From positions 310,001 to 374,000 of the forward strand of contig NZ_CP021421.1 of assembly GCF_002201515.1 (NCBI RefSeq): 64,000 nt of DNA, in the 5' to 3' direction. The notes beneath the pieces were generated by a model. That model was given only the letters and a program-made list of their open reading frames with translations. It was not told the DNA's origin and made no database searches. Both the position numbers and the translations under genes were made by a program. The stretch is from Muribaculum intestinale (GTDB lineage: Bacteria > Bacteroidota > Bacteroidia > Bacteroidales > Muribaculaceae). Below are positions 1-64,000 of this stretch, one piece after another (the first letter of the stretch is position 1; every line of letters starts with the position of its first letter).

Positions 1-734
1 GCGGCAACTATGGCTTCGGATATATTGCGCACATCAAGTTTCTCGAATATGCGCTGACGGTATTTCTTGATGGTGTCTGGCGACAGACATATTCGGGCAG
101 CGATCTCAGACATGGTGTAGCCTTGAATTGACAGAGTTAGCACAGCCTTTTCCCCATCGGTAAGAGTCGGCATCTGCCGTTTGTCCCATCTGCGTGTATT
201 TCGGTTATATTCAAAATATTCTGAAGAACCTACACGGTGCATCTCAATATGACCGGGAGATGTGTGGGTCGATGCCGAAACAACACAGAGTGCAAGCCAT
301 ATACGACCGTCGGATGTCAGTACAAGAGAGGTGAGCTTGTGATTGACGAGAATCTTCTTGCCACCGTTCAGTATATTAAAGTCGTAAGAAATGTACCAGT
401 CTTTGCGTTCATTGACTGGAATTGTTTGATGGAATGAAAATCCAGCCTCGTTCAGATCAATTAAAAACTGCTGTTCATCTTCCGGTACATATTCCAGATA
501 GAAACGGTAGCCCAGTCTCATCATCTGCTCCGGTGTCAGTCCGCACAGGAACATCGGATTGGGCGACACATACAGGAAATTCTGTTTAAAATAGTCGATA
601 ATATAGACACTCTGATATGTTGAGCGGGAAAAAGCCTCTGCCGACCTAATATATTCCGACACTCGGCTATAGTCAAGTTCTTCAGGGAGCTTGACCTCAT
701 TATCGGGAATGAAGAAATCGTCGGCCGTTTTCAT
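1..734 (-). CDS. LuxR-family transcriptional regulator with PAS-like sensor region (3' end beyond window)
   Basis: The minus-strand frame is open from an ATG at 734 to the window edge, giving 244 codons without a stop, so only the extreme C-terminus is missing. Residues about 30-150 look like a PAS-type sensor fold (YIIDYFKQNFLYVSPNPMFL, then a PEDEQ segment). The last 65 residues are a LuxR/GerE helix-turn-helix: LTDGEKAVLTLSIQGYTMSE, then IAARICLSPDTIKKYRQRIF. This is a one-component DNA-binding regulator without a receiver domain. It starts 30 bases after the acetyltransferase stop on the same strand, so it may share that transcript. Ligand and targets cannot be read from sequence. Confidence 0.85.
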   Translation of the reverse strand, partial: MKTADDFFIPDNEVKLPEELDYSRVSEYIRSAEAFSRSTYQSVYIIDYFKQNFLYVSPNPMFLCGLTPEQMMRLGYRFYLEYVPEDEQQFLIDLNEAGFSFHQTIPVNERKDWYISYDFNILNGGKKILVNHKLTSLVLTSDGRIWLALCVVSASTHTSPGHIEMHRVGSSEYFEYNRNTRRWDKRQMPTLTDGEKAVLTLSIQGYTMSEIAARICLSPDTIKKYRQRIFEKLDVRNISEAIVA

Positions 735-764
735 CTCAAAATGCGAGTTATGCGTAAGAGCTAA

Positions 765-1277
765 TTATTCCAACTCCATCATATCGAAGAACATCAAACG
801 GGTGTGGTCGCCCAAAATCTTCTCTGATAATATCTTGAAGTCATTCTTTTGATAAAAATCTATGGCGGATAGATACGCATCAACAGTCAGGTAACGGAAA
901 GCGGAGTAAATGGGATTCTCGTTGAGCATACCTTTTAGTAGGTTCATCAGGTCAGTACCGATGCTACGACCTTTGTACTGTGACGATACTGCGAATCTGC
1001 CAATCTTAATTGCCGGATAACTTCCGAATTGCTTACGCTCAGGAAATCCTCCCTTTATCTTCTTCCATTGACTGTTCGTCACATCCTGACGGCTAATTTT
1101 GTCATTCAGAAGACAGAAATACGCAACGATATTTCCATCATCCTCCAGAATATAAGATGTGGCAATACGTTTGTCGAGGAAACCTTTGGCATCCTCGACA
1201 AGAAAATTATTCAAATCTTCATCACCGCAATCAAACCCTGCAAGTTCGGTATCGGGAGTAAGTTTTACAAGTTTCAC
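765..1277 (-). CDS. GNAT-family N-acetyltransferase, probable toxin of a toxin-antitoxin pair
   Basis: A 170-residue GNAT enzyme. The acetyl-CoA loop is visible as QYKGRSIGTDLMNLL near residue 100, preceded by the strand IKIGRFAVS. A C-terminal SAIDFYQKNDFKIL carries the Tyr that acts as general acid in TacT-type toxins. Length and motif spacing match the TacT/AtaT group, which acetylates aminoacyl-tRNA and blocks translation. The start is GTG, three bases after the stop of the small upstream gene, so translation is probably coupled. The order small gene then GNAT is typical of these modules. Toxicity itself is inferred, and an ordinary metabolic acetyltransferase is the alternative. Confidence 0.75.
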   Translation of the reverse strand: MKLVKLTPDTELAGFDCGDEDLNNFLVEDAKGFLDKRIATSYILEDDGNIVAYFCLLNDKISRQDVTNSQWKKIKGGFPERKQFGSYPAIKIGRFAVSSQYKGRSIGTDLMNLLKGMLNENPIYSAFRYLTVDAYLSAIDFYQKNDFKILSEKILGDHTRLMFFDMMELE

Positions 1278-1280
1278 TTC

Positions 1281-1451
1281 CTATATGCAGATGGTAATGT
1301 ATTCCTTAGCTTTCTTAACCGCCTCCTTGAGTTTTTTTGTATTCTCGGCACGCTGCTCCTTGCTGAGACTCTCGACTTCCATCCTGAGTTTTTCAAAGCG
1401 CACAGCATCATCGCCTGTAAGAATCGGTGTTTCTGCTATTGGTCTTGCCAT
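1281..1451 (-). CDS. 56-residue partner protein (putative antitoxin) of the GNAT enzyme
   Basis: The ATG at 1451 follows a purine-rich AATAGGAG, and the frame runs 56 codons to a TAG at 1281-1283. The protein begins MARPIAETPILTGDDAVRF and ends in a Lys/Glu-rich helix (LSKEQRAENTKKLKEAVKKA). Small proteins with a MA(R/K)PI-x-ETP-x-L start lie beside GNAT genes in many Bacteroidales, which suggests a cognate antitoxin that is not of the usual ribbon-helix-helix DUF1778 type. A TAACTTTA promoter-like box lies at 1481-1488 on this strand. The antitoxin role is inferred from size, order and three-base spacing. Confidence 0.65.
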   Translation of the reverse strand: MARPIAETPILTGDDAVRFEKLRMEVESLSKEQRAENTKKLKEAVKKAKEYITICI

Positions 1452-1609
1452 GATTTTATCTCCTATTATTAAGTAGTCTATAAAGTTACAACAAATTTCC
1501 GAGACTTTTGGATTATCTCTTCGGATTTCTTGCCAAAATATCGCGGTAAAGCCATTTTATAGTTCACAAAGAGTGTTACGAGAATGTTCCGAACCCACTT
1601 AACGGTGTT

Positions 1610-4036
1610 TCAAAAATCCACGGTAAGCCTCACATTGAGCTGGCGACGCGTAAGATAGTTGGGCACAGCATACTGAAGCTCGTTTACATCAGTTACCCAA
1701 TAGTAGGAACTGACATTGGATATGTCAAACAGGTTGAAGCAATCCAGTCCAAGCCACACAGCCTTAAAGTGGCGCCATACACCGCTACGGCTCTCGCCCT
1801 CCTTGAGCGGAGGGAGCAACGCATACGACGCACCCAGATCGACGCGCTTGTAGGCAGGCGTTCGGAAATATCCCCTGTCGCGGGTCGAGCGCGGAGCTGT
1901 AGCGGGGAGGCCGTCCATGAATATGCCGCGCAGACTAAATTTGAGCCTCGGTATGCGCGGGAAGTAATCGGTAAAGTACAGGGCCACACTGTAGCGCCGG
2001 TCGTTTGGACGTGGTACCTTCACCCCCCTGATGGTCTCCTGCGTCTTCATCAGAGAGAAACTGAGCCATGAGTCGGAACCCGGCACAAACTGACCGAACA
2101 GCTTGAAATCAAGCCCCATGGCATATCCGCTCGTGGCGTTGACTCCGTCGTATACCAGCTTGAGATTGTCAATCTCATATGGCACCAGATTACCCAGAGC
2201 CTTGTAATAGGCCTCGGCAGATAGTTTGAAAGGCCGGTTCATAGCCCTGAAGGTATAGTCGCTGCCGAGTATAAAATGCCACGACCGCTGCGACTTTATG
2301 TCGCGGTTGAGCTCGACCACACTATTGTCGTTGTCGTCGGCCACAATCATGCGGTACTCCTTATAGAAAGGCGCCTGATAATAAAGTCCGGTAGCAAAGC
2401 GCAAAGCCCAGCGGTCGTTGGACGCAGGGACAAAACCCACACTGACACGGGGACTTACAAGAAACTCCTTGTTGAAATCCCAGTACGACATGCGCAGTCC
2501 GCCCGACACCGACAGAAATCCCGACTCCGTCTGCATGCGGTATGTGTCCTGCGCGTGGAGGCTGACACGGTTGGACGAGAAATCCTGCCGCGAACTCAGA
2601 TTATATATCACTCTCAGCAGGTCGGGGTCGGTAGGAAGCGAGAATCCAGCCGAGTCGCGCCGTTCCCATTCGCGCGCGCGTTCATATATATTCTCGTGGT
2701 TGTACTGCACCCCATAGCTTATCTGATGGTTTCCTATGGCGGTCACACCACGCATAGCCATAGTCATCACCGAGGCTTTAAGCCTGTCGCGGGCGTGCTC
2801 GTGATATCGCCCTACCCCAAGCTCACCGCCCACGCCGTCGGAACCGGATGTTCCGGCCTGGTCGAGCCAGTACTCGCCGCTTATGTCGTAGGCCACAAGT
2901 TCGTTGGTGAGAAATCCCGAGGCAAAGAGCGTAAGGCTCGAACTCCGCGATGCGGAGTAGCGGAGCGACAAAGCTCCGAAATATGTCTCGAAACGGTCCT
3001 TCTCCTGACCGTCGAAATATACCTTGAATTTCTTGGCGTCCATGGCTGTGCCAAACGCGGTCTCGCGGTTGACAGGAGTGAACTTATAGTTGTTGATGGC
3101 CACATTGCCAAGAAACGCCATGTGCCAGCGGTCGGAAAGACGGAAGTTGAGATTGGTCTGATAGTCAAAAAAGTCGGGGTCATACTCACCCTTTGTCTCC
3201 ATGCTCGACAACACCGAGTTGTTGCGCTTGTAGCGCAATCCGTGGAGCTGCGAGAAGCGTCCGCTCCCCGAGCCGAGCGACAGACTGCCACCCATCAGGC
3301 TGAGTGAGGCACTCCCCTCGAATGCCTCGGGCTGGCGATACGTGATATCAAGCACCGACGACATCCTGTCGCCATATTCCGCGCCGAATCCGCCGGTAGA
3401 AAAGTTGACTTTACCCACCATATCAGGATTGATGATGCTGAGTCCCTCCTGCTGTCCCGAGGTGATAAGCTGTGGACGGTATACCTCCACGCCGTTGATA
3501 TATACGAGATTCTCATCATACGAGCCTCCGCGCACCGAATACTGCGACGACATCTCGTTGGAGCCTGTCACGCCGGCCATAGTGCTTATCATAGACTCGA
3601 CCGACCCGCCGCTGACATCGGGCGACAGACGGTAGGCCGACACGTCGACCGACTGCATGGCCCCAATCTGCTTCTTCACCTCGCTGACCTCTACTTCCTG
3701 CAGCTCTTTTACAGTGCGGAACATGCGCATGTTAAGAGTCACGTCGCCCTTGGCATCGACCAGCTTGCGCTGCTGCTCCTTGTAGCCGATGCAGGTAAAC
3801 ACAACGGTTATCGTATCGGCTTCGGCTGTCGACAGACTGTAATCACCATCAAGCCCCGACATTGTGCCGATGGCCGTACCGGCCACACGCACGGTGACAA
3901 ACTCCATAGCACGGTTGTCGCCATCGGTGATGCGCCCATGTATCCTTACCGACTCGGCCATTGCCGGACTGCACGCAGCCCACAACACTGCGACTGCGAA
4001 AGATATATATCGTAAAATAGTCGTTTCTATTCTCAT
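1610..4036 (-). CDS. TonB-dependent outer-membrane receptor with carboxypeptidase-regulatory-like domain
   Basis: 808 residues. A signal peptide (about 1-27, ending in SPAMA) is followed by a carboxypeptidase-D-regulatory-like beta-sandwich (about 30-110, IHGRITDGDNRAMEFVTVRV). The TonB plug (about 130-235) contains the stretches SSQYSVRGGSYDENLVYING and GGFGAEYGDRMSSVLDI. The remainder is a 22-strand-type barrel ending in a terminal Phe (NVRLTVDF). It imports an unknown ligand across the outer membrane using TonB energy. It is shorter than SusC (about 1000 residues) and has no SusD next to it, so it belongs to the non-SusC class. It is divergent from the secreted protein at 4227. Confidence 0.93.
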   Translation of the reverse strand: MRIETTILRYISFAVAVLWAACSPAMAESVRIHGRITDGDNRAMEFVTVRVAGTAIGTMSGLDGDYSLSTAEADTITVVFTCIGYKEQQRKLVDAKGDVTLNMRMFRTVKELQEVEVSEVKKQIGAMQSVDVSAYRLSPDVSGGSVESMISTMAGVTGSNEMSSQYSVRGGSYDENLVYINGVEVYRPQLITSGQQEGLSIINPDMVGKVNFSTGGFGAEYGDRMSSVLDITYRQPEAFEGSASLSLMGGSLSLGSGSGRFSQLHGLRYKRNNSVLSSMETKGEYDPDFFDYQTNLNFRLSDRWHMAFLGNVAINNYKFTPVNRETAFGTAMDAKKFKVYFDGQEKDRFETYFGALSLRYSASRSSSLTLFASGFLTNELVAYDISGEYWLDQAGTSGSDGVGGELGVGRYHEHARDRLKASVMTMAMRGVTAIGNHQISYGVQYNHENIYERAREWERRDSAGFSLPTDPDLLRVIYNLSSRQDFSSNRVSLHAQDTYRMQTESGFLSVSGGLRMSYWDFNKEFLVSPRVSVGFVPASNDRWALRFATGLYYQAPFYKEYRMIVADDNDNSVVELNRDIKSQRSWHFILGSDYTFRAMNRPFKLSAEAYYKALGNLVPYEIDNLKLVYDGVNATSGYAMGLDFKLFGQFVPGSDSWLSFSLMKTQETIRGVKVPRPNDRRYSVALYFTDYFPRIPRLKFSLRGIFMDGLPATAPRSTRDRGYFRTPAYKRVDLGASYALLPPLKEGESRSGVWRHFKAVWLGLDCFNLFDISNVSSYYWVTDVNELQYAVPNYLTRRQLNVRLTVDF

Positions 4037-4084
4037 TGCACATATTTAACGCTTCCACCACGGCAAAAAGTATAATCCAACACA

Positions 4085-4103
4085 TAAGTAAGTCGTAAAA
4101 TTT
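4085..4103 (+). repeat. Solitary sequence matching one end of the IS630 element
   Basis: The word TAAGTAAGTCGTAAAA at 4085-4100 is identical to the left end of the IS630 element at 52855-52870, including the TA target dinucleotide. No transposase and no second end are visible nearby. It is either a relic end or a shared target or regulatory sequence. Confidence 0.4.
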
Positions 4104-4139
4104 TTAATCCATCCATTATGAAATTTACTAACAAAAACA

Positions 4140-4147
4140 TATATTTG
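4140..4147 (+). promoter_or_regulatory. Bacteroidales -7 box (TATATTTG) for the secreted protein gene
   Basis: TATATTTG fits the Bacteroidota -7 consensus TAnnTTTG. It lies 79 bases ahead of the ATG at 4227, within an AT-rich stretch. A clear -33 TTTG is not seen. Confidence 0.5.
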
Positions 4148-4226
4148 CAAAATCAACAGATTTCACCAAACATTCACACAATAATTAACAATCATATAAC
4201 TCATTCCAACAAAAATAACACTGCGT

Positions 4227-6431
4227 ATGAAAAAACTTTTACCACTCGCACTATCATGCATGATTATGGCGAATGCCCCGGCAATAGCCGGAGAAACAGC
4301 CTACGGCTACCTCTTCGGCTCAAAAACCGGAGAAAACGGCTTTGTATCGTTTGATATCGACAATCCACAGAAACTGACCGTCAAAAACCGTGTATACAGT
4401 TATATACACCCTTCGGCAGGCGAATATGTCGACGGCAGGATATACACATATCAGGTAGAACTCGGCGAAATTTCCGGCATCAGCTCCGACAGCTGGGCCG
4501 TGTACGACGGGGAAACATTCAAGCGGATTGAACAGAAAAACATGTATGCGATGAACCGCATGGTCGACATGACATTCGACTATACCACCAACACTCTGTA
4601 CGGACTGATAGAGGACAAGTACACAACAGGGGTGGTAGACGCCACAAGTCTGTGTGCCATCGACATGAGTACCGGAGAATACACCATAATAGGCTCGCCG
4701 GGAGAGCTGAAAGCCATCGACGGATACGGACGCGAGGACATTGACGCTCTGATTACTCTCGCATGCGACGCCGACGGCCAGCTCTACGCCATGTCCCATT
4801 ACCGCTATTTCTATAAAATCGACAAACATACGGCAAAGCTGACACAGGTGGGCGAACGACATAATCTCGGCACAGCCTCACAGTTTCAGTCTATGACATT
4901 CGACGCCGAAGGCCGACTGTGGTGGGGCCAGCAGCATCCCGACTATGCTCACTTCTGCGAAATCGACCTTACAACGGCAATCCCCGGCGGATTCGTAGAC
5001 TTCCGCACCGACTACGACAAGCTCAACAAACTTGGCGACGACGCCCAGGTGACTGCCATATTCTTCAAGGACAAAACTATACGCAAGCAGTCGCTCAAAG
5101 CGGTCGATGCCCTCAAGGCTGAAATCGACAAGACCGACATCAACGCCGTACAGCTGTCATGGGCTCTTCCCACAGAAAACTATGCCGGAGAAAATGCAGC
5201 TCCTACAGGCATCAAGATATACCGCCTCGGCACATCCGGACCGATTGCCACTCTCGGCGCCGACGCCACAACATACACCGACAATGCGACCGGCGACGGT
5301 AAAGTGACCTACGAGGTAATACCCTGCAACGAAGCCGGCGACGGATTCCCGGCGTTCATAACCCTCTTTGCCGGTTACGACCGTCTCAACGCAGTGACCG
5401 ACATAGCAGTCAGCGTGGATGACCGTACCGCCACCCTGACATGGAAAGCCCCGACCTCAACTGTCAACGGCGGATATGCCGACTACAACGCCATCACCTA
5501 CAACGTATACCGCGGCCTTGGCGAGACAGTGACTCCGGTAGCCACCGGCATATCGTCAACAGAATTCTCCGAGACAATCACCGACAATGGCGGATTCTTC
5601 TACGTAATCGAACCTCTGTGCGGCGGCATCACCGGAGTGAGCGCAAAGTCAGAGACATTCGTGCTTACATCTACCGCCACAATACCCTACTTCACCGGAT
5701 TCGAGGATGACGGCGACGGCTCACAATGGACCATAATCAACAATCCGGCAAGCGCGGGATGGTCAATCGGCAAAAAAAACTACATCTACGACGGCAAAAA
5801 GACCGCAATCGGAAGCACCAACGGCAAGCCGGCCGACGACTGGCTCATATCGCCCGCGATAGAGTTTGAGGCAGGCGACCACATCCTCGATTACTATGCC
5901 AACGGAGCATCATACGACACCCACTCATATGAAATATGTCTCGGCACCGACGGCCGGTCGCCCGACAGCTTTACCACATCGATCTACTCAGTGACCGACG
6001 CCAAAGTATACGACCCTGACGGAGCCAACCTCGCCGGCACAGAGACAAAAGGCTGGGCCCACGTAGAAGTAAAGTTCAATGTTGCCAAAGCGGGCACCTA
6101 CCATCTCGGCATCCACAACGTCAATACATGCACATACGCCAACCTGCGTATCGACAATCTTTCGATTAAGAAAGCTGCAACCTCCGGTATCGACACCATA
6201 AATGAAGGAGAGCCTGTAGCGCTCGTCATCACCCCGGGCACGGTAACAGTCAGCGCATCCTCAGCCATCACCTCGATAATCATCGTAAACCTCCAGGGAC
6301 AGACGATAAGAGCCTTCAGCAGCGCCGACAACTCGGTTGAAATAAACACATCAGGCCTTGCCGGCGGAGTCTACGTCATAACAGCCACCACCTCCGACGG
6401 ACAGACCGCCCGCTTCAAAGCTAAGTTCTAA
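4227..6431 (+). CDS. Secreted multidomain protein: FN3 domains, choice-of-anchor J domain, Por-type sorting domain
   Basis: 734 residues with signal peptide MKKLLPLALSCMIMANAPAIAG. Residues about 25-280 contain repeated YGLIEDKYTT / LYAMSHYRYFYKIDK-type strands that suggest a propeller. Two fibronectin-III-like domains follow at about 285-370 and 378-470. A cleaved-adhesin / choice-of-anchor J jelly roll lies at about 475-645 (YFTGFEDDGDGSQW, then ADDWLISPAIEF). The last 80 residues (ITSIIIVNLQGQTIRAF, then GLAGGVYVITATT) form a type IX secretion type-A sorting domain. It is probably exported through the Por system and displayed or released. The substrate is unknown. Confidence 0.82.
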   Translation: MKKLLPLALSCMIMANAPAIAGETAYGYLFGSKTGENGFVSFDIDNPQKLTVKNRVYSYIHPSAGEYVDGRIYTYQVELGEISGISSDSWAVYDGETFKRIEQKNMYAMNRMVDMTFDYTTNTLYGLIEDKYTTGVVDATSLCAIDMSTGEYTIIGSPGELKAIDGYGREDIDALITLACDADGQLYAMSHYRYFYKIDKHTAKLTQVGERHNLGTASQFQSMTFDAEGRLWWGQQHPDYAHFCEIDLTTAIPGGFVDFRTDYDKLNKLGDDAQVTAIFFKDKTIRKQSLKAVDALKAEIDKTDINAVQLSWALPTENYAGENAAPTGIKIYRLGTSGPIATLGADATTYTDNATGDGKVTYEVIPCNEAGDGFPAFITLFAGYDRLNAVTDIAVSVDDRTATLTWKAPTSTVNGGYADYNAITYNVYRGLGETVTPVATGISSTEFSETITDNGGFFYVIEPLCGGITGVSAKSETFVLTSTATIPYFTGFEDDGDGSQWTIINNPASAGWSIGKKNYIYDGKKTAIGSTNGKPADDWLISPAIEFEAGDHILDYYANGASYDTHSYEICLGTDGRSPDSFTTSIYSVTDAKVYDPDGANLAGTETKGWAHVEVKFNVAKAGTYHLGIHNVNTCTYANLRIDNLSIKKAATSGIDTINEGEPVALVITPGTVTVSASSAITSIIIVNLQGQTIRAFSSADNSVEINTSGLAGGVYVITATTSDGQTARFKAKF

Positions 6432-6453
6432 ACTGAAACAATTACCATAAAAC

Positions 6454-6492
6454 ACGACACCGTGCCGCCCTGATGGCTGAGCACGGTGTCGT
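6454..6492 (+). terminator. Intrinsic terminator after the secreted protein gene
   Basis: Perfect 12-bp stem ACGACACCGTGC / GCACGGTGTCGT with a 15-base loop, followed by ATATTTTA. It lies 22 bases after the stop at 6431. Confidence 0.8.
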
Positions 6493-6587
6493 ATATTTTA
6501 TGACTTGGTGAATGTGATGCTTTTGAGATTCATCAGGCCGTTCATACTGCGGAACTCCAGACAATATACCTCCCTGACATACCAATT

Positions 6588-6630
6588 AAAAAGGGCCTAA
6601 ATTCGGGGATTAATCCGAATTCAAGCCCTT
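6588..6630 (-). terminator. Intrinsic terminator of the galactose operon
   Basis: On the minus strand AAGGGC and GAATTCGG arms pair with CCGAATT and GCCCTT across one internal mismatch, then a T run. It lies 45 bases past the nucleotidyltransferase stop. Confidence 0.75.
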
Positions 6631-6674
6631 AACTTATACGGCACGATGCGATATTCCTCGCATCACACAGTTTT

Positions 6675-7577
6675 TCAGAAAAGTTTTTCGGGATATGTGC
6701 CGTCGCGGTGGAGTTCGGCAAACTTGGCTACAACTCCGGGGCGGTCGGCGGCATATGTCACACCAAACCACTTTGACTCTGTGTCGAGCACCTTTACGGT
6801 AGCCTCGCCCGAGTTGATGAGTGTGTCGATGCAGAGGGGGATGAAGAATTCGGCCTTGGGAGTGTTGATATCCTTCTCAAGGAATTTCTTGAATTCACGC
6901 TCGCTGTAGTCGAAGTAGTCGGGAGTAAAGCCCCAGAGGTTCATCGACACAGGGGTGTTGGGCTGGAGTGTCTGCTCCACACCGTTCTCGTCGGTAAATA
7001 CGATATTGTGGTCCTTGTCGTAGGAGATGGCGGTACGCTCCACTACAGAGGTGAGCAGACCATCCTTTGTCTCGCATACACCGCGGGCCACCGAGCCGTT
7101 TTCGGTCATTGTGTTGCCTACGCGGAAACCTACCATACAGTAGTCGCCCTTCTTGTCGCGGGGACGCTGGAGCTCCTCGGCGATTACGCGGAATGCGTCG
7201 CGGCCATAGAAGTCGTCGGCATTGATTACTGCAAACGGTTCCTTTATTACATCCTTGCCCATGAGCACGGCGTGGTTGGTACCCCAGGGCTTGCTGCGGT
7301 CGGCAGGGCATGTGAAGCCTTCGGGAAGAGCGTCGGTCGACTGGAACACAACCTCAACGGGGATGTGGCCCTCATATTTGGAAAGAATCTTGTCGCGGAA
7401 ATCCTGCTCGAAGTCCTTGCGGATTACGAATACCACCTTGCCGAATCCGGAGTGGATAGCGTCGTAAATCGAGTAGTCCATGATTGTCTCGCCGTTGGGA
7501 CCGAGACTGTCGAGCTGCTTGAGGCCGCCATAGCGCGAGCCCATGCCTGCGGCCAGTACGAATAATGTCGGTTTCAT
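6675..7577 (-). CDS. Sugar-1-phosphate nucleotidyltransferase of the galactose operon
   Basis: 300 residues. The N-terminal nucleotide-binding signature LAAGMGSRYGGLKQL (about residues 8-22) and the metal-binding NADDFYGRD (about 120) define the NTP-transferase fold that joins hexose-1-phosphate to NTP. It is the last gene of galK-galM-NTase. No GalT (uridylyltransferase) is present, so the inferred role is direct UTP-dependent activation of the galactose-1-phosphate made by GalK. The length and plain fold match Bacteroidota proteins annotated only as nucleotidyltransferase. The substrate is not proven, and glucose-1-phosphate is the main alternative. Confidence 0.8.
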   Translation of the reverse strand: MKPTLFVLAAGMGSRYGGLKQLDSLGPNGETIMDYSIYDAIHSGFGKVVFVIRKDFEQDFRDKILSKYEGHIPVEVVFQSTDALPEGFTCPADRSKPWGTNHAVLMGKDVIKEPFAVINADDFYGRDAFRVIAEELQRPRDKKGDYCMVGFRVGNTMTENGSVARGVCETKDGLLTSVVERTAISYDKDHNIVFTDENGVEQTLQPNTPVSMNLWGFTPDYFDYSEREFKKFLEKDINTPKAEFFIPLCIDTLINSGEATVKVLDTESKWFGVTYAADRPGVVAKFAELHRDGTYPEKLF

Positions 7578-7665
7578 AAGATTAAAAAAGTGCGTTCAAA
7601 GCATCCGCGAGATTGTCACAGACAGCCGGCGGCTGTTTTGAACGGGAGAAATGATATATGTTTGG

Positions 7666-8709
7666 TTAAACTGTTGCAAACTTATAGATGATGCGCTGCT
7701 CGTATACCTCGCCGGGACCGAGTATCTGGGAGGGGAAATTGCGGTGGTTGGGGGCATCGGGCATACCCTGACACTCGATGGCCACACCGTCGTAGTCGGC
7801 ATACTCCTTGCCGCTCTTGCTCTTGGGACAGCCCGAGAGCCAGTTGCCGGTATATACCTGTGCGGCCGGCTGTGATGTCGACACTTCGAGCACACGTCCG
7901 CTATGCTCAGCTTCCAGGCGAGCCACAGGAGCTACCGTGTGCTTGTGCCAGTTGTCGACCACCCAGCAGTTGTCGTACCCCTTTCCGTAGTTGAGCGCGG
8001 GGAAGTCGGCCTTAATGTCATCGCCGAGCACACGACCCTTGGTGAAGTCCATCGGAGTGCCCTCTACCGGAGCCATCTCGCCGGTGGGTATCAGAGTGTC
8101 GTCGGTAGGCAGATAGCGCGATGCGGCCAGAGTAAGTTTATGGCCGAGCACCGAGCCGGCACCCTCGCCGTCGAGGTTGAAGTAGGCATGGTTGGTGAGA
8201 TTGACCACCGTCTTCTTGTCGCACACGGCGAGATAGTCGATGACAAGCTCGTTGTCGTTGGTCCATGTATAGAGCACAGTGGCGGTAAGTGTGCCGGGAT
8301 ATCCCTCCTCGCCGTCGACCGATGTATACTCCATCTTTACCTGCGAGCCGCGCGACTCCTCTTTCCAGATTTTGTTCATAAACCCTTCGGGACCTCCGTG
8401 GAGGGCGTTGGGGCCATTGTTGACGGCCAGCTCATACTCCTTGCCGACGAGGGTAAATCGCCCTTTGGCTATGCGGTTGGCGTAGCGGCCTGGTGTCTTT
8501 CCCATGCATGGGCCGTCGGCGATATAGTCGGCAGCACAGCCATAGCCGAGAGCCACGTCGGCCATATTGCCGTCGCGGTCGGGAACAACAACGCTTACGA
8601 TACCGGCGCCAAGTGTCGATAGAGTCACCGAAGCTCCGTTGTCGTTGGTTATGGTGATGAGCGTCACCTCTCCGCGGGGAGTCTGCTCAAATTTTTTTTC
8701 AATTTTCAT
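7666..8709 (-). CDS. galM: Aldose 1-epimerase (galactose mutarotase)
   Basis: 347 residues, usual family length. It interconverts beta- and alpha-D-galactose for GalK. The family signature NLTNHAYFNLDG carries the catalytic His near residue 175. A C-terminal AIECQGMPDAPNH segment carries the catalytic Glu. A substrate-binding PGRYANRIAKGRF motif lies near residue 75. No signal peptide is seen, so it is cytoplasmic. It lies between galK and the nucleotidyltransferase on the same strand, with a hairpin in the galK-galM gap that may reduce downstream expression. Confidence 0.93.
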   Translation of the reverse strand: MKIEKKFEQTPRGEVTLITITNDNGASVTLSTLGAGIVSVVVPDRDGNMADVALGYGCAADYIADGPCMGKTPGRYANRIAKGRFTLVGKEYELAVNNGPNALHGGPEGFMNKIWKEESRGSQVKMEYTSVDGEEGYPGTLTATVLYTWTNDNELVIDYLAVCDKKTVVNLTNHAYFNLDGEGAGSVLGHKLTLAASRYLPTDDTLIPTGEMAPVEGTPMDFTKGRVLGDDIKADFPALNYGKGYDNCWVVDNWHKHTVAPVARLEAEHSGRVLEVSTSQPAAQVYTGNWLSGCPKSKSGKEYADYDGVAIECQGMPDAPNHRNFPSQILGPGEVYEQRIIYKFATV

Positions 8710-8738
8710 TTCTGTAATATTTCCGTGGAGTAATCATG

Positions 8739-8788
8739 AAGGTGTATCATAATACATATCCCGCCAGGGATGAATCATGATACACCTT
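8739..8788 (-). terminator. Hairpin between galK and galM (attenuating terminator or processing site)
   Basis: A 12-bp perfect stem AAGGTGTATCAT / ATGATACACCTT separated by 26 bases. In the minus direction it follows galK and precedes galM. Only a weak T run follows, so partial read-through is likely. Confidence 0.55.
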
Positions 8789-8805
8789 ATATAGTCATGC
8801 CTATG

Positions 8806-9945
8806 TTATTCGACTCTACGGGCGCCGTCGCTTACGATTACATCGTACACCACGGGCTCGTGACCGTACCTGGCATTGAATTTCTCTTTGGCAGTGGCGA
8901 TAAACGAGTCGTAGAGGTCGTCCTTCACCAGGTTGATGGTGCAGCCGCCGAAGCCGCCACCCATGATGCGCGAGCCGGTGACGCCACACTCCTTGGCTAT
9001 GTCATTGAGGTAGTCAAGCTCCTCGCAGCTCACCTCGTAAAGTTTCGACATGCCTTCGTGGGTCTTGTACATGCGGTCGCCTACAGTGTCATAGTCACCC
9101 TTCTGGAGAGCATCGCACACATCGAGCACACGCTGCTTCTCACCGATAACGTATACCGCACGGTTGTAGTCCTCCTCGCTTATCCGGTCCTTGATTTTCT
9201 CAAGGTCGGCCATCTCTGCGTCGCGCAGTGTCTCTACGCCGAGTGTACGGGCCACGTTCTCGCATGAGGCGCGACGTTTGTTGTAGGGAGAGTCGACGAG
9301 TTCATGCTTCACCTTCGAGTCGACAAGCACGAGCTTGTAGCCGTCGAGTTTGAAGGGAAAATACTCATACTCGAGCGAGCGGCAGTCGAGACGCATGAGA
9401 TGGTCCTTCTTGCCGAACACTGAAGCAAACTGGTCCATTATGCCGCAGTTCACGCCGCAATAGTTATGTTCGGTCGACTGGCCGATTTTGGCAAGCTCAA
9501 ACTTGTCAATCTTATTGTCGTTGAACATATCGTTGAGAGCGAATGCAAAACAGCTTTCGAGAGCTGCCGACGACGAAAGTCCGGCACCCAGGGGTACATT
9601 TCCGGCGAAAACGGCATCAAAACCGTTGACAACACCGCCACGCTTGATTATCTCGCGGCATACACCGAATATATAGCGGGCCCACTGCTGCTTGGGTGCG
9701 TCCTCCTCGTTGAGGCCAAACTCGGCATACTCGTTGATGTCGATGGAGAATACACGTACCTTGTCGGTACCGTTGGCCTTCATCTCGGCCATAATTACTT
9801 TATCTATCGCGCCGGGGAATACGAAGCCGCCGTTGTAGTCGGTATGTTCGCCGATAAGGTTGATACGTCCGGCCGATGCGTAAAGTGTGCCGGCAGTGCC
9901 GAAGCGATCCGCAAACACTTTGCGGATGTTCTCTTTCATGTCCAT
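8806..9945 (-). CDS. galK: Galactokinase
   Basis: 379 residues, GHMP kinase. It shows the galactokinase signature GRINLIGEHTDYNGGFVFPG (about 26-45), the ATP-loop VPLGAGLSSSAALE (about 115) and the C-terminal GGGFGGCTINLV motif. It phosphorylates galactose to galactose-1-phosphate. It is the first gene of the operon, with a TAAATTTG -7 box at 10029-10036 on the minus strand, about 85 bases upstream. An alternative start two codons later is possible. Confidence 0.96.
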   Translation of the reverse strand: MDMKENIRKVFADRFGTAGTLYASAGRINLIGEHTDYNGGFVFPGAIDKVIMAEMKANGTDKVRVFSIDINEYAEFGLNEEDAPKQQWARYIFGVCREIIKRGGVVNGFDAVFAGNVPLGAGLSSSAALESCFAFALNDMFNDNKIDKFELAKIGQSTEHNYCGVNCGIMDQFASVFGKKDHLMRLDCRSLEYEYFPFKLDGYKLVLVDSKVKHELVDSPYNKRRASCENVARTLGVETLRDAEMADLEKIKDRISEEDYNRAVYVIGEKQRVLDVCDALQKGDYDTVGDRMYKTHEGMSKLYEVSCEELDYLNDIAKECGVTGSRIMGGGFGGCTINLVKDDLYDSFIATAKEKFNARYGHEPVVYDVIVSDGARRVE

Positions 9946-10105
9946 GATGTTAGAAGCTGTTTTATTGGGTTAAGAATAAATTCCATAGGGTTGAGCAAAG
10001 CGAGATAATTATTTACAATCTCTCTTTGCAAATTTAATCATTTCTTTCGTAAATCTCCCACTAATCAGCCTTAATTTACGCAACAATCACGGCTCTTTCA
10101 TTTAA

Positions 10106-10454
10106 GAGCTTGTTTAATAATAAATGTTACCGTCAGGGCGGTCAGTCGGCGAGCAGATTTTCGCTCGCGATGAGGGAGATATGGGGCTCCATAACGACCG
10201 AAGAACGGGCGGAAATATGCCGGCGAATGGCCGACGAGAGGTAATTTGTTTCATATAGTTGATATATTTTTGCATTTACCTTACAAGCAGCCAAGAGATT
10301 GTATAGGTTATAAAGTTACCTTTTGTCTCGTATATCTTGGCCGCTTTTCGCCCTATTCCTCAGTCATGTACATAAAGTACACTCCTTCGTCACATGTCGA
10401 AAATCGCCTCAAGCTATACGACCCTGTCGGCAACATTTATTATTAAACAGGCTC
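10106..10454. mobile_element. MITE-like element, family 1 copy A (349 bp, TAA target duplication)
   Basis: Begins GAGCTTGTTTAATAATAAAT and ends with the near-perfect inverse ATTTATTATTAAACAGGCTC. It is flanked on both sides by TAA (10103-10105 and 10455-10457). It is the same length as, and about 96% identical to (13 differences counted by eye), the element at 52364-52712. A 66-codon frame inside is conserved in both copies but resembles no known protein. No transposase is encoded, so movement would need one in trans. A TNA-type 3-bp duplication is typical of part of the IS5 family. Confidence 0.85.
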
Positions 10455-10666
10455 TAAAAAAGAAATAGCACCAAGGGAAATCTTCCGGAACCACAATCCG
10501 GCACTGAACCCTCAATGCCATTATATCGCAAAATTAAAAACTTTTTTTAGACAACAGCAATTTATACCATTATTTATGCAATTCAGCCAAAAATATCAGA
10601 ATTTGATTTCAAAATAATAGCACGAAGTTATCTAAAAACACTTAAATTATGGGATATTAATCTCAA
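10455..10666. other. AT-rich intergenic remainder, nothing recognised
   Basis: Between the MITE-like element and the helicase stop the sequence is AT-rich with short A/T runs. No open frame, RNA gene or strong hairpin is visible. Confidence 0.5.
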
Positions 10667-12769
10667 CTACTTCTTGCGGCGGCGGGAGGCTGTGCGGAGC
10701 TTGCGGGCGATGGCGCGGTGAGTCGAGGCTGAGGTGTCGTCGCCTACCGACTCGTAGAGGTCGGCCATGCGGTCGTGGAGTTCGGGATTCTTGCCGTTAT
10801 TACCTGCCTCGGCCATGAGATAACGGTCGAGCGCTCCGGCCGGATCATTGACGCGATGGCATGCCTGACCGCCAATGAACAGGGCGTCCGACAATACCTG
10901 CGAATAATCCGTCACTCCTCCACGCGATGCCTTTTCATCTGATTCGCCGTTATCGGAATCTGCTGAAACGGCCACATGAGCCGAGGCCACTTCGACCGCT
11001 CGGTCAAAGCATACGAGAGCATCCTCATAGGCTCCGGCGTCGAAATATGTGCGTCCTTTCCCCATCAGCGCGCCGACATGGTCGGGGGCGAGACTGAGCG
11101 CCTTGTCGTAGTTGGCGATGACGGGCGTGGGATCCATCCCTTCGAGATGACACTCGTCGGCCATGGCCACATACTCGCCGGCAAGCTCAGAGAAGCGACG
11201 CTCATCGTCGGCCACACGCCGACGCAGAGTGTCAATTTCGTTGCCCATCCTCTCCACGCGCCGCAACTGCATGCGGGCAAACCTCATCATAAGCGCGTTG
11301 CCAAGCTCGTTGCGGCAACGCAACGCCTCGGTAAAATGGTCGAAAGCTCCCGCGAGGTCGCCTCCCCGCACCGCCTCCAGCGCGCGTGCATACTCGTCGT
11401 CGGCCCGGGCTCGCTCAAGGGCCGAGGCTATAAGCGCCGAATCGTTGAACGTATGGCTGAACCGCACAATGGCCGGATTTACAAATATATCCCTCTCGTT
11501 GATAGTGCTGACAAGACTCATTCCCTCCAGCGAACGGCATCGGCTGAGCGCCACATAAGCCTGTCCGCTGCTGAACGCGCCCTCGCCAAGGTCGATGCGC
11601 ACATTGCTGAAGGTCAGGCCCTGGCTCTTGTGGATGGTTAGGGCCCATGCCAGCTGCACGGGATACTGCGTGAAGGTGCCGCGCACATCCTCCTTTACTT
11701 TCTTCTCTTTCTCGTCGTAATAATAGCGCACATTCTCCCACACCGCAGGCTCCACATGATGCTTCTCGCCATCCTCGGTCTCTACGATAAGGGTGTCGTC
11801 GGAGGCCATGTAGACACGGCCGATTGTGCCGTTGACCCAACGCCGCTCGGCGTCGTTCTTCACAAACACCACCTGCGCGCCAACCTTCAGTGTCAGCTCT
11901 CGCGGATTGGGGAGCGAACTCTCAGGAAACTCACCGGAGACGATGCCGGTATATGTCACCTCGGGCACATCAAGGGCCGCAAGATGGCGGCTGTTGATTG
12001 AGTCGACCATGTCGCGGCGTGTGGCAAGAGTCATCAGCATCTTTCCGTCAGTGGCTCCACCTCCCGGTATCTCCGCCGGAGAGAGCCGGCTGTTGAGACA
12101 TATGATGTCTTCACGCGCCGGACGCCCCACCCTCACCCTGTCGAGCATGGATATAAACCCTTCGTCGTTCTGCCTGTATACCTTGCGCAGCTCTACAGGC
12201 ACAATCCTGAGCTCGGAGAATGCACGGGCGTTGAAAAAATAATTCTGACTGTAGAATCGGCCGAGGATATCGCGCATGTCGGCCGTCACTACCGGTTCGA
12301 GCTGAAAGATGTCGCCCACAAGCAACAGTTGCTTGCCGCCAAACGGCTCGCGGGTGTTTCCGGTATACACCCTTAGGATACGGTCGACAAAGTCGATGAT
12401 GTCGGCTCTCACCATCGATATCTCGTCGATGATTATAAGCTCGAGCTCCCGCAGCAACTTCACCTTGTCGCCATTATACTTCATGCGGCTCTTAAGATTG
12501 CGCGGCATGAACTCGGGGTCATCGGGTACTACCGGCTTGAACGGCAGATTGAAAAATGAATGAAGAGTCTGTCCGCCGACATTTACGGCCGCAATACCCG
12601 TAGGAGCAAGCACGACAAACTTCTTACGCGTGTGGGCACACACGTATTTGAGAAATGTCGATTTGCCGGTACCGGCCTTTCCGGTCATGAATACCGACTG
12701 GCGCGTATAGCTGACGAGTTTCCATACATTCTGAAACTCGGGGTTGTCCAGATCAATCTTCTGCTCCAT
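10667..12769 (-). CDS. Pif1/RecD-like superfamily 1 DNA helicase with C-terminal TPR region
   Basis: 700 residues. Walker A GKAGTGKST (about 31-39), Walker B IIIDEISMVRADI (about 110), motif III LVGDIFQLEPV (about 148), motif V ALTIHKSQGLTF (about 380) and motif VI AYVALSRCRS (about 405) define a Pif1-type 5'-3' helicase. After about residue 470 the protein becomes helical with TPR-like units (ALSLAPDHVGALMGKGRTYF, then AYEDALVCFDRAVEVA). It ends in a basic RKLRTASRRRKK tail that may bind nucleic acid. It appears monocistronic. The TPR fusion suggests protein partners, but none can be named. Confidence 0.9.
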   Translation of the reverse strand: MEQKIDLDNPEFQNVWKLVSYTRQSVFMTGKAGTGKSTFLKYVCAHTRKKFVVLAPTGIAAVNVGGQTLHSFFNLPFKPVVPDDPEFMPRNLKSRMKYNGDKVKLLRELELIIIDEISMVRADIIDFVDRILRVYTGNTREPFGGKQLLLVGDIFQLEPVVTADMRDILGRFYSQNYFFNARAFSELRIVPVELRKVYRQNDEGFISMLDRVRVGRPAREDIICLNSRLSPAEIPGGGATDGKMLMTLATRRDMVDSINSRHLAALDVPEVTYTGIVSGEFPESSLPNPRELTLKVGAQVVFVKNDAERRWVNGTIGRVYMASDDTLIVETEDGEKHHVEPAVWENVRYYYDEKEKKVKEDVRGTFTQYPVQLAWALTIHKSQGLTFSNVRIDLGEGAFSSGQAYVALSRCRSLEGMSLVSTINERDIFVNPAIVRFSHTFNDSALIASALERARADDEYARALEAVRGGDLAGAFDHFTEALRCRNELGNALMMRFARMQLRRVERMGNEIDTLRRRVADDERRFSELAGEYVAMADECHLEGMDPTPVIANYDKALSLAPDHVGALMGKGRTYFDAGAYEDALVCFDRAVEVASAHVAVSADSDNGESDEKASRGGVTDYSQVLSDALFIGGQACHRVNDPAGALDRYLMAEAGNNGKNPELHDRMADLYESVGDDTSASTHRAIARKLRTASRRRKK

Positions 12770-12773
12770 ACCC

Positions 12774-12781
12774 CAAAGTTA
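12774..12781 (-). promoter_or_regulatory. -7 box (TAACTTTG) almost touching the helicase start codon
   Basis: On the minus strand TAACTTTG ends 4 bases before the ATG at 12769. If used, the mRNA would be leaderless or nearly so. Confidence 0.5.
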
Positions 12782-12908
12782 GCAATCATTTCGTGCCTGA
12801 CCAAAATACTTGAAAAATCTTTTATGCCGCATCTATTGTTATTAAAATATCAGAGCATGTTAAAAATCTTTCTTTTAAACATGCACCAACATAAACTACT
12901 CACGCACT

Positions 12909-13943
12909 ATGTTTCACGACATTCTGTTTCTGATTCTCGGCCTCGTGCTCATAATAGCCGGAGGAAATTATCTTACCGACGGAGCCGTGTCGGTGGCCAA
13001 GCGGTTCGGCATATCGAGCCTTGTAATCGGTCTGACCATCGTGGCCTTCGGCTCTTCGACGCCGGATTTTGTAGTATGCTTCATATCTACGCTTTCCGGG
13101 AAATCCGAATTGGCGCTCGGCGACGTTCTCGGCGCCAACATCTTCGACATAACCCTCATAATCGGCATAATAGCCATGATTGCGCCGGTGAGAATCAGCT
13201 CGGAGATGGCTTTCAAGGACCTGCCGATGCTTGCATTGTCGTCAATCGCACTGTTTATATGCGGCGATGACCGTATAGTTGACGGCACGAATGTCAACAT
13301 TGTCAACCGCACCGACGGCCTGATGCTGCTGTCGCTATTCGTGATATTCATGTGCTACACCATGGAGATGGCCAGGTCGCACTCCACAAAGCCGATATCC
13401 ACACGCCCGAAAACGGCCGCCGCCATACCCCACCACAGCGTGGAGAAAGCCGAGGCCACCGAGGCCGACAACACCCGCCGGATGAAACCCTGGGTAGCTG
13501 CCGTGTGTATCGTGGGTGGCCTGGCGGCACTCGTATTCGGCGGACAATGGCTCGTCGACGGAGCATCCGGACTTGCCTGCCGACTCGGCATGTCGGAAGC
13601 GCTGATAGGCCTGACAATCGTAGGCATCGGCAGTTCGATTCCCGACCTCTCGACTTCGGTAATCGCCGCCATAAAGAAACAGCCCCAAATCGCAATCGGC
13701 AACGTAGTGGGTGCATGCATATTCAACGTGTTCTTCATAATCGGGCTGTGCTCCACGGTAAAACCGCTCAACGCCGGCAGCCTCACATTTGTCGATTTCG
13801 GCACATTGGTGCTCGGGTCGCTGCTGGTGCTGCTGTTCGGCGACGTGATAGTAAAGCGCACCATCACCCGTCTGCAGGGAGCCATACTCGCGGGTGTGTA
13901 TGTCGCCTATATGGTCTACCTTGTAGTCAACGCCGCAAGCTGA
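12909..13943 (+). CDS. Calcium/sodium antiporter (CaCA family)
   Basis: 344 residues with about ten membrane segments in two inverted halves. The alpha-repeat ion-binding motifs are GSSTPDFVVCF (about residue 48) followed by GDVLGANIFDI, and GSSIPDLSTSV (about 240) followed by GNVVGACIFNV. The halves are joined by a polar loop at about 160-195. It exchanges cations across the inner membrane. The alpha motifs have Asp where most family members carry Glu. AI-2E follows 40 bases downstream on the same strand. Confidence 0.92.
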   Translation: MFHDILFLILGLVLIIAGGNYLTDGAVSVAKRFGISSLVIGLTIVAFGSSTPDFVVCFISTLSGKSELALGDVLGANIFDITLIIGIIAMIAPVRISSEMAFKDLPMLALSSIALFICGDDRIVDGTNVNIVNRTDGLMLLSLFVIFMCYTMEMARSHSTKPISTRPKTAAAIPHHSVEKAEATEADNTRRMKPWVAAVCIVGGLAALVFGGQWLVDGASGLACRLGMSEALIGLTIVGIGSSIPDLSTSVIAAIKKQPQIAIGNVVGACIFNVFFIIGLCSTVKPLNAGSLTFVDFGTLVLGSLLVLLFGDVIVKRTITRLQGAILAGVYVAYMVYLVVNAAS

Positions 13944-13983
13944 CGCCCCACGCCATAACCCGCTGTCATCATACTGTAGTGCC

Positions 13984-15120
13984 ATGTCATCGTCCCGTCC
14001 ATATACCTTCGACCGTGTAGTGCGCATCCTTGCGTCAGTCCTGCTGCTTGCCGGCGGCATATGGTTTGTCAACTCTCTGCGCAACGTATTGCTCCCCTTC
14101 TGTGTGGCGTGCCTCATCGCCTACCTGCTTGAGCCTGCGGTTGAGTTTCTGCAACGCATACTGCATCTGAAGGGACGAGTCATACCTACACTGCTCACAC
14201 TCGCGGGAGTGAGCGCGCTGATAATTCTGGCCGGACACATATTCGTGCCCTCGATAATAAAAGAGATGCACCAGCTGGAGCATATCCTGCGCGCATCCTC
14301 GGGGAGCGACGTGCCCGTGCCGTTTGTGCCCGACAATATAATCGAGCCGATAAGGAGATGGGCCGCATCGCTCGATCTGAGCGACCTGTTGGGAAACGCC
14401 CGCATACAGTCACTCCTCAACAAGGGCACCAGCTTTGTGGCCGCCACTGTTGAGTTTCTGCTCCACACGCTCGAATGGCTGCTGACATTTGTCTATGTGA
14501 TATTCATTCTGATTGACTACCCTTCACTCATGGCAGGATTCCGACGTATGGTACCGATGAAGTATCGCCCGACAGTCTACCGCATAGAGGATGACCTGAA
14601 GGACAATATGAACCGCTATTTCCGTGGACAGATACTGATTGCCGGCTGTGCCGCCGTGTTCTACTGCATAGGATTTTCAATCGTAGGCATACCGCTCGCC
14701 ATTGTGCTCGGAATCACCGTGGGCATACTATACATAATACCATATTTCCAGTATGTCACCCTCATCCCGGTGACTCTTGTATGCCTCATCGACTCCATGA
14801 GCGGCAACGTGCGTTTCTGGCCCGAGCTTGGCCAGTGTCTGATTGTATATGCTGTAAGCCAATGTATCTGCGACTATATACTCACCCCGAAAATAATGGG
14901 CAAGACCATGGGACTCAATCCGGCCATCATACTGCTCGCCCTGTCGGTATGGGGGTCGCTGCTGGGGCTTATCGGCATGATTATAGCCCTGCCGATGACC
15001 ACTTTGCTGCTCGCATACTATAAGGAATACGTCATCGGTGTCCGTACCGCTTCCGCCGGTCAACAGCAGCCTCCACACAATCCCGACGGCGTATCGCGAC
15101 AGCCCGAGGGCAAATCCTGA
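13984..15120 (+). CDS. AI-2E family transporter (PerM-like inner-membrane protein)
   Basis: 378 residues, multi-spanning. It opens with a hydrophobic hairpin (ILASVLLLAGGIWFVNSLRN, then LLPFCVACLIAYLLEP), has the characteristic soluble helical insertion at about 90-160, and ends in the conserved C-terminal membrane block (LTPKIMGKTMGLNPAIILLA). The family includes TqsA and PerM, with varied or unknown substrates. It lies 40 bases after the antiporter, ahead of a strong hairpin. The last 25 residues are polar and Gln/Pro rich. Confidence 0.9.
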   Translation: MSSSRPYTFDRVVRILASVLLLAGGIWFVNSLRNVLLPFCVACLIAYLLEPAVEFLQRILHLKGRVIPTLLTLAGVSALIILAGHIFVPSIIKEMHQLEHILRASSGSDVPVPFVPDNIIEPIRRWAASLDLSDLLGNARIQSLLNKGTSFVAATVEFLLHTLEWLLTFVYVIFILIDYPSLMAGFRRMVPMKYRPTVYRIEDDLKDNMNRYFRGQILIAGCAAVFYCIGFSIVGIPLAIVLGITVGILYIIPYFQYVTLIPVTLVCLIDSMSGNVRFWPELGQCLIVYAVSQCICDYILTPKIMGKTMGLNPAIILLALSVWGSLLGLIGMIIALPMTTLLLAYYKEYVIGVRTASAGQQQPPHNPDGVSRQPEGKS

Positions 15121-15135
15121 CATACCTACACAGCA

Positions 15136-15166
15136 AAGGCGTTGCCTCTCAGAGAGGCAACGCCTT
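15136..15166 (+). terminator. Bidirectional intrinsic terminator
   Basis: Perfect 14-bp stem AAGGCGTTGCCTCT / AGAGGCAACGCCTT with a 3-base loop between converging genes (AI-2E on plus, fucosidase on minus). Confidence 0.75.
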
Positions 15167-15202
15167 GATATACATGCAGGCCGCAAATATGGCCTGTTCA
15201 GG

Positions 15203-17020
15203 TTATTCCTGTGTGAGGACAGTAATGTCGGCCCACGAGGGCGATACACCGGAGGCTCCACGGGTATCCTCCTTAAGATACAGTTTCATCACACGGGCAT
15301 CGACCGGAGTGGAGAATATGACAGTGCGCGGAGTGGGATTGTGCATGATATTGCCGAACTCGCCTGTTATGCCTGAAGGCACTGTCCAAGTGCCCCAGTC
15401 GGCACTTGTCTCGCATTTGTAGCGGTAGAGAGTGCCCGGACGGGCATCGGCATGAGGGGTATATATGAATCCGCTCACCTTTGTCACCTCGGGGAGAGAT
15501 ATCTGGATGGCATCGCCATGCAGAGATGCGGTAGCCCCGTCGACCGCACGGTATCCGGCGGGCACATTGGTGCTGTCGGCCTGCTCGGCAGCCGGCATCT
15601 CCACGAGATAGGCCTCCAGCGGCTTCATGTTGGGCTCGCCGCGGCTTGATGTAACGGTAAGCCTTACGGCATCGACAGTTATGGGATTGAACATCACTAT
15701 ACGCTTGTGGCCTATCGTGGTGCCGTCGGCTATCATGCGCCATTTGCCGCTGTTGAGCACCTCAATCATGAAGTCTTCAACACGCTGCCCCTTCGATATA
15801 TCCTCGCCTGCGACTACACAGTTGATTTCCGTCGGTTCGGGGAAGGCGATTATCGTGCCGGTCTCGCTCCTACCGGCCGGATTTGAGAAATTGGTGTCGA
15901 TCCACTCGCCCAGCTCCATCAGGCGCAACGAGTCGGCCGTGGCGATAAGTCCGCGCCTGTCGGGCGGTATGTTAAGCAGCAGGGTGGAGTTGCGCCCTAC
16001 CGACTGAAGATATATCTCGGCAAGCTCGCGCAGACTCTTTGGCTTCTCGTCGGGGTGGTAGAACCATCCCGGGCGTATCGACACGTCGACTTCCGACGGC
16101 CACCAGTGGAAACTCTCGGCCTTTGCCAGCAGCTCGCGGCTCCCGAGATCGGCCGACATGGCGTTGATGCCAAGCCTGGCGTTGGCCGCCTCGCTGTCGG
16201 GGAATATCGACGGCACAAGCGGAGTGACGCTCCACTCGGTAGTGCGGCCAAGCCCGCTCTCGTTGCCTACCCAGCGCACATCGTCGCCTGTGATGGCGAG
16301 CACGGCCTCAGGCTGCAGCTCCTCCATTACCCTGCGGAAGCGTTCCCAGTCATACTCCTGACGCTTGCCGTTGGGGCCCTCGCCGCAGGCTCCGTCAAAC
16401 CATACCTCGTCGATTTTTCCATATTTGCCGAGAAGCTCGCGCAACTGTGCCACAAACATGTCGTTGTAAGCCTCCGAATCGCCGTAGCATGGAGCATTGC
16501 GGTCCCACGGCGACAGATACAGACCGAGCTTCATGTCATATTTGTCGCAGGCTGCACGCAGGGCAGCCACCACGTCGCCCTTGCCGTCGAGCCATCCCGA
16601 CGAAGCCACCGAATGGCCGGTAGTGGCTGTGGGCCACAGACAGAAACCGTCGTGATGTTTTGCGGTAAGAATCACCAGTTTAAAGCCGGCCTTTTTAAGC
16701 GTCGACACCCATTGCTCGGCGTCGAGGGCCGTAGGAGCAAACACATCCGGGTTCTCAGTACCGTCACCCCATTCCCGGTCGGTAAACGTGTTTACTCCGA
16801 AATGCAGAAAGGCCGTAAGCCCGAGCTCCTGCCATGCAAGCTGCTGTGGAGTAGGCACAACCCTTGATGCGATATCGACCCGCTCTTCGGCCGTGGCGTC
16901 GGAGGGAATCTCTACACTCTTCTCATAGTATCTGTCATTACGCATGGCCCCGCATCCGCAGAGCAGCATGGCGCCGGCTGCGAACATCGCCGCTCGTCCG
17001 GGCATAATCCTTCTAATCAT
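15203..17020 (-). CDS. Alpha-L-fucosidase, GH29 lipoprotein with F5/8C-like domain
   Basis: 605 residues. The N-terminus MIRRIMPGRAAMFAAGAMLL leads to a lipobox (LLCGC), so it is a lipid-anchored envelope protein. The GH29 barrel spans about 50-370: FLHFGVNTFTDREWGDG at the start, ILTAKHHDGFCLWPT, and EVWFDGACGEG, whose Asp is the expected nucleophile. C-terminal beta-sandwiches (about 375-605) resemble discoidin/F5-8C carbohydrate-binding modules. It cleaves terminal alpha-fucose from glycans by a retaining mechanism. A TAACTTTG box lies at 17053-17060 on the minus strand. Confidence 0.93.
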   Translation of the reverse strand: MIRRIMPGRAAMFAAGAMLLCGCGAMRNDRYYEKSVEIPSDATAEERVDIASRVVPTPQQLAWQELGLTAFLHFGVNTFTDREWGDGTENPDVFAPTALDAEQWVSTLKKAGFKLVILTAKHHDGFCLWPTATTGHSVASSGWLDGKGDVVAALRAACDKYDMKLGLYLSPWDRNAPCYGDSEAYNDMFVAQLRELLGKYGKIDEVWFDGACGEGPNGKRQEYDWERFRRVMEELQPEAVLAITGDDVRWVGNESGLGRTTEWSVTPLVPSIFPDSEAANARLGINAMSADLGSRELLAKAESFHWWPSEVDVSIRPGWFYHPDEKPKSLRELAEIYLQSVGRNSTLLLNIPPDRRGLIATADSLRLMELGEWIDTNFSNPAGRSETGTIIAFPEPTEINCVVAGEDISKGQRVEDFMIEVLNSGKWRMIADGTTIGHKRIVMFNPITVDAVRLTVTSSRGEPNMKPLEAYLVEMPAAEQADSTNVPAGYRAVDGATASLHGDAIQISLPEVTKVSGFIYTPHADARPGTLYRYKCETSADWGTWTVPSGITGEFGNIMHNPTPRTVIFSTPVDARVMKLYLKEDTRGASGVSPSWADITVLTQE

Positions 17021-17052
17021 GTCTGTTAAAGTCGGTACTGTTAATTTTCTCC

Positions 17053-17060
17053 CAAAGTTA
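17053..17060 (-). promoter_or_regulatory. -7 box (TAACTTTG) for the GH29 gene
   Basis: TAACTTTG on the minus strand about 33 bases before the ATG at 17020. It matches TAnnTTTG. Confidence 0.55.
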
Positions 17061-17276
17061 GCATTTTTTTTGCATTAACACATAAATATAAGCAAATATG
17101 TGCATGTTTACCTCCATTTATCAAATCGGCTATACATAAAATGCAACCGTTTGTATTATACATCATGTCGGCTTTATTTTTTGCATGCTCTAACATTTGT
17201 AATTCGAAATCGTGCCATTCGTCGTAATTTGACGTCTATTTACACTTCTCTTAGTGATTGTTTCAGAAAAAATCAC

Positions 17277-17284
17277 TACCTTTG
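17277..17284 (+). promoter_or_regulatory. -7 box (TACCTTTG) for the glycogen-synthase-like gene
   Basis: TACCTTTG lies 22 bases before the ATG at 17307. It places transcription start downstream of the earlier in-frame ATG at 17100 and so supports the shorter protein. Confidence 0.65.
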
Positions 17285-17306
17285 CATCCAAATTTTTCAC
17301 ACTGAT

Positions 17307-18125
17307 ATGGATTTAAAGAAGGTATTATACATCTCGCAGGAGATTTCACCCTACGTCCCTGCCTCCGACATAGCCGACAAGAGCCGCGACCTCGCTCAGG
17401 GCATACAGGATAAAGGATTCGAGGTGAGAACATTCATGCCTAAGTACGGCCTGATAAAAGAGCGCCGCAACCAGCTCCACGAAGTCATACGCCTATCAGG
17501 CCTGAATATCGAGATTGACAATTCCGACCATCCACTCATAATCAAGGTTGCCACACTCCTGCCCACACGTATGCAGGTATACTTCATCGACAACGAAGAC
17601 TACTTCCTGCGCACACAGACAGCCCCCGACCTTGAAATACGCCTCTCGCCCGAGGACAACGACGAGCGCTCGATGTTCTTCGTACGCGGTGTGGTGGAGA
17701 CTGTGAAGAAACTGCGCTGGGACCCCGGATTTGTGCACTGCATCGGATGGATTTCCTCTCTCTCGCCCATGTATCTCCGACGCATATTCGCCGACGACCC
17801 CACATTCGCAGGCTCAAAAATCATTTACTCTCTCTTCAGCGACAAGTTTGAAGGCACTCTCGACCCACGTTTTGCCGAAAAACTGCTCCTCGAAGGATTC
17901 TCCCAAGAGGACATCGCGTCAATCGCCGACAAGCCGGTCGACTGGATAGCCCTCAACAAACTCGCAATCGACTATTCCGACGCCGTGGCCCAGTCATCGC
18001 CCGACATCGACCCCGAGCTCCTCGACTACATCGAAAAGTCAGGCAAGCCGTTCCTCCCGTTCTCGGAGACAGATACCGCCGACCGCGCCAACCGCTTCGC
18101 CGAATTCTACAGATCTCTCCAGTAG
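17307..18125 (+). CDS. Glycogen/starch synthase-like protein, N-terminal (GT5) domain only
   Basis: 272 residues. VLYISQEISPYVPASDIADK aligns with the first strand and loop of GlgA, and FEVRTFMPKYG matches the GlgA VRVLMPRYG strand. The C-terminal nucleotide-binding Rossmann domain (about 250 residues) is absent. The KxGGL ADP-glucose motif reads PASDIADK. Catalytic synthase activity is therefore doubtful, and the protein may be regulatory or structural. It is followed 27 bases later by a DUF4270 lipoprotein, a pairing common in Bacteroidales. The start was chosen from the promoter box at 17277. Confidence 0.8.
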   Translation: MDLKKVLYISQEISPYVPASDIADKSRDLAQGIQDKGFEVRTFMPKYGLIKERRNQLHEVIRLSGLNIEIDNSDHPLIIKVATLLPTRMQVYFIDNEDYFLRTQTAPDLEIRLSPEDNDERSMFFVRGVVETVKKLRWDPGFVHCIGWISSLSPMYLRRIFADDPTFAGSKIIYSLFSDKFEGTLDPRFAEKLLLEGFSQEDIASIADKPVDWIALNKLAIDYSDAVAQSSPDIDPELLDYIEKSGKPFLPFSETDTADRANRFAEFYRSLQ

Positions 18126-18152
18126 CAGCATACCCTACCCCCCAATCCTTAT

Positions 18153-19571
18153 ATGAAATACTCAAGGCTCATACCCCTTGCCGCCATATCCTCGCTCGCC
18201 TTCCTGGCATGCGAGGAAGGTTCTTCCATCGGATCGTCGATTGTCAGCGACCAAGTGGAAATAGTCATCGACTCCGCATTCACAGTCACCGGACATTCCG
18301 TGCCTATCGAAAGTGTCGTGTCACGCTCTGAATATCAGTTGCTCGGAAGCATCGATGCCAAAGGCTACGGATATCTTGCCACCGACTTTGCCAGCGGATT
18401 CATGCCCTCAAACAAGCTCACTACAGGCCACGGCATGGGCCCCGAGAATGTCGACTCGATACGACTCGCCATGGTGATGCGCAAAGGCGACATGGTGGGC
18501 GACTCCGTGATTCCCCTCGGCCTTGAGGTATTCCGCCTAACAAAACCCCTCCCCTCATCCGGCCTCACCTCTGGCTCATCGGTCGACACTTATTACGACC
18601 CATCGGCGCCAATAGCCTCGACCGTCTACAACGCCACCGTTGTAGGCCTCCCCGACAGCATCGCGGCCGACTATACCTACTCAAGCTCAACCACCGACGA
18701 AGCACGCGTAGTATACGTCAAACTGCCACAGCAGCTCGGACAGGAGTTCTACCGCAAGTACCTTTCGACCGACGGCCCCGCGCTGTTCAACGACCCCGAC
18801 GCTTTCCAGCAATGGTTCCCCGGGCTCTATGTCAAAAACTCCTACGGCTCTGGACGCATAATGCGCTTTGAGAACTCAGCCGTATATCTCTACCTCTCAT
18901 ACAAAGGCACAACCGACGCCGGCAACGACACCACCTACCGGTTTATCGACTCATTCCTCGCAATCACCCCCGAGGTAGTGCTCAACAACCATATCTCTCA
19001 GACCCTCAGCCCGGAGATAAAGACTCTGGCCTCACAGGAACCAATCGCCGTAGGCCCCATCGGATACGACACCGAAATACAGTTGCCCATAAAGAAAATC
19101 GTAGAAAGCTATCGCCGACAGGCCGGCAACAACAACGTAATCAACAACCTCACGTTCCACGTGCCCGCATCTGCCATAGCCAACGACTACGAAATCGACC
19201 CGCCGGCCAACATACTCCTCGTTAAGAAAGACAAACGCACGGAATTCTTCAAGGAAAACAAGCTCACCGACAATGCCACCTCGTTCTATGCCACATACAA
19301 TTCGACCACAAAGATGTACAGCTTCACCAACATGCGTCAGTTTGTGATCGATGCCATAGAAAAGGACGACGAAGGCACTCTCACAGATGCCGACGGAGAA
19401 TATGTGCTCACCCCCATCAATCTCGTCACCGAGACCGTTTCCGACGGCTACTACTCCACAACCGAGATTGTAATCGCCATCACACCATATATCGACACCC
19501 CGGCGATGGTAAAATTCGATCTCTCCAACATCCATCTCTACCTCACATTCTCAAAGCAGACAATGCACTGA
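18153..19571 (+). CDS. DUF4270 family lipoprotein
   Basis: 472 residues. Signal sequence MKYSRLIPLAAISSLAFLAC with lipobox Cys at about 20, then a Ser/Gly-rich linker (EEGSSIGSSIVSD). The body is a predicted beta-sandwich (YQLLGSIDAKGYGYLATDFA, then SAVYLYLSYKG) and fits DUF4270, a Bacteroidota-only exported family of unknown function. It lies 27 bases after the glycogen-synthase-like gene and is probably cotranscribed with it. A strong terminator follows. Confidence 0.88.
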   Translation: MKYSRLIPLAAISSLAFLACEEGSSIGSSIVSDQVEIVIDSAFTVTGHSVPIESVVSRSEYQLLGSIDAKGYGYLATDFASGFMPSNKLTTGHGMGPENVDSIRLAMVMRKGDMVGDSVIPLGLEVFRLTKPLPSSGLTSGSSVDTYYDPSAPIASTVYNATVVGLPDSIAADYTYSSSTTDEARVVYVKLPQQLGQEFYRKYLSTDGPALFNDPDAFQQWFPGLYVKNSYGSGRIMRFENSAVYLYLSYKGTTDAGNDTTYRFIDSFLAITPEVVLNNHISQTLSPEIKTLASQEPIAVGPIGYDTEIQLPIKKIVESYRRQAGNNNVINNLTFHVPASAIANDYEIDPPANILLVKKDKRTEFFKENKLTDNATSFYATYNSTTKMYSFTNMRQFVIDAIEKDDEGTLTDADGEYVLTPINLVTETVSDGYYSTTEIVIAITPYIDTPAMVKFDLSNIHLYLTFSKQTMH

Positions 19572-19649
19572 CCCCGTCCCACGGCATCCATGCCCCCACG
19601 GCGGAAGTCCGCACCCTACGCAACAACATTTCCCCTTCCATAAATTAAC

Positions 19650-19671
19650 AGCCCGGCCTTCACGCCGGGCT
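19650..19671 (+). terminator. Intrinsic terminator after the DUF4270 gene
   Basis: AGCCCGGC / GCCGGGCT stem with a 6-base loop, then ATTAATTTAT. It lies 78 bases after the stop. Confidence 0.75.
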
Positions 19672-19750
19672 ATTAATTTATCTATCACCCATCCTCACGA
19701 CTGCAACAACGCCAACCCAATCCCCACAACCCCGCGGCCACAACAGCAAC

Positions 19751-19870
19751 CCCACGCGTTAGCGCATAGCCGCTTTAGCGGTGTCTACAACGTTAGCCTA
19801 TGGCAAAAGCCGCGTCAGCGGTTTGCAGCCATAGGTCAACGCCCCACCAACCACGTGCCCGGCGACTAAC
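19751..19870. repeat. Structured intergenic repeat, copy 1
   Basis: About 120 bp beginning CCCACGCGTTAGCGCATAGC. It contains a CCGC-TTTA-GCGG hairpin and a larger hairpin with outer arms CCTATGGC / GCCATAGG and inner arms CCGC / GCGG. The second copy at 28913-29040 keeps both hairpins while changing their sequence. The interval 19572-20000 holds only this repeat and the terminator. Confidence 0.8.
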
Positions 19871-20000
19871 CCAATCCCAAAGGAAACACACAACCCGACC
19901 CACTGCGTCACACTGCTACTGACCCCACATGCCGGCGCGCTCCATTTCGGGACAGGACACAAAAAAGCGGTTCACTCAATGAGTGAACCGCTTGGGTGAG

Positions 20001-20073
20001 TAGTGAATCCGGGAATCGAACCCGGGTCTCCACCGTGAGAGGGTGGCGTGCTAGGCCACTACACTAAATCACC
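20001..20073 (-). tRNA. tRNA-Glu (anticodon CTC)
   Basis: 73 nt. D-arm GTGT / GCAC, anticodon stem CCACC / GGTGG with loop CTCTCAC (anticodon CTC), T-arm CCGGG / CCCGG with TTCGATT. No CCA is encoded. The acceptor stem has a G-T pair at 1-72 and a T-T mismatch at 6-67. It reads GAG codons. Confidence 0.9.
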
Positions 20074-20110
20074 ATTTTGTTTTGCTGTTAGCTTGTTGCT
20101 TTCAACACTG

Positions 20111-20141
20111 CAAAGGTACGCACTTTTTCTCATTCTCCAAA
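20111..20141 (-). promoter_or_regulatory. Promoter of tRNA-Glu (TTTG N19 TACCTTTG)
   Basis: On the minus strand TTTG (20138-20141) and TACCTTTG (20111-20118) are separated by 19 bases, a full match to the Bacteroidota -33/-7 consensus. Confidence 0.8.
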
Positions 20142-20229
20142 TTTTTCAGCAAAAAAAAATCACAAAAATCGCATTTTTTTCTGTGCTCAAAGAAAAGCGC
20201 ATTTAATACATGTTAAAATTCCAAATATA

Positions 20230-20262
20230 TTTGCAAACACCATTGTAATTATAGTAAATTTG
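20230..20262 (+). promoter_or_regulatory. Promoter of the 822-residue protein gene (TTTG N21 TAAATTTG)
   Basis: TTTG at 20230-20233 and TAAATTTG at 20255-20262 fit the consensus. A leader of about 70 bases would precede the ATG at 20339. Confidence 0.65.
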
Positions 20263-20338
20263 CATCACGAAAACACTGCGGCATCCAACCCACCCACGAT
20301 GACCGCAACCGACAATCTTAATCAACTCATTTCAAATT

Positions 20339-22807
20339 ATGAAAAATCACACAATCCGGGCCACACTGCCCGCACCCGACACCGACCGGTGCTCAGCACA
20401 AAACCTGCGACGCCCGATTATGGGCAACTCCCTGCGTCCCGTATCCCCTCCCACACGCATATGCCGCGAGTCGGGCACACCGATAGCATCGTGGACAGCA
20501 CCCGACGGCACCGCAACATGCCTCTTCCAGTCTGACTCTCTCGCCCTGTGGGCCATCCCCGCCTCCTCCGAAGCCCCCGCAAGCGTAGGCACACTCCCCG
20601 CAAAAGCCACAGCCGCCGTTTCCACAACCGAAGGGATACACATTTTCACCCCCGACGGAGTATACACAGCCGCTCCCGATGCAGATGGCCGATGGAGCCT
20701 CACAGCCGCCTATGGCCAATATCCCCCGGTAGCCATATTCCCCACCGAACCACGCATACACACCGCCGCCACCCCACGCCTCACCCTCAAGGGCGACTAT
20801 ACCTCATGGAGCGGAGCCATGGACAAGACCGACATTGCCATGCTCGGCAACAGCGTTATGGCCGCTCTCTCCGAAGCCACAGCCGCCGCAGTGGCCGACG
20901 GATGTGCCGCCGCACCGATACTCGCCTGGTACCGACTGCGCGACGCCGCCGGACGCGAACTGTTCCGCTCCACACCCGTGATGGTGACTCCCGACGGCAT
21001 ACAAGGTCCCGGGCATGTCGATGTCAGCGTAGCCGTGTCGTCTGGCTCCTACCGCCAAGTGCAGCCGACCGCGATAAGCGTCACCGGCTTCAGAATCGGT
21101 CTGCGCATCTGCGACACCGACATATCCCACGCCTCACGCCGTGCCGCCGTGCTCGAACTCATGACAGCCCCGCCCGCCGACCTCGTCGACTACTCCGCGA
21201 CACCTTACGTGACACGCCTCGGCCATACTGCCACCGAGGGACAGCTGCGCATTGCCATACCTCGACTGGCCGGACAGAAGGCACTGGTTCCCGCCATGCT
21301 CGACCGTCTGGACGAAGTGTCGGAAGTCGCCGCAGTAATCCACGACCCTTTCAATCCCTCCGGAGAACTGTACTCCTCAGGCATTATCGCCGACATCCCT
21401 GCGGAATTCAATCCCGGAAACACCGCAAAATTCCTCCGCAACGCCATGTCGGGCCACACTGCCTCCGACGCCACGACGTCGATACTGCGCGAAATCTCCA
21501 TGCCCCATACATTCACCGCCTCCGTGGCCACAGTGGCCGGAGATATCACAGCTTATGGCGGCATCACACCCATACACACCCTCCCCATGCCGATCAACGC
21601 AGCATGGATTGCCGGGAAAAGCTATGGCCCGTGGCAAGCCAAAGTGTGTGTAACCCTTCTGAACTCCCGGGGCCAAACCGAACGCCTGTGCGCCGAGTCG
21701 ACAGGCGAGGGCCCGATACCCGAAGCGCTACTCCCCATGCTCTCCTACCCACATCCCGGAGCATTCCGAATCGACATCGAGCTTACGACCGACGGACGCA
21801 CGCTCTCCCGCTCATTCCCCCTCACCCCGACACCCGCCTCAGCCGCGGCATACTATGTCGAGCCCTCCCTGCGCCCGATTCCCGTTTCATCGTTTGAGTC
21901 CACGGTGTCGCCCATGAGGGCTGTCACCGAGCGCAAACCCGTATGCCACAAATCATCGGTAGTGGTAGCCGCCACAGCCTCACCGCTCATCCCCGCCGGC
22001 ACCGCGGCCATTGACTCGGCTGTCACAGCCATCACCGAATCCCGGCGCTCAACCTCCGGAATCGCCTTCGGACGCCGCCATCTGTATGTGTTCACCATGG
22101 CCGGCATCCACACCGTGAGCGTCAGCTCCTCCATGCAGATGGCCGTATCGGCTATCTCGTCGGATGGTGTCGACTCCTCCGAAGCGGTAGCCGTTGGGCC
22201 CGAGGGTGTATACGCAGCCACTCCATCGGGTGTGATATGCATCAACGGCACGCGCTCCACCGCCGTCCACCCCGGCATCTTCAAGGCCATAGCATGGTCG
22301 CCATCATTCCGCGAACTGTGGTGCCTCCCCGCCGACGGAGCCGCAAAGCCGCGTCCGGTGATAATCGACCGATTCGGACACACCTACACCCGCACCGACA
22401 TAGCTCCGAAAGCATTCTGCGCGGCGCCACACACTCTGTTCATAGCCTCCTCGTCGGGATTCTTCAACGCCTCACGCGAATATGCCGACCCCGACAAGCC
22501 GATTGCCGTATCGTGGTGCATGCGCATATGCGTAGCCGATGACACCGTGCCGCGCATACGCGCCCTCACTGCCGTGGTCGGTGCCAATGACGCCGACCTG
22601 TCGATCGACCTGCTCGGCGACAATGGCACCGACAAGCCCCACCGCTTTGCCGGACTCGCGGTAGTCGGCGGCATATCAGCCCCGCTCTATCTGCCCGTGA
22701 TAGCCCATCCCCACCGATACGTCACCATTTCGCTCTACGGACACGTCTCGGCCGATACGCGCATTACATCATTTCTCCTCCAGACCGGGCAGAGACTCAT
22801 TTTCTAA
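20339..22807 (+). CDS. Large protein of unknown function paired with a terminase
   Basis: 822 residues, not assigned to a family. No signal peptide or membrane segment is seen. Residues about 55-135 and 575-670 contain propeller-like strands (GIHIFTPDGVYTAAPDADGR; LYVFTMAGIHTVSV; EGVYAATPSGVICINGT). The middle has beta-sandwich-like stretches (WYRLRDAAGRELFRSTPVMV). The last 100 residues read as another sandwich. The overall look recalls phage structural or tail-accessory propellers, but that is an impression, not a match. Before the IS982 insertion its stop lay 23 bases from the terminase ATG, so the two formed an operon. The start might be Met28 (MGNSLRPVSPP) rather than Met1. Confidence 0.75.
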   Translation: MKNHTIRATLPAPDTDRCSAQNLRRPIMGNSLRPVSPPTRICRESGTPIASWTAPDGTATCLFQSDSLALWAIPASSEAPASVGTLPAKATAAVSTTEGIHIFTPDGVYTAAPDADGRWSLTAAYGQYPPVAIFPTEPRIHTAATPRLTLKGDYTSWSGAMDKTDIAMLGNSVMAALSEATAAAVADGCAAAPILAWYRLRDAAGRELFRSTPVMVTPDGIQGPGHVDVSVAVSSGSYRQVQPTAISVTGFRIGLRICDTDISHASRRAAVLELMTAPPADLVDYSATPYVTRLGHTATEGQLRIAIPRLAGQKALVPAMLDRLDEVSEVAAVIHDPFNPSGELYSSGIIADIPAEFNPGNTAKFLRNAMSGHTASDATTSILREISMPHTFTASVATVAGDITAYGGITPIHTLPMPINAAWIAGKSYGPWQAKVCVTLLNSRGQTERLCAESTGEGPIPEALLPMLSYPHPGAFRIDIELTTDGRTLSRSFPLTPTPASAAAYYVEPSLRPIPVSSFESTVSPMRAVTERKPVCHKSSVVVAATASPLIPAGTAAIDSAVTAITESRRSTSGIAFGRRHLYVFTMAGIHTVSVSSSMQMAVSAISSDGVDSSEAVAVGPEGVYAATPSGVICINGTRSTAVHPGIFKAIAWSPSFRELWCLPADGAAKPRPVIIDRFGHTYTRTDIAPKAFCAAPHTLFIASSSGFFNASREYADPDKPIAVSWCMRICVADDTVPRIRALTAVVGANDADLSIDLLGDNGTDKPHRFAGLAVVGGISAPLYLPVIAHPHRYVTISLYGHVSADTRITSFLLQTGQRLIF

Positions 22808-22831
22808 TCATCCCCTACTGTATATATATTA

Positions 22832-23866
22832 ACGTGAGTTCGACGAAAATTAATTAGATGAGAAATTGGTGATTAGCGATAAAAGTATTAAATTTAAAGG
22901 ACTCAATTTCAAACAAATACTCTTATCGCTATGCTCACCGAAGACAAAATTACTGAAATATTCGTGATTGCAGATGAATTCTGCAAAGTTTTTAATGCGA
23001 TGCTCCGTCGCAGAGGTCTTTCGAAGATTCGTACGGACAGGAAGCGGGAATATCATCGAGATTGCCGTCTGTCGCAGGCGGAGGTCATTGTTATCATGAT
23101 CATGTTCCACAGTTCCAACCATAAATGTCTCAAACACTTTTATCTGAACGAGATATGTCAGCGATACAGGCATCTGTTCCCCGAAACAGTCTCATACAAC
23201 AGATTCACGGAGCTGGAGAAATCAGTGGTCGTTCAGTTCGTGATATTCGTAAAGAAATGTCTGCTGGGAAAATGTACCGGTATTAGTTTTGTCGACAGCA
23301 CACTGCTACGTGTGTGCCGCAACCAACGGATACACATGCACAAGGTGTTCAAAGGAATAGCGCAACGTGGGAAGTGTTCGTTAGGTTGGTTCTACGGATT
23401 CAAGCTACATCTGATATGCAACGACAAGGGCGAGATTCTCAACTTCATGATCACTCCGGGAGATGTTGATGACCGGGAACCTCTGAAAGTGAAGTCGTTT
23501 GTCGAGTTCATATACGGCAAGATGGTCGGTGACAAAGGTTATATCGGCAAAGACCTGTTCTGCAAGCTGTTCATTGACGGAATCCAATTGATCACAAAAC
23601 TGAAAAACAACATGAAAGGCGGTCTGAGATCAATGTATGACAGAATACTTCTGAGAAAACGGGCTATTATCGAAACTGTAAACGACCAACTCAAAAACAT
23701 CGCTCAGATAGAACACTCGCGACACCGTTCATTTCCGAATTTCATCGTTAATCTCATTGGTGGGATAGCGGCTTATTGCCTGTTTCCAAAGAAACCGAGG
23801 ATAAACTTAGAACGCGTGTATGATAATCAGATGACTCTCTTTTGATTATTTTCATCGAACTCACGT
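22832..23866 (+). mobile_element. IS982-family insertion sequence, apparently intact
   Basis: 1035 bp. Terminal inverted repeats ACGTGAGTTCGACGAAAAT and ACGTGAGTTCGATGAAAAT (one mismatch) are flanked by the 7-bp target duplication TATATTA at 22825-22831 and 23867-23873. It carries one full-length transposase. The right-hand duplication supplies the A of the terminase ATG, so that start codon survives. Confidence 0.92.
22931..23845 (+). CDS. IS982-family DDE transposase
   Basis: 304 residues. The RNase-H-like core shows SFVDSTLLRVC (first Asp), MVGDKGYIGKDLF (second Asp) and RAIIETVNDQLKN (Glu). An N-terminal helical region contains CRLSQAEVIVIMIMFHSSNH. The length is full and there are no frameshifts, so it is probably active. 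It cuts and joins the element's own ends. Base use is more AT-rich than its neighbours, in keeping with a recent arrival. Confidence 0.93.
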   Translation: MLTEDKITEIFVIADEFCKVFNAMLRRRGLSKIRTDRKREYHRDCRLSQAEVIVIMIMFHSSNHKCLKHFYLNEICQRYRHLFPETVSYNRFTELEKSVVVQFVIFVKKCLLGKCTGISFVDSTLLRVCRNQRIHMHKVFKGIAQRGKCSLGWFYGFKLHLICNDKGEILNFMITPGDVDDREPLKVKSFVEFIYGKMVGDKGYIGKDLFCKLFIDGIQLITKLKNNMKGGLRSMYDRILLRKRAIIETVNDQLKNIAQIEHSRHRSFPNFIVNLIGGIAAYCLFPKKPRINLERVYDNQMTLF

Positions 23867-23872
23867 TATATT

Positions 23873-25756
23873 ATGGAAAACATCACCGATATACTTGCCG
23901 AAAACGCACGGCGCACAGCCGCCATGCGTGCACCCTACGACCCGCTCACCGGCCAAGGAAGCCATCTGCCTCGCGTCGAGGCCATCGACCCCAAGGGCAC
24001 ACCCTGCCGCATACCTCAGACAATGGCCGACGACCCCGCCATTCTCACCGTGGCACGCGACCGTCACGCATGGTGCATGCTACGCTTCTCCCACGACTTC
24101 GAGTTCTGGGCCGCCACATGCGTCAGAATCAAAGATAAACTCTCGGGACGCGACATACCGTTTGTGCTCAACCGTCCCCAGCGACGGGTACTTGCCGTGC
24201 TCGAAGGCATGCGCGTGGCCCGGCGCCCGATACGCCTGATAATGCTGAAGGCCCGGCAATGGGGCGGCTCTACACTTATACAGATGTATATGGCGTGGAT
24301 TCAATGCATCCACCACCGCAACTGGCACTCCCTGATATGCGCCCACGTGAAGGACACAGCCTCAACCATACGGGGCATGTACACCAAGATGCTCGCATGC
24401 TACCCCGACGAGTTCTGGCCCGACGACTCTCCCCACGACTTCCGTCCATTCGAGCGCTCGGTCAACACACGCGTCATCACAGGGCGCGACTGCCGCGTGA
24501 CTGTAGGGTCGTCAGAGGGACAGGAAGCCGTGCGAGGAGCCGACTACGCAATGGCCCACCTGAGCGAGGTGGCATTCTGGAAAGACTCGCCGACACAGTC
24601 GCCCGAGGGATTCATCCGCGCCATATGCGGAGGCATAGTCCGCCAACCCGACACTCTGATTGCGCTCGAAAGCACAGCCAACGGAGTAGGCAACTATTTC
24701 CACTCCGAATGGCTACGCTCAGAGGCCGGCCGCAGCGACAAGGCCGCCGTGTTCGTGCCGTGGTATGAGATTGACATATACACCGCCGAAGTCCCCGATG
24801 CCGAAGCGCTATGGAGGTCAATGTCCGACTATGAGCGCTGGCTGTGGCAGCTCGGATGCACACTCGACCAGATACAATGGTACCGCGAGAAACTGAGCGA
24901 ATACCCGTCGCGCCATCTGATGCAGGCCGAATTCCCATCATCGGCCACCGAAGCCTTTGCAAACACCGGAAGCGGAGTGTTTGCCCCGACGCTGATTGAC
25001 ACTCTGCGGGCACGGTGTTCTGACTCCTACGAGCTGGGCGAACTATCCACCGCATCGCCACTGCTTCCTGGAGCCATGACCGTCAACGGATTCGTGGCCG
25101 ACCCATGCGGACATCTGAAAGTATGGTCGAGACCTCGCCACGGCATCGACCGCTACGTAGTGTCGGTCGACATAGGCGGCCGCACCGACCGAGCCGACTT
25201 CTCCGTAATAGCCGTCATCGACCGGTTTCCGCCACACGGGCTACCGGAAATAGTGGCACAGTGGAGAGGACACATCGACCACGACCTGCTCACCGCAAAA
25301 GCAGCCGCAATAGCGTCGTGGTATGGCAACGCACTGCTGGTCGTAGAGAGCAATTCACTTGAAAGCCAGACTACTCCCGACACCGACAATGCCCTCATAC
25401 TGCTGTCGGAACTCAACCGTCATTACCCCAACCTCTACCGACGGCGGGCACTCGACTCGGCCACTCACTCCCTTGAGAACCGTGTCGGATTTCACACCAA
25501 CCGTCAGACCAAGGCCCTGGTCATAGGCCATCTGATAAGCCTCGTGCGCGACAGCGCCTACATCGAGCGCGACACTGAGGCCTGCAACGAGCTTGCCGTA
25601 TACGAGCGCGACCCTTCGGGAAGATACGCCGCTCGCCACGGATGTCACGACGACATACTGATGACCCGCGCCATCGGCCTGTGGGTAGCGTCGCAGATGC
25701 CCCCTCCGGCCGACCTGTCAGACATCGCTTTTCATCGACCTAAGCGCATACGCTGA
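23873..25756 (+). CDS. Phage-type terminase large subunit (TerL-like), stand-alone
   Basis: 627 residues. The ATPase domain has the Walker A variant LKARQWGGSTL (about 122-132) and an ADYAMAHLSEVAFW segment (about 222-235) that carries the Walker B / catalytic Glu. The RNase-H-like nuclease domain shows SVDIGGRTDRADFSVIAVID (about 428), a central VVESNS (about 490) and C-terminal GCHDDILMTRAIGLW (about 595), giving the three acidic clusters of TerL. In phages this motor packages and cuts DNA. Here no portal, capsid, tail, small terminase or integrase gene lies nearby. Both catalytic halves look intact. Its upstream leader is now the IS982 end. Confidence 0.85.
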   Translation: MENITDILAENARRTAAMRAPYDPLTGQGSHLPRVEAIDPKGTPCRIPQTMADDPAILTVARDRHAWCMLRFSHDFEFWAATCVRIKDKLSGRDIPFVLNRPQRRVLAVLEGMRVARRPIRLIMLKARQWGGSTLIQMYMAWIQCIHHRNWHSLICAHVKDTASTIRGMYTKMLACYPDEFWPDDSPHDFRPFERSVNTRVITGRDCRVTVGSSEGQEAVRGADYAMAHLSEVAFWKDSPTQSPEGFIRAICGGIVRQPDTLIALESTANGVGNYFHSEWLRSEAGRSDKAAVFVPWYEIDIYTAEVPDAEALWRSMSDYERWLWQLGCTLDQIQWYREKLSEYPSRHLMQAEFPSSATEAFANTGSGVFAPTLIDTLRARCSDSYELGELSTASPLLPGAMTVNGFVADPCGHLKVWSRPRHGIDRYVVSVDIGGRTDRADFSVIAVIDRFPPHGLPEIVAQWRGHIDHDLLTAKAAAIASWYGNALLVVESNSLESQTTPDTDNALILLSELNRHYPNLYRRRALDSATHSLENRVGFHTNRQTKALVIGHLISLVRDSAYIERDTEACNELAVYERDPSGRYAARHGCHDDILMTRAIGLWVASQMPPPADLSDIAFHRPKRIR

Positions 25757-25940
25757 GTGTACGTTTTCTTTTCCCGCTAACAATATCGGCAGATTACACC
25801 CGTGCCGGCTACAATTCATTACCCCGACTCTCGATATATGAATCATTTTTCTCAACATACGCTTTTTTCGCACATTTTACCCCGCGGTGTGCCATAGGTT
25901 AAGTATATGTTAAAATATATTTACCATCCAATTATTTAAT

Positions 25941-25948
25941 TATATTTG
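25941..25948 (+). promoter_or_regulatory. -7 box (TATATTTG) for the 2-oxoacid oxidoreductase operon
   Basis: TATATTTG lies 72 bases before the first ATG at 26020. No clear -33 TTTG is seen. Confidence 0.5.
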
Positions 25949-26019
25949 CTGTCGGAAAAGCTGTTTATGCTTTACGACATCACTCCACATCACACATTAC
26001 TAACATAACTTACACCGAT

Positions 26020-26250
26020 ATGGCAAAAGTATTTGGAGCAGTGGTAATCGACACTGACCGTTGCAAGGGATGCGATCTCTGCGTGGTGGCATGTCCGAAA
26101 GATGTGCTCTCGCTGCAGGGCAAGGAGGTTAACGACCGTGGCTACCACTTCGCATATACCGTGCGCCCCGCCGATTGCATCGGATGTGCCAACTGTGCCG
26201 TGGTGTGTCCCGACGGATGCATTGAGGTATATCGTGCCCTCGAGAAATAG
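26020..26250 (+). CDS. 2-oxoacid:ferredoxin oxidoreductase, ferredoxin-type delta subunit
   Basis: 76 residues with two 4Fe-4S motifs, CKGCDLCVVACP (about 14-25) and CIGCANCAVVCP (about 52-63). It passes electrons from the catalytic subunits to soluble ferredoxin. It is the first gene of a four-gene operon; the order delta-alpha-beta-gamma is that of Vor/Kor enzymes in Bacteroidales. Confidence 0.92.
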   Translation: MAKVFGAVVIDTDRCKGCDLCVVACPKDVLSLQGKEVNDRGYHFAYTVRPADCIGCANCAVVCPDGCIEVYRALEK

Positions 26251-26287
26251 TATCCCCCATAATGTTGAATTTTGACTATACACATTT

Positions 26288-27373
26288 ATGAGCGAAGAAG
26301 TTAGACTGATGAAGGGTAACGAAGCCCTTGCACATGCCGCTATAAGGTATGGAGCCGACGGATACTTCGGATATCCCATCACACCGCAGAGCGAGGTCCT
26401 GGAGACCCTTGAGGAACTGATGCCGTGGGACACCACAGGCATGGTAGTGCTTCAGGCCGAGAGCGAGGTAGCGGCCATCAACATGGTATACGGCGGCGCC
26501 GCCTGCGGCAAGGCCGTGTTCACATCGTCATCATCGCCCGGTGTGTCGCTTAAGCAGGAAGGTATCAGCTACATAGCCGCAGGAGAGCTGCCCGCACTTA
26601 TAATCAACGTGATGCGCGGCGGCCCCGGACTCGGCACAATACAGCCATCACAGGCCGATTATTTTCAGACCACAAAGGGGGGAGGACACGGCGACTACCG
26701 CCTGATTACACTCGCCCCGGCCACCGTGCAGGAGATGGCCGACTTCGTGGCCCTCGGATTTGATCTCGCCTTCAAATACCGCACTCCGGCCATTATACTC
26801 GCCGACGGAATCGTCGGGCAGATGATGGAAAAGGTGGTGCTACCTCCCCAGCGCCCCAGGCGCACCCCCGAAGAGATTGCCGCACAATGCCCGTGGGCAA
26901 TAACAGGAAAACCCGCATCGCGTCAGCGCAATATCATGACAACCCTTGAGCTCATGCCACAGGCAATGGAGGAAATCAACATCCGCCTTCAACAAAAATA
27001 CCGCATGATTGAGGAAAACGAAGTGAGATTTGCCACATACGGCATCGACGACTGCGACTACCTCATCGTGGCCTTCGGCTCAATAGCCCGCATATCGCAG
27101 AAAGCCATCGAGATGGCCGCCGAACAGGGCGTGAAGATAGGCATCATACGTCCCATCACACTATGGCCGTTCCCCACTGCGGAGATAGAGCGCCTTGCCG
27201 CAAAGGTGAAAGGCATAATGGTGGTGGAGCTCAACGCCGGACAGATGATCGAGGACGTGCGCCTCGCATGCCACGACTCAGTGCCCGTATACCACTTCGG
27301 ACGCCTCGGCGGAATCGTCCCCAACCCACAGGAAATCCTCGACGCATTCTTCAACCATTTCCCACAGAACTGA
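26288..27373 (+). CDS. 2-oxoacid:ferredoxin oxidoreductase alpha subunit (Vor/Kor type)
   Basis: 361 residues. It carries the pyrimidine-binding part of the thiamine-diphosphate enzyme: MKGNEALAHAAIRYGADGYF, GYPITPQSEVLETLEELM and AESEVAAINMVYGGAACGKA near the N-terminus, and a transketolase-C-like domain (about 245-355, FATYGIDDCDYLIVAFGSIA). With the beta and gamma subunits it decarboxylates 2-oxoacids to acyl-CoA and reduced ferredoxin. 2-oxoglutarate and branched-chain oxoacids are both possible substrates. Confidence 0.9.
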   Translation: MSEEVRLMKGNEALAHAAIRYGADGYFGYPITPQSEVLETLEELMPWDTTGMVVLQAESEVAAINMVYGGAACGKAVFTSSSSPGVSLKQEGISYIAAGELPALIINVMRGGPGLGTIQPSQADYFQTTKGGGHGDYRLITLAPATVQEMADFVALGFDLAFKYRTPAIILADGIVGQMMEKVVLPPQRPRRTPEEIAAQCPWAITGKPASRQRNIMTTLELMPQAMEEINIRLQQKYRMIEENEVRFATYGIDDCDYLIVAFGSIARISQKAIEMAAEQGVKIGIIRPITLWPFPTAEIERLAAKVKGIMVVELNAGQMIEDVRLACHDSVPVYHFGRLGGIVPNPQEILDAFFNHFPQN

Positions 27374-27376
27374 CAT

Positions 27377-28147
27377 ATGGAACTCAACGATATCATAAAG
27401 GAAGAAAACCGAGTATACTCGCGCCCGTCGCTCCTGACCGAAGAGACCATGCACTACTGCCCGGGATGCAGCCACGGGGTAGTACATAAACTTGTGGCTG
27501 AAATCGTAGAAGAGCTCGGCCTCGAAGACAAGACCATAGGCATAGCGCCCGTAGGATGTGCCGTATTCGCATACCGCTACATCGATATCGACTGGATTGA
27601 AGCCGCCCACGGACGCGCCCCGGCCGTGGCCACAGCCGTCAAGCGCCTCAGCCCCGACAAAATGGTGTTCACCTACCAGGGCGACGGCGACCTCGCAGCC
27701 ATAGGCACATGCGAGACCATACACGCCGCCAACCGTGGCGAAAACATCGTGATCATATTCATCAACAACGGCATATACGGCATGACCGGCGGACAGATGG
27801 CACCGACAACACTCGAAGGGATGGTGACATCGACCACCCCCTACGGACGCCGCACCGACCTCAACGGACACCCGCTCAACATAACACCCCTGCTCGCCCT
27901 CCTGCCCGGCACATGCTATGTAACCCGTCAGGCAGTACACACTCCTGCCGCCGTGCGCAAGGCCAAGCCCGCCCTGCGAAAAGCATTTGCCGCAGCCATG
28001 GAAGGGCGCGGAACATCTGTGGTCGAGGTGGTAAGCACATGCAACTCCGGATGGAAAATGTCGCCCGCCAAGTCAAATGAGTGGATGGAGCAGAACATGT
28101 TCCCAGCCTATCCTCTCGGCGACCTCAAAAATACCCTCGACCAATAA
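27377..28147 (+). CDS. 2-oxoacid:ferredoxin oxidoreductase beta subunit (TPP-binding)
   Basis: 256 residues. The Cys motif YCPGCSHGVVHKL (about 34) is followed by the thiamine-diphosphate/Mg motif GDGDLAAIG with downstream FINNGIYGMTGGQMAPTT (about 100-145). It begins four bases after the alpha stop, so the subunits are translationally linked. Length and order are normal for a separate KorB/VorA-type beta chain. Confidence 0.92.
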   Translation: MELNDIIKEENRVYSRPSLLTEETMHYCPGCSHGVVHKLVAEIVEELGLEDKTIGIAPVGCAVFAYRYIDIDWIEAAHGRAPAVATAVKRLSPDKMVFTYQGDGDLAAIGTCETIHAANRGENIVIIFINNGIYGMTGGQMAPTTLEGMVTSTTPYGRRTDLNGHPLNITPLLALLPGTCYVTRQAVHTPAAVRKAKPALRKAFAAAMEGRGTSVVEVVSTCNSGWKMSPAKSNEWMEQNMFPAYPLGDLKNTLDQ

Positions 28148-28173
28148 GAGTTAAGAGCTAAAAGACACCCAGC

Positions 28174-28713
28174 ATGAAAGAAGAAATCATCATATCGGGC
28201 TTCGGCGGACAGGGAGTACTCTCGATGGGAAAGATACTCGCATACGCAGGGCTTATGAACAATCTGGAAGTGACATGGATGCCGGCCTACGGCCCCGAGC
28301 AGCGCGGAGGCACAGCCAACGTCACCGTAATCCTCAGCGACACTCCGATTAGCTCGCCCGTGCTCGACACCTACGACACAGCCGTAGTGCTCAACCAGCA
28401 GAGCCTCGACAAATTCGAGTCTAAGGTAAAGCCCGGCGGACTCCTCATATACGATGCCTACGGCATACACCGCCGCCCCGAGCGCACCGACATAATCGTA
28501 CGCGAGATACCGGCAATGGATGCAGCCGTAGAGATGGGCAACTCCAAGACATACAACATGATTGTACTTGGTGCCATTCTCGGCATGAAACCGGTGGTCG
28601 ATGTCGACGCCGTGTTGCGCGGGCTTAAAAAGACCCTCCCTGAGCGTCACCACCACCTGCTCCCACTAAACGAGCAGGCCATCCGACGCGGCATGGACCT
28701 CGTCAAAAATTAA
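28174..28713 (+). CDS. 2-oxoacid:ferredoxin oxidoreductase gamma subunit
   Basis: 179 residues. It begins with the gamma-subunit signature ISGFGGQGVLSMGKILAYAG, then WMPAYGPEQRGGTANV. It helps bind CoA and completes the D-A-B-C operon 26 bases after beta. The TAA stop (28711-28713) is also the left target duplication of a small inverted-repeat element, which therefore begins at the first base after the gene. Confidence 0.92.
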   Translation: MKEEIIISGFGGQGVLSMGKILAYAGLMNNLEVTWMPAYGPEQRGGTANVTVILSDTPISSPVLDTYDTAVVLNQQSLDKFESKVKPGGLLIYDAYGIHRRPERTDIIVREIPAMDAAVEMGNSKTYNMIVLGAILGMKPVVDVDAVLRGLKKTLPERHHHLLPLNEQAIRRGMDLVKN

Positions 28714-28874
28714 GAAACTGTTTAAAATTCATATTACTTTGCTTTTGAGAGTCTTGTCGGCGTCTTTTCGTTTGTTCTTCGGTCATGTAGCTACTGCTAC
28801 ACTCCCTCATCACAAGCAAAAATCCATCTGACAATCCATATCAAAATCGGTATCATATAAATTTAAACAGTTTC
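28714..28874. mobile_element. MITE-like element, family 2 copy A (161 bp, TAA target duplication)
   Basis: Ends GAAACTGTTTAAA and TTTAAACAGTTTC form terminal inverted repeats flanked by TAA (28711-28713 and 28875-28877). Inside is a GATGAGGGAG / TGACCGAAGAAC module around a TGTAGC-AGTA-GCTACA hairpin (minus-strand reading). A shortened relative is the outer element at 52347-52800. Confidence 0.8.
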
Positions 28875-28912
28875 TAAGACCACGTTCCACAATATTCGGG
28901 CTCCATCCACAA

Positions 28913-29040
28913 CCCGACGCGTTAGCGCATAGCCCCTTTAGGGGCGTCCACAACGTTAGCCTATGGTAAGAGCCGCGTTAGCGGTTCGCAACCATAGGTT
29001 GGTGCCCCATCCCTCAAAATGCCCGGCGTAGCCCGGCGTT
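28913..29040. repeat. Structured intergenic repeat, copy 2
   Basis: Matches 19751-19870 in layout: GACGCGTTAGCGCATAGC, a CCCC-TTTA-GGGG hairpin in place of CCGC/GCGG, and outer arms CCTATGGT / ACCATAGG in place of CCTATGGC / GCCATAGG. Both arms change together. With the element above, it accounts for most of 28714-29209. Confidence 0.8.
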
Positions 29041-29178
29041 GTCAACAAATACCGGGGAACGGTGTCTCAGTGTTTGTTTTGTCTCCGAATAAGAGCTTGA
29101 TGTCAAGATGACTTCAAGCTCTCAGATTATCATCTGAAAATTGCATGCTGAAAATCATTCCGTATCCGAGATTTGTTG

Positions 29179-29186
29179 TAACTTTG
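29179..29186 (+). promoter_or_regulatory. -7 box (TAACTTTG) for phoH
   Basis: TAACTTTG lies 23 bases before the ATG at 29210. It excludes the earlier in-frame ATG at 29141 as the start. Confidence 0.6.
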
Positions 29187-29209
29187 TAAACATATTTCAC
29201 GATTCACGG

Positions 29210-30193
29210 ATGATTGAGCGTATTATAATTATCGACAGCGTGGATCCCGTAAGTTTTTACGGGGTAAACAACTGCAACATGCAGTTAATCAGGAATCTGT
29301 TCCCGAAACTGCGCATGGCCGCACGCGGACAGGTAATAAAAGTTATCGGCGACGAAGAGGAGACCGCACAGTTTGAAAAGCGCATAAAAGAGCTCGAAGA
29401 CTACTGCTCACGCTACAACAAACTGCCCGAGGACGTAATCCTCGACATCGTAAAAGGCCACTCCCCGAAAGAGATGAAACGCGACGACGTAATCATCTAC
29501 GGCATCAACGGAAAGCCTATCGCCGCACGCAACCCCAACCAGCAGAAACTCGTCGACGCATTTATCCACAACGACCTCACATTTGCCCTCGGCCCCGCCG
29601 GTACAGGCAAGACCTACATAGCCATTGCCTTGGCTGTCAGAGCGCTGAAAAACCGTGAGGTGCGCAAGATTATCCTCTCGCGCCCGGCAGTCGAGGCCGG
29701 AGAAAAACTCGGATTCCTGCCCGGCGACATGAAGGACAAAATCGACCCCTACCTCCAGCCGCTTTACGACGCACTCGAAGATATGATTCCGGCCGTAAAG
29801 CTCAAGGAATACATGGACAACAACGTAATCCAGATAGCTCCCCTCGCATTCATGCGCGGACGCACACTCAACGACGCCGTCATCGTGCTCGACGAGGCCC
29901 AGAACACCACCACCCACCAGATTAAGATGTTTCTCACCCGACTGGGCATGAACGCCAAGATGATAATCACCGGCGACGTGACCCAGATCGACCTCCCGCG
30001 CTCGGTACGCTCAGGCCTCGTGCAGGCCCTCCACGTGCTCAACGGCGTAGAGGGTATCGGCATGGTGGAGTTTGGCAAAAAGGATATCGTGCGCCACCAT
30101 CTCGTGCAACGCATCGTAGAGGCCTACCAGCATTACGACGATGAAATGAAATCCCAACGCGACACCCCGGAACAGCCGGAACTCTCCGACTGA
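29210..30193 (+). CDS. PhoH family ATPase
   Basis: 327 residues starting [16 protein letters not shown]. The ATPase domain has Walker [17 protein letters not shown] (about 130) and Walker [15 protein letters not shown] (about 225), with the family stretch [20 protein letters not shown] between them. PhoH-like proteins are cytoplasmic ATPases linked to RNA metabolism and ribosome maturation. It heads a run of same-strand genes (purC, ubiE, purB); purC starts 47 bases after its stop. Confidence 0.92.
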
Positions 30194-30240
30194 CCGCCAA
30201 CAACCACGAATTCAATCACAACTATCACATCATAACAGCA

Positions 30241-31194
30241 ATGGCACAGACACTTACCAAGACCGATTTCAATTTTCCCGGCCAAAAGAGCGTGTACCAC
30301 GGTAAAGTACGCGACGTCTACGACATCAACGACGACATCATGGTGATGGTCGCCACCGACCGCATATCGGCATTTGACGTGATTCTCCCCAAAGGCATAC
30401 CCTTCAAGGGACAGGTGCTCAACCAGATTGCGGCAAAGTTCCTCGACGCCACAGCCGACATAGTACCCAACTGGAAGCTCGCCACTCCCGACCCGATGGT
30501 GACAGTCGGACTCAAGTGCGAGGGATTCCGCGTGGAGATGATTATCCGCGGCTACCTCACCGGCAGCGCATGGCGTGACTATCAGGCAGGATGCCGCGAG
30601 ATATGCGGCGTACGCCTCCCCGACGGGATGAAGGAGAACGAGAAATTCCCCGAACCAATCATCACCCCGACCACAAAAGCCGAGGCCGGACACGATGAAA
30701 ACATCTCGCGCGAGGAAATCATCGCCCAGGGCATCGTCGACAAAGCCGACTACGAGCAGATGGAAGAGTACACCCGCGAGCTCTTCAAGCGCGGCTCGGA
30801 AATCGCCGCAAAGCATGGTCTGATACTTGTCGACACCAAATATGAGTTTGGAAAACGCGACGGAAAGGTATACCTCATCGACGAAATCCACACACCCGAC
30901 TCGTCGCGCTACTTCTATGCCGACGGATACGAGGAGCGCTTCGCCAAGGGCGAGCCCCAGAAGCAGCTCTCAAAAGAGTTTGTGCGCCAGTGGCTTATCG
31001 AAAACGGCTTCATGGGCAAAGAGGGCCAGCAGGTGCCCGAGATGACCGACGCCTACTGCGAGTCGGTAAGCGACCGCTACATCGAACTGTACGAGCACAT
31101 CACCGGCGAGAAATTCGACCGCGACGCAGAGACAGCCGACATAGCCTCGCGCATCGAGAAGTCAGTGACAGCCTGGCTTGAAGCCCGCAAATAA
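30241..31194 (+). CDS. purC: Phosphoribosylaminoimidazole-succinocarboxamide synthase
   Basis: 317 residues. SAICAR synthetase joins CAIR and aspartate using ATP in purine synthesis. Visible signatures are [20 protein letters not shown] (ATP-binding start), [20 protein letters not shown] and [20 protein letters not shown] with the downstream HTPDSSRY. The longer form is typical of Bacteroidota. It lies 9 bases ahead of ubiE. Confidence 0.95.
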
Positions 31195-31203
31195 CAGACT
31201 CTT

Positions 31204-31956
31204 ATGGATGTAAAAGCCGAGCGCGTCAACCCCTACCGAGGCGACACGCGATGCAAGACAGAGCAGGTGCGCGACATGTTCGACTCCATAGCTCCCGCCT
31301 ACGACTTCATGAACCGGATGATGACCTTCGGCATCGACCGGCTGTGGCGTCGCAAGGCAGTGCGCATGCTTGCCTCCGGGCCCCATGCCGACATACTCGA
31401 CGTGGCCACAGGCACAGGCGACCTTGCCCTGCTGCTTGCCCGCTCGCTCCGCCCGGCTACAGTGACAGGCATCGACCTGAGCGAAGGCATGCTTGAGGTG
31501 GCGCGCCGCAAGGCATCCGCCGACACCGGAGCCGCCGCCTCGGGAACAAAGATGACATTTCTCGCCGCCGACTGCCTCCACCTCCCCATGCCCGACGGGA
31601 CCTACGACATCGTCACCGCCGCCTACGGAGTGCGCAACTTCGAGCATCTGCTCCGGGGATACCGCGAGATGTACCGTGTGCTGAGGCCCGGCGGCACACT
31701 CTGTGTAATCGAGCTGTCGACACCGACATCGCCGCTGGTCAAACCACTCTACCGCTTCTACACCCGCCATATCATACCCCTGGCGGGGCGTATCGTAAGC
31801 CGCGACGTGCGCGCCTACAGCTATCTGCCCGAAAGCATCGCTGCGGTGCCTCAGGGCGAATCGATGCTCGCCCTCATGTGCGAAGCCGGATTCTCGGCCA
31901 CAGAGCACCATCCTCTCACATTCGGCGTGTGTACCATCTACATCGCCCGTAAATAA
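31204..31956 (+). CDS. ubiE: Demethylmenaquinone/ubiquinone C-methyltransferase
   Basis: 250 residues, SAM-dependent. Motif I LDVATGTGDLALLLA (about 66) and the family signatures YDFMNRMMTFGIDRLWRRKA and RVLRPGGTLCVIELSTP are clear. In an anaerobe without ubiquinone the product is menaquinone, so menG is the functional name. It is cotranscribed after purC and ends at a strong terminator. Confidence 0.94.
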   Translation: MDVKAERVNPYRGDTRCKTEQVRDMFDSIAPAYDFMNRMMTFGIDRLWRRKAVRMLASGPHADILDVATGTGDLALLLARSLRPATVTGIDLSEGMLEVARRKASADTGAAASGTKMTFLAADCLHLPMPDGTYDIVTAAYGVRNFEHLLRGYREMYRVLRPGGTLCVIELSTPTSPLVKPLYRFYTRHIIPLAGRIVSRDVRAYSYLPESIAAVPQGESMLALMCEAGFSATEHHPLTFGVCTIYIARK

Positions 31957-31962
31957 TCTCAT

Positions 31963-31998
31963 GCCATAGCCCCTGCCTTGGGGCTATGGCCATTTTTT
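31963..31998 (+). terminator. Intrinsic terminator after ubiE/menG
   Basis: Perfect 11-bp stem GCCATAGCCCC / GGGGCTATGGC with a 6-base loop, then CATTTTTTC. Confidence 0.9.
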
Positions 31999-32028
31999 CA
32001 CCACATCATCCCCCTCATACAATAAGCA

Positions 32029-33372
32029 ATGGAACTTTCACAACTTACAGCCATATCGCCCGTCGACGGACGCTACCGCGGTAAATGCGCGGCTCTCGAC
32101 CAGTACTTCTCAGAATATGCTCTCATCCGCTACCGCGTGCGCGTGGAGGTTGAGTATTTCATCGCCCTCTGCGAGATACCTCTCCCCCAGCTGTCGGAGG
32201 TAGACCACGCCCTGTTTCCCGCCCTCCGCGCCATCTACAAGGACTTCTCGACTGCTGACGCACAGCGCATCAAGGAGATAGAATCCGTCACCAACCACGA
32301 CGTAAAGGCGGTGGAATACTTCCTCAAGGAGAAGTTTGACACCCTCGGCCTTACCGGCGTAAAAGAGTTTATCCACTTCGGCCTTACCTCGCAGGATATC
32401 AACAACACATCAGTGCCCATGTCGGTTAAGGAAGCCATCGCCGAGGCATACCGTCCCATGCTCGTAGAGCTCATCGAGCATCTTGAGGCACGCGCCGACG
32501 AGTGGGCCGACCTACCCATGCTCGCCAAGACCCACGGCCAGCCCGCATCGCCCACACGTCTCGGAAAAGAGATACGCGTGTTCAGCTACCGCCTGCGCAA
32601 ACAGCTCGCCATGCTCGACGCCACAACCGTCAGCGGCAAGTTTGGCGGCGCCACAGGCAACTTCAACGCCCACCTTACGGCATATCCCGAAATCGACTGG
32701 CGCAAATTCGCGGCCACATTCCTCAGCGAGCGTCTCGGCATCGAACGCGAGGAATACACCACCCAGATATCCAACTACGACAATCTGGCTGCCATATTCG
32801 ACGCCATGCGCCGCATCAACACCATCATCCTCGACCTCGACCGCGACATGTGGCAGTACATATCGATGGAGTACTTCAAGCAGAAAATCAAGGCCGGAGA
32901 GGTAGGCTCATCGGCCATGCCCCACAAGGTCAACCCCATCGACTTCGAAAATTCCGAGGGCAACCTCGGCATCGCCAACGCCATACTCGACCACCTCGCG
33001 TCGAAACTGCCCGTAAGCCGCCTGCAGCGCGACCTTACCGACTCGACCGTGCTGCGCAACGTCGGTGTGCCTATGGCCCACATGATGATTGCCATCGCTT
33101 CGACCCTCAAGGGACTCGGCAAACTCCTGCTCAACGAGACCGCCATCAACCGCGACCTCGACGGCATGTGGAACGTAGTGGCCGAAGGCATACAGACCAT
33201 CTTGCGCCGCGAAGGATATCCCAAGCCATACGAGACACTCAAGGAACTCACACGCGTCAACACTACAGTGACAGCCGAGAGCATCGCAGCCTTCATCGAC
33301 ACACTCAACGTGTCGGCCGAGGTGAAAGAGGAGCTGCACCGTCTGTCGCCCCACACCTACACCGGATATTGA
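32029..33372 (+). CDS. purB: Adenylosuccinate lyase
   Basis: 447 residues. It acts twice in purine synthesis, cleaving SAICAR and adenylosuccinate to release fumarate. The fumarase/aspartase-superfamily signature GSSAMPHKVNPIDFENSEGN (about 295) and an upstream TSQDINNTSVP (about 125) with KTHGQPASPTRLGKE (about 165) give the active-site set. The length is normal for the E. coli-type enzyme. It is separated from menG by a terminator. Confidence 0.95.
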   Translation: MELSQLTAISPVDGRYRGKCAALDQYFSEYALIRYRVRVEVEYFIALCEIPLPQLSEVDHALFPALRAIYKDFSTADAQRIKEIESVTNHDVKAVEYFLKEKFDTLGLTGVKEFIHFGLTSQDINNTSVPMSVKEAIAEAYRPMLVELIEHLEARADEWADLPMLAKTHGQPASPTRLGKEIRVFSYRLRKQLAMLDATTVSGKFGGATGNFNAHLTAYPEIDWRKFAATFLSERLGIEREEYTTQISNYDNLAAIFDAMRRINTIILDLDRDMWQYISMEYFKQKIKAGEVGSSAMPHKVNPIDFENSEGNLGIANAILDHLASKLPVSRLQRDLTDSTVLRNVGVPMAHMMIAIASTLKGLGKLLLNETAINRDLDGMWNVVAEGIQTILRREGYPKPYETLKELTRVNTTVTAESIAAFIDTLNVSAEVKEELHRLSPHTYTGY

Positions 33373-33390
33373 TTTTCCACAACATGCCAT

Positions 33391-33434
33391 AAACCGGGCT
33401 GCCCTGCATAATCATCACGGGGCAGCCCGGTTTT
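33391..33434 (+). terminator. Intrinsic terminator after purB
   Basis: AAACCGGGCTGCCC pairs with GGGCAGCCCGGTTT; TTTTAT follows. Confidence 0.88.
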
Positions 33435-33545
33435 ATATAGAAAAGTGTATTATATCAGTAAGTATTTGGTCTATAATTAAATTTGAGCTAAATTTACACT
33501 CGTTTTCTAATTCAATCATTATTTTTTTATTTTCACAACAAAAAA

Positions 33546-35642
33546 ATGCGAAATTCTTTACTTTGTTTATTAGCTATGGCCGGTATCCCTACCGGAGCGA
33601 GTGCGATAGCTCCACCGGCCGGGCTTGCACAGAGCGGCTACGACGGCCACTCGCTTACTCTGACATGGGAAGCCGTAGAGGGCGCCACAGGGTATGAGGT
33701 ATCGGTATGGCATCTGGGAGAGAGCACTACCGAGGCACAGTATGTAAACCAAATTATCAACAAGGATAATCCTGTATTATACACACCGGTCGTCAACGGA
33801 CATCTTGACAAAGCGGTAATCAACTATACTATAAGCGGCACCACCGGCATCGACAATGACAAAACGCTCCCGCTTATCTTCCGCCAGGCGGATGCCAGCC
33901 ACGAAATCAGCTCGATATTCCGTGGCGAAATATATATGGGTCAGCTTGCCGTCACCAATCAGGTATCCACCTACGAAATATTTGGCGGCTATCCTGTCGA
34001 CGAGTTCACCCAGTGTATCTACATAGAGGCCGGCCCATCGGGCAGCGAGCCTACCGGCGAAGGCACCATGACGATATCGACCGTGGTAAACACCTACCGT
34101 CCCAACATATATATAATGGACCACGAGGCCTCGACCGCCACAACAATGAAAGTGAGCGGCCTCGACCCCGCCACCAACTACTATGCCAGCGTAAAGGCTA
34201 TCGGCGGCGAAGATATATCGGCAGCTTCCGAGATACTTCATCTCGACAGCCTCGTGCCTACAGTGCTGAAACCGGCATCGTCAGTAACCCCCAGTTCATA
34301 TACCGCCAACTGGGAGGCCAATCCCAAAGCCTCCTCCTACGTAGTGACCAACTACGAGATTATCTCGGCCGACGGCATATGCCAGATAAGCGAGAACGGC
34401 GCAAAATGCAGTGGCGGCACATTCGACAATCCTACCACTGTTGAATCGCTCGACGAGTACACCGACACCAAAGGCTGGAAGGGCGTGACCTGTCTGGTAG
34501 CCGACGGCATGTTTGGTGTAGCCGACGGAGCCGTGCGAGGCGGACGTCCCATCGGAGGCGAGATGTTATCACCCAACGCCGACTTCTCGGCCAACAACGG
34601 CAAGTTGAACATAACCTTGTCGATGCACGCCACTCCCGAAGATGTCATCACAGTGTATATCGGTTCATTCTCTTCCGACAAGGCCCATGTAATCACAGTA
34701 CCCGAGAGCGGCATCGTCACCGAGTCGTTTGAGATCTCAGGAGGTACTGCCGATGACTATATCCGCTTCGAATCGAAGAATCTGAAGAAATTCTTCATCA
34801 GAAGCATCACCGTAGCACAGGGCGAACCGTTAGAGAACATCCTGCTTGAGGACAGCTTTGACAAAGCCACTTCAGGCACATTCGACTCACCGATAGAGCG
34901 CATCTCGGCCGACGACTATACAGAAATGCCCGGATGGAGTGTCAATTCGGCCATCGTGGCCAAAGGCATGTTCGGCACATTCGACGGAATGATTCTCGGC
35001 GGACGCCCCTACGGCGGAGGCACCATGGTGACTCCGGCCCTCGGCTTTGCCGAAGGCGATGCCACAATATCTTTCCGCCTGCAGAGCAGCAAGCCCTCAG
35101 AGGACCAGATTACGGTATACATCGGCGAATACGACGAAGCCCGCGCCAAAGTATTTGACGTGCCTGCCGACGGCATTATCGACGAGACCGTGACTCTCTC
35201 GGGAGCATACGACGGAGCCACTGTGCACTTCGAGTCGAAGAATCTGAAGAAATTCATGCTCGACGACATAAAGGTGTACCAGACACTCGCTCCCGGTCAG
35301 AAGTCGTACAAGAAACTCGAATCGGCCACCGTCAACGGCACCTCCCACACATTCACCGGCCTTGAGTCGGGCAAGACCTACGGCTATTCCGTGCGCACCG
35401 ACTATCTTAATTTCTTCGGAATGACAGAAGAGGGCGCCGAATCGGCAGTGATGCAGGTAAGCGCCACCTCAAGTATCGAGTGCGTGCCCGGAATCTCCGA
35501 CAGCGAATCGCCTGTAGTATCCGTAATCTACACCGACCTCGCAGGGCGCCGCATCATCGAGCCCGCTCCTGGCAGTGTAGTGATACGCACAGCCGTGCAT
35601 GCCGACGGCTCACGTTCCGTGTCGAAGCAGCTCGTACGCTAA
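33546..35642 (+). CDS. Secreted FN3 protein with a tandem duplicated jelly-roll-like domain and Por-type tail
   Basis: 698 residues with signal peptide ending ASA (about 1-20). An FN3-like domain (about 22-235) is followed by two related blocks, about 290-430 and 440-580. Both contain a GW start, GMFG, GGRP-x-GG, ITVYIG and the identical FESKNLKKF, so they arose by duplication. A second FN3-like piece and a C-terminal VIYTDLAGRRIIEPAPG sorting-type segment end the protein. It is probably exported by type IX secretion. Function unknown. No partner genes overlap it, and a terminator follows. Confidence 0.8.
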   Translation: MRNSLLCLLAMAGIPTGASAIAPPAGLAQSGYDGHSLTLTWEAVEGATGYEVSVWHLGESTTEAQYVNQIINKDNPVLYTPVVNGHLDKAVINYTISGTTGIDNDKTLPLIFRQADASHEISSIFRGEIYMGQLAVTNQVSTYEIFGGYPVDEFTQCIYIEAGPSGSEPTGEGTMTISTVVNTYRPNIYIMDHEASTATTMKVSGLDPATNYYASVKAIGGEDISAASEILHLDSLVPTVLKPASSVTPSSYTANWEANPKASSYVVTNYEIISADGICQISENGAKCSGGTFDNPTTVESLDEYTDTKGWKGVTCLVADGMFGVADGAVRGGRPIGGEMLSPNADFSANNGKLNITLSMHATPEDVITVYIGSFSSDKAHVITVPESGIVTESFEISGGTADDYIRFESKNLKKFFIRSITVAQGEPLENILLEDSFDKATSGTFDSPIERISADDYTEMPGWSVNSAIVAKGMFGTFDGMILGGRPYGGGTMVTPALGFAEGDATISFRLQSSKPSEDQITVYIGEYDEARAKVFDVPADGIIDETVTLSGAYDGATVHFESKNLKKFMLDDIKVYQTLAPGQKSYKKLESATVNGTSHTFTGLESGKTYGYSVRTDYLNFFGMTEEGAESAVMQVSATSSIECVPGISDSESPVVSVIYTDLAGRRIIEPAPGSVVIRTAVHADGSRSVSKQLVR

Positions 35643-35697
35643 GCATCCGCTTAGCCACTCTCTAAGCAACATCCAAGCATATCGCAATACCTCTCTA

Positions 35698-35748
35698 CAA
35701 GAGGCGTATCATGCCCGCCACAACGGTCGGGCCATGATACGCCTCTTG
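35698..35748 (+). terminator. Long intrinsic terminator
   Basis: 16-bp perfect stem CAAGAGGCGTATCATG / CATGATACGCCTCTTG with an inner CCCG / CGGG pair in the loop. Confidence 0.8.
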
Positions 35749-35906
35749 CTGTATATATAACCACCCATTCCGCAATTAAATATATTTAACACTAATTAAC
35801 TACAAATCGGCGGCAAAATAACTTTTTTTTACATCTTTGCACAAAATTTAAAATTTATCGGTTTATCACCCATTTACAACACCACATATCACATCAGCTT
35901 ATTGCC

Positions 35907-36908
35907 ATGCCTCAATCAATACGCAGAAGTCTCTCCATAATGTCATTATCGCTTGCCATGCTTGCCACAGCAACAGCCATGCATGCTGCCACAGTCGACT
36001 TCTCGGTGGTGAGCGTTCCGGAAGAGAGCGGCCTGGAGCTCACCAAGATATCGGTCAACAGCGACTTTGTATGCCTGCCAAAGGTTAAACGCACGGGAAA
36101 GCGTGTCGACTGGTTCACCAACCGGGTGCTCAGCCTTATGCCCAACACCAACAACATAGCCTACCTGTCGTTTCGCAACAACACGACCAACATATTTCTG
36201 AAAGACCTTGCGAAACAAGGCTCTTCGCGCCAGCGCACAAACCGCACGGGAGTGATAGATTTCTCCTTCTCGCCCGACGGTAAAACCCTCTATTTCTCAG
36301 AATCGCGAGGGAAAACGACCCAGATATTCTCAACCGACGCCTCCAACGGCTATGTGTGCCGTCAGATAACATCGGGCGCCAACGACTATTCACCCATCCA
36401 GGCCCCCGGCTCGGCCATGGTATTTTTCGCCCGCACCGAAAACAAAGGCGGATGCAGCATATGGAGCTACAATCTGAAAGACAACTTCCTGTCGAACTAC
36501 TCGCCGGGCCAGAACCCCTGCCCTGTGAACAAAGAGAGCGCCTTGATAGTATCGCGCCAGACACCCGGCGGGAATGCCGAATTATGGAAAATCAACTATG
36601 ACACCGGAGTGGAGGAATGCATCGTATCGGCCACCGACAAAAGTTTCACCACCCCGATGATATCGCCCGACGGGCGCTGGATTGTATTCGTAGGCTCATC
36701 GGTAGTGGAGGGCCAGGGTGTCGCCTACCACAATACCGACATATATGTATGCCGCATCGACGGGACCGACCTGCGCCAGCTTACCCACCATGCCGCCGAC
36801 GACCTCAGCCCCATATGGAGCCACGACGGCAGAAACATCTACTTCATATCGCAGCGTGGAGATGCCGACGCCACAGCCAACATATGGCGCATGACATTCA
36901 CCGAATAA
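35907..36908 (+). CDS. Periplasmic TolB-like (PD40) beta-propeller protein
   Basis: 333 residues with a signal peptide ending MHAA (about 1-28). Blades carry the PD40/TolB pattern: FSFSPDGKTLYFSESRGKTT, PMISPDGRWIVFVGSS and LSPIWSHDGRNIYFISQRGD. This fits a six-bladed propeller in the periplasm. Such stand-alone propellers bind protein partners at the outer membrane, but no pal or tolQR genes are present, so it should not be called TolB. A barrel protein follows 81 bases downstream. Confidence 0.83.
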   Translation: MPQSIRRSLSIMSLSLAMLATATAMHAATVDFSVVSVPEESGLELTKISVNSDFVCLPKVKRTGKRVDWFTNRVLSLMPNTNNIAYLSFRNNTTNIFLKDLAKQGSSRQRTNRTGVIDFSFSPDGKTLYFSESRGKTTQIFSTDASNGYVCRQITSGANDYSPIQAPGSAMVFFARTENKGGCSIWSYNLKDNFLSNYSPGQNPCPVNKESALIVSRQTPGGNAELWKINYDTGVEECIVSATDKSFTTPMISPDGRWIVFVGSSVVEGQGVAYHNTDIYVCRIDGTDLRQLTHHAADDLSPIWSHDGRNIYFISQRGDADATANIWRMTFTE

Positions 36909-36989
36909 GCACAGAGGCATTGAAGCCATCATAACGACTTCAGCATCTTATTTCATATTTATTAATAATTTCCAATCAGAGACACGACA

Positions 36990-37760
36990 ATGAAAAGTTT
37001 AAAAGCAATCATGCTCGCAGGTGCACTCGCCACCGCGGCAAGCGCGTCGGCACAGTTTGCCAACACCGGCTCCAACACTGCATCAACCGATCTCGACGAC
37101 TACAACCGCATCTCAGTATCGTACAACAACACACACTTCGGATTCAACAAGGAGGCCGGAGGCTCCGACAGCGACTTCGGGCTCAATGGATTCGGCCTCA
37201 ACTACATCCATGGCTTCAGCGTGAGCAGCACACTGCCCATGTTTGTCGAGACCGGCCTTAACCTCAACTTCGGCTTCGGCTCCGATACCGGCAAAAAAGT
37301 GGACCTATATGACGGATGGATTCAAGCCAACAACAAAAAGCAATTCATCAATCTCCAGGTGCCTGTAAACTTCGCTTACAAGTTTGCTATTGCCGACGGA
37401 GTATCGGTATCGCCATATGTAGGCCTCAACTTCAAGTTTAACCTTACAGGCCGCATGAAGGCAGATTTTGATTACGGCTATGATCCCGAAGAATATAGAA
37501 ATCTTGATGAATTTATTGAGGATAATAATCTGCCTGATTCTGAGGGAGATTGGTTAAGCGTATTCAGCAAAGATGACATGGGCAGCAAGGATGCTACCTG
37601 GAATCGTTTCCAGATGGGATGGCATATCGGCGCAGGGCTCCAGTACAACGCCTTCTACCTCGGTGTAGAATACGGTACCGACTTCATCCCCGCCTTCAAA
37701 TACGAAAAAGCCAAAGTCAACAGCAGCGACCTGAAAATCTCTCTCGGCTACTGCTTCTAA
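36990..37760 (+). CDS. Outer-membrane beta-barrel protein (OmpW/PorT-like small barrel)
   Basis: 256 residues with a signal peptide ending ASAQ (about 1-22). Alternating strands with Gly/aromatic pattern run throughout (FGLNGFGLNYIHGFSVS, FVETGLNLNFGFGSD, VSPYVGLNFKFNLTG, WHIGAGLQYNAFYLGVEYG), ending in a C-terminal aromatic (LKISLGYCF). It fits the outer-membrane beta-barrel PF13568 group. An acidic extracellular-type loop (about 165-195) is locally more AT-rich than the rest, which may mark a variable loop. Substrate unknown. Confidence 0.85.
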   Translation: MKSLKAIMLAGALATAASASAQFANTGSNTASTDLDDYNRISVSYNNTHFGFNKEAGGSDSDFGLNGFGLNYIHGFSVSSTLPMFVETGLNLNFGFGSDTGKKVDLYDGWIQANNKKQFINLQVPVNFAYKFAIADGVSVSPYVGLNFKFNLTGRMKADFDYGYDPEEYRNLDEFIEDNNLPDSEGDWLSVFSKDDMGSKDATWNRFQMGWHIGAGLQYNAFYLGVEYGTDFIPAFKYEKAKVNSSDLKISLGYCF

Positions 37761-37807
37761 GAAGAGAAACATCTCTAAAGACTGAGATGTAAGCAATTCA
37801 CATACAC

Positions 37808-37846
37808 GCCCCTGAAAGGAGAGAAACCAACTCTCCTTTCAGGGGC
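37808..37846 (+). terminator. Intrinsic terminator after the barrel gene
   Basis: Perfect 16-bp stem GCCCCTGAAAGGAGAG / CTCTCCTTTCAGGGGC with a 7-base loop. Confidence 0.85.
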
Positions 37847-37953
37847 GCTTTATCAATCATTAATAATAACCTTCAACGTCACCCTCAAGCATCTTGTCAT
37901 CATAGTCAAGATATTGGCTAACATATCGTCGATTTTTATCAGGCAATATTTTG

Positions 37954-38003
37954 GAGTTCTCAGAGTACTCTGAGAACTCTGAGATTTATGCAATAAATCT
38001 CAG
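37954..38003. repeat. GAACTCTGA repeat block with palindrome, left of the four-helix-bundle gene
   Basis: Overlapping inverted copies of GAGTTCTCAGAG / CTCTGAGAACTC end in the hairpin GAGATTTA-TGCAA-TAAATCTC (37981-38001). The block downstream of the gene has the same layout. Apart from this and the terminator, 37761-38094 holds only a possible gene-end fragment (37860-37985, minus). Confidence 0.75.
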
Positions 38004-38094
38004 GATATTTCACTAAATTCGCAGGCATGACAATGCAATAACAGCCTGCCTTGAAGCAATATTCACTACGGTCAATCATTAACACATCTCCTCA

Positions 38095-38649
38095 ATGGAA
38101 AAATTCATTCCACAACAAGGTCATTACCGCCGGCTCCGAGTATTTAGAGTCACAGAAATAATCTATGACATAACATACATATTTACACGCCGTTTTCTTT
38201 CGAAAGGGGATCGTACAATCGACCAGATGGTGCAGGCCGCCCGAAGCGGTAAACAGAACATCGCAGAAGGAAGCGCTGCCGGGACGACATCCAAAGAGAC
38301 CGAGATAAAGCTGACCAACGTTGCAAAAGCCAGTTTGCAGGAGCTTTTGGTGGATTATGAAGATTATTTGCGTGTACGCGAGCTGAAACTGTGGCATAAA
38401 GACAGCCGGAAAGCTCTCCAGACACGCAGATATTGTGCGACACATGCCGACTCGGCAGATTATCGCGAGGCCGTGAAAGTAAGGAGTGACGAGACAGTAG
38501 CCAATATCGCTATAATTCTCATACATCAGGCAGATGTGTTGCTGCATCGGCTCATCGAACGACAAAAACGCGATTTCCTCATCAATGGAGGTATCCGCGA
38601 GCAGATGACCCGCGGACGCATCGAATATCGCAATTCTCAGAAAAAATAA
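38095..38649 (+). CDS. Four-helix-bundle protein (S23/IVP-like) with suffix domain
   Basis: 184 residues. The core SKGDRTIDQMVQAARSGKQN, then IAEGSAAGTTSKETEIKLTN, matches the four-helix-bundle family first seen in 23S rRNA intervening sequences and related to Avd of diversity-generating retroelements. A C-terminal extension (about 120-184) is the Bacteroidales suffix region. The fold binds nucleic acid through basic helices, but the cellular role is unknown. No reverse transcriptase or rRNA lies nearby. It is flanked on both sides by GAACTCTGA repeats ending in palindromes, so it looks like a cassette. Confidence 0.85.
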   Translation: MEKFIPQQGHYRRLRVFRVTEIIYDITYIFTRRFLSKGDRTIDQMVQAARSGKQNIAEGSAAGTTSKETEIKLTNVAKASLQELLVDYEDYLRVRELKLWHKDSRKALQTRRYCATHADSADYREAVKVRSDETVANIAIILIHQADVLLHRLIERQKRDFLINGGIREQMTRGRIEYRNSQKK

Positions 38650-38741
38650 TCTCAGAGTTCTCAGAGAACTCTGAGTTCTCCGAGTACTCTGAGAACTCTG
38701 TGAACTCTGTGAACTCTGAGATTTTTTTGCAAAAAAATCTC
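38650..38741. repeat. GAACTCTGA repeat block with palindrome, right of the four-helix-bundle gene
   Basis: About eight imperfect GAGTTCTC / GAACTCTG units end in the perfect 24-base palindrome GAGATTTTTTTGC-AAAAAAATCTC (38718-38741). It shares GAGTACTCTGAGAACTCTG with the left block. The tRNA-His promoter begins 8 bases later. Confidence 0.78.
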
Positions 38742-38748
38742 AAGAAAA

Positions 38749-38780
38749 TTTGGAAGAATAAAAAAGAGTGCGTACCTTTG
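38749..38780 (+). promoter_or_regulatory. Promoter of tRNA-His (TTTG N20 TACCTTTG)
   Basis: TTTG at 38749-38752 and TACCTTTG at 38773-38780 are separated by 20 bases, a full consensus match. Confidence 0.8.
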
Positions 38781-38830
38781 CACCGTTCAAAACAGCAAGC
38801 CTGAGCGCAGACTTGAAGAACAGAACATAT

Positions 38831-38905
<75 letters not shown>

Positions 38906-38917
38906 CTATCAACCTAA

Positions 38918-38950
38918 TGGAAGCCTTTTCGGGCTTCCATTATTTTTTTC
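38918..38950 (+). terminator. Intrinsic terminator after tRNA-His
   Basis: TGGAAGCC / GGGCTTCCA stem with a short loop, then TTATTTTTTTC. Confidence 0.9.
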
Positions 38951-39023
38951 CCGCCTTTGCATAGTAGTCACATTGTAGCAAATCCACTACGCAAAGGATT
39001 AGGGGTCAACTACAAAACTCCAT

Positions 39024-39071
39024 AACATCGACACCCCCGCTACTGATTTCAGTAGCGGGGGTGTCGATGTT
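39024..39071 (-). terminator. Strong hairpin terminator of the DUF4301 gene
   Basis: A 22-bp perfect stem AACATCGACACCCCCGCTAC... with a 4-base loop lies just past the minus-strand stop at 39093. It may act in both directions. Confidence 0.8.
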
Positions 39072-39092
39072 ACGGGATTATGACTGGCTGAA

Positions 39093-40613
39093 TCAGGCCT
39101 GGTGTACGGGACGGAGGAGATCGTTGACGGTCTTGACGGGATTGAATGTTGCGATGGGCACTTCGACAAATATAGTGTTCCAGTCGCTCATAGCGCCGTT
39201 CCAGAGACCCGGTAGCTCAAGGGCGCGGAGCTCGCGTCCGTTGCGCGACTTGGAGGATATGAAGCCGGTGTCGGGGTCGACGTAATCGGGAAGATTGTAC
39301 TTGGCTCCCTTGACATCCTTTATGTAGCATACGAGGTCGACGGGATTGAAGTGTGTGGCCTTTGCCACCATCTCCTTATACTCGGCGCACGCGGGGTCGA
39401 TCTGTGTGCTTTCGAGAATCTGGGGCGATGTCGAGCCGTCGGGGTTGTAGGTGATGTAGGGGCCTCCGCCGGGCTCACCCTCGTTGCGCACCATGCCGCA
39501 CACGCGCAGTGGACGGTCGAGCTTGGCGCGGATATAGAGCACGAGGTCGGCATCTTCAAGCTGCTTGAGCTTTTCGTCGCGTATGTTGAGGGTGTCGTGC
39601 ATGAAGGCTATCATCTCGCGCACGTCGTCGATGGTATAGGCGCCGCGGTCAATCATGTCGATATAGCGCGCGATGCGGTCGTGAGTCTCGATAAGACATC
39701 CGGCTATCACCTTCTTATACTGGAGAGTGGCTTCGCGCTGCGAGTCGGGCACCACGTTGTCGATATTCTTGATGAACACTACAGCCGAATCGATATCGTT
39801 GAGATTCTGGATGAGAGCGCCGTGACCGCCGGGGCGGAAGAGGAGCTTGCCGTCCTCGCGGAAGGGGGTGTTGTCGGGATTGGCGGCAACGGTGTCGGTC
39901 GATTTTTTCTGCTCGGAGAGCGATATGTGGTAGTGCACGCCGAGGGCTTTTTCAAATCCGGGCACGGCGGCGGCAATCTTCTGTTCGAAGAGAGCGCGGT
40001 GTTCGGGCGACACGGTAAAGTGGAGGTTGACGTTTCCATCCTTGTCGGTGGCAGTCTGGGCGCCTTCCACGAGGTGTTCCTCCAGAGGTGTGCGCGCACC
40101 CTCGGCATAGGAGTGGAATTTGAGCAGACCCTTGGGGAGCTGTCCGTAGCTGAGGCCCTCCTTGTTGAGCAGGGCGGCGACAATCTCCTTGGTGCGGCCT
40201 TCAGCCTTGAGAGCGGCGATGTCCTTGCCATAGAGGCGTGTGCATGTCTCGTCGAGTTCGGGGAAGAAAGCGAAATCGGCGATGCGGTCGATGAGCTGCT
40301 CTACGTCGCTGCCCGGCTTGGGAGTGTCGGCCTCGCCGTCGAGATAGGCGAAGAGCGACTTGAACATACGCGATGCGGCTCCGGAAGCCGGCACGAATTT
40401 ATAGACCTGTCCGCCATCGGCGAGATATTGCTGCCAACGGTCGACGGCCTGCTGCCGGGCGGCGTCGTCAAGAGCGAGTATGCCGTTGCCCACGCGGGCC
40501 GAGTCGACGATACGTAGATATGGGAAACCTGTCTCAAAGCGTTTCAGCTGGCTTTCGAGGAGCTCGGGAGCGATTCCTTTCTCCTCGAGTGTAGTTTTGT
40601 CCTGGGGTGTCAT
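39093..40613 (-). CDS. DUF4301 family protein
   Basis: 506 residues from the ATG at 40613 (MTPQDKTTLEEKGIAPELLE). DUF4301 is a Bacteroidota family of unknown function. Visible blocks include FVPASGAASRMFKSLFAYLD (about 70-90), KLLFRPGGHGALIQNLNDID (about 255) and AVVFIKNIDNVVPDS (about 275). The Gly-rich loop and the NDID / KNIDN acidic stretches recall nucleotide-sugar transferases, an inference only. An upstream in-frame extension is possible but the promoter-rich gap favours the shorter start. It is divergent from the BrkB gene. Confidence 0.87.
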   Translation of the reverse strand: MTPQDKTTLEEKGIAPELLESQLKRFETGFPYLRIVDSARVGNGILALDDAARQQAVDRWQQYLADGGQVYKFVPASGAASRMFKSLFAYLDGEADTPKPGSDVEQLIDRIADFAFFPELDETCTRLYGKDIAALKAEGRTKEIVAALLNKEGLSYGQLPKGLLKFHSYAEGARTPLEEHLVEGAQTATDKDGNVNLHFTVSPEHRALFEQKIAAAVPGFEKALGVHYHISLSEQKKSTDTVAANPDNTPFREDGKLLFRPGGHGALIQNLNDIDSAVVFIKNIDNVVPDSQREATLQYKKVIAGCLIETHDRIARYIDMIDRGAYTIDDVREMIAFMHDTLNIRDEKLKQLEDADLVLYIRAKLDRPLRVCGMVRNEGEPGGGPYITYNPDGSTSPQILESTQIDPACAEYKEMVAKATHFNPVDLVCYIKDVKGAKYNLPDYVDPDTGFISSKSRNGRELRALELPGLWNGAMSDWNTIFVEVPIATFNPVKTVNDLLRPVHQA

Positions 40614-40800
40614 GTTTTGGTCAGTTATGATGATGTTTAAGGTATTCGGACTGATGTCGGCGGGAGTGCCGCCACATCCCGCCGACATCAAAGCTACATA
40701 TTTTTTTCGACACCTCAATAAATATCACTATATATTTTGTTTACTTTTGTATAAGTACGTAATAGAACTCTCACAACTTGCTTTACATCGACCTCCAGGA

Positions 40801-42171
40801 ATGAAGAAGAAGAGCAAAATATCAAATATGATAAGCCGCGGAAGCGCTTTCATGCGGCTTGCCTTGATACGCACAAAGGCATTTATGGCCTACTGCACCA
40901 CCGGGGTGTGGAGCGACACGCGCCGCAGCTGGCGCATCAACACCATAAAGACAATCAATCTGACGGTGCGGTCGTTTCTCAACACCGACCTTCAGAACCG
41001 CGCGTCGGCCCTCACCTACAATACCCTGCTGGCCATAGTGCCGGCGCTGGCACTTCTGTTTGCAATCGGGCGCGGATTCGGATTCGAGAATCTGCTCCAG
41101 ACTCAGCTCTTCCAGGCTCTGCCGTCGCAAAAGCATGCGCTTGAGGCTGGTATCGAATTTGTGAGCGGCTATATGCAGCAGGCCTCACAGGGGCTGTTTG
41201 TCGGTGTAGGCATCGTGGTGTTGCTGTGGACCATGATATCCCTGATGAGCAACATCGAGGATACGTTCAACACGGTGTGGGGAGTGACCCACGCGCGCTC
41301 GTTCGGCCGCAAGGTAATCGACTATACCGCAATAATGTTTCTGCTGCCGATACTCATGATATGCTCAAGCGGAATATCGGTGATGGCGAGCTACGCCCTT
41401 GTCGACAATCCGCGGCTCCACTTCATCACTCCGGCGCTGAAGGTAGCGCTCGACGTGGCTCCGTTTGTGCTTACATGGATGTCGTTCACGGGGATGTATC
41501 TTGCGTTTCCCAACACCAAGGTGAGGTTTAAGAACGCTTTTCTAAGCGGGATATTCGCGGGCACGGCGTTCCAGATACTCCAGTATCTGTTTCTTTCGGG
41601 ACAGATATATGTGTCGAAGTACAATGCCATCTACGGCTCGTTCGCATTCCTGCCGTTGCTGTTGATATGGCTCCAGCTGGTATGGACAATCACACTGGCG
41701 GGGGCTGTGCTGTGCTACTCGTCGCAAAACATATTCCAGTTTAACTTCTCCAACGACATATCGACCATATCGCTTGACTACAAGCGCCAGATTGCGGTGG
41801 TGATAATGGCCATAACCGTCAAGCGCTTTGACGACGGGCGGCCTCCGCTCACCGTCACCGACTTTGCCGCAAACTACCATATGCCGTCGAGGCTTATCAC
41901 CCAGCTTATCGACGAGATGGTGATGGCGCGGCTGCTGTCGCCTGTGGCCGTGGGCGAGGACATATATGCCTACCAGCCTGCCACCGACCCGGGAAAGGTG
42001 ACTTTAGGATATGTGCTCGGCAAGCTCAACTCGCAGGGCGCCAACGGATTCATACCGGGCTTTCAGAAGGAATTCGCCGATATAATAAAAGTAATCACCG
42101 ACAATACGCTACGCACCATCGACATGTGCGACAAGATACTGCTGCGCGACCTCCCGCTCGACAATGTATAA
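40801..42171 (+). CDS. YihY/BrkB-type inner-membrane protein
   Basis: 456 residues from ATG 40801, just after CCAGG. It has the six-helix BrkB core: ASALTYNTLLAIVPALALLF, GLFVGVGIVVLLWTMISLMS (then NIEDTFNTVWGV), YTAIMFLLPILMICSSGISV, VLTWMSFTGMYLAFPNTKVR and LLLIWLQLVWTITLAGAVLC. The soluble C-terminal part (about 320-456) looks like a winged helix (LTVTDFAANYHMPSRLITQL). The family was once called RNase BN and its role is unknown. A -7 box TACTTTTG lies at 40742-40749. Confidence 0.9.
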   Translation: MKKKSKISNMISRGSAFMRLALIRTKAFMAYCTTGVWSDTRRSWRINTIKTINLTVRSFLNTDLQNRASALTYNTLLAIVPALALLFAIGRGFGFENLLQTQLFQALPSQKHALEAGIEFVSGYMQQASQGLFVGVGIVVLLWTMISLMSNIEDTFNTVWGVTHARSFGRKVIDYTAIMFLLPILMICSSGISVMASYALVDNPRLHFITPALKVALDVAPFVLTWMSFTGMYLAFPNTKVRFKNAFLSGIFAGTAFQILQYLFLSGQIYVSKYNAIYGSFAFLPLLLIWLQLVWTITLAGAVLCYSSQNIFQFNFSNDISTISLDYKRQIAVVIMAITVKRFDDGRPPLTVTDFAANYHMPSRLITQLIDEMVMARLLSPVAVGEDIYAYQPATDPGKVTLGYVLGKLNSQGANGFIPGFQKEFADIIKVITDNTLRTIDMCDKILLRDLPLDNV

Positions 42172-42214
42172 TCGACTGCCGGCGATTTATGGACTCTTGA
42201 TTTTTCACAGCAAT

Positions 42215-42784
42215 TCATTGGAGTTTTACCCATTCTTTGCGGTCGAAGTCGTAGCGCTTTATCACACGGGCGGGGATACCTGCGGCAATAGAGTAGTCGG
42301 GCACATCCTTGGTTACTACCGAATTGGCGGCAATGACACAATTCTTGCCGATAGACACATTGCCTATCACAACCACGTTCTTGCCGAGCCAGGAACCGTC
42401 GCCTATCACCACGCGATCGCCGGGATTGTAGCGCACGCCCTGCTTATAGATATGTGTGAAGGGATCTTCGTATTCATGGTTGTGATCGACTATATGCACA
42501 TTCGGGGCTGTAAGAACACCATCACCGAACACAATCTCGCCATAGGAAAATATGGTGGAATGGTTGCCAATCTCGCAATTGTCGCCAAAGACGAGCCGGG
42601 CATTATGGTCGCAGCACAGGTAGACCGACGGACGTATCTTCACTCCCCGGCCGCATGACAGATGGCCGCGGTTGACAATCTTTGTACCCATGCCCACATA
42701 CAGCCCTCCGCTGTTAATAATATTGTAGCGCAGGGAGTAGTAGCGTCCCAACAGATTCTTTATTATCTCTTTTATTTTGCTCAT
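42215..42784 (-). CDS. Left-handed beta-helix acyltransferase (hexapeptide repeat)
   Basis: 189 residues. Hexapeptide turns run from about 35 to 165 (GVKIRPSVYLCCDHNARLVF, GEIVFGDGVLTAPNVHIVDH, GDRVVIGDGSWLGKNVVVIG). The catalytic-type His lies in IVDHNHEYE. The end AAGIPARVIKRYDF is typical of WbbJ/CysE-like O-acetyltransferases acting on sugars. It starts 11 bases after the PBP1A stop on the same strand, so the pair probably form an operon and the target may be an envelope polysaccharide. Confidence 0.88.
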   Translation of the reverse strand: MSKIKEIIKNLLGRYYSLRYNIINSGGLYVGMGTKIVNRGHLSCGRGVKIRPSVYLCCDHNARLVFGDNCEIGNHSTIFSYGEIVFGDGVLTAPNVHIVDHNHEYEDPFTHIYKQGVRYNPGDRVVIGDGSWLGKNVVVIGNVSIGKNCVIAANSVVTKDVPDYSIAAGIPARVIKRYDFDRKEWVKLQ

Positions 42785-42795
42785 GCCTCAGTAAA

Positions 42796-45159
42796 TCAGT
42801 CAAACACGCCCTCGATTGATTCGCCGGTCTCCTCCTGCTCGTCGGCAAACTCTCCGTAATATTCCTTCTCGCATAGGTTGACATTGGCGGGGAATGTAAA
42901 CTTGGCGTCCTGCTTGTAGGGGAGAGTCGGGTCGGCGTATACTTTCTGCATGAATTTACCGTAGATGGGGAGTGCCATCGATGCGCCCTGCCCCATGGCC
43001 ATGCCGTTGAAGTGGATGTAGCGTTCCTCGCCTCCTACCCATGTGCCCGATACGAGCTGGGGAGTGAATCCCATGAACCAGCCGTCGCTGTTGGAGTTGG
43101 TGGTTCCGGTCTTGCCGCCCATCTGAGCCGTAAGATTGTAGGGGGGACGGCGCAGACGGTTACCGGTACCGCCGTCAACTACGTTGAGCAGTATGGAGAG
43201 TATTTTGTAGTATGCGTCGGTCGATATCACCTCGGTATGGCGCGGTGTGAACTCGCTTATGATATTGCCGTTGTTGTCGGCGATGGATGTGACAAACACA
43301 GGGTCGACACGCATGCCCTTGTTGGCGAACGCCGAGTAGGCGGTGACCATCTCCTTGACCGACACGTCGCACGGGCCGAGACAGAGGGCGATAACCGGGT
43401 CGAGCTTGTTGGTGATGCCGAAGTTGTGCATGTTGCGTGCGAGCGTGGCCGGCGACAACTGTGACATCAGACGTGCCGAAATCCAGTTGTTGGAGTTGGT
43501 AAGAGCCCAGCGGAGGTCGACCATCTCACCTACACGCGCACTGCCGGCATTGCGCGGCGTCCACGGGCGTCCGAGCTCGTCGTAGATGGTAGGCTGCTCG
43601 TTGAGCAGCTGGTCGCAGGGTGTGAAACCCTCCTCCATGGCGTATGTGTATAGGAACGGCTTGATTGTAGAGCCGATCTGGCGACGTCCGGTCGACACCA
43701 TATCATACTGGAATGCAGAGAAGTTGGGGCCGCCGACATAGGCCTTGACATGTCCGGTCACAGGCTCCATCGACATGAATCCGGCGCGGAGGAAGTGTTT
43801 TGTATAGAACAGCGAGTCGATGGGCGACATGAGCGTGTCGATCATGCCGTTGTAGCTGAACACCTTCATATCCTGCTTTGTGGCGAACGCCTTCTTAATC
43901 TCGGCCTCCGATGCCCCGGCCTTCTTCATCTGGTAGTAGCGGTCGGTCTGCTTCACGGCCTTGTCGATAAGGGCTACGAGCTGAGCCGACGACAGTTCCT
44001 CGCGGTTGGTGGTATAGGGGGCACCCTTCACTCCTTTTTTCTCGCGGAAGAAACTTGGCTGGAGTGTCTGTCCGAGATGCTCGGTGACAGCCTCTTCGGC
44101 ATAGCGCTGCATGCGCGAGTCGATTGTGGTGTAAATCTTGAGGCCGTCGGTGTAGATGTCGTATCTTGTTCCGTCGGGTTTTGGATTTTTCTCAATCCAT
44201 CCGTAGAGGGGGTTGGTCTCCCAGGCAATTGAGTCGTCGATAAACTTCTGCTTCTCCCAGCCTCTGTAGTCGGAGCGTACGGGATGCTTGGCGCGCAGCA
44301 TGCGGCGCAGTTCCTCGCGGAAATATGGCGCAGGACCTTCCTTGTGATCGACACGGTGGAAGTTCAGTTCAAGCGGGAGAGCCCGCAGCGAGTCAAGCTC
44401 GGCCTTGGAAATCATATCCTCCTTATACATCTGCTCAAGCACCACGTTGCGGCGGTCGCGTGTGCGCTCAGGCTTACGCACCGGATTGTAGTAGGAGGGG
44501 TTTTTGACCATTCCGACCAGAGTGGCAGCCTCCTGGATATTTAGGTCCTTGGGGTCTTTGCCGAAATACACGTATGCAGCCGACTTGATGCCCACGGCGT
44601 TGTAAAGAAAGTCGAACTGATTGAGATACATCTTTATAATCTCGTCCTTCGAATAGAAGCGCTCGAGTTTTACGGCAATCATCCATTCGATAGGCTTCTG
44701 AAGAGCGCGCTGCATCAGCCCGTCGCTCGACGGGGAATAGAGCAGTTTGGCAAGCTGCTGGGTGATGGTGGAGCCGCCGCCGGCATTTTTCTGCCCCATA
44801 ATCACGGTCTTGACGGCCACACGTCCGAGAGCACGCAGGTCGATGCCCGAATGGTCCTCAAATCTAGAATCCTCGGTAGCGATAAGTGCATCGATTACAT
44901 TCTGTGAAATATCGTCGAAGTCAACGTAGACGCGGTTGCCGGTGCCGTTGAAGTAGCGTCCCAGCTCTTCACCGTCGGCCGAATATACAATAGAGGCGAA
45001 ACGGTCCTTTGGGTTTTTCAACTCCTCGACCGGAGGCATATATCCGATTACTCCGTTATATACAAGATACAGGAAAATAGTGACTCCGGCCAGACACAGG
45101 CCGAACAGAATCCACATAGCCGTAATAATCCTGCGGGAGTTCTCCTTTATGAATTTCAT
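42796..45159 (-). CDS. Class A penicillin-binding protein 1A (transglycosylase/transpeptidase)
   Basis: 787 residues. A single N-terminal membrane helix (about 10-35) is followed by GT51 (ATEDSRFEDHSGID with the catalytic Glu, then GGSTITQQLAKLLY) at about 55-240. The transpeptidase (about 420-730) has the SxxK motif STIKPFLY, SxN as SNNW and KTGTTN. It polymerises and crosslinks peptidoglycan on the outer face of the inner membrane. A TAACTTTG box lies at 45215-45222 on the minus strand. It is cotranscribed with the acyltransferase and divergent from the nitroreductase. Confidence 0.95.
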   Translation of the reverse strand: MKFIKENSRRIITAMWILFGLCLAGVTIFLYLVYNGVIGYMPPVEELKNPKDRFASIVYSADGEELGRYFNGTGNRVYVDFDDISQNVIDALIATEDSRFEDHSGIDLRALGRVAVKTVIMGQKNAGGGSTITQQLAKLLYSPSSDGLMQRALQKPIEWMIAVKLERFYSKDEIIKMYLNQFDFLYNAVGIKSAAYVYFGKDPKDLNIQEAATLVGMVKNPSYYNPVRKPERTRDRRNVVLEQMYKEDMISKAELDSLRALPLELNFHRVDHKEGPAPYFREELRRMLRAKHPVRSDYRGWEKQKFIDDSIAWETNPLYGWIEKNPKPDGTRYDIYTDGLKIYTTIDSRMQRYAEEAVTEHLGQTLQPSFFREKKGVKGAPYTTNREELSSAQLVALIDKAVKQTDRYYQMKKAGASEAEIKKAFATKQDMKVFSYNGMIDTLMSPIDSLFYTKHFLRAGFMSMEPVTGHVKAYVGGPNFSAFQYDMVSTGRRQIGSTIKPFLYTYAMEEGFTPCDQLLNEQPTIYDELGRPWTPRNAGSARVGEMVDLRWALTNSNNWISARLMSQLSPATLARNMHNFGITNKLDPVIALCLGPCDVSVKEMVTAYSAFANKGMRVDPVFVTSIADNNGNIISEFTPRHTEVISTDAYYKILSILLNVVDGGTGNRLRRPPYNLTAQMGGKTGTTNSNSDGWFMGFTPQLVSGTWVGGEERYIHFNGMAMGQGASMALPIYGKFMQKVYADPTLPYKQDAKFTFPANVNLCEKEYYGEFADEQEETGESIEGVFD

Positions 45160-45318
45160 TGCTTGATAGTTCGTTGGGTTAGAATCGCCGTCCCGACATG
45201 CAGTCAGGGTTTCGCAAAGTTAATAAATTTCCATCTCCCGAGCGTAGGCATAGCGGTTAAAATTATTCAAAGGTGGACGGCATGGCTATTATCGGCTTGT
45301 CAGTGCCGCATGATTTGC

Positions 45319-45326
45319 TATATTTG
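45319..45326 (+). promoter_or_regulatory. -7 box (TATATTTG) for the nitroreductase
   Basis: TATATTTG lies 28 bases before the ATG at 45355 and rules out the earlier in-frame start at 45163. Confidence 0.55.
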
Positions 45327-45354
45327 CAGAAAAATAGAAAAATTTAAACAAGAG

Positions 45355-45996
45355 ATGAGATTTAACGGTTTTACTTATGCAACAGTTTTGGCGTTGCTGA
45401 TTACAAGTATGAGCGCATGTGGCAATCCTACAGCAAATAGCGACCCGGCTCCGTCGGCAACAGACGAAGCCGTCAATCCGGCAGTCGAAAACATAATGAC
45501 ACGGACAAGCATCCGCCAGTATCAGCCCGACCGCAGTATCAGCCGCGACACAGTCGACCTGCTTTTGCGCGCGGCCATGTCGGCTCCGACCGCAGTCAAC
45601 AAGCAGCCCTGGGCATTCGTGGTAATCGACAGCCGCGAGTCGCTCGACTCTTTGGCCGAAGTGCTCCCCTACGCAAGGATGTTGCGGCATGCTCCGCTTG
45701 CCATAGTCACCTGCGGCGACCTGGGCAAGGCTCTCGAAGGGGAAGCCCGCGAATTCTGGATACAGGACGTGTCGGCCGCGACTGAAAATCTGCTCCTGGC
45801 CGCCCATGCTCTCGGACTGGGAGCCGTATGGACAGGCGTATATCCGTCGACCGAGCGCACAAAGGCTGTGCAGGAGTGTCTCGGCATGCCGGCCAACATC
45901 ATCCCTCTGGCAGTGGTGCCTGTAGGTTATCCGGCCCACGAGGGAGAACCCAAAGACAAGTACAAAGCCGACAACATACACTTCGGCCGCTGGTAA
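45355..45996 (+). CDS. Nitroreductase-family flavoprotein with lipoprotein signal
   Basis: 213 residues. The N-terminus MRFNGFTYATVLALLITSMS leads to a Cys (SAC lipobox) at about 22, so it is predicted to be lipid anchored. The nitroreductase fold follows: RTSIRQYQPDRSISRDTVDL with the FMN-binding R-x-S-x-R, then MSAPTAVNKQPWAFVVID, AATENLLLAAHALGLGAVWT, and IPLAVVPVGYP. It reduces unknown substrates using FMN. An exported member is unusual, since most are cytoplasmic. Confidence 0.87.
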   Translation: MRFNGFTYATVLALLITSMSACGNPTANSDPAPSATDEAVNPAVENIMTRTSIRQYQPDRSISRDTVDLLLRAAMSAPTAVNKQPWAFVVIDSRESLDSLAEVLPYARMLRHAPLAIVTCGDLGKALEGEAREFWIQDVSAATENLLLAAHALGLGAVWTGVYPSTERTKAVQECLGMPANIIPLAVVPVGYPAHEGEPKDKYKADNIHFGRW

Positions 45997-46015
45997 CGGC
46001 TCCATAGTATATATA

Positions 46016-46062
46016 CGTGCACATCCCCACTGCCGCGAATTGCAGCAGTGGGGATGTGCACG
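46016..46062 (+). terminator. Intrinsic terminator after the nitroreductase
   Basis: CGTGCACATCCCCACTGC pairs with GCAGTGGGGATGTGCACG; TGTTTTAT follows. Confidence 0.85.
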
Positions 46063-46139
46063 CTGTTTTATCGGCAATTGCAAAAATGAAGCACACGAAA
46101 GTTTTCGCCGAATAAGTGGGTAATTACATGGATAATGAG

Positions 46140-46147
46140 TAATTTTG
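46140..46147 (+). promoter_or_regulatory. -7 box (TAATTTTG) for tyrS
   Basis: TAATTTTG lies 34 bases before the ATG at 46182. Confidence 0.5.
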
Positions 46148-46181
46148 TAACTCAAAATCACAACAAAACAAATTTAAATCG

Positions 46182-47477
46182 ATGAATTTCGTAGAAGAAC
46201 TGAGATGGCGCGGCATGCTCCACGACATGATGCCGGGCACCGAAGAACTGCTAAATAAAGAACAGGTCACAGCCTACATCGGCTTTGACCCCACTGCCGA
46301 CTCGCTGCATATCGGCCACCTGTGCAGTGTGATGATACTCCGCCACTTCCAGCGCTGCGGCCACAAGCCTATGGCCCTTATCGGTGGCGCCACCGGCATG
46401 ATTGGTGACCCCTCTGGCAAATCGGCCGAGCGCAACCTCCTTACCGAAGATACCCTCAACCACAATATCGAAGGGATGAAGGCACAACTGTCGAAATTTC
46501 TCGACTTTGACAGCGATGCTCCCAACGCAGCCGAGCTTGTCAACAACTACGACTGGATGAAAAGCTGGACATTCCTCGACTTCGCCCGCGAAATCGGCAA
46601 GCACATCACCGTCAACTACATGATGGCCAAGGACTCTGTGAAGAAGCGTCTCAACGGCGAGGCCCGCGACGGCCTGTCGTTTACCGAATTCACCTACCAG
46701 CTGCTCCAAGGCTACGACTTCCTCTACCTTAACCAGAACAAGAACTGCAAGCTGCAGATGGGCGGTTCCGACCAGTGGGGCAACATCACCACCGGCACCG
46801 AGTTGATACGCCGCACCAACGGCGGAGAGGCCTACGCCCTAACATGCCCGCTCATCACCAAGGCCGACGGAGGCAAATTCGGCAAGACCGAGAGCGGCAA
46901 CGTATGGCTCGACCCGCGCTACACATCACCCTACAAGTTCTACCAGTTCTGGCTCAATGTAAGCGACGCCGACGCCGAGCGCTACATAAAGATATTCACC
47001 GAACTCACCCGCGAAGAGGTAGAGCAACTCGTCAAGGAGCAGGCTGCCGACCCCGGACTGCGCCCCATCCAGAAGCGCCTTGCCAAAGAAATCACAACTA
47101 TGGTACACAGCGCCGAAGCCTATGAGGCCGCCGTGGAGGCATCATCGATACTCTTCAGCAAGGATGCCGCCGAAAAACTCCACCGCATCGACGAGGCCAC
47201 TCTGCTCGATGTGTTCGAAGGCGTCGACACATTCAAGGTTGCAAAGAGCGACATCGAGAGCGGTGAGACAAAACTCATCGACCTCCTTACCGAGAAAGCC
47301 GCCGTGTTCCCCAGCAAGGGAGAGCTGCGCAAACTTGCCCAGGGCAACGGTCTGTCAATCAACAAGGAGAAAGTAACCGACATCAACCTCCCCGCCACTG
47401 CCGACATGCTCCTCGCCGGCAAGTACATCCTCGTGCAGAAAGGCAAGAAGCAGTATTTCCTTCTTATAGCCGAGTAA
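46182..47477 (+). CDS. tyrS: Tyrosyl-tRNA synthetase
   Basis: 431 residues, class I. The HIGH-type motif is [13 protein letters not shown] (about 39-51) and the KMSKS-type loop reads [11 protein letters not shown] (about 233). [11 protein letters not shown] is the tyrosine-pocket signature. An S4-like RNA-binding domain occupies the last 65 residues. The KFGKT loop marks the bacterial TyrRS subgroup. It charges tRNA-Tyr in the cytoplasm. Confidence 0.97.
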
Positions 47478-47500
47478 CCGGAAATCACGACATATCCCAT

Positions 47501-47548
47501 AAAAATCAATCCGGGATGCCATTTTACAGGCATTCCGGATTGATTTTT
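47501..47548 (+). terminator. Intrinsic terminator after tyrS
   Basis: AAAAATCAATCCGG and ATGCC pair with GGCAT and CCGGATTGATTTTT around one mismatch; the 3' arm ends in T5. Confidence 0.85.
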
Positions 47549-47561
47549 ATATATTTTTACA

Positions 47562-47569
47562 TATCTTTG
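47562..47569 (+). promoter_or_regulatory. -7 box (TATCTTTG) for the Ig-like secreted protein
   Basis: TATCTTTG lies 61 bases before the ATG at 47631. Confidence 0.5.
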
Positions 47570-47630
47570 TGGCATTACAATACCATTTTTCTTCAAAAGC
47601 AACACAGTTTAACACATTTATCATTATCGT

Positions 47631-48959
47631 ATGAAAGTATTCTACTCATTAATTGCCGCGGCCATGACAGCCGCATGCGCACAGTGCGCGATGGCACAGA
47701 CTGTGACATCGGTAAAAATCGGCATCAAGAGCAACAGCGGCACCGTAGGCAATCCTGTGACCGAAGGAAAACTCGCCGTAGGCGGCACACGCACATATGC
47801 CGCAATCGTTGAGCCCGCCGAAGCCGCGAGCCTGCCCGTGACATGGAGTGTCTCCAACCCCGACTATGCCGTATTTGACGCATCTGTCGAAGGAAAGATA
47901 CGGGGATTAGGCGCAGGCACTACCATTATCACAGCCGAAGTAGGTGGTGTGAAAGCCGACTATACCCTCACCGTGGCCCAGAAAGCGGCTAAAGTAGGCG
48001 ACTATTATTTTTCCAACGGCAGCTGGGAATCAAGCGGTATCGTTGCCGGAAAGACATGTATCGGTGTGGTATTCTATGTCGACCCGTCGGACGAAAACGG
48101 CATGACAGGCAAGATTGTGTCGCTCGACGAAGCCGATCAGCTACAGTGGTCGCTCGCATCGGCCGGTCAGCCGGGAGCAGTGTCGGAAACCGACGGCCTG
48201 GTCAATCTCGACGCCATACGCAGTGTGAACGGATGGGAAAATACATTTGCCGCCGAAGCATGGTGCGCGTCGAAGACCGACGGCGGTCTGCAATGGTACC
48301 TCCCTGCCATAGGCGAGTTGCGTCAGCTGTTCGCCGCCTCATGCGGACTGACATGGGTTGCCTCGGGAGCAGCCGAGGGCACAAACCAGATCAACGACTG
48401 GACGGAAATGAATATCACCATGCGTCCCGCCGACCCTGCCGACAACACCTCTGACAAGACCAACCCCTACCCCGCCAGCCGTGAGGCTTTCAACAAGAAA
48501 TTCACCAACATAGGCGCAACGCCACTCAACGGGTCGGGCACCCTGCGCTACTGGTCGTCAACACAGTATGCCGAGGATTTTGCCATGCAGCTGGCATTTG
48601 AAGGTGGCTACCCGATGTCCTATCCCCGACACTACATTTTCGACCAGACACGTGCGATAGCCCGCTTCCCGCTCGACCGGGGCACATCGGGCATCGACGC
48701 ACCCACAGCCGCCGGAAGCACCACGGCAAATGTGGCCATCCGTCCCAACCTAGCCTTGAGCACAGCAACAATTGAGGCAGGCACGGAAATCACAGCTGTA
48801 CAGGTATACTCGCTCATCGGCTCACTGACCGCCGCCAAAGCCGCCATCGACGGCACCACAGCCACAATCAACGTCGAGACTCTCGCTCCCGGCACATATG
48901 TCGTGACCGTGGCCACAGCCGACGGAAGCCGCCGCTCGGCCAAGCTAATCAAGCGCTGA
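47631..48959 (+). CDS. Secreted protein: BIG2 Ig-like domain, DUF1566-like domain, Por-type sorting tail
   Basis: 442 residues with signal peptide ending AMAQ (about 1-23). A bacterial Ig-like group 2 domain (about 25-115) has VTWSVSNPDYAVF and GLGAGTTIITAEVGG. A DUF1566/Lcl-like domain (about 120-345) has GGLQWYLPAIGELRQLFAAS and LRYWSSTQYAEDFAMQL. The tail (about 365-442, ITAVQVYSLIGSLTAAKAAI, then TLAPGTYVVTVATADGS) is a type IX sorting domain. It is probably surface displayed. Ligand unknown. No overlapping partners. Confidence 0.83.
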   Translation: MKVFYSLIAAAMTAACAQCAMAQTVTSVKIGIKSNSGTVGNPVTEGKLAVGGTRTYAAIVEPAEAASLPVTWSVSNPDYAVFDASVEGKIRGLGAGTTIITAEVGGVKADYTLTVAQKAAKVGDYYFSNGSWESSGIVAGKTCIGVVFYVDPSDENGMTGKIVSLDEADQLQWSLASAGQPGAVSETDGLVNLDAIRSVNGWENTFAAEAWCASKTDGGLQWYLPAIGELRQLFAASCGLTWVASGAAEGTNQINDWTEMNITMRPADPADNTSDKTNPYPASREAFNKKFTNIGATPLNGSGTLRYWSSTQYAEDFAMQLAFEGGYPMSYPRHYIFDQTRAIARFPLDRGTSGIDAPTAAGSTTANVAIRPNLALSTATIEAGTEITAVQVYSLIGSLTAAKAAIDGTTATINVETLAPGTYVVTVATADGSRRSAKLIKR

Positions 48960-48974
48960 ACCGCATGATATAAC

Positions 48975-49031
48975 ATGAGTTCGATATAAGCAATCAGTTG
49001 ACTTTGTACTGATTGCTTATATCGAACTCAT
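48975..49031. repeat. Perfect 24-bp palindrome (terminator or IS-end relic)
   Basis: Arms ATGAGTTCGATATAAGCAAT... and its exact inverse flank a 9-base loop, between converging genes. The outer TGAGTTCGA word also forms the ends of the IS982 element at 22832. Confidence 0.7.
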
Positions 49032-49078
49032 ATTAAATAGTTTATACTATATCCGTAAAAAACTTTCCGGATGAGATA

Positions 49079-49666
49079 TTACTCGGCCACGCTGACCTGT
49101 GCCACCTTGGCCTCTGTCACCTTTGCCTTGGCAATCTTGCCATCCTTGCGGTCACGTGACATCACAACTGCCTTTCCGTCCTTGCCCGCAGCAATCTTTC
49201 CGGGCTTCATGCCGTGGTGCTGACGCCCGGGAGCGCCCATACGCGGACCCTGCGGAGCAGGAGTGATGTAAGCGTTTTCAAGGAAAATCACATACTGATC
49301 CGGTGTAAGCACCTGCTTCATACCGTCGAGATATGCTCGTTTGTGGGCCTTGCGGGCTGAGTCGCGCTCTTCGCGCAGTTTCCGCTTTTCGGCCTTGGCT
49401 GTCTCCTTCGATTCGGCTGCCACGGCTTTGCGTTTTTCTGCACGTGATTTCTGGAGGTCCTGTATTTTCGACTTCTGGGCGTCGGTAAGGGTAATGCCCT
49501 CGAAGAGTACAGAGCAGCACTCCTGAGGAGCGTTATTGCATGTGGCCTCTACTGCACATTTGGCCTGAGGACCATTCTGGCTGCGGGCTTTGGGATTCTG
49601 AGCTGATGCGGAGAGAGTGAAAAGAGATGCGCAGAGCATCATGACACTTAATACTTTCTTATTCAT
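49079..49666 (-). CDS. DUF4890-like periplasmic protein (Spy-like helical)
   Basis: 195 residues. Signal peptide MNKKVLSVMMLCASLFTLSA to about 22. The middle (about 55-140) is a charged helical hairpin, LTDAQKSKIQDLQKSRAEKR and ERDSARKAHKRAYLDGMKQV, then LTPDQYVIFLEN, as in DUF4890 and Spy/CpxP-like chaperones that carry LTxxQ motifs. Residues 28-52 hold four Cys. The C-terminus is a basic Gly/Lys tail. The chaperone role is inferred. Confidence 0.8.
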   Translation of the reverse strand: MNKKVLSVMMLCASLFTLSASAQNPKARSQNGPQAKCAVEATCNNAPQECCSVLFEGITLTDAQKSKIQDLQKSRAEKRKAVAAESKETAKAEKRKLREERDSARKAHKRAYLDGMKQVLTPDQYVIFLENAYITPAPQGPRMGAPGRQHHGMKPGKIAAGKDGKAVVMSRDRKDGKIAKAKVTEAKVAQVSVAE

Positions 49667-49762
49667 TTCGAAAATTATTTAGTCAGTTAATATTGTTCTT
49701 ATGCATTATCTGACATGAATAACAATCGAACGTTTATTATCCCCGCGGTCTTTAACTCATAT

Positions 49763-52228
49763 TTAACACTTTTCTGTGTTATTTTCCTCCTTTTCAGTAG
49801 CTTTCAACACAATAGGATTTGGCACAAGTTCGGGCAGCAAAGCTATGTCAAACACCTCTTTGACAGTGTTGACATGGTGGAATACGAGACCATCAAGATA
49901 CTGCTTCTCGATATCGGCGATATCCTTGCGGTTTTCCTCAGAAAGAATGATATCCGTGATGCCCGCACGCTTGGCGGCAAGTATCTTCTCCTTAATGCCG
50001 CCTACCGGCATCACCTTTCCGCGTAGAGTAATCTCGCCTGTCATAGCCAGACGCGGAGCGATACGCCGCTGGGTGAATGCCGACACGATAGCCGTGGCCA
50101 TTGTGATGCCCGCCGACGGACCGTCCTTGGGTATGGCGCCCTCCGGCACATGGAGGTGAAGCTGATAAGAGTCAAACAGAGCCGGCTCTATTCCATATTC
50201 CTCGGCATGGGCCTTGACATACTGCATGGCGATTGCAGCCGACTCCTTCATTACATTGCCGAGATTGCCGGTAAGTGTAAGTTTCTCACCCTTCGACCGT
50301 GTGAGCGCAGCCTCGATAAACAGTATCTCTCCTCCGGCGGCAGTCCAGGCAAGGCCTGTGACCACGCCCGCAAAATCGTTGCCCTCGTAGCGCTCGCGGG
50401 TATAGCGGGGCACTCCAAGTATCGAATCGAGATGCGACGGTGCTATGCGCGACGGAAATTTGTTGCACTGCAGCTTGTTGAGCACCGACTTGCGCACCAC
50501 CGCTGCCAGAGCCTTCTCAAGCTGGCGCACACCGCTCTCGCCGGTATAACGGTCGATTATAGCGGCAATGGCATCGCGCGACAGCGACAACTGCTGACGG
50601 TCTACGTTGTATTCCTTCAGCAATCGCGGTATTATATGGCCTCGGGCTATCTCCACCTTCTCCTCAAGCAGGTATCCCGACAGCTCGATTATCTCCATTC
50701 GGTCAAGCAGAGGCTGCGAAAGGGTCGACAGGGTGTTGGCCGTAGCTATGAAGAGCACCTTCGACAGGTCGTAGTCGACATCAATATAATTGTCGTGGAA
50801 ATGACAGTTCTGCTCCGGGTCGAGCACTTCAAGCAGTGCCGCCGACGGATCACCCTTGAAGTCGGCGCCGATTTTGTCGACCTCATCAAGCAGAAGCACC
50901 GGGTTGGTAGTGCCGGCGCGGCGCATGGCCTCCATGATGCGGCCGGGCATCGCACCGATATATGTGCGGCGATGACCGCGTATCTCGGCCTCGTCGTGCA
51001 GACCGCCGAGCGACACACGCTCGTATCTGCGGCCAAGAGCCGACGCGATTGCGGCGCCGAGCGACGTCTTGCCCACTCCGGGAGGGCCTACCAGACAGAG
51101 GATAGGCGACTTGCCCGAAGGATTGTTGATCATCACGGCTATCTGTTCGAGCACACGCTCCTTAACCTTGCGCAGACCGTAGTGGGCGTTGTCGAGTATT
51201 TTGGTAGCCTGTCCGAAATTTTTCTGAAGCGGACTCACCACTCCCCACGGGAGCGACAGCAGAGTCTCAAGATATGAATACTGCACGTTATACTCAGGCG
51301 ATTGCTGGCTGAGGCGTGTCAGCTTCTCAAGTTCGTGGGCAAAATGCTTCTGGGCCGACTCGGTAAACGCCGTCTCCTCAGCCTTGCGGCGCAGTGTGGC
51401 AATATCCTCGTCCTCATCGCCATACAGTTCCTGGCGCACGGCGGCAAGCTGGTTCTGGAGGAAGGCGCGGCGCTGCTGCTGCTCGAAATTGGCTTTGGCG
51501 TTCGACTTGATTTTCTCCGTCACCTGCATCATCTGCTCACGCTCGGCAAGCGCTTCCAGCAGTATGCGTGCACGCTCCTTCATATTGCCCTCTCCTATCA
51601 TGCGCATCTTGGCGGCAAGGGCTACCGGGAGCTGTGTGCACAGGAAGTTGAGAGCCACCCTCGGATCGGCATCATCGGGTATCTGGAGCATCATGAACTC
51701 CTGATTGCCGTCGGAGTGCGACTGTAGAGTCTTTATCATCTCCTGTATGGCTGCCATCGTGTTGGCAAATCCGCGGTCGTTCTTGCGAGGCTTTACATCG
51801 CGCTCGGTCTCCGCCGAACAGCGCATCGGAAACGCGCCGTTGGTCTCGCCTGTCGCAGGGCCGGTGATTTTCACACGATCGGTGGCATGCAGGAATGCGG
51901 CATGCGAGCCGTCGGGCAGGTCAAACACTTTAAGCACATGGGCCACAACACCATACTGGTTGAGACGGTTGAGATCGGGATTGTCGTCCGAAGGGTCAAG
52001 TTGGCAGAACACACCTACCGGCACACCTGTCTCCTGAGCGAGACGGGCTGTCGACAGTGTTACCTCACGCTCGATATTGATAGGCATAGGCACGCCGGGG
52101 AAAAGCACCAGATTGCGGGTGGCAAGCACCGGAAGGGCGTCCATGTCGGGGCGCCGGATATTGGCATCGGGATGTATCTCTATCTGTCCTACGTGGATAC
52201 TGGTATGTTCGTTATTGTGGCTGCTCAT
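49763..52228 (-). CDS. lon: ATP-dependent protease Lon
   Basis: 821 residues from the ATG at 52228 (MSSHNNEHTSIHVGQIEIHP). The N-terminal substrate domain (about 30-230, LPVLATRNLVLFPGVPMPIN) and coiled coil lead to the AAA+ Walker A GPPGVGKTSLG (about 380) and Walker B PVLLLDEVDKIG. The Ser-Lys protease domain has PKDGPSAGITMAT (catalytic Ser) and KILAAKRAGI (catalytic Lys). It degrades damaged and regulatory proteins. A TAACTTTG box at 52318-52325 on the minus strand lies about 90 bases upstream. The element cluster begins right behind that box, so upstream control sequence may have been displaced. Confidence 0.97.
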   Translation of the reverse strand: MSSHNNEHTSIHVGQIEIHPDANIRRPDMDALPVLATRNLVLFPGVPMPINIEREVTLSTARLAQETGVPVGVFCQLDPSDDNPDLNRLNQYGVVAHVLKVFDLPDGSHAAFLHATDRVKITGPATGETNGAFPMRCSAETERDVKPRKNDRGFANTMAAIQEMIKTLQSHSDGNQEFMMLQIPDDADPRVALNFLCTQLPVALAAKMRMIGEGNMKERARILLEALAEREQMMQVTEKIKSNAKANFEQQQRRAFLQNQLAAVRQELYGDEDEDIATLRRKAEETAFTESAQKHFAHELEKLTRLSQQSPEYNVQYSYLETLLSLPWGVVSPLQKNFGQATKILDNAHYGLRKVKERVLEQIAVMINNPSGKSPILCLVGPPGVGKTSLGAAIASALGRRYERVSLGGLHDEAEIRGHRRTYIGAMPGRIMEAMRRAGTTNPVLLLDEVDKIGADFKGDPSAALLEVLDPEQNCHFHDNYIDVDYDLSKVLFIATANTLSTLSQPLLDRMEIIELSGYLLEEKVEIARGHIIPRLLKEYNVDRQQLSLSRDAIAAIIDRYTGESGVRQLEKALAAVVRKSVLNKLQCNKFPSRIAPSHLDSILGVPRYTRERYEGNDFAGVVTGLAWTAAGGEILFIEAALTRSKGEKLTLTGNLGNVMKESAAIAMQYVKAHAEEYGIEPALFDSYQLHLHVPEGAIPKDGPSAGITMATAIVSAFTQRRIAPRLAMTGEITLRGKVMPVGGIKEKILAAKRAGITDIILSEENRKDIADIEKQYLDGLVFHHVNTVKEVFDIALLPELVPNPIVLKATEKEENNTEKC

Positions 52229-52317
52229 TATTATCGTTTGCGGAATATATTGAGTCGTATAATTTGCTGAAAAACAAGTGTGGCTCCGTCCCGGTATCAC
52301 TCACCGCGACAGAGCCG

Positions 52318-52325
52318 CAAAGTTA
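52318..52325 (-). promoter_or_regulatory. -7 box (TAACTTTG) for lon
   Basis: TAACTTTG on the minus strand; the mobile-element cluster begins 18 bases further upstream at 52344. Confidence 0.6.
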
Positions 52326-52346
52326 CAAAAATTCGCCGACATATAA

Positions 52347-52800
52347 GAGCTTGTTTAAATTTAGAGCTTGTTTAATAATAAATGTTGCCGACAGGGCGGT
52401 CAGTCGTCGGACAGATTTTCGCTTGTGATGAGGGAGTTATGGGGCTCCATAACGACCGAAGAGCGGGCGGAAATATGCCGGCGAATGGCCGACGAGAGGT
52501 AATTTGTTTCATATAGTTTATATATTTTTGCATTTACCTTACAAGCAGCCAAGAGATTGTGTAGGTTATAAAGTTACCTTTTGTCTCGTATATCTTGGCC
52601 GCTTTTCGCCCTGTTCCTCAGTCATGTACATAAAGTACACTCCTTCGTCACATGTCGAAAATCGCCTCAAGCTATACGACCCTGTCGGCAACATTTATTA
52701 TTAAACAAGCTCTTAATATGATACCCATTTTGAGAAGAATAAACAAAAAGACGCCGACAAGACTCTCAAAAGCAAAGTAATATGAATTTCATACAAGCTA
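52347..52800. mobile_element. MITE-like element, family 2 copy B, split by a family 1 element
   Basis: The left piece GAGCTTGTTTAAATTTA and the right piece (from 52713, ATATGATACCCATTTTGAGA, to 52800) together match the family 2 copy at 28714-28874 with an internal deletion. TAA flanks it at 52344-52346 and 52801-52803. The family 1 element sits inside it. Confidence 0.72.
52364..52712. mobile_element. MITE-like element, family 1 copy B (349 bp, TTA target duplication)
   Basis: Perfect 33-bp terminal inverted repeats beginning GAGCTTGTTTAATAATAAAT are flanked by TTA at 52361-52363 and 52713-52715. It is the same length as, and about 96% identical to, the copy at 10106. It inserted into the family 2 element. 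Confidence 0.88.
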
Positions 52801-52801
52801 T

Positions 52802-52838
52802 AAGAGCCGCGGCATGAAAATCTCATGCCGCGGCTCTT
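52802..52838 (-). terminator. Strong hairpin, probably the original terminator of the GH95 gene
   Basis: Perfect 16-bp stem AAGAGCCGCGGCATGA / TCATGCCGCGGCTCTT. It now lies beyond the IS630 element relative to the GH95 stop at 54018. Confidence 0.7.
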
Positions 52839-52856
52839 GCTATATTATGACTGTTA

Positions 52857-53966
52857 AGTAAGTCGTAAAAATTAATTTATACTAAGCCGCATGGGCAAAA
52901 TTGATATTGAGTTCAGATCCAAGCGCAGCCAACGCACGGTTAGTTGCATAGAGCAGGGAGTCTGTGGAGCAATAATCCGCAGGTCTGAGCCATTTGCCCT
53001 TGAGGATTCTCCAGAGCGTCTCGGCGATATTCAAATGTGGACTATACGGTGGGAGGAAAAAGAGATACAACCCACGTTTCTCCCATATTGGACGGAGTTC
53101 CCGCATGAGTTTGCATCTGTGGACGCTTGCATTGTCAAGGACAACAAAAGTGTTTTTACGGATACGGAGAGAAAGTCGGTCAAGAAAGTCGGCAATCTTG
53201 TCAGCGGTCATATTCTCAGTTGTGGAGAATCCTTCATATCGATTGTTGCGGTCTATCATGCCGAAAATATTGAGTCTCAGACCTCTTTCAGATGGGATAT
53301 AGACATCTTCACCTCGGAACTGCCATCCGTATGGCACATATCCCTCGGTGCAGATGTGGCTTTCATCTCCATAATAAATGTCGATGAGACAATCTTTTTC
53401 CTGTTGTACGAGTTCTTGCAGCTTCTCGGTCTTATACGCATAGAGCTGCGGCGAGGGTTTCCCCTTTGGACGTTTTCTTATACGTCTATATCCCGCGCCA
53501 AGGCGGATAAAAAAGCCCTGAAGGTACTCTCGGAGGCTTCTTTCCCTGAAGCCTGCTGCCATGCCTCTTTCGCTTTCTTCACGCTCTGCCTGTCGTTCTC
53601 TATGGCTTTGCGTACCGACTCTTCGTCCGAGCAGTCCATTATTGGCTTCCGACCCCGTCCGGGACGTGTTTCCAGCCCTTTGATTCCTTCGGTCTCGAAG
53701 CGTTTCACCCAGGAATTGACTGATATATGGGTCATGTCGGTCTGTTCTCCAACCTGTTCCGAAGTCAGGCCGGTGGATTTCAGAAGCACTGCGCGACAGC
53801 GCATGCGGTATGCGTGGCTCTTGCCTTGGCGAAAGCCTTCCTCTAATTGCAGACGTTGTTGGTCTGTCAGTTGTATAACTTTGATTTTTGCGATAGCGAT
53901 GTGTCTTTATGTGTTTACACAAAGATACGCAAAAAAATTGATATAAACTAATTTTCAACATCTACT
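52857..53966 (-). mobile_element. IS630-family insertion sequence with TA target duplication
   Basis: 1110 bp between TA dinucleotides (52855-52856 and 53967-53968). Imperfect terminal inverted repeats are AGTAAGTCGTAAAAATTAAT and AGTAGATGTTGAAAATTAGT. It carries a two-frame transposase. Confidence 0.82.
52882..53894 (-). CDS. IS630-family transposase, expressed by programmed -1 frameshift
   Basis: The helix-turn-helix part (KSTGLTSEQVGEQTDMTHIS, then VNSWVKRF) is in one frame, from about 53894 to a stop near 53478. The DDE part (GYRRIRKRPKGKPSPQ, IYYGDESHICTEGYVPYGWQ, FVVLDNASVHR, FFLPPYSPHLNIAE with the catalytic Glu) is in the -1 frame and ends at 52882. The two join at the slippery heptamer T TTT TTA at 53508-53514 (minus reading), giving TFRAFF then IRLGAGYRRIRKRP, a normal IS630 sequence. 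No ATG opens the first frame before Met at 53804, so the start is a non-ATG codon near 53894 or has been lost. Confidence 0.82.
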
Positions 53967-54017
53967 TATGTGATATACTTTTAAATAAACAGACCGGAAC
54001 GGTTTGAGTCAGTGGCC

Positions 54018-56606
54018 TCAGCCGGCGGTGATGGTCACGCTTGAGCCGGCCTTTGTCGGGAAACTTATTGCATCCGTCGACAGCACTGTGGCTTCAGCGC
54101 CTTTCACCTTGCAGTTGCCGGCGCCGGGGAACTTGACGGTACATGGATTCCCGGCGAGCGACTTTATTGTGGCGGCCTTCAGCTTGCCGTCTGCCCACGA
54201 GGCGTCGACCTCGAAGCCGCCGCGGGCACGCATGCCCGAGAAACTGCCGTCGGCCCACACGTCGGGCAGAGCGGGTAGCAGGTCGATACTGCCGCCCTGG
54301 CTCTGGAGCAGCATCTCGGCAATACCGGATGTGGCACCGAAATTGCCGTCAATCTGGAACGGCGGATGTGCGTCAAACAGGTTGCCGTACACGCCTCCGG
54401 CTCCGTGGGGAGTGGTCAGCGACAGACAGCTTGACAGCATGCGGTGGGCATGGTTGCCATCGCGCAGACGCGCCCAGAAGTTGAGTTTCCACGCACGGCT
54501 CCAGCCAGTGCCTTCGTCGCCTCGTGTATTGAGCGTCACCTTCATAGCGTCGACCAGCTTGTCCTCGCGTTCAGAACGTCCGGGCACAATCTGCGAGCCT
54601 GGATGCAACCATATCAGATGGTTGACATGTCGGTGGGTGTCGACATACCGCCCGAGCGAGTCATCCCAGCGGCCATCGCCGGTAAGGTCCTTGCGCACCT
54701 CGTCTTTCCACTCCATAAACTGGCCGCCCTTGCCGATGCGGGGCATTGACATGCGGCTCTTGGCCTCGGCTATCTCTTTTATCTCGGGGTCATCTCCCTT
54801 GCCAAGCAGATCGGCAGCCTTGATTACGGCGTCCATCATCTCATATACAAGACCCTGCGATGCGGTGCAGCCAAGCGAGAAGGCGCCATGCTCGGGAGAG
54901 TACGACGGATTTACCACAAGGGTGCTGTCGCGCTCGTCGGTCCAGAGGGCGTCGACCCAGAAGAGCACTGCATTTTTCATCGTGTCGAAGTTGTCGCGCA
55001 GAAACTCCTTGTCCTGGGTGAAGTTGTAGTACTCCCATATGTCCTGACACATCCACACGGCGCCTTCGGGATAGAAACTGTAGGAGCCTGAAGCGGCGGG
55101 TGCGGTGTTCGACCATATGTTGGCCTCATGGTTGGATATCCATCCGCGCACATCGCCTCCGTCCTGACGGCAGTGGTAATGGCGCGCCGTGATGGTGCCG
55201 CGCGGCTCAAGCGAACGTATATAGTCGATCATCGGCTGGTGGCACTCCGAAAGGTTGGTGGTCTGCACGGGCCAATAGTTCATCTCCACATTTATATTGG
55301 TATGATAGTCGGCATTCCATGGATTTTCGAGATGCTCTCCCCACACTCCCTGCAGATTGGCGGGTAATGATCCGGGACGCGATGACGCAATCATCAGATA
55401 GCGGCCAAACTGATAGTAAAGAGTCTCGACATACCGTTTTGTATCCTCAGATGCTGTGCCTGCGAGCATGTCGGCAAGCCATCGGTCGGTATATTCCTCG
55501 GGCATAGCGGTGTTGCCGCCGAGCTGCAGACGGTTGCGGTCATAAAGACTGCGGTAGTCGGCCACATGATCGGCACGCAGCTCCTTATAGCTCTTCTTGC
55601 GGGCCGCCTCTATGCGGTCGTTGGCCTTGTCAAGGGGATTCTCGTCGGAAAAAAAGTTGAAGGTTGTGTCGTTGCAGAATTTGTAGTTGGTGGCCGCCGA
55701 CATGGTAAGCACTATCTCCTTGGCGCCGCTTACTGTAATCGAGTCGCCGGCGGCACTTACTGTTCCGTCGGTCGAGTGGACGTCGAGCACCTGGGCAAAT
55801 CTCAGGCCATCCTTCCAGTCGGGATTGTTGCGCTCACGGGCAGGGGTGGGCCATCCTGTAAGAGTGATGCGCCCGTCAGCTGCCGACATGCTGTAGTCGG
55901 AGTGGGGACAGTCGATACGTATACTGCGTGTCATCGGCTTGTCCGACGTGATGCGCACAGCCATCACATTATCGGGATAGCTCATGAAATACTCACGCTC
56001 CACATTGGCGCCGTCTGCGGTATATTTCACTGTCTGCACGGCGTTGTCGATATCCAGCGAGCGCTCATAGCCGCTGTAGCTCTCCGGAGCCTCAAGGTCG
56101 GATATGCGTATGTCGCTCACCGTCTGATATGAACCGAAATGGTTTTTGACACCGAGCAGATTGGCTATATAATCCTCATAAATGCCTTTTTCGTCATACT
56201 CTATGGCATCGTCGACATTGCCTGTACGCTCATACTTTGAGTTGTCCATCCTGTTGGCGCGGCGCTGCAACTCATTGCGCAATGCCTGTAGCATCTTATG
56301 ATTCTCGGCCTTGGTGTGCAGATGGCCTCCGTCGTAATCCTTGTCTTCTCCGGGGCCGCCCGACCATAGACTGTGTTCGTTGGTCTGGATTACCTCGACA
56401 AACGGGTCGCCATAAATCATCGCTCCCATGTATCCGTTGCCAATGGGTAGCGCCTCCGACTCCCATACCTTGGCCGGGGAATCGTAGACAGCCTTCATCG
56501 GAGCCTGTGTGACAGTGACCGATGCGTCGGCTGACATACAGGAGACTACCGCGCCTCCTGCGGCCACAGCCGCAATGCCTGTGATAATAAGTTTATTCTT
56601 TTTCAT
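54018..56606 (-). CDS. GH95 alpha-L-fucosidase (alpha-1,2 type)
   Basis: 862 residues. The N-terminus [20 protein letters not shown] to Cys at about 23 is a lipoprotein or cleavable signal. The N-terminal GH95 domain has [20 protein letters not shown]. The (alpha/alpha)6 barrel has [20 protein letters not shown], whose Asn pair matches the catalytic Asn set, [15 protein letters not shown] with a candidate acid Glu, and [16 protein letters not shown] with the conserved Asp. It removes alpha-1,2-fucose (or alpha-galactose in some members) by inversion. A TATCTTTG box is at 56685-56692. IS630 lies 52 bases past its stop. Confidence 0.93.
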
Positions 56607-56684
56607 GATGTATAAATTTCAATCGTTCCGATTAAAACATAAATGAATATCCCGATAAAATTACAATGATTGTTAGCTCATCCA

Positions 56685-56692
56685 CAAAGATA
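56685..56692 (-). promoter_or_regulatory. -7 box (TATCTTTG) for the GH95 gene
   Basis: TATCTTTG on the minus strand, 78 bases before the ATG at 56606, in the gap after the GH89 stop. Confidence 0.55.
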
Positions 56693-56752
56693 GCCATAAT
56701 CCCATAAATATACAAGTCCGGCATTCTAATGATGCCATACATAATTGAGGGT

Positions 56753-59008
56753 TCATTCTATTTCAGGGGTCTTATTCAATATTTCCGGGAAATATTTTGC
56801 CACAATGCTTCTCACGAGCCTTACAGTGCTCTCCGGCGACACTGCGCTCTGACCCGGCATTGCCGCATGCCTCCGGCCCGACAGCATGCTCTTCTCAGGC
56901 CATTCACCCTCCCATACCTTGACCGACTCGACAAATGCCGCCTCATCATATTCGCGCCCCTCTTCCATGGCTGAGATTACCGCATCGGTAAACATCTTCC
57001 ATCGTTGCAGATAGAAATCCGACAACAGCCCAGCCCACTGTCGGTTGGCATAGTCGTTGAGTTTCCGTCCTGGGAGTCCCCACACAGTGAGGAGTGTGCG
57101 TGCATTCACCTCCAGGCTGTCGCTCTGCCGGGAAGTTTTACCGAAAGCGCGTGCCGAGGACACCCATTTCGCCAGTGTGGTATTGGGATTTGTCGACATC
57201 AGGGTATCAATCCCAGAAATTACATTCTCCATATCGGCGGCATATCGCCTTGCCTCAGGTATATCCATGCGACGGTAAGCCGACACAAAACTGTCGCGCA
57301 CTGAAGCAAAATGATTGCCGAGCAGCTGACGGCCGATATTGACGGCATCGCGCGACAATGCCGCATTGCTCCATGCTCTTTCGTCAGAAAGCATAAGCCT
57401 GAGCGCCTCTACAAGGGCATTCTGCGAATAACGGTATGACGAGTTGGTATATCCGCCTGTTGGCTTGTCGACAAACGGACGCGAATTGGTCTGGCATGCC
57501 TCCCCCACCCTGGTACATTTCACATACACACTGTCGGCAAGAATACGCCACGCCCGGGCTATGGCATCCGACACTTTTGCGCCACGCGAGCCTGCCCAGC
57601 GGTCGGCCCACTGTCGGTAGCCGAGACCCGGCTCCCACACTTTGGCGAATACATATTCGTCTATCACAGGATTCATCGAGAATCCTTCGAGAGTGCCTCC
57701 GATACCCGCAAGATTACTCCCTGCCTCTGCCACGACAGCCGATATCTTGCGGTCGATATCGGCCATATCGCCTACCATCATTGTGTTGCCGCCAAAGTTG
57801 CCGAGATAGCACCATATGAACGGCTTGCCGAAATATGCATCGCTCATACGCCATATTTCCTTGCGGTCGCAGAAATAATCGAGCAAGAGCAGATTTTCGT
57901 CGGGCACACCGTCAAGAAACGCCTTGATGCGCGGCTTGGTCCAGTGCTTGCGGTCGTAATAGAAATTCCATGTCATCTGAAGCCAGCGGGCATCGGGGTC
58001 AGCCGCGCGCAGGGTCGAATATATGCCTGACGACGCGGAGCGCAGATATTCCTCGCTCCAGTCGGGCGAATCCACCTCATTGAAAGGGTCTATGCCATAG
58101 ATATGGTCGGTGCCGTATATCGAGTCCTGTATGGACAGGAATGTATTCTGTATGGTGGCGTAAAGCGGATCCGACGGGTCAAGAAACCAGCACCGGTCCT
58201 TGTCCTCGAATCCCGACCACTGTGATCGCAGCGATATACGGGCATCGGGATACAGCGCGCGAAGTCCATCGGGGACATGGCCGGCAAACGCGGGCATAAC
58301 GGGTGTCATGCCCAGCTCTCGCTCACGCTCAAGGATGCTGCGCTGCAACGATTCCTGACTGTCGATCCATGGCTGTGCAAGAGGCCCCTGGAAATGGTCG
58401 ACATTGTTCATCCAGTGCCAGGGCAGATGTGCGGGCCCCGTGAATGACGACATTATAGATGCATCGTCCAGCCCGAGCCGGCGCCATGTCAACTGCCATG
58501 TACGCTCCTGTCCGGTCATGGCCAGCGGGAGATTTATCCCGTTGAGGGCCATCCAGTCGATAAACCGCTCCCAGTCGCCCCAGTTCCAGTAAGGCATCGT
58601 ATAGCCGAAAGTGCAGTAGTTGAGAAAAAAGCGTTCGCCAACAGCAGCCCTGGCGCCATAGCCGGTGGCAGGAATTACAATATCATCGGGCACCTGAACA
58701 GAATCGTCAGCAAACCACGACACGCTTACTCCAAGGTCGCGGCGCAGATAATTGTTGAGCCCCACCGACATTGATATTGCATTGTTGCCTTTTATCACAA
58801 CCATGCCATTGTCGGCAGTCACTGCGAATGTATCGCATTCGGCGGGAATCAGCTCATATCTGATTATCCCTGCCAGAGAGGGAGCCACGCGCCGGGTAAG
58901 ACGACCGACTGCCTCAATATCACCTGAGGCCGACCGACCTGCCGGAAAGACCGACACAGGCATGGCCATAGACAAGGCCAAAGCCATCGCGGAGAGAAAT
59001 GTTTTCAT
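56753..59008 (-). CDS. GH89 alpha-N-acetylglucosaminidase
   Basis: 751 residues with signal peptide ending VFPAG (about 1-24). An N-terminal NAGLU domain (about 30-105) is followed by the barrel: FLNYCTFGYTMPYWNWGDWE, MALNGINLPLAMTGQE, and GIDPFNEVDSPDWSEEYL with one catalytic Glu. GTLEGFSMNPVIDEYVF is the likely site of the second. The C-terminal helical domain ends near 750. It removes terminal alpha-GlcNAc, as found on gastric-type mucin. It starts 40 bases after the DUF5106 stop on the same strand, so it may be in one transcript with DUF5106 and ilvA. Confidence 0.93.
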   Translation of the reverse strand: MKTFLSAMALALSMAMPVSVFPAGRSASGDIEAVGRLTRRVAPSLAGIIRYELIPAECDTFAVTADNGMVVIKGNNAISMSVGLNNYLRRDLGVSVSWFADDSVQVPDDIVIPATGYGARAAVGERFFLNYCTFGYTMPYWNWGDWERFIDWMALNGINLPLAMTGQERTWQLTWRRLGLDDASIMSSFTGPAHLPWHWMNNVDHFQGPLAQPWIDSQESLQRSILERERELGMTPVMPAFAGHVPDGLRALYPDARISLRSQWSGFEDKDRCWFLDPSDPLYATIQNTFLSIQDSIYGTDHIYGIDPFNEVDSPDWSEEYLRSASSGIYSTLRAADPDARWLQMTWNFYYDRKHWTKPRIKAFLDGVPDENLLLLDYFCDRKEIWRMSDAYFGKPFIWCYLGNFGGNTMMVGDMADIDRKISAVVAEAGSNLAGIGGTLEGFSMNPVIDEYVFAKVWEPGLGYRQWADRWAGSRGAKVSDAIARAWRILADSVYVKCTRVGEACQTNSRPFVDKPTGGYTNSSYRYSQNALVEALRLMLSDERAWSNAALSRDAVNIGRQLLGNHFASVRDSFVSAYRRMDIPEARRYAADMENVISGIDTLMSTNPNTTLAKWVSSARAFGKTSRQSDSLEVNARTLLTVWGLPGRKLNDYANRQWAGLLSDFYLQRWKMFTDAVISAMEEGREYDEAAFVESVKVWEGEWPEKSMLSGRRHAAMPGQSAVSPESTVRLVRSIVAKYFPEILNKTPEIE

Positions 59009-59048
59009 GCGATTAATTTAGAGTTATATTCTACTGTCGACCAGAGTA

Positions 59049-59954
59049 TTATTCCCGAATTCGGAGGATACGCCCGCTACGGTCAAGGAGATATGTACGC
59101 GGAGTACGCGGCAGATAATACATACCCTCATCCTCGATTGCGGATGTCGACTGTGCTACAATCCATCCCGCGGGGAGTTCGCCGGCGGTACTGCGCCAAA
59201 GGTCCGTATCGTCGTAGGGGTAAAGAGCCATGACGGCCATGGTGCCGGCTCCCACAGCGCCGCAAAGGGCCTCGTCGCGATTTAAGGAATCAATCAGCGC
59301 ATGGCAATCGTGGCAGTCGGGGTCGTAGAATACAAGAAGCGTGCTGTCGTGGGCTGCAGCGAGCTCCAGCAGTGTAGAGCTGCGCCCCTCGATATCGGTA
59401 TATGTGAAGTCGGCGGCAACGACGCCAGGACGGTTGCAGTCGATGTCGCGCAACTGCGCCAAATAACGTTCGTGCATGGCCTCGTCGATATTGTCGGAGA
59501 AAGCGAGCCGGTCGAGAAACATTATATATGTGCCCTCGCTGTACATGGGCGAGTCGGTCGAGTTGAGATATGTCTCGGCCAACCAGCCTGTGAGGTCAAG
59601 AGCCAGAGAGTCGGAAGCGGCACGCGAAAGCATATTGCCTACGGCCATATCGCGCACACTGTCGGACGATGCGTGGGGCATGACACTCAGAAAGTCCACG
59701 AAACTCTGCTCCATGAACGCCGTGTCGCGGACACATGAATCCTTGCCGGAAAAATCAATGCCGTCCCAGAAACGTGTCAGCAGGTAATCGGCCCTCTCGG
59801 CAGGCTTCGTAAGGGATGACGGAACTTCAGGCAAAGGAAATTCCCGCCCGCCATTTTGTCCTGAACCTTTGCCGGCTGAAGAAGCGTCGGCCCCCGCATA
59901 AATCAGGGCTATTGCGGCGGCTATCACAGCCGCTAAAAAAATGCGTCGTCTCAT
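59049..59954 (-). CDS. DUF5106 protein with thioredoxin-like C-terminal domain
   Basis: 301 residues. A signal-like N-terminus (MRRRIFLAAVIAAAIALIYA) is followed by a helical DUF5106 region (about 40-175, PAERADYLLTRFWDGIDFSG, then SMYSEGTYIMFLDRLAFSDN). A thioredoxin-like fold (about 180-301) has VFYDPDCHDCHALIDSL with a CHDC pair. This suggests envelope redox or disulfide work. It starts 6 bases after the ilvA stop, so the two are cotranscribed despite unrelated roles. Confidence 0.84.
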   Translation of the reverse strand: MRRRIFLAAVIAAAIALIYAGADASSAGKGSGQNGGREFPLPEVPSSLTKPAERADYLLTRFWDGIDFSGKDSCVRDTAFMEQSFVDFLSVMPHASSDSVRDMAVGNMLSRAASDSLALDLTGWLAETYLNSTDSPMYSEGTYIMFLDRLAFSDNIDEAMHERYLAQLRDIDCNRPGVVAADFTYTDIEGRSSTLLELAAAHDSTLLVFYDPDCHDCHALIDSLNRDEALCGAVGAGTMAVMALYPYDDTDLWRSTAGELPAGWIVAQSTSAIEDEGMYYLPRTPRTYLLDRSGRILRIRE

Positions 59955-59960
59955 AGACGG

Positions 59961-61166
59961 TCATTTTACCACCTGATAGCCGGCCTCGGCAAGACCGCGC
60001 CTTATTATCTCGATATGCTCGTGGTTGCGTGTCTCCATCACCAGGCGCAGAGTGCAGCTTGCAATCGGAGTGTCGGTCGAAGTGCGCTCGTGGGTCACTG
60101 ATATGATATTTCCGCCAAGCTCGCCCACCACCTTGCTGACATGGGCGAGGACACCGGGATTGTCGCTGAGGTCGATGGTGACGGCATACTGGCGTCCGCT
60201 CTTTATAAGACCGCGGTTGATGACGCGGCTCAGCATGTTCACATCGATATTGCCGCCCGACACAAGGCATACCACCTTCCTGCCTTTTACAGGCACCTTG
60301 TCGAACATGGCCGCAGCCACAGCCACAGCACCGGCACCCTCGGCCACAAGTTTCTCCTGCTCCATCATGGCCAGGATTGCGGCGGCAATCTCATCGTCGG
60401 TGACGGTGACGATGTCATCGACATATTCGCGGCAGAGCTCGAATGTATGCTCGCCGGGTTCTTTCACAGCAATGCCGTCGGCTACAGTCGATACCGAGGG
60501 AAGTGTGATACGCTCGCCGCCGGAAAGCGACTTCACCATGCTCGGCGCACCGGTGGCCTGCACTCCGTAGACCTTGACATTGGGATTGATTGACTTAATT
60601 GCGAAAGCCACACCTGATATCAGTCCGCCGCCACCCACAGGCACAATCACGGCATCGACATCGGGCAACTCGTCGATTATCTCAAGGCCTATGGTGCCCT
60701 GACCGGCTATCACCAGCGGGTCGTCAAAAGGGTGTACAAACGTGTAGCCGTGCTTGTCGCGCAGACGCAGGGCCTCGGCGTAGGCGTCATCATAGACTCC
60801 GGGCACAAGCCTTACATCGGCGCCGTACTTCTTGGTAGCCTCTACCTTGGAGATTGGCGCGCCCTCGGGGAGGCATATCAGCGACTTGATGCCGTTGGCC
60901 TTGGCTCCGAGAGCCACTCCCTGCGCATGGTTGCCTGCCGAGCATGCTATCACGCCGTGGGATTTCTCTTCCTCCGACAGCTGCGATATCTTATAGTAAG
61001 CTCCACGGAGTTTAAACGAACCGGTGTGCTGCAGACACTCGGGCTTTAGATATATGGTACTTTCAGGGTTAATCTTGGGTGCATGTATCAATTCGGTGCG
61101 ACGCACTACGCTCTTAAGCACGTGGGCGGCACGGTATACATCAGTCAATTGGAGAACTGTCGACAT
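59961..61166 (-). CDS. ilvA: Threonine ammonia-lyase (threonine dehydratase)
   Basis: 401 residues from the ATG at 61166 (MSTVLQLTDVYRAAHVLKSV). PLP Lys lies in GSFKLRGAYYKIS (about 52), the Gly-rich cofactor loop is IVPVGGGGLISGVA (about 180), and a C-terminal ACT domain (about 325-401, TIDLSDNPGVLAHVSKVV) provides feedback binding. It converts threonine to 2-oxobutanoate for isoleucine. A TACATTTG box at 61211-61218 on the minus strand supports this start. Confidence 0.94.
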   Translation of the reverse strand: MSTVLQLTDVYRAAHVLKSVVRRTELIHAPKINPESTIYLKPECLQHTGSFKLRGAYYKISQLSEEEKSHGVIACSAGNHAQGVALGAKANGIKSLICLPEGAPISKVEATKKYGADVRLVPGVYDDAYAEALRLRDKHGYTFVHPFDDPLVIAGQGTIGLEIIDELPDVDAVIVPVGGGGLISGVAFAIKSINPNVKVYGVQATGAPSMVKSLSGGERITLPSVSTVADGIAVKEPGEHTFELCREYVDDIVTVTDDEIAAAILAMMEQEKLVAEGAGAVAVAAAMFDKVPVKGRKVVCLVSGGNIDVNMLSRVINRGLIKSGRQYAVTIDLSDNPGVLAHVSKVVGELGGNIISVTHERTSTDTPIASCTLRLVMETRNHEHIEIIRRGLAEAGYQVVK

Positions 61167-61270
61167 ATTATAGTATTTTATAGAGCGAAGACTTCCTTCC
61201 CTCTTCGATGCAAATGTAGCAAATTTCAACAATTCGGTAAAAAAATGAAACAGACTTTTAACCTCTTTTT

Positions 61271-61302
61271 TTTGAATATTGCACCATAATCCACTACCTT
61301 TG
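61271..61302 (+). promoter_or_regulatory. Promoter of pyrE (TTTG N20 TACCTTTG)
   Basis: TTTG at 61271-61274 and TACCTTTG at 61295-61302 are 20 bases apart, a full consensus match. It rules out the in-frame TTG-type start at 61302 and supports the ATG at 61332. Confidence 0.82.
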
Positions 61303-61331
61303 TGCTCGCAAATCAACTAACCAATAAGAAG

Positions 61332-61982
61332 ATGAAAAAATTAGAAAGTCTCGTTGCACAAAAGTTGTTAAAAATCAGTGCGATTAAACTCCAGCCGGAC
61401 GTGCCTTTCACCTGGGCCTCAGGATGGAACTCGCCGATATATACCGACAACCGCAAGACTCTCTCTTATCCTGAGCTACGAACTTTCATCAAGGTCGAAC
61501 TCTGCCGTATCATTCAGGAAAACTTCGAGCGTCCCGACGCCATCGCCGGCGTAGCCACCGGAGCCATCGCCATGGGCGCCCTGATTGCCGACGAGCTTGG
61601 TCTGCCTTACGTGTATGTGCGCTCCGCTCCCAAGGACCACGGCTTGGAAAACCTTATCGAAGGCAATCTGAAGCCCGGCCAGAAAGTAGTCGTAATCGAG
61701 GATCTTATCTCAACCGGAGGAAGCAGCCTTAAGGCTGTGGAGGCTATACGCAATGCCGGATGCGAGGTAGTAGGCATGGCAGCGATGTTTACCTACGGCT
61801 TCCCTGTGGCAGTGAAACGCTTCAACGAAGCCGGTGTGAGACTCATCACTCTGAGCAACTACAACGCCATGCTTGAGGCTGCCGTAGAGACCGAATATAT
61901 CCGCCCAGAACACCTTGAGACCCTCAAGGAATGGCGCAAAGACCCTGCTGCCTGGAATCCCCACACCGGAAACGCCGAGTAA
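61332..61982 (+). CDS. pyrE: Orotate phosphoribosyltransferase
   Basis: 216 residues. The PRPP-binding signature VVVIEDLISTGGSSLKAVEA (about 118-137) and an upstream DAIAGVATGAIAMGALIADE fix the type-I PRTase fold. FTWASGWNSPIYTDNRKTLS is the OPRTase N-terminal signature. It makes OMP from orotate and PRPP. It heads a same-strand run with the SRPBCC-like gene and argH, separated by hairpins. Confidence 0.95.
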   Translation: MKKLESLVAQKLLKISAIKLQPDVPFTWASGWNSPIYTDNRKTLSYPELRTFIKVELCRIIQENFERPDAIAGVATGAIAMGALIADELGLPYVYVRSAPKDHGLENLIEGNLKPGQKVVVIEDLISTGGSSLKAVEAIRNAGCEVVGMAAMFTYGFPVAVKRFNEAGVRLITLSNYNAMLEAAVETEYIRPEHLETLKEWRKDPAAWNPHTGNAE

Positions 61983-62027
61983 CCGACTACAGCCCGTAAC
62001 AACGACTGTATCACAACAATATACGTA

Positions 62028-62063
62028 TGGGGAAATCGTGCCCGCAGGCCCGGTTTCCCCATG
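62028..62063 (+). terminator. Hairpin after pyrE
   Basis: ATGGGGAAA pairs with TTTCCCCAT and an inner GCCC with GGGC. No T run follows, so it may only weaken read-through. Confidence 0.55.
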
Positions 62064-62098
62064 CATCTATCCACCCCTGACACAAATTGACATCAAAA

Positions 62099-62533
62099 AT
62101 GACATCATACACAAGCCAGCCGAAAGAGGTAGATATGCCCGCTTCGGCAATATATGCCCGCATAAGCGACTTTTCAAAATTTGAAGACCTCGTGGCCAAA
62201 CTGCCCGAAGAGGTACGCTCGCAACTGGGCGAGGTGAAATTCACCACCGACACTATTGTGATACCTCACAACATGCTCGGACAGATAACACTGCGCGTAA
62301 GCGAACGAGTGCCCGACAAGCGCATCGCCCTCCAGGCCGAAAACGCCCCTGTCCCCATGTTCATGGCCATCAATCTCGAAGCAAAGGCGCCCGAACTCAC
62401 AGAAGTGCAGACTGCCATCGACGTAGACATCCCCGCAATGCTAAAGCCCATGATTGGCCCGAAAATCGAGCCTATGCTGAAGCAGTCGGTTGAGAAATTC
62501 GGCGAAATGATTGCCAACATAGTAAAAATCTAA
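62099..62533 (+). CDS. SRPBCC-like small protein
   Basis: 144 residues from the ATG at 62099. IYARISDFSKFEDLVAKLPE, then IDVDIPAMLKPMIGPKIEPM and LKQSVEKFGEMIANIVKI, fit the START/SRPBCC helix-grip fold, in which a long C-terminal helix closes a hydrophobic cavity. The ligand is unknown. No signal peptide is seen. It sits between pyrE and argH on the same strand. A TTG start four codons earlier is possible. Confidence 0.75.
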   Translation: MTSYTSQPKEVDMPASAIYARISDFSKFEDLVAKLPEEVRSQLGEVKFTTDTIVIPHNMLGQITLRVSERVPDKRIALQAENAPVPMFMAINLEAKAPELTEVQTAIDVDIPAMLKPMIGPKIEPMLKQSVEKFGEMIANIVKI

Positions 62534-62543
62534 GAATTACATA

Positions 62544-62589
62544 GACTATCCGGAAATATTCCATGACAGGAATATATTTCCGGACAGTC
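62544..62589 (+). terminator. Hairpin after the SRPBCC-like gene
   Basis: GACTATCCGGAAATATTCC pairs imperfectly with GGAATATATTTCCGGACAGTC across a 6-base loop; the T run is weak. Confidence 0.6.
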
Positions 62590-62675
62590 ATTTATGTCAT
62601 CGGCCGATATACCAACGCCAAAGTCAGGCAGCGAGGCACGACGACCCCAATCCACTCTATTCTGTTTGTAATATC

Positions 62676-64000
62676 ATGGCATCAAAACTCTGGGAAAAGA
62701 ACGTAACGGTAAACACCGACGTAGAGACCTATACCGTAGGACGCGACCGCGAGATGGACATGTATCTCGCACGCTTCGATGTGCTTGGCTCGCTGGCCCA
62801 TATCACTATGCTACAGTCGGTAGAGCTGCTCACCAAGGAAGAACTCGACATCCTTACAGCCGAACTGCGCGACATCTACGCCATCATCGAGAAGGGCGAT
62901 TTCGCCATCGAGCCCGACGTAGAGGATGTGCACTCGCAGGTTGAGCTCATGCTCACACGCCGCCTCGGCGACACCGGCAAGAAGATACACTCAGGCCGTT
63001 CGCGCAACGACCAGGTGCTCGTAGACCTCAAACTGTTTACCCGCGAGCGCATCGAGGATATCACCCGTGCGGTGGCCTCGCTCTTCAATACCCTCATCGA
63101 CCAGAGCGAACGCTACAAGAATGTGCTGATGCCGGGCTATACCCATCTGCAGGTGGCCATGCCCTCATCGTTCGGACTGTGGTTTGGCGCATATGCCGAA
63201 TCGCTCATCGATGACCTCACAGTGCTGTCGGCGGCCTACAAGGTGGCCAACCGCAATCCGCTTGGCTCCGCCGCCGGCTACGGCTCATCATTCCCCCTCG
63301 ACCGCTCGATGACCACCCGCCTGCTCGGATTCGAGTCGATGAACTATAATGTGGTCTACGCCCAGATGGGACGCGGCAAGACAGAGCGCATTGTGGCCCA
63401 GGCACTCGGCTCGATTGCAGCCACCGTAGGCAAACTCGCCTACGACGCCTGCCTGTTCAATTCACAGAATTTCGGCTTTATCAAACTGCCCGACCAGTAC
63501 ACTACAGGCTCGTCGATAATGCCACACAAGAAAAATCCCGATGTGTTTGAACTCACACGTGCCAAGTGCAACAAACTCCAGGCTCTCCCCTACGAGATAA
63601 CACTGATAACCACCAACCTGCCATCGGGATACTTCCGCGACCTCCAGCTCGTAAAAGAGAATTTCCTACCAGCATTCGACAATCTTGCCGACATCCTGTC
63701 GATGGTGACACGCATGGTGAGCGAGATAAAGGTCAACACCGAAATCCTCGACGACCCGCGCTACGACCTGATGTTCTCCGTCGAGGAAGTCAACCGTCTG
63801 GTAGTTGCCGGAATGCCGTTCCGCGACGCCTACAAGAAAGTAGGGCTCGACATCGAGAATGGCGACTTCACCGCGCGCAAGGCTGTCGACCATACCCACG
63901 AAGGCTCGATAGGCAATCTCTGCAACGACGCCCTGCGGGCATTGTTCGACAAGACCGTCGACTCATTCGACTTCACCACCTATCATGCCGCCGTCGATTC
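62676..64000 (+). CDS. argH: Argininosuccinate lyase (3' end beyond window)
   Basis: The frame is open from ATG 62676 to the window edge, giving 441 codons, so only the C-terminus is missing. It begins MASKLWEKNVTVNTDVETYT. The fumarase-superfamily signature GSSIMPHKKNPDVFELTRAK (about 275) and HSGRSRNDQVLVDLKLF (about 105) mark the active site. It splits argininosuccinate into arginine and fumarate. The window edge prevents assessment of a possible fused domain. Confidence 0.95.
   Translation, partial: MASKLWEKNVTVNTDVETYTVGRDREMDMYLARFDVLGSLAHITMLQSVELLTKEELDILTAELRDIYAIIEKGDFAIEPDVEDVHSQVELMLTRRLGDTGKKIHSGRSRNDQVLVDLKLFTRERIEDITRAVASLFNTLIDQSERYKNVLMPGYTHLQVAMPSSFGLWFGAYAESLIDDLTVLSAAYKVANRNPLGSAAGYGSSFPLDRSMTTRLLGFESMNYNVVYAQMGRGKTERIVAQALGSIAATVGKLAYDACLFNSQNFGFIKLPDQYTTGSSIMPHKKNPDVFELTRAKCNKLQALPYEITLITTNLPSGYFRDLQLVKENFLPAFDNLADILSMVTRMVSEIKVNTEILDDPRYDLMFSVEEVNRLVVAGMPFRDAYKKVGLDIENGDFTARKAVDHTHEGSIGNLCNDALRALFDKTVDSFDFTTYHAAVD

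Follow-up and report, generated by a model that had tools for sequence, protein, structure and literature searches.

Gene pair at the locus

The window, the whole stretch of 64,000 nucleotides analysed here, ends at contig position 374000 of the Muribaculum intestinale genome (G000). It carries two phage-related genes on one strand, separated by an insertion sequence and lying beside a tRNA gene. The features, numbered from the first letter of the window, are as follows.

20000-20073, minus strand: tRNA-Glu
20230..20262, plus strand: Bacteroidales-type promoter-like site (TTTG ... TAAATTTG), 5' of the nozzle gene, by pattern match
20339..22807, plus strand: tail nozzle protein of the P22 gp10/SU10/crAss001-muzzle type, 822 aa, by predicted fold
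22832..23866, plus strand: IS982 insertion separating the nozzle and TerL genes (transposase NF033520, E 6.4e-74; ends read from the sequence)
23873..25756, plus strand: TerL, the large terminase (627 aa), with both the ATPase and the nuclease motif kept (phrog_2, catalytic columns, dN/dS)

Both open reading frames, the tRNA-Glu gene and the assignment of the insert to IS982 stand as the initial annotation had them. The promoter-like site, whose function is predicted from a match to the Bacteroidales consensus, begins 109 bases ahead of the nozzle start codon. The IS982 element is flanked by a 7-base direct repeat (TATATTA); subtracting the element (22832-23866) and this repeat leaves the nozzle and TerL genes 23 bases apart, the spacing originally proposed. 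The element is absent between the two genes in the close relatives G009, where the gap is 7 bases (locus L207), and G013, where the genes overlap (locus L116). Across genomes, 51 of 76 loci have the nozzle gene 5' of TerL on the same strand and no more than 531 bases away, the commonest gap being -3. In Muribaculaceae the homologues stand mostly among cellular genes and not inside prophages, which bears on the question raised at the outset of whether the pair travels outside prophages. All ten genes scanned around the pair in the window are cellular, with no phage replication or mobility gene among them. The tRNA-Glu noted beside the pair is real, but a role as an attachment site finds no support in relatives, where three of 20 loci (14.6-19 kb) hold any tRNA and none holds tRNA-Glu; its position looks incidental.

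The 627-aa protein was identified as TerL by profile search (phrog_2, E 3.6e-21) and has no Pfam match. Its catalytic columns are invariant in 28 of 28 aligned sequences and its dN/dS between G000 and G009 is 0.058, bearing out the earlier reading that the ATPase and nuclease motifs are kept.

The 822-aa partner had been described as belonging to no recognised family, which holds for Pfam and NCBIfam, but structure prediction, the check suggested for it, identifies a tail nozzle. The AlphaFold model (pLDDT 89.8) has phage tail chains as its 16 best matches among solved structures, and agrees in fold with known podophage nozzles across the whole model, at 6-12% identity in these 16 top rows. 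By predicted fold the partner is therefore a podophage-type tail nozzle, the same fold as P22 gp10, SU10, the crAss001 muzzle and T7 gp12; unlike these, it is encoded by a bacterial gene that adjoins terL. A plain sequence search against phage sequences returned nothing; the link to phages came from profile search and from fold.

Head, packaging and lysis genes

Genes for a portal, an adaptor, a major capsid protein and a scaffold-like protein lie 3-10 kb past the right end of the window. Two pass the curated cut-offs of their families:

G000:C1:377383-378825: portal, P22-type, 3.4 kb past the window end (PF16510, E 2.2e-23, 83.1 bits against a cut-off of 26.1)
G000:C1:382025-383248: major capsid protein, SU10-type, 8 kb past the window end (PF17236, E 3.1e-45, 155.4 bits against a cut-off of 24.1)

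The initial annotation had stated that no portal or capsid gene lay within reach. This is correct inside the window, where neither was seen, but not beyond its edge, and the matches in the same genome speak against a stand-alone two-gene pair, a framing that arose because the edge of the window cut off the head genes. The head operon is 42 kb from the nozzle-TerL pair, which sits among cellular genes, so that the parts of this genome form no single cluster; together, the known parts span 53 kb.

The phage-derived structural and packaging genes of the set thus comprise TerL, nozzle, portal, capsid, adaptor and the scaffold-like gene. The adaptor family and a further family, F4, were both tied to phage genes (hhalign probability 98 each). 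F4, present in most genomes and not found in G000, is a candidate small terminase on sequence grounds; its neighbour, F5, gave no phage match by hhalign. A relative in the same genus as the window's genome, G012, adds an endolysin (phrog_894, E 3.8e-26) and a spanin-like gene, as well as a gp14-like ejection protein whose gene has an integrase-like ORF nearby. Comparison of ejection proteins A, B and C with Muribaculaceae families by hhalign found nothing, and a search of 1.6 Mb of G012 for the sister-family proteins C and B was likewise negative. A domesticated DNA-processing module, one of the possibilities first offered for the pair, is too small a description: the system also takes in the portal, capsid, adaptor and scaffold-like genes and, in a relative, those for lysis.

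Distribution and arrangement

Among 37 Muribaculaceae genomes, TerL was found in 33, portal in 34, capsid in 35, nozzle in 29 and F4 in 31; in 24 genomes from other families, each was found in two. A larger sample gave capsid in 188 of 225 Muribaculaceae genomes (E 0.001). The Muribaculaceae copies are mostly single-copy, standing alone or in short operons amid cellular genes. In Heminiphilus faecis AM35 (G001, locus L119) most of the parts were found, namely TerL, nozzle, F3, capsid, adaptor, portal, F4, F5 and a spanin-like gene. A scattered set also occurs in six further families, capsid and portal being present in 22 of 22 TerL-bearing genomes.

The arrangement of the parts varies. They are clustered in G055, G500 and G566, partly spread over about 48-53 kb in G259, G441, G456 and G000, and dispersed in G012 (0.18 and 2.73 Mb) and G484 (1.149, 1.395 and 1.427 Mb). 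The spacing in G012 and G484 is too wide for one head to carry the whole set; the 53-kb span in G000 might fit a phage-sized head. If clustered prophage, partly spread and fully dispersed sets form a series, they offer a rare view of a phage possibly dismantled and kept.

Phylogeny and selection

One branch separates the domesticated from the phage copies in the trees of TerL (19/16 rows, SH-aLRT 99, 0/500 shuffles), capsid (14/13 rows, SH-aLRT 92, 0/500 shuffles) and portal (21/10 rows, SH-aLRT 94, 0/500 shuffles), the only genome from outside the family being G057, which figures in those of TerL and portal. All three recover the group of the window's own genus, as does RpoB. In Mantel tests against RpoB distances, which left out G003, G013 and G023 (three of 22 genomes) for want of an RNA polymerase match, r was 0.84 for nozzle and 0.49 for TerL; portal and capsid (r 0.17 and 0.25) were not significant, and TerL with one genome per genus gave r 0.28 (p 0.14). 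The system genes are under purifying selection, with dN/dS of 0.04-0.19 compared with 0.025-0.12 for six neighbouring genes.

A promoter element shared between operons

Element sharing was tested within each of 13 genomes. In G012, a 25-nt promoter element occurs ten times in the 1.6 Mb scanned out of 3.3 Mb, each time with 0-4 mismatches, whereas the next best site has 10. These sites precede the head operon, the nozzle-TerL operon, the endolysin gene, the spanin-like gene and six DUF6291-like paralogues; a literature search, preprints and most subscription papers aside, found nothing on DUF6291. By ungapped score, sharing between the two operons is clear in four of the 13 genomes (G012, G001, G024 and G020), and gapped alignment adds a fifth, G008. 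Two of the 224 control pairs for G001 score as high (maximum 48) and are probably repeats. No element common to two operons was found in the other eight, G000 included, for which 62 of 300 control pairs scored equally high in the ungapped test, as did 6 of 188 when gaps were allowed. The F4-F5 operon was compared in five genomes, and in none did it clearly share the element.

These observations bear on the suggestion that the pair is a prophage remnant, old leftovers decaying at random. Every part is phage-derived, some copies across genomes have stops or frameshifts, insertion sequences sit in the G000 operons, and neither F4 nor F5 turned up in G000, G009 or G013. Against this, the homologues are mostly single genes at scattered sites among cellular genes, in most members of the family and six more; three trees place them on a branch separate from phages, and they have low dN/dS and unchanging catalytic columns and in some genomes share a promoter element between operons. 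We therefore set the remnant aside as improbable. Retention of capsid and packaging parts as a defence against phage assembly finds no support here and is less probable still. Domesticated phage parts can block phages, and the set has been retained over long times, but a device of this kind would not require the TerL nuclease and the portal, nozzle, endolysin and spanin-like gene all at once, several of which have the same element ahead of them.

A putative dispersed gene-transfer-agent-like system

From the genes and the predicted fold, we think it likely that the pair is one operon, for the tail nozzle and for packaging, of a gene-transfer-agent-like system that derives from a podovirus and is dispersed over the chromosome. 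The initial annotation had offered a gene-transfer-agent-like relic; the evidence favours the likeness, though for a system that has been conserved and not for a relic. We propose that podovirus genes were taken over in an ancestor that the Muribaculaceae probably share with several related families of Bacteroidales, and have since been inherited mainly vertically. A regulator acting on the promoter element would cause a subpopulation to build capsids, which TerL would load with host DNA and the nozzle would seal; endolysin and spanin would then lyse the producing cell, and the freed particles could carry DNA to kin. Lysis genes and a tail piece would also suit a bactericidal or protein-carrying particle that transfers no DNA, to which we give little credence, since the invariant ATPase and nuclease residues of TerL would then be superfluous. 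The chances seem to us evenly balanced for a broader proposal, in which this is an ancient Bacteroidales gene transfer agent that arose before at least seven families diverged, comprises at least ten loci in one regulon with a species-specific element, and has moved DNA unnoticed among dominant gut commensals.

The copy in the window's own strain may be failing. As a particular case of the gene-transfer-agent-like reading and not an alternative to it, we lean slightly, for this strain alone, towards a former gene transfer agent now being lost, which works in relatives with the full set and is inactive here and in the sister species. Consistent with loss, F4 was not found in G000, G009 and G013 even at E 10, nor F5 at E 0.001; two IS elements, IS982 and IS21, sit in the G000 operons, which lack a shared element; the G009 capsid gene is read in two frames; and in the genus-level group g51 many capsid matches are weak or absent. 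On the other side, the nozzle and TerL reading frames are unbroken, and comparison of G000 with G009 shows purifying selection on them, the G013 head operon is complete, a fast-evolving F4 could escape the search, and assembly error may explain the G009 frameshift.

Comparison with known systems

Muribaculaceae form an abundant family of the rodent gut, and little is known of how genes spread among them; a conserved, host-run DNA courier, if confirmed, would be a standing route of exchange. The literature searched, again preprints and most subscription papers aside, gave no report of a gene transfer agent in Bacteroidota, including Muribaculaceae and Muribaculum, or of a domesticated capsid in Muribaculaceae. 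If real, the system would be the first in Bacteroidota as far as these searches show, and the second short-tailed type after FpGTA of Faecalibacterium, a genus of another phylum. It is easily tested, now that its parts have been named, along with a candidate operator in one species.

By description, FpGTA is similar in its podovirus-like parts and gut commensal hosts (PMC12946183). In FpGTA, TerL, portal, scaffold and capsid form one operon, and structural and lysis genes a second, about 125 kb away in one complete genome; the system occurs in all 12 Faecalibacterium genomes and not in Gemmiger or Subdoligranulum (PMC12946183). FpGTA as described there thus has two clusters, whereas the Muribaculaceae system has many loci; and for FpGTA, particles, DNA of about 9 kb and proteomics are shown (PMC12946183), whereas the evidence for the Muribaculaceae system comes from genes and a predicted fold.

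RcGTA is siphovirus-like; unlike the hosts of RcGTA, BaGTA and BhGTA, those of the present short-tailed (nozzle) lineage are Bacteroidota. All three resemble it in being phage-derived, vertically inherited with the host and placed on a branch apart from phage homologues, and are treated as independent origins in Alphaproteobacteria and spirochaetes (PMC9662315).

The Bacteroides phages BF1-TP2 and BS-TP4 and the IMG/VR contigs L071-L092 encode homologous TerL proteins (36-43%). Those read also encode a homologous portal, SU10-type capsid, adaptor and scaffold and a small gene 5' of TerL, and BF1-TP2 further encodes a giant virion protein and one that is gp14-like. Unlike in Muribaculaceae, these parts are clustered in one genome. 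The phage giant protein measures 2865 and 3633 aa where complete (L079 and L093), and the portal 632-694 aa in ten phages and prophages, compared with 425-532 aa in Muribaculaceae.

Terminase–nozzle pair and head operon

In the window, the large terminase (TerL) and the 822-residue protein, here called the nozzle, are separated by an insertion element:

20339–22807, + strand, nozzle ORF (822 aa)
22832–23866, IS982 element between the nozzle and TerL ORFs (ends read from the sequence, family from search)
23873–25756, + strand, TerL (627 aa; phrog_2, E 3.6e-21)

The pair is flanked by tRNA-Glu on one side and a ferredoxin/2-oxoacid oxidoreductase operon on the other. Across an alignment of 28 TerL sequences—17 from loci read as domesticated, meaning scattered copies among cellular genes, and 11 from phages or prophages—the ATPase and nuclease columns are invariant; by the terminase motifs, we take these to be K126, R128, G131, S133, T134 and E232, and D433, E492, D593 and D594, respectively. 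In 51 of the 76 loci with a called terminase (80 in total, 4 having none called), the nozzle is encoded upstream of TerL in the same orientation and no more than 531 bases away, the commonest gap being −3. It lies elsewhere in 1 locus and is missing despite at least 3 kb of upstream sequence in 14, while 10 have no nozzle but less than 3 kb upstream.

Searches with phrog_156 (portal) and PF17236 (capsid) gave matches in the window's own genome, 3.4 kb and 8 kb beyond the window, respectively. This head operon runs in the order scaffold-like protein F3 (80 aa), capsid (407 aa), IS21, adaptor F2 (202 aa) and portal (480 aa as called). The IS21 element lies between the capsid and adaptor genes and is, after IS982, the second insertion element within the same scattered system:

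L095:6466–8887, IS21 (IstA + IstB)

Two close relatives, G013 and G009, have the same order without IS21 between the same neighbors, but the capsid gene of G009 (L205:4399–5620) is in two overlapping frames, reflecting either decay or an assembly error. Profile comparison matched F2 to a gene that in phages lies close to that of the capsid (probability 98.1) and a further family, F4, to a small gene close to where phage terL begins (98.4); because of the position of this phage counterpart, F4 is a candidate for the small terminase. The match of F3 to a phage scaffold-like gene was less firm (80), and F5, the operon partner of F4, had no phage match by this comparison.

Distribution

Within Muribaculaceae, 37 genomes yielded TerL in 33, portal in 34, capsid in 35, F4 in 31, F5 in 26 and the nozzle in 29 by single-sequence search; a later profile search added the nozzle in two more genomes (G029 and G034). 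Among 24 genomes from other families of the order, 2 were positive for each part except F5, which was found in none. In a larger Muribaculaceae sample, the capsid was present in 188 of 225 genomes at E 0.001 (181 above the curated cut-off) and in 25 of 26 genera. Many genomes under the genus-level code g51 have a weak or no capsid match, perhaps because the system was lost or the capsid replaced by exchange in this genus. Second, phage-like TerL copies occur at G357:C32, G438:C77, G015:C3 and G007:C37, and near some of them lies a gene for a portal or capsid. These copies probably belong to prophages of this lineage that reside alongside the scattered set.

A TerL search across the order was positive in 32 of 344 genomes: 5 from Muribaculaceae, 22 from six other families (f22, f28, f58, f65, f84 and f103, one of which, by protein names, includes Coprobacter) and 5 scattered. 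The figure of 22 counts positive genomes only and gives no share per family. All 22 also carry a capsid gene and a portal, one portal being a 131-aa fragment, and neither gene lies within the stretches read around TerL; where parts share a contig (G456, G484 and G538), 13 kb to hundreds of kb separate them. A divergent three-gene module, A-B-C, adjoins TerL on its left in four of nine loci read (L231, L233, L235 and L236); relatives of A and C occur at L066 and L237, and neither at L230, L232 or L234. Gene A resembles a gene of the Bacteroides phage BF1-TP2 (E 1.5e-21), and protein C a giant phage virion protein (E 2.4e-19), shortened to 722–864 aa; in the four loci with the whole module, C measures 730–833 aa. 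In contrast to these sets, in which TerL stands apart from capsid and portal, three of the scattered positives (G055, G500 and G566) are prophages: their TerL is clustered with the capsid gene and an adaptor or scaffold gene, and the portal is within about 15 kb.

Descent and selection

Maximum-likelihood trees, built by a quick method with G057 as the sole representative of the six further families, each contain one branch parting domesticated from phage rows: 19 from 16 for TerL (SH-aLRT 99), 14 from 13 for capsid (92) and 21 from 10 for portal (94). None of 500 shuffles gave as good a split. The window's own genus forms a group in the trees of TerL (support 97), capsid (86), portal (100), nozzle (93) and RpoB (99), as do G029, G033 and G035 in those of TerL (98), portal (98) and RpoB (100). 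Distances correlate with those of RpoB strongly for the nozzle (0.84, 15 genomes), moderately for TerL (0.49, 17 genomes) and not significantly for portal (0.17, 18 genomes) or capsid (0.25, 11 genomes). With one genome per genus and G057 left out, the nozzle correlation still holds (0.73) and that of TerL does not (0.28, p 0.14). On balance, descent is likely to have been mainly vertical, but head genes may have been exchanged.

By our own counting-method script, dN/dS between the window's genome and G009, capsid excluded, was 0.058 for TerL, 0.043 for portal, 0.121 for adaptor and 0.189 for nozzle, with six neighboring genes at 0.025 to 0.117. Against G013, at high dS, values were 0.154 for capsid, 0.091 for portal and 0.144 for TerL.

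A shared upstream element

Stretches upstream of unlinked operons were compared within each of 13 genomes by ungapped score against controls. A shared element was found in the same-genus genome G012 (39 versus a control maximum of 15), in G024 (21 versus 15), in G020, between TerL and the head operon (24 versus 17), and in G001 (22, equalled or exceeded by 2 of 224 control pairs but never in 44 comparisons in which a particle-gene stretch was set against a control stretch). It runs into a TAnnTTTG box in G012, G001 and G020, and its letters vary between species. The other nine genomes, the window's among them, gave no shared element by this score; in one, G008, a gapped score exceeded all 348 controls.

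Scanning 1.6 Mb of G012 with the 31-letter element returned ten sites at 0–4 mismatches and no further site below ten mismatches, and three shuffled elements gave 0, 2 and 1 sites at up to ten. All ten sites share an identical 25-letter core and are followed by the box. They precede the head operon, the nozzle–TerL operon, an M15 peptidase (142 aa; PF08291, E 8e-20; phrog_894 endolysin, E 3.8e-26), a spanin-like gene and six paralogues. The spanin-like protein (124 aa) has no family match, and a lipobox-like start and hydrophobic C-terminal stretch were read from its sequence; in G001, G008 and G013, relatives of its gene directly follow that of the portal, and in G029 an endolysin relative lies just 5' of the portal gene.

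The six paralogues (L252:9310–9855, L306 near 8314–8868, L298:16793–17365 and three more places, all in G012; 181–238 aa as called) have Arg-rich stretches and have the element in common with the particle genes. DUF6291 matched weakly in two of three tested, and the paralogues might serve as regulators or as particle proteins that bind DNA.

A gp14-like ejection gene of G012 (L241:6946–13302; PF24072, E 2.4e-5, just below cut-off) lacks the element. It adjoins ORFs that by eye resemble IS21 and integrase genes, and a divergent small ORF, as in BF1-TP2; this region may be a separate mobile piece.

Proposed course and state of the window's copy

Judged by the roles of these families elsewhere, the system would probably work as a gene transfer agent does: a trigger would turn on head, tail and lysis genes in some cells, TerL would package host DNA, and lysis would be followed by delivery of the DNA in particles. 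The literature, in partial coverage, yielded no paper describing a Muribaculaceae gene transfer agent.

Both operons of the window's genome carry an insertion element. A search for F4 that gave E 4.7e-53 in the positive control, G012, found none there even at E 10, and F5 was not found at 0.001. The copy may be silent or under a different control; its coding genes are intact.
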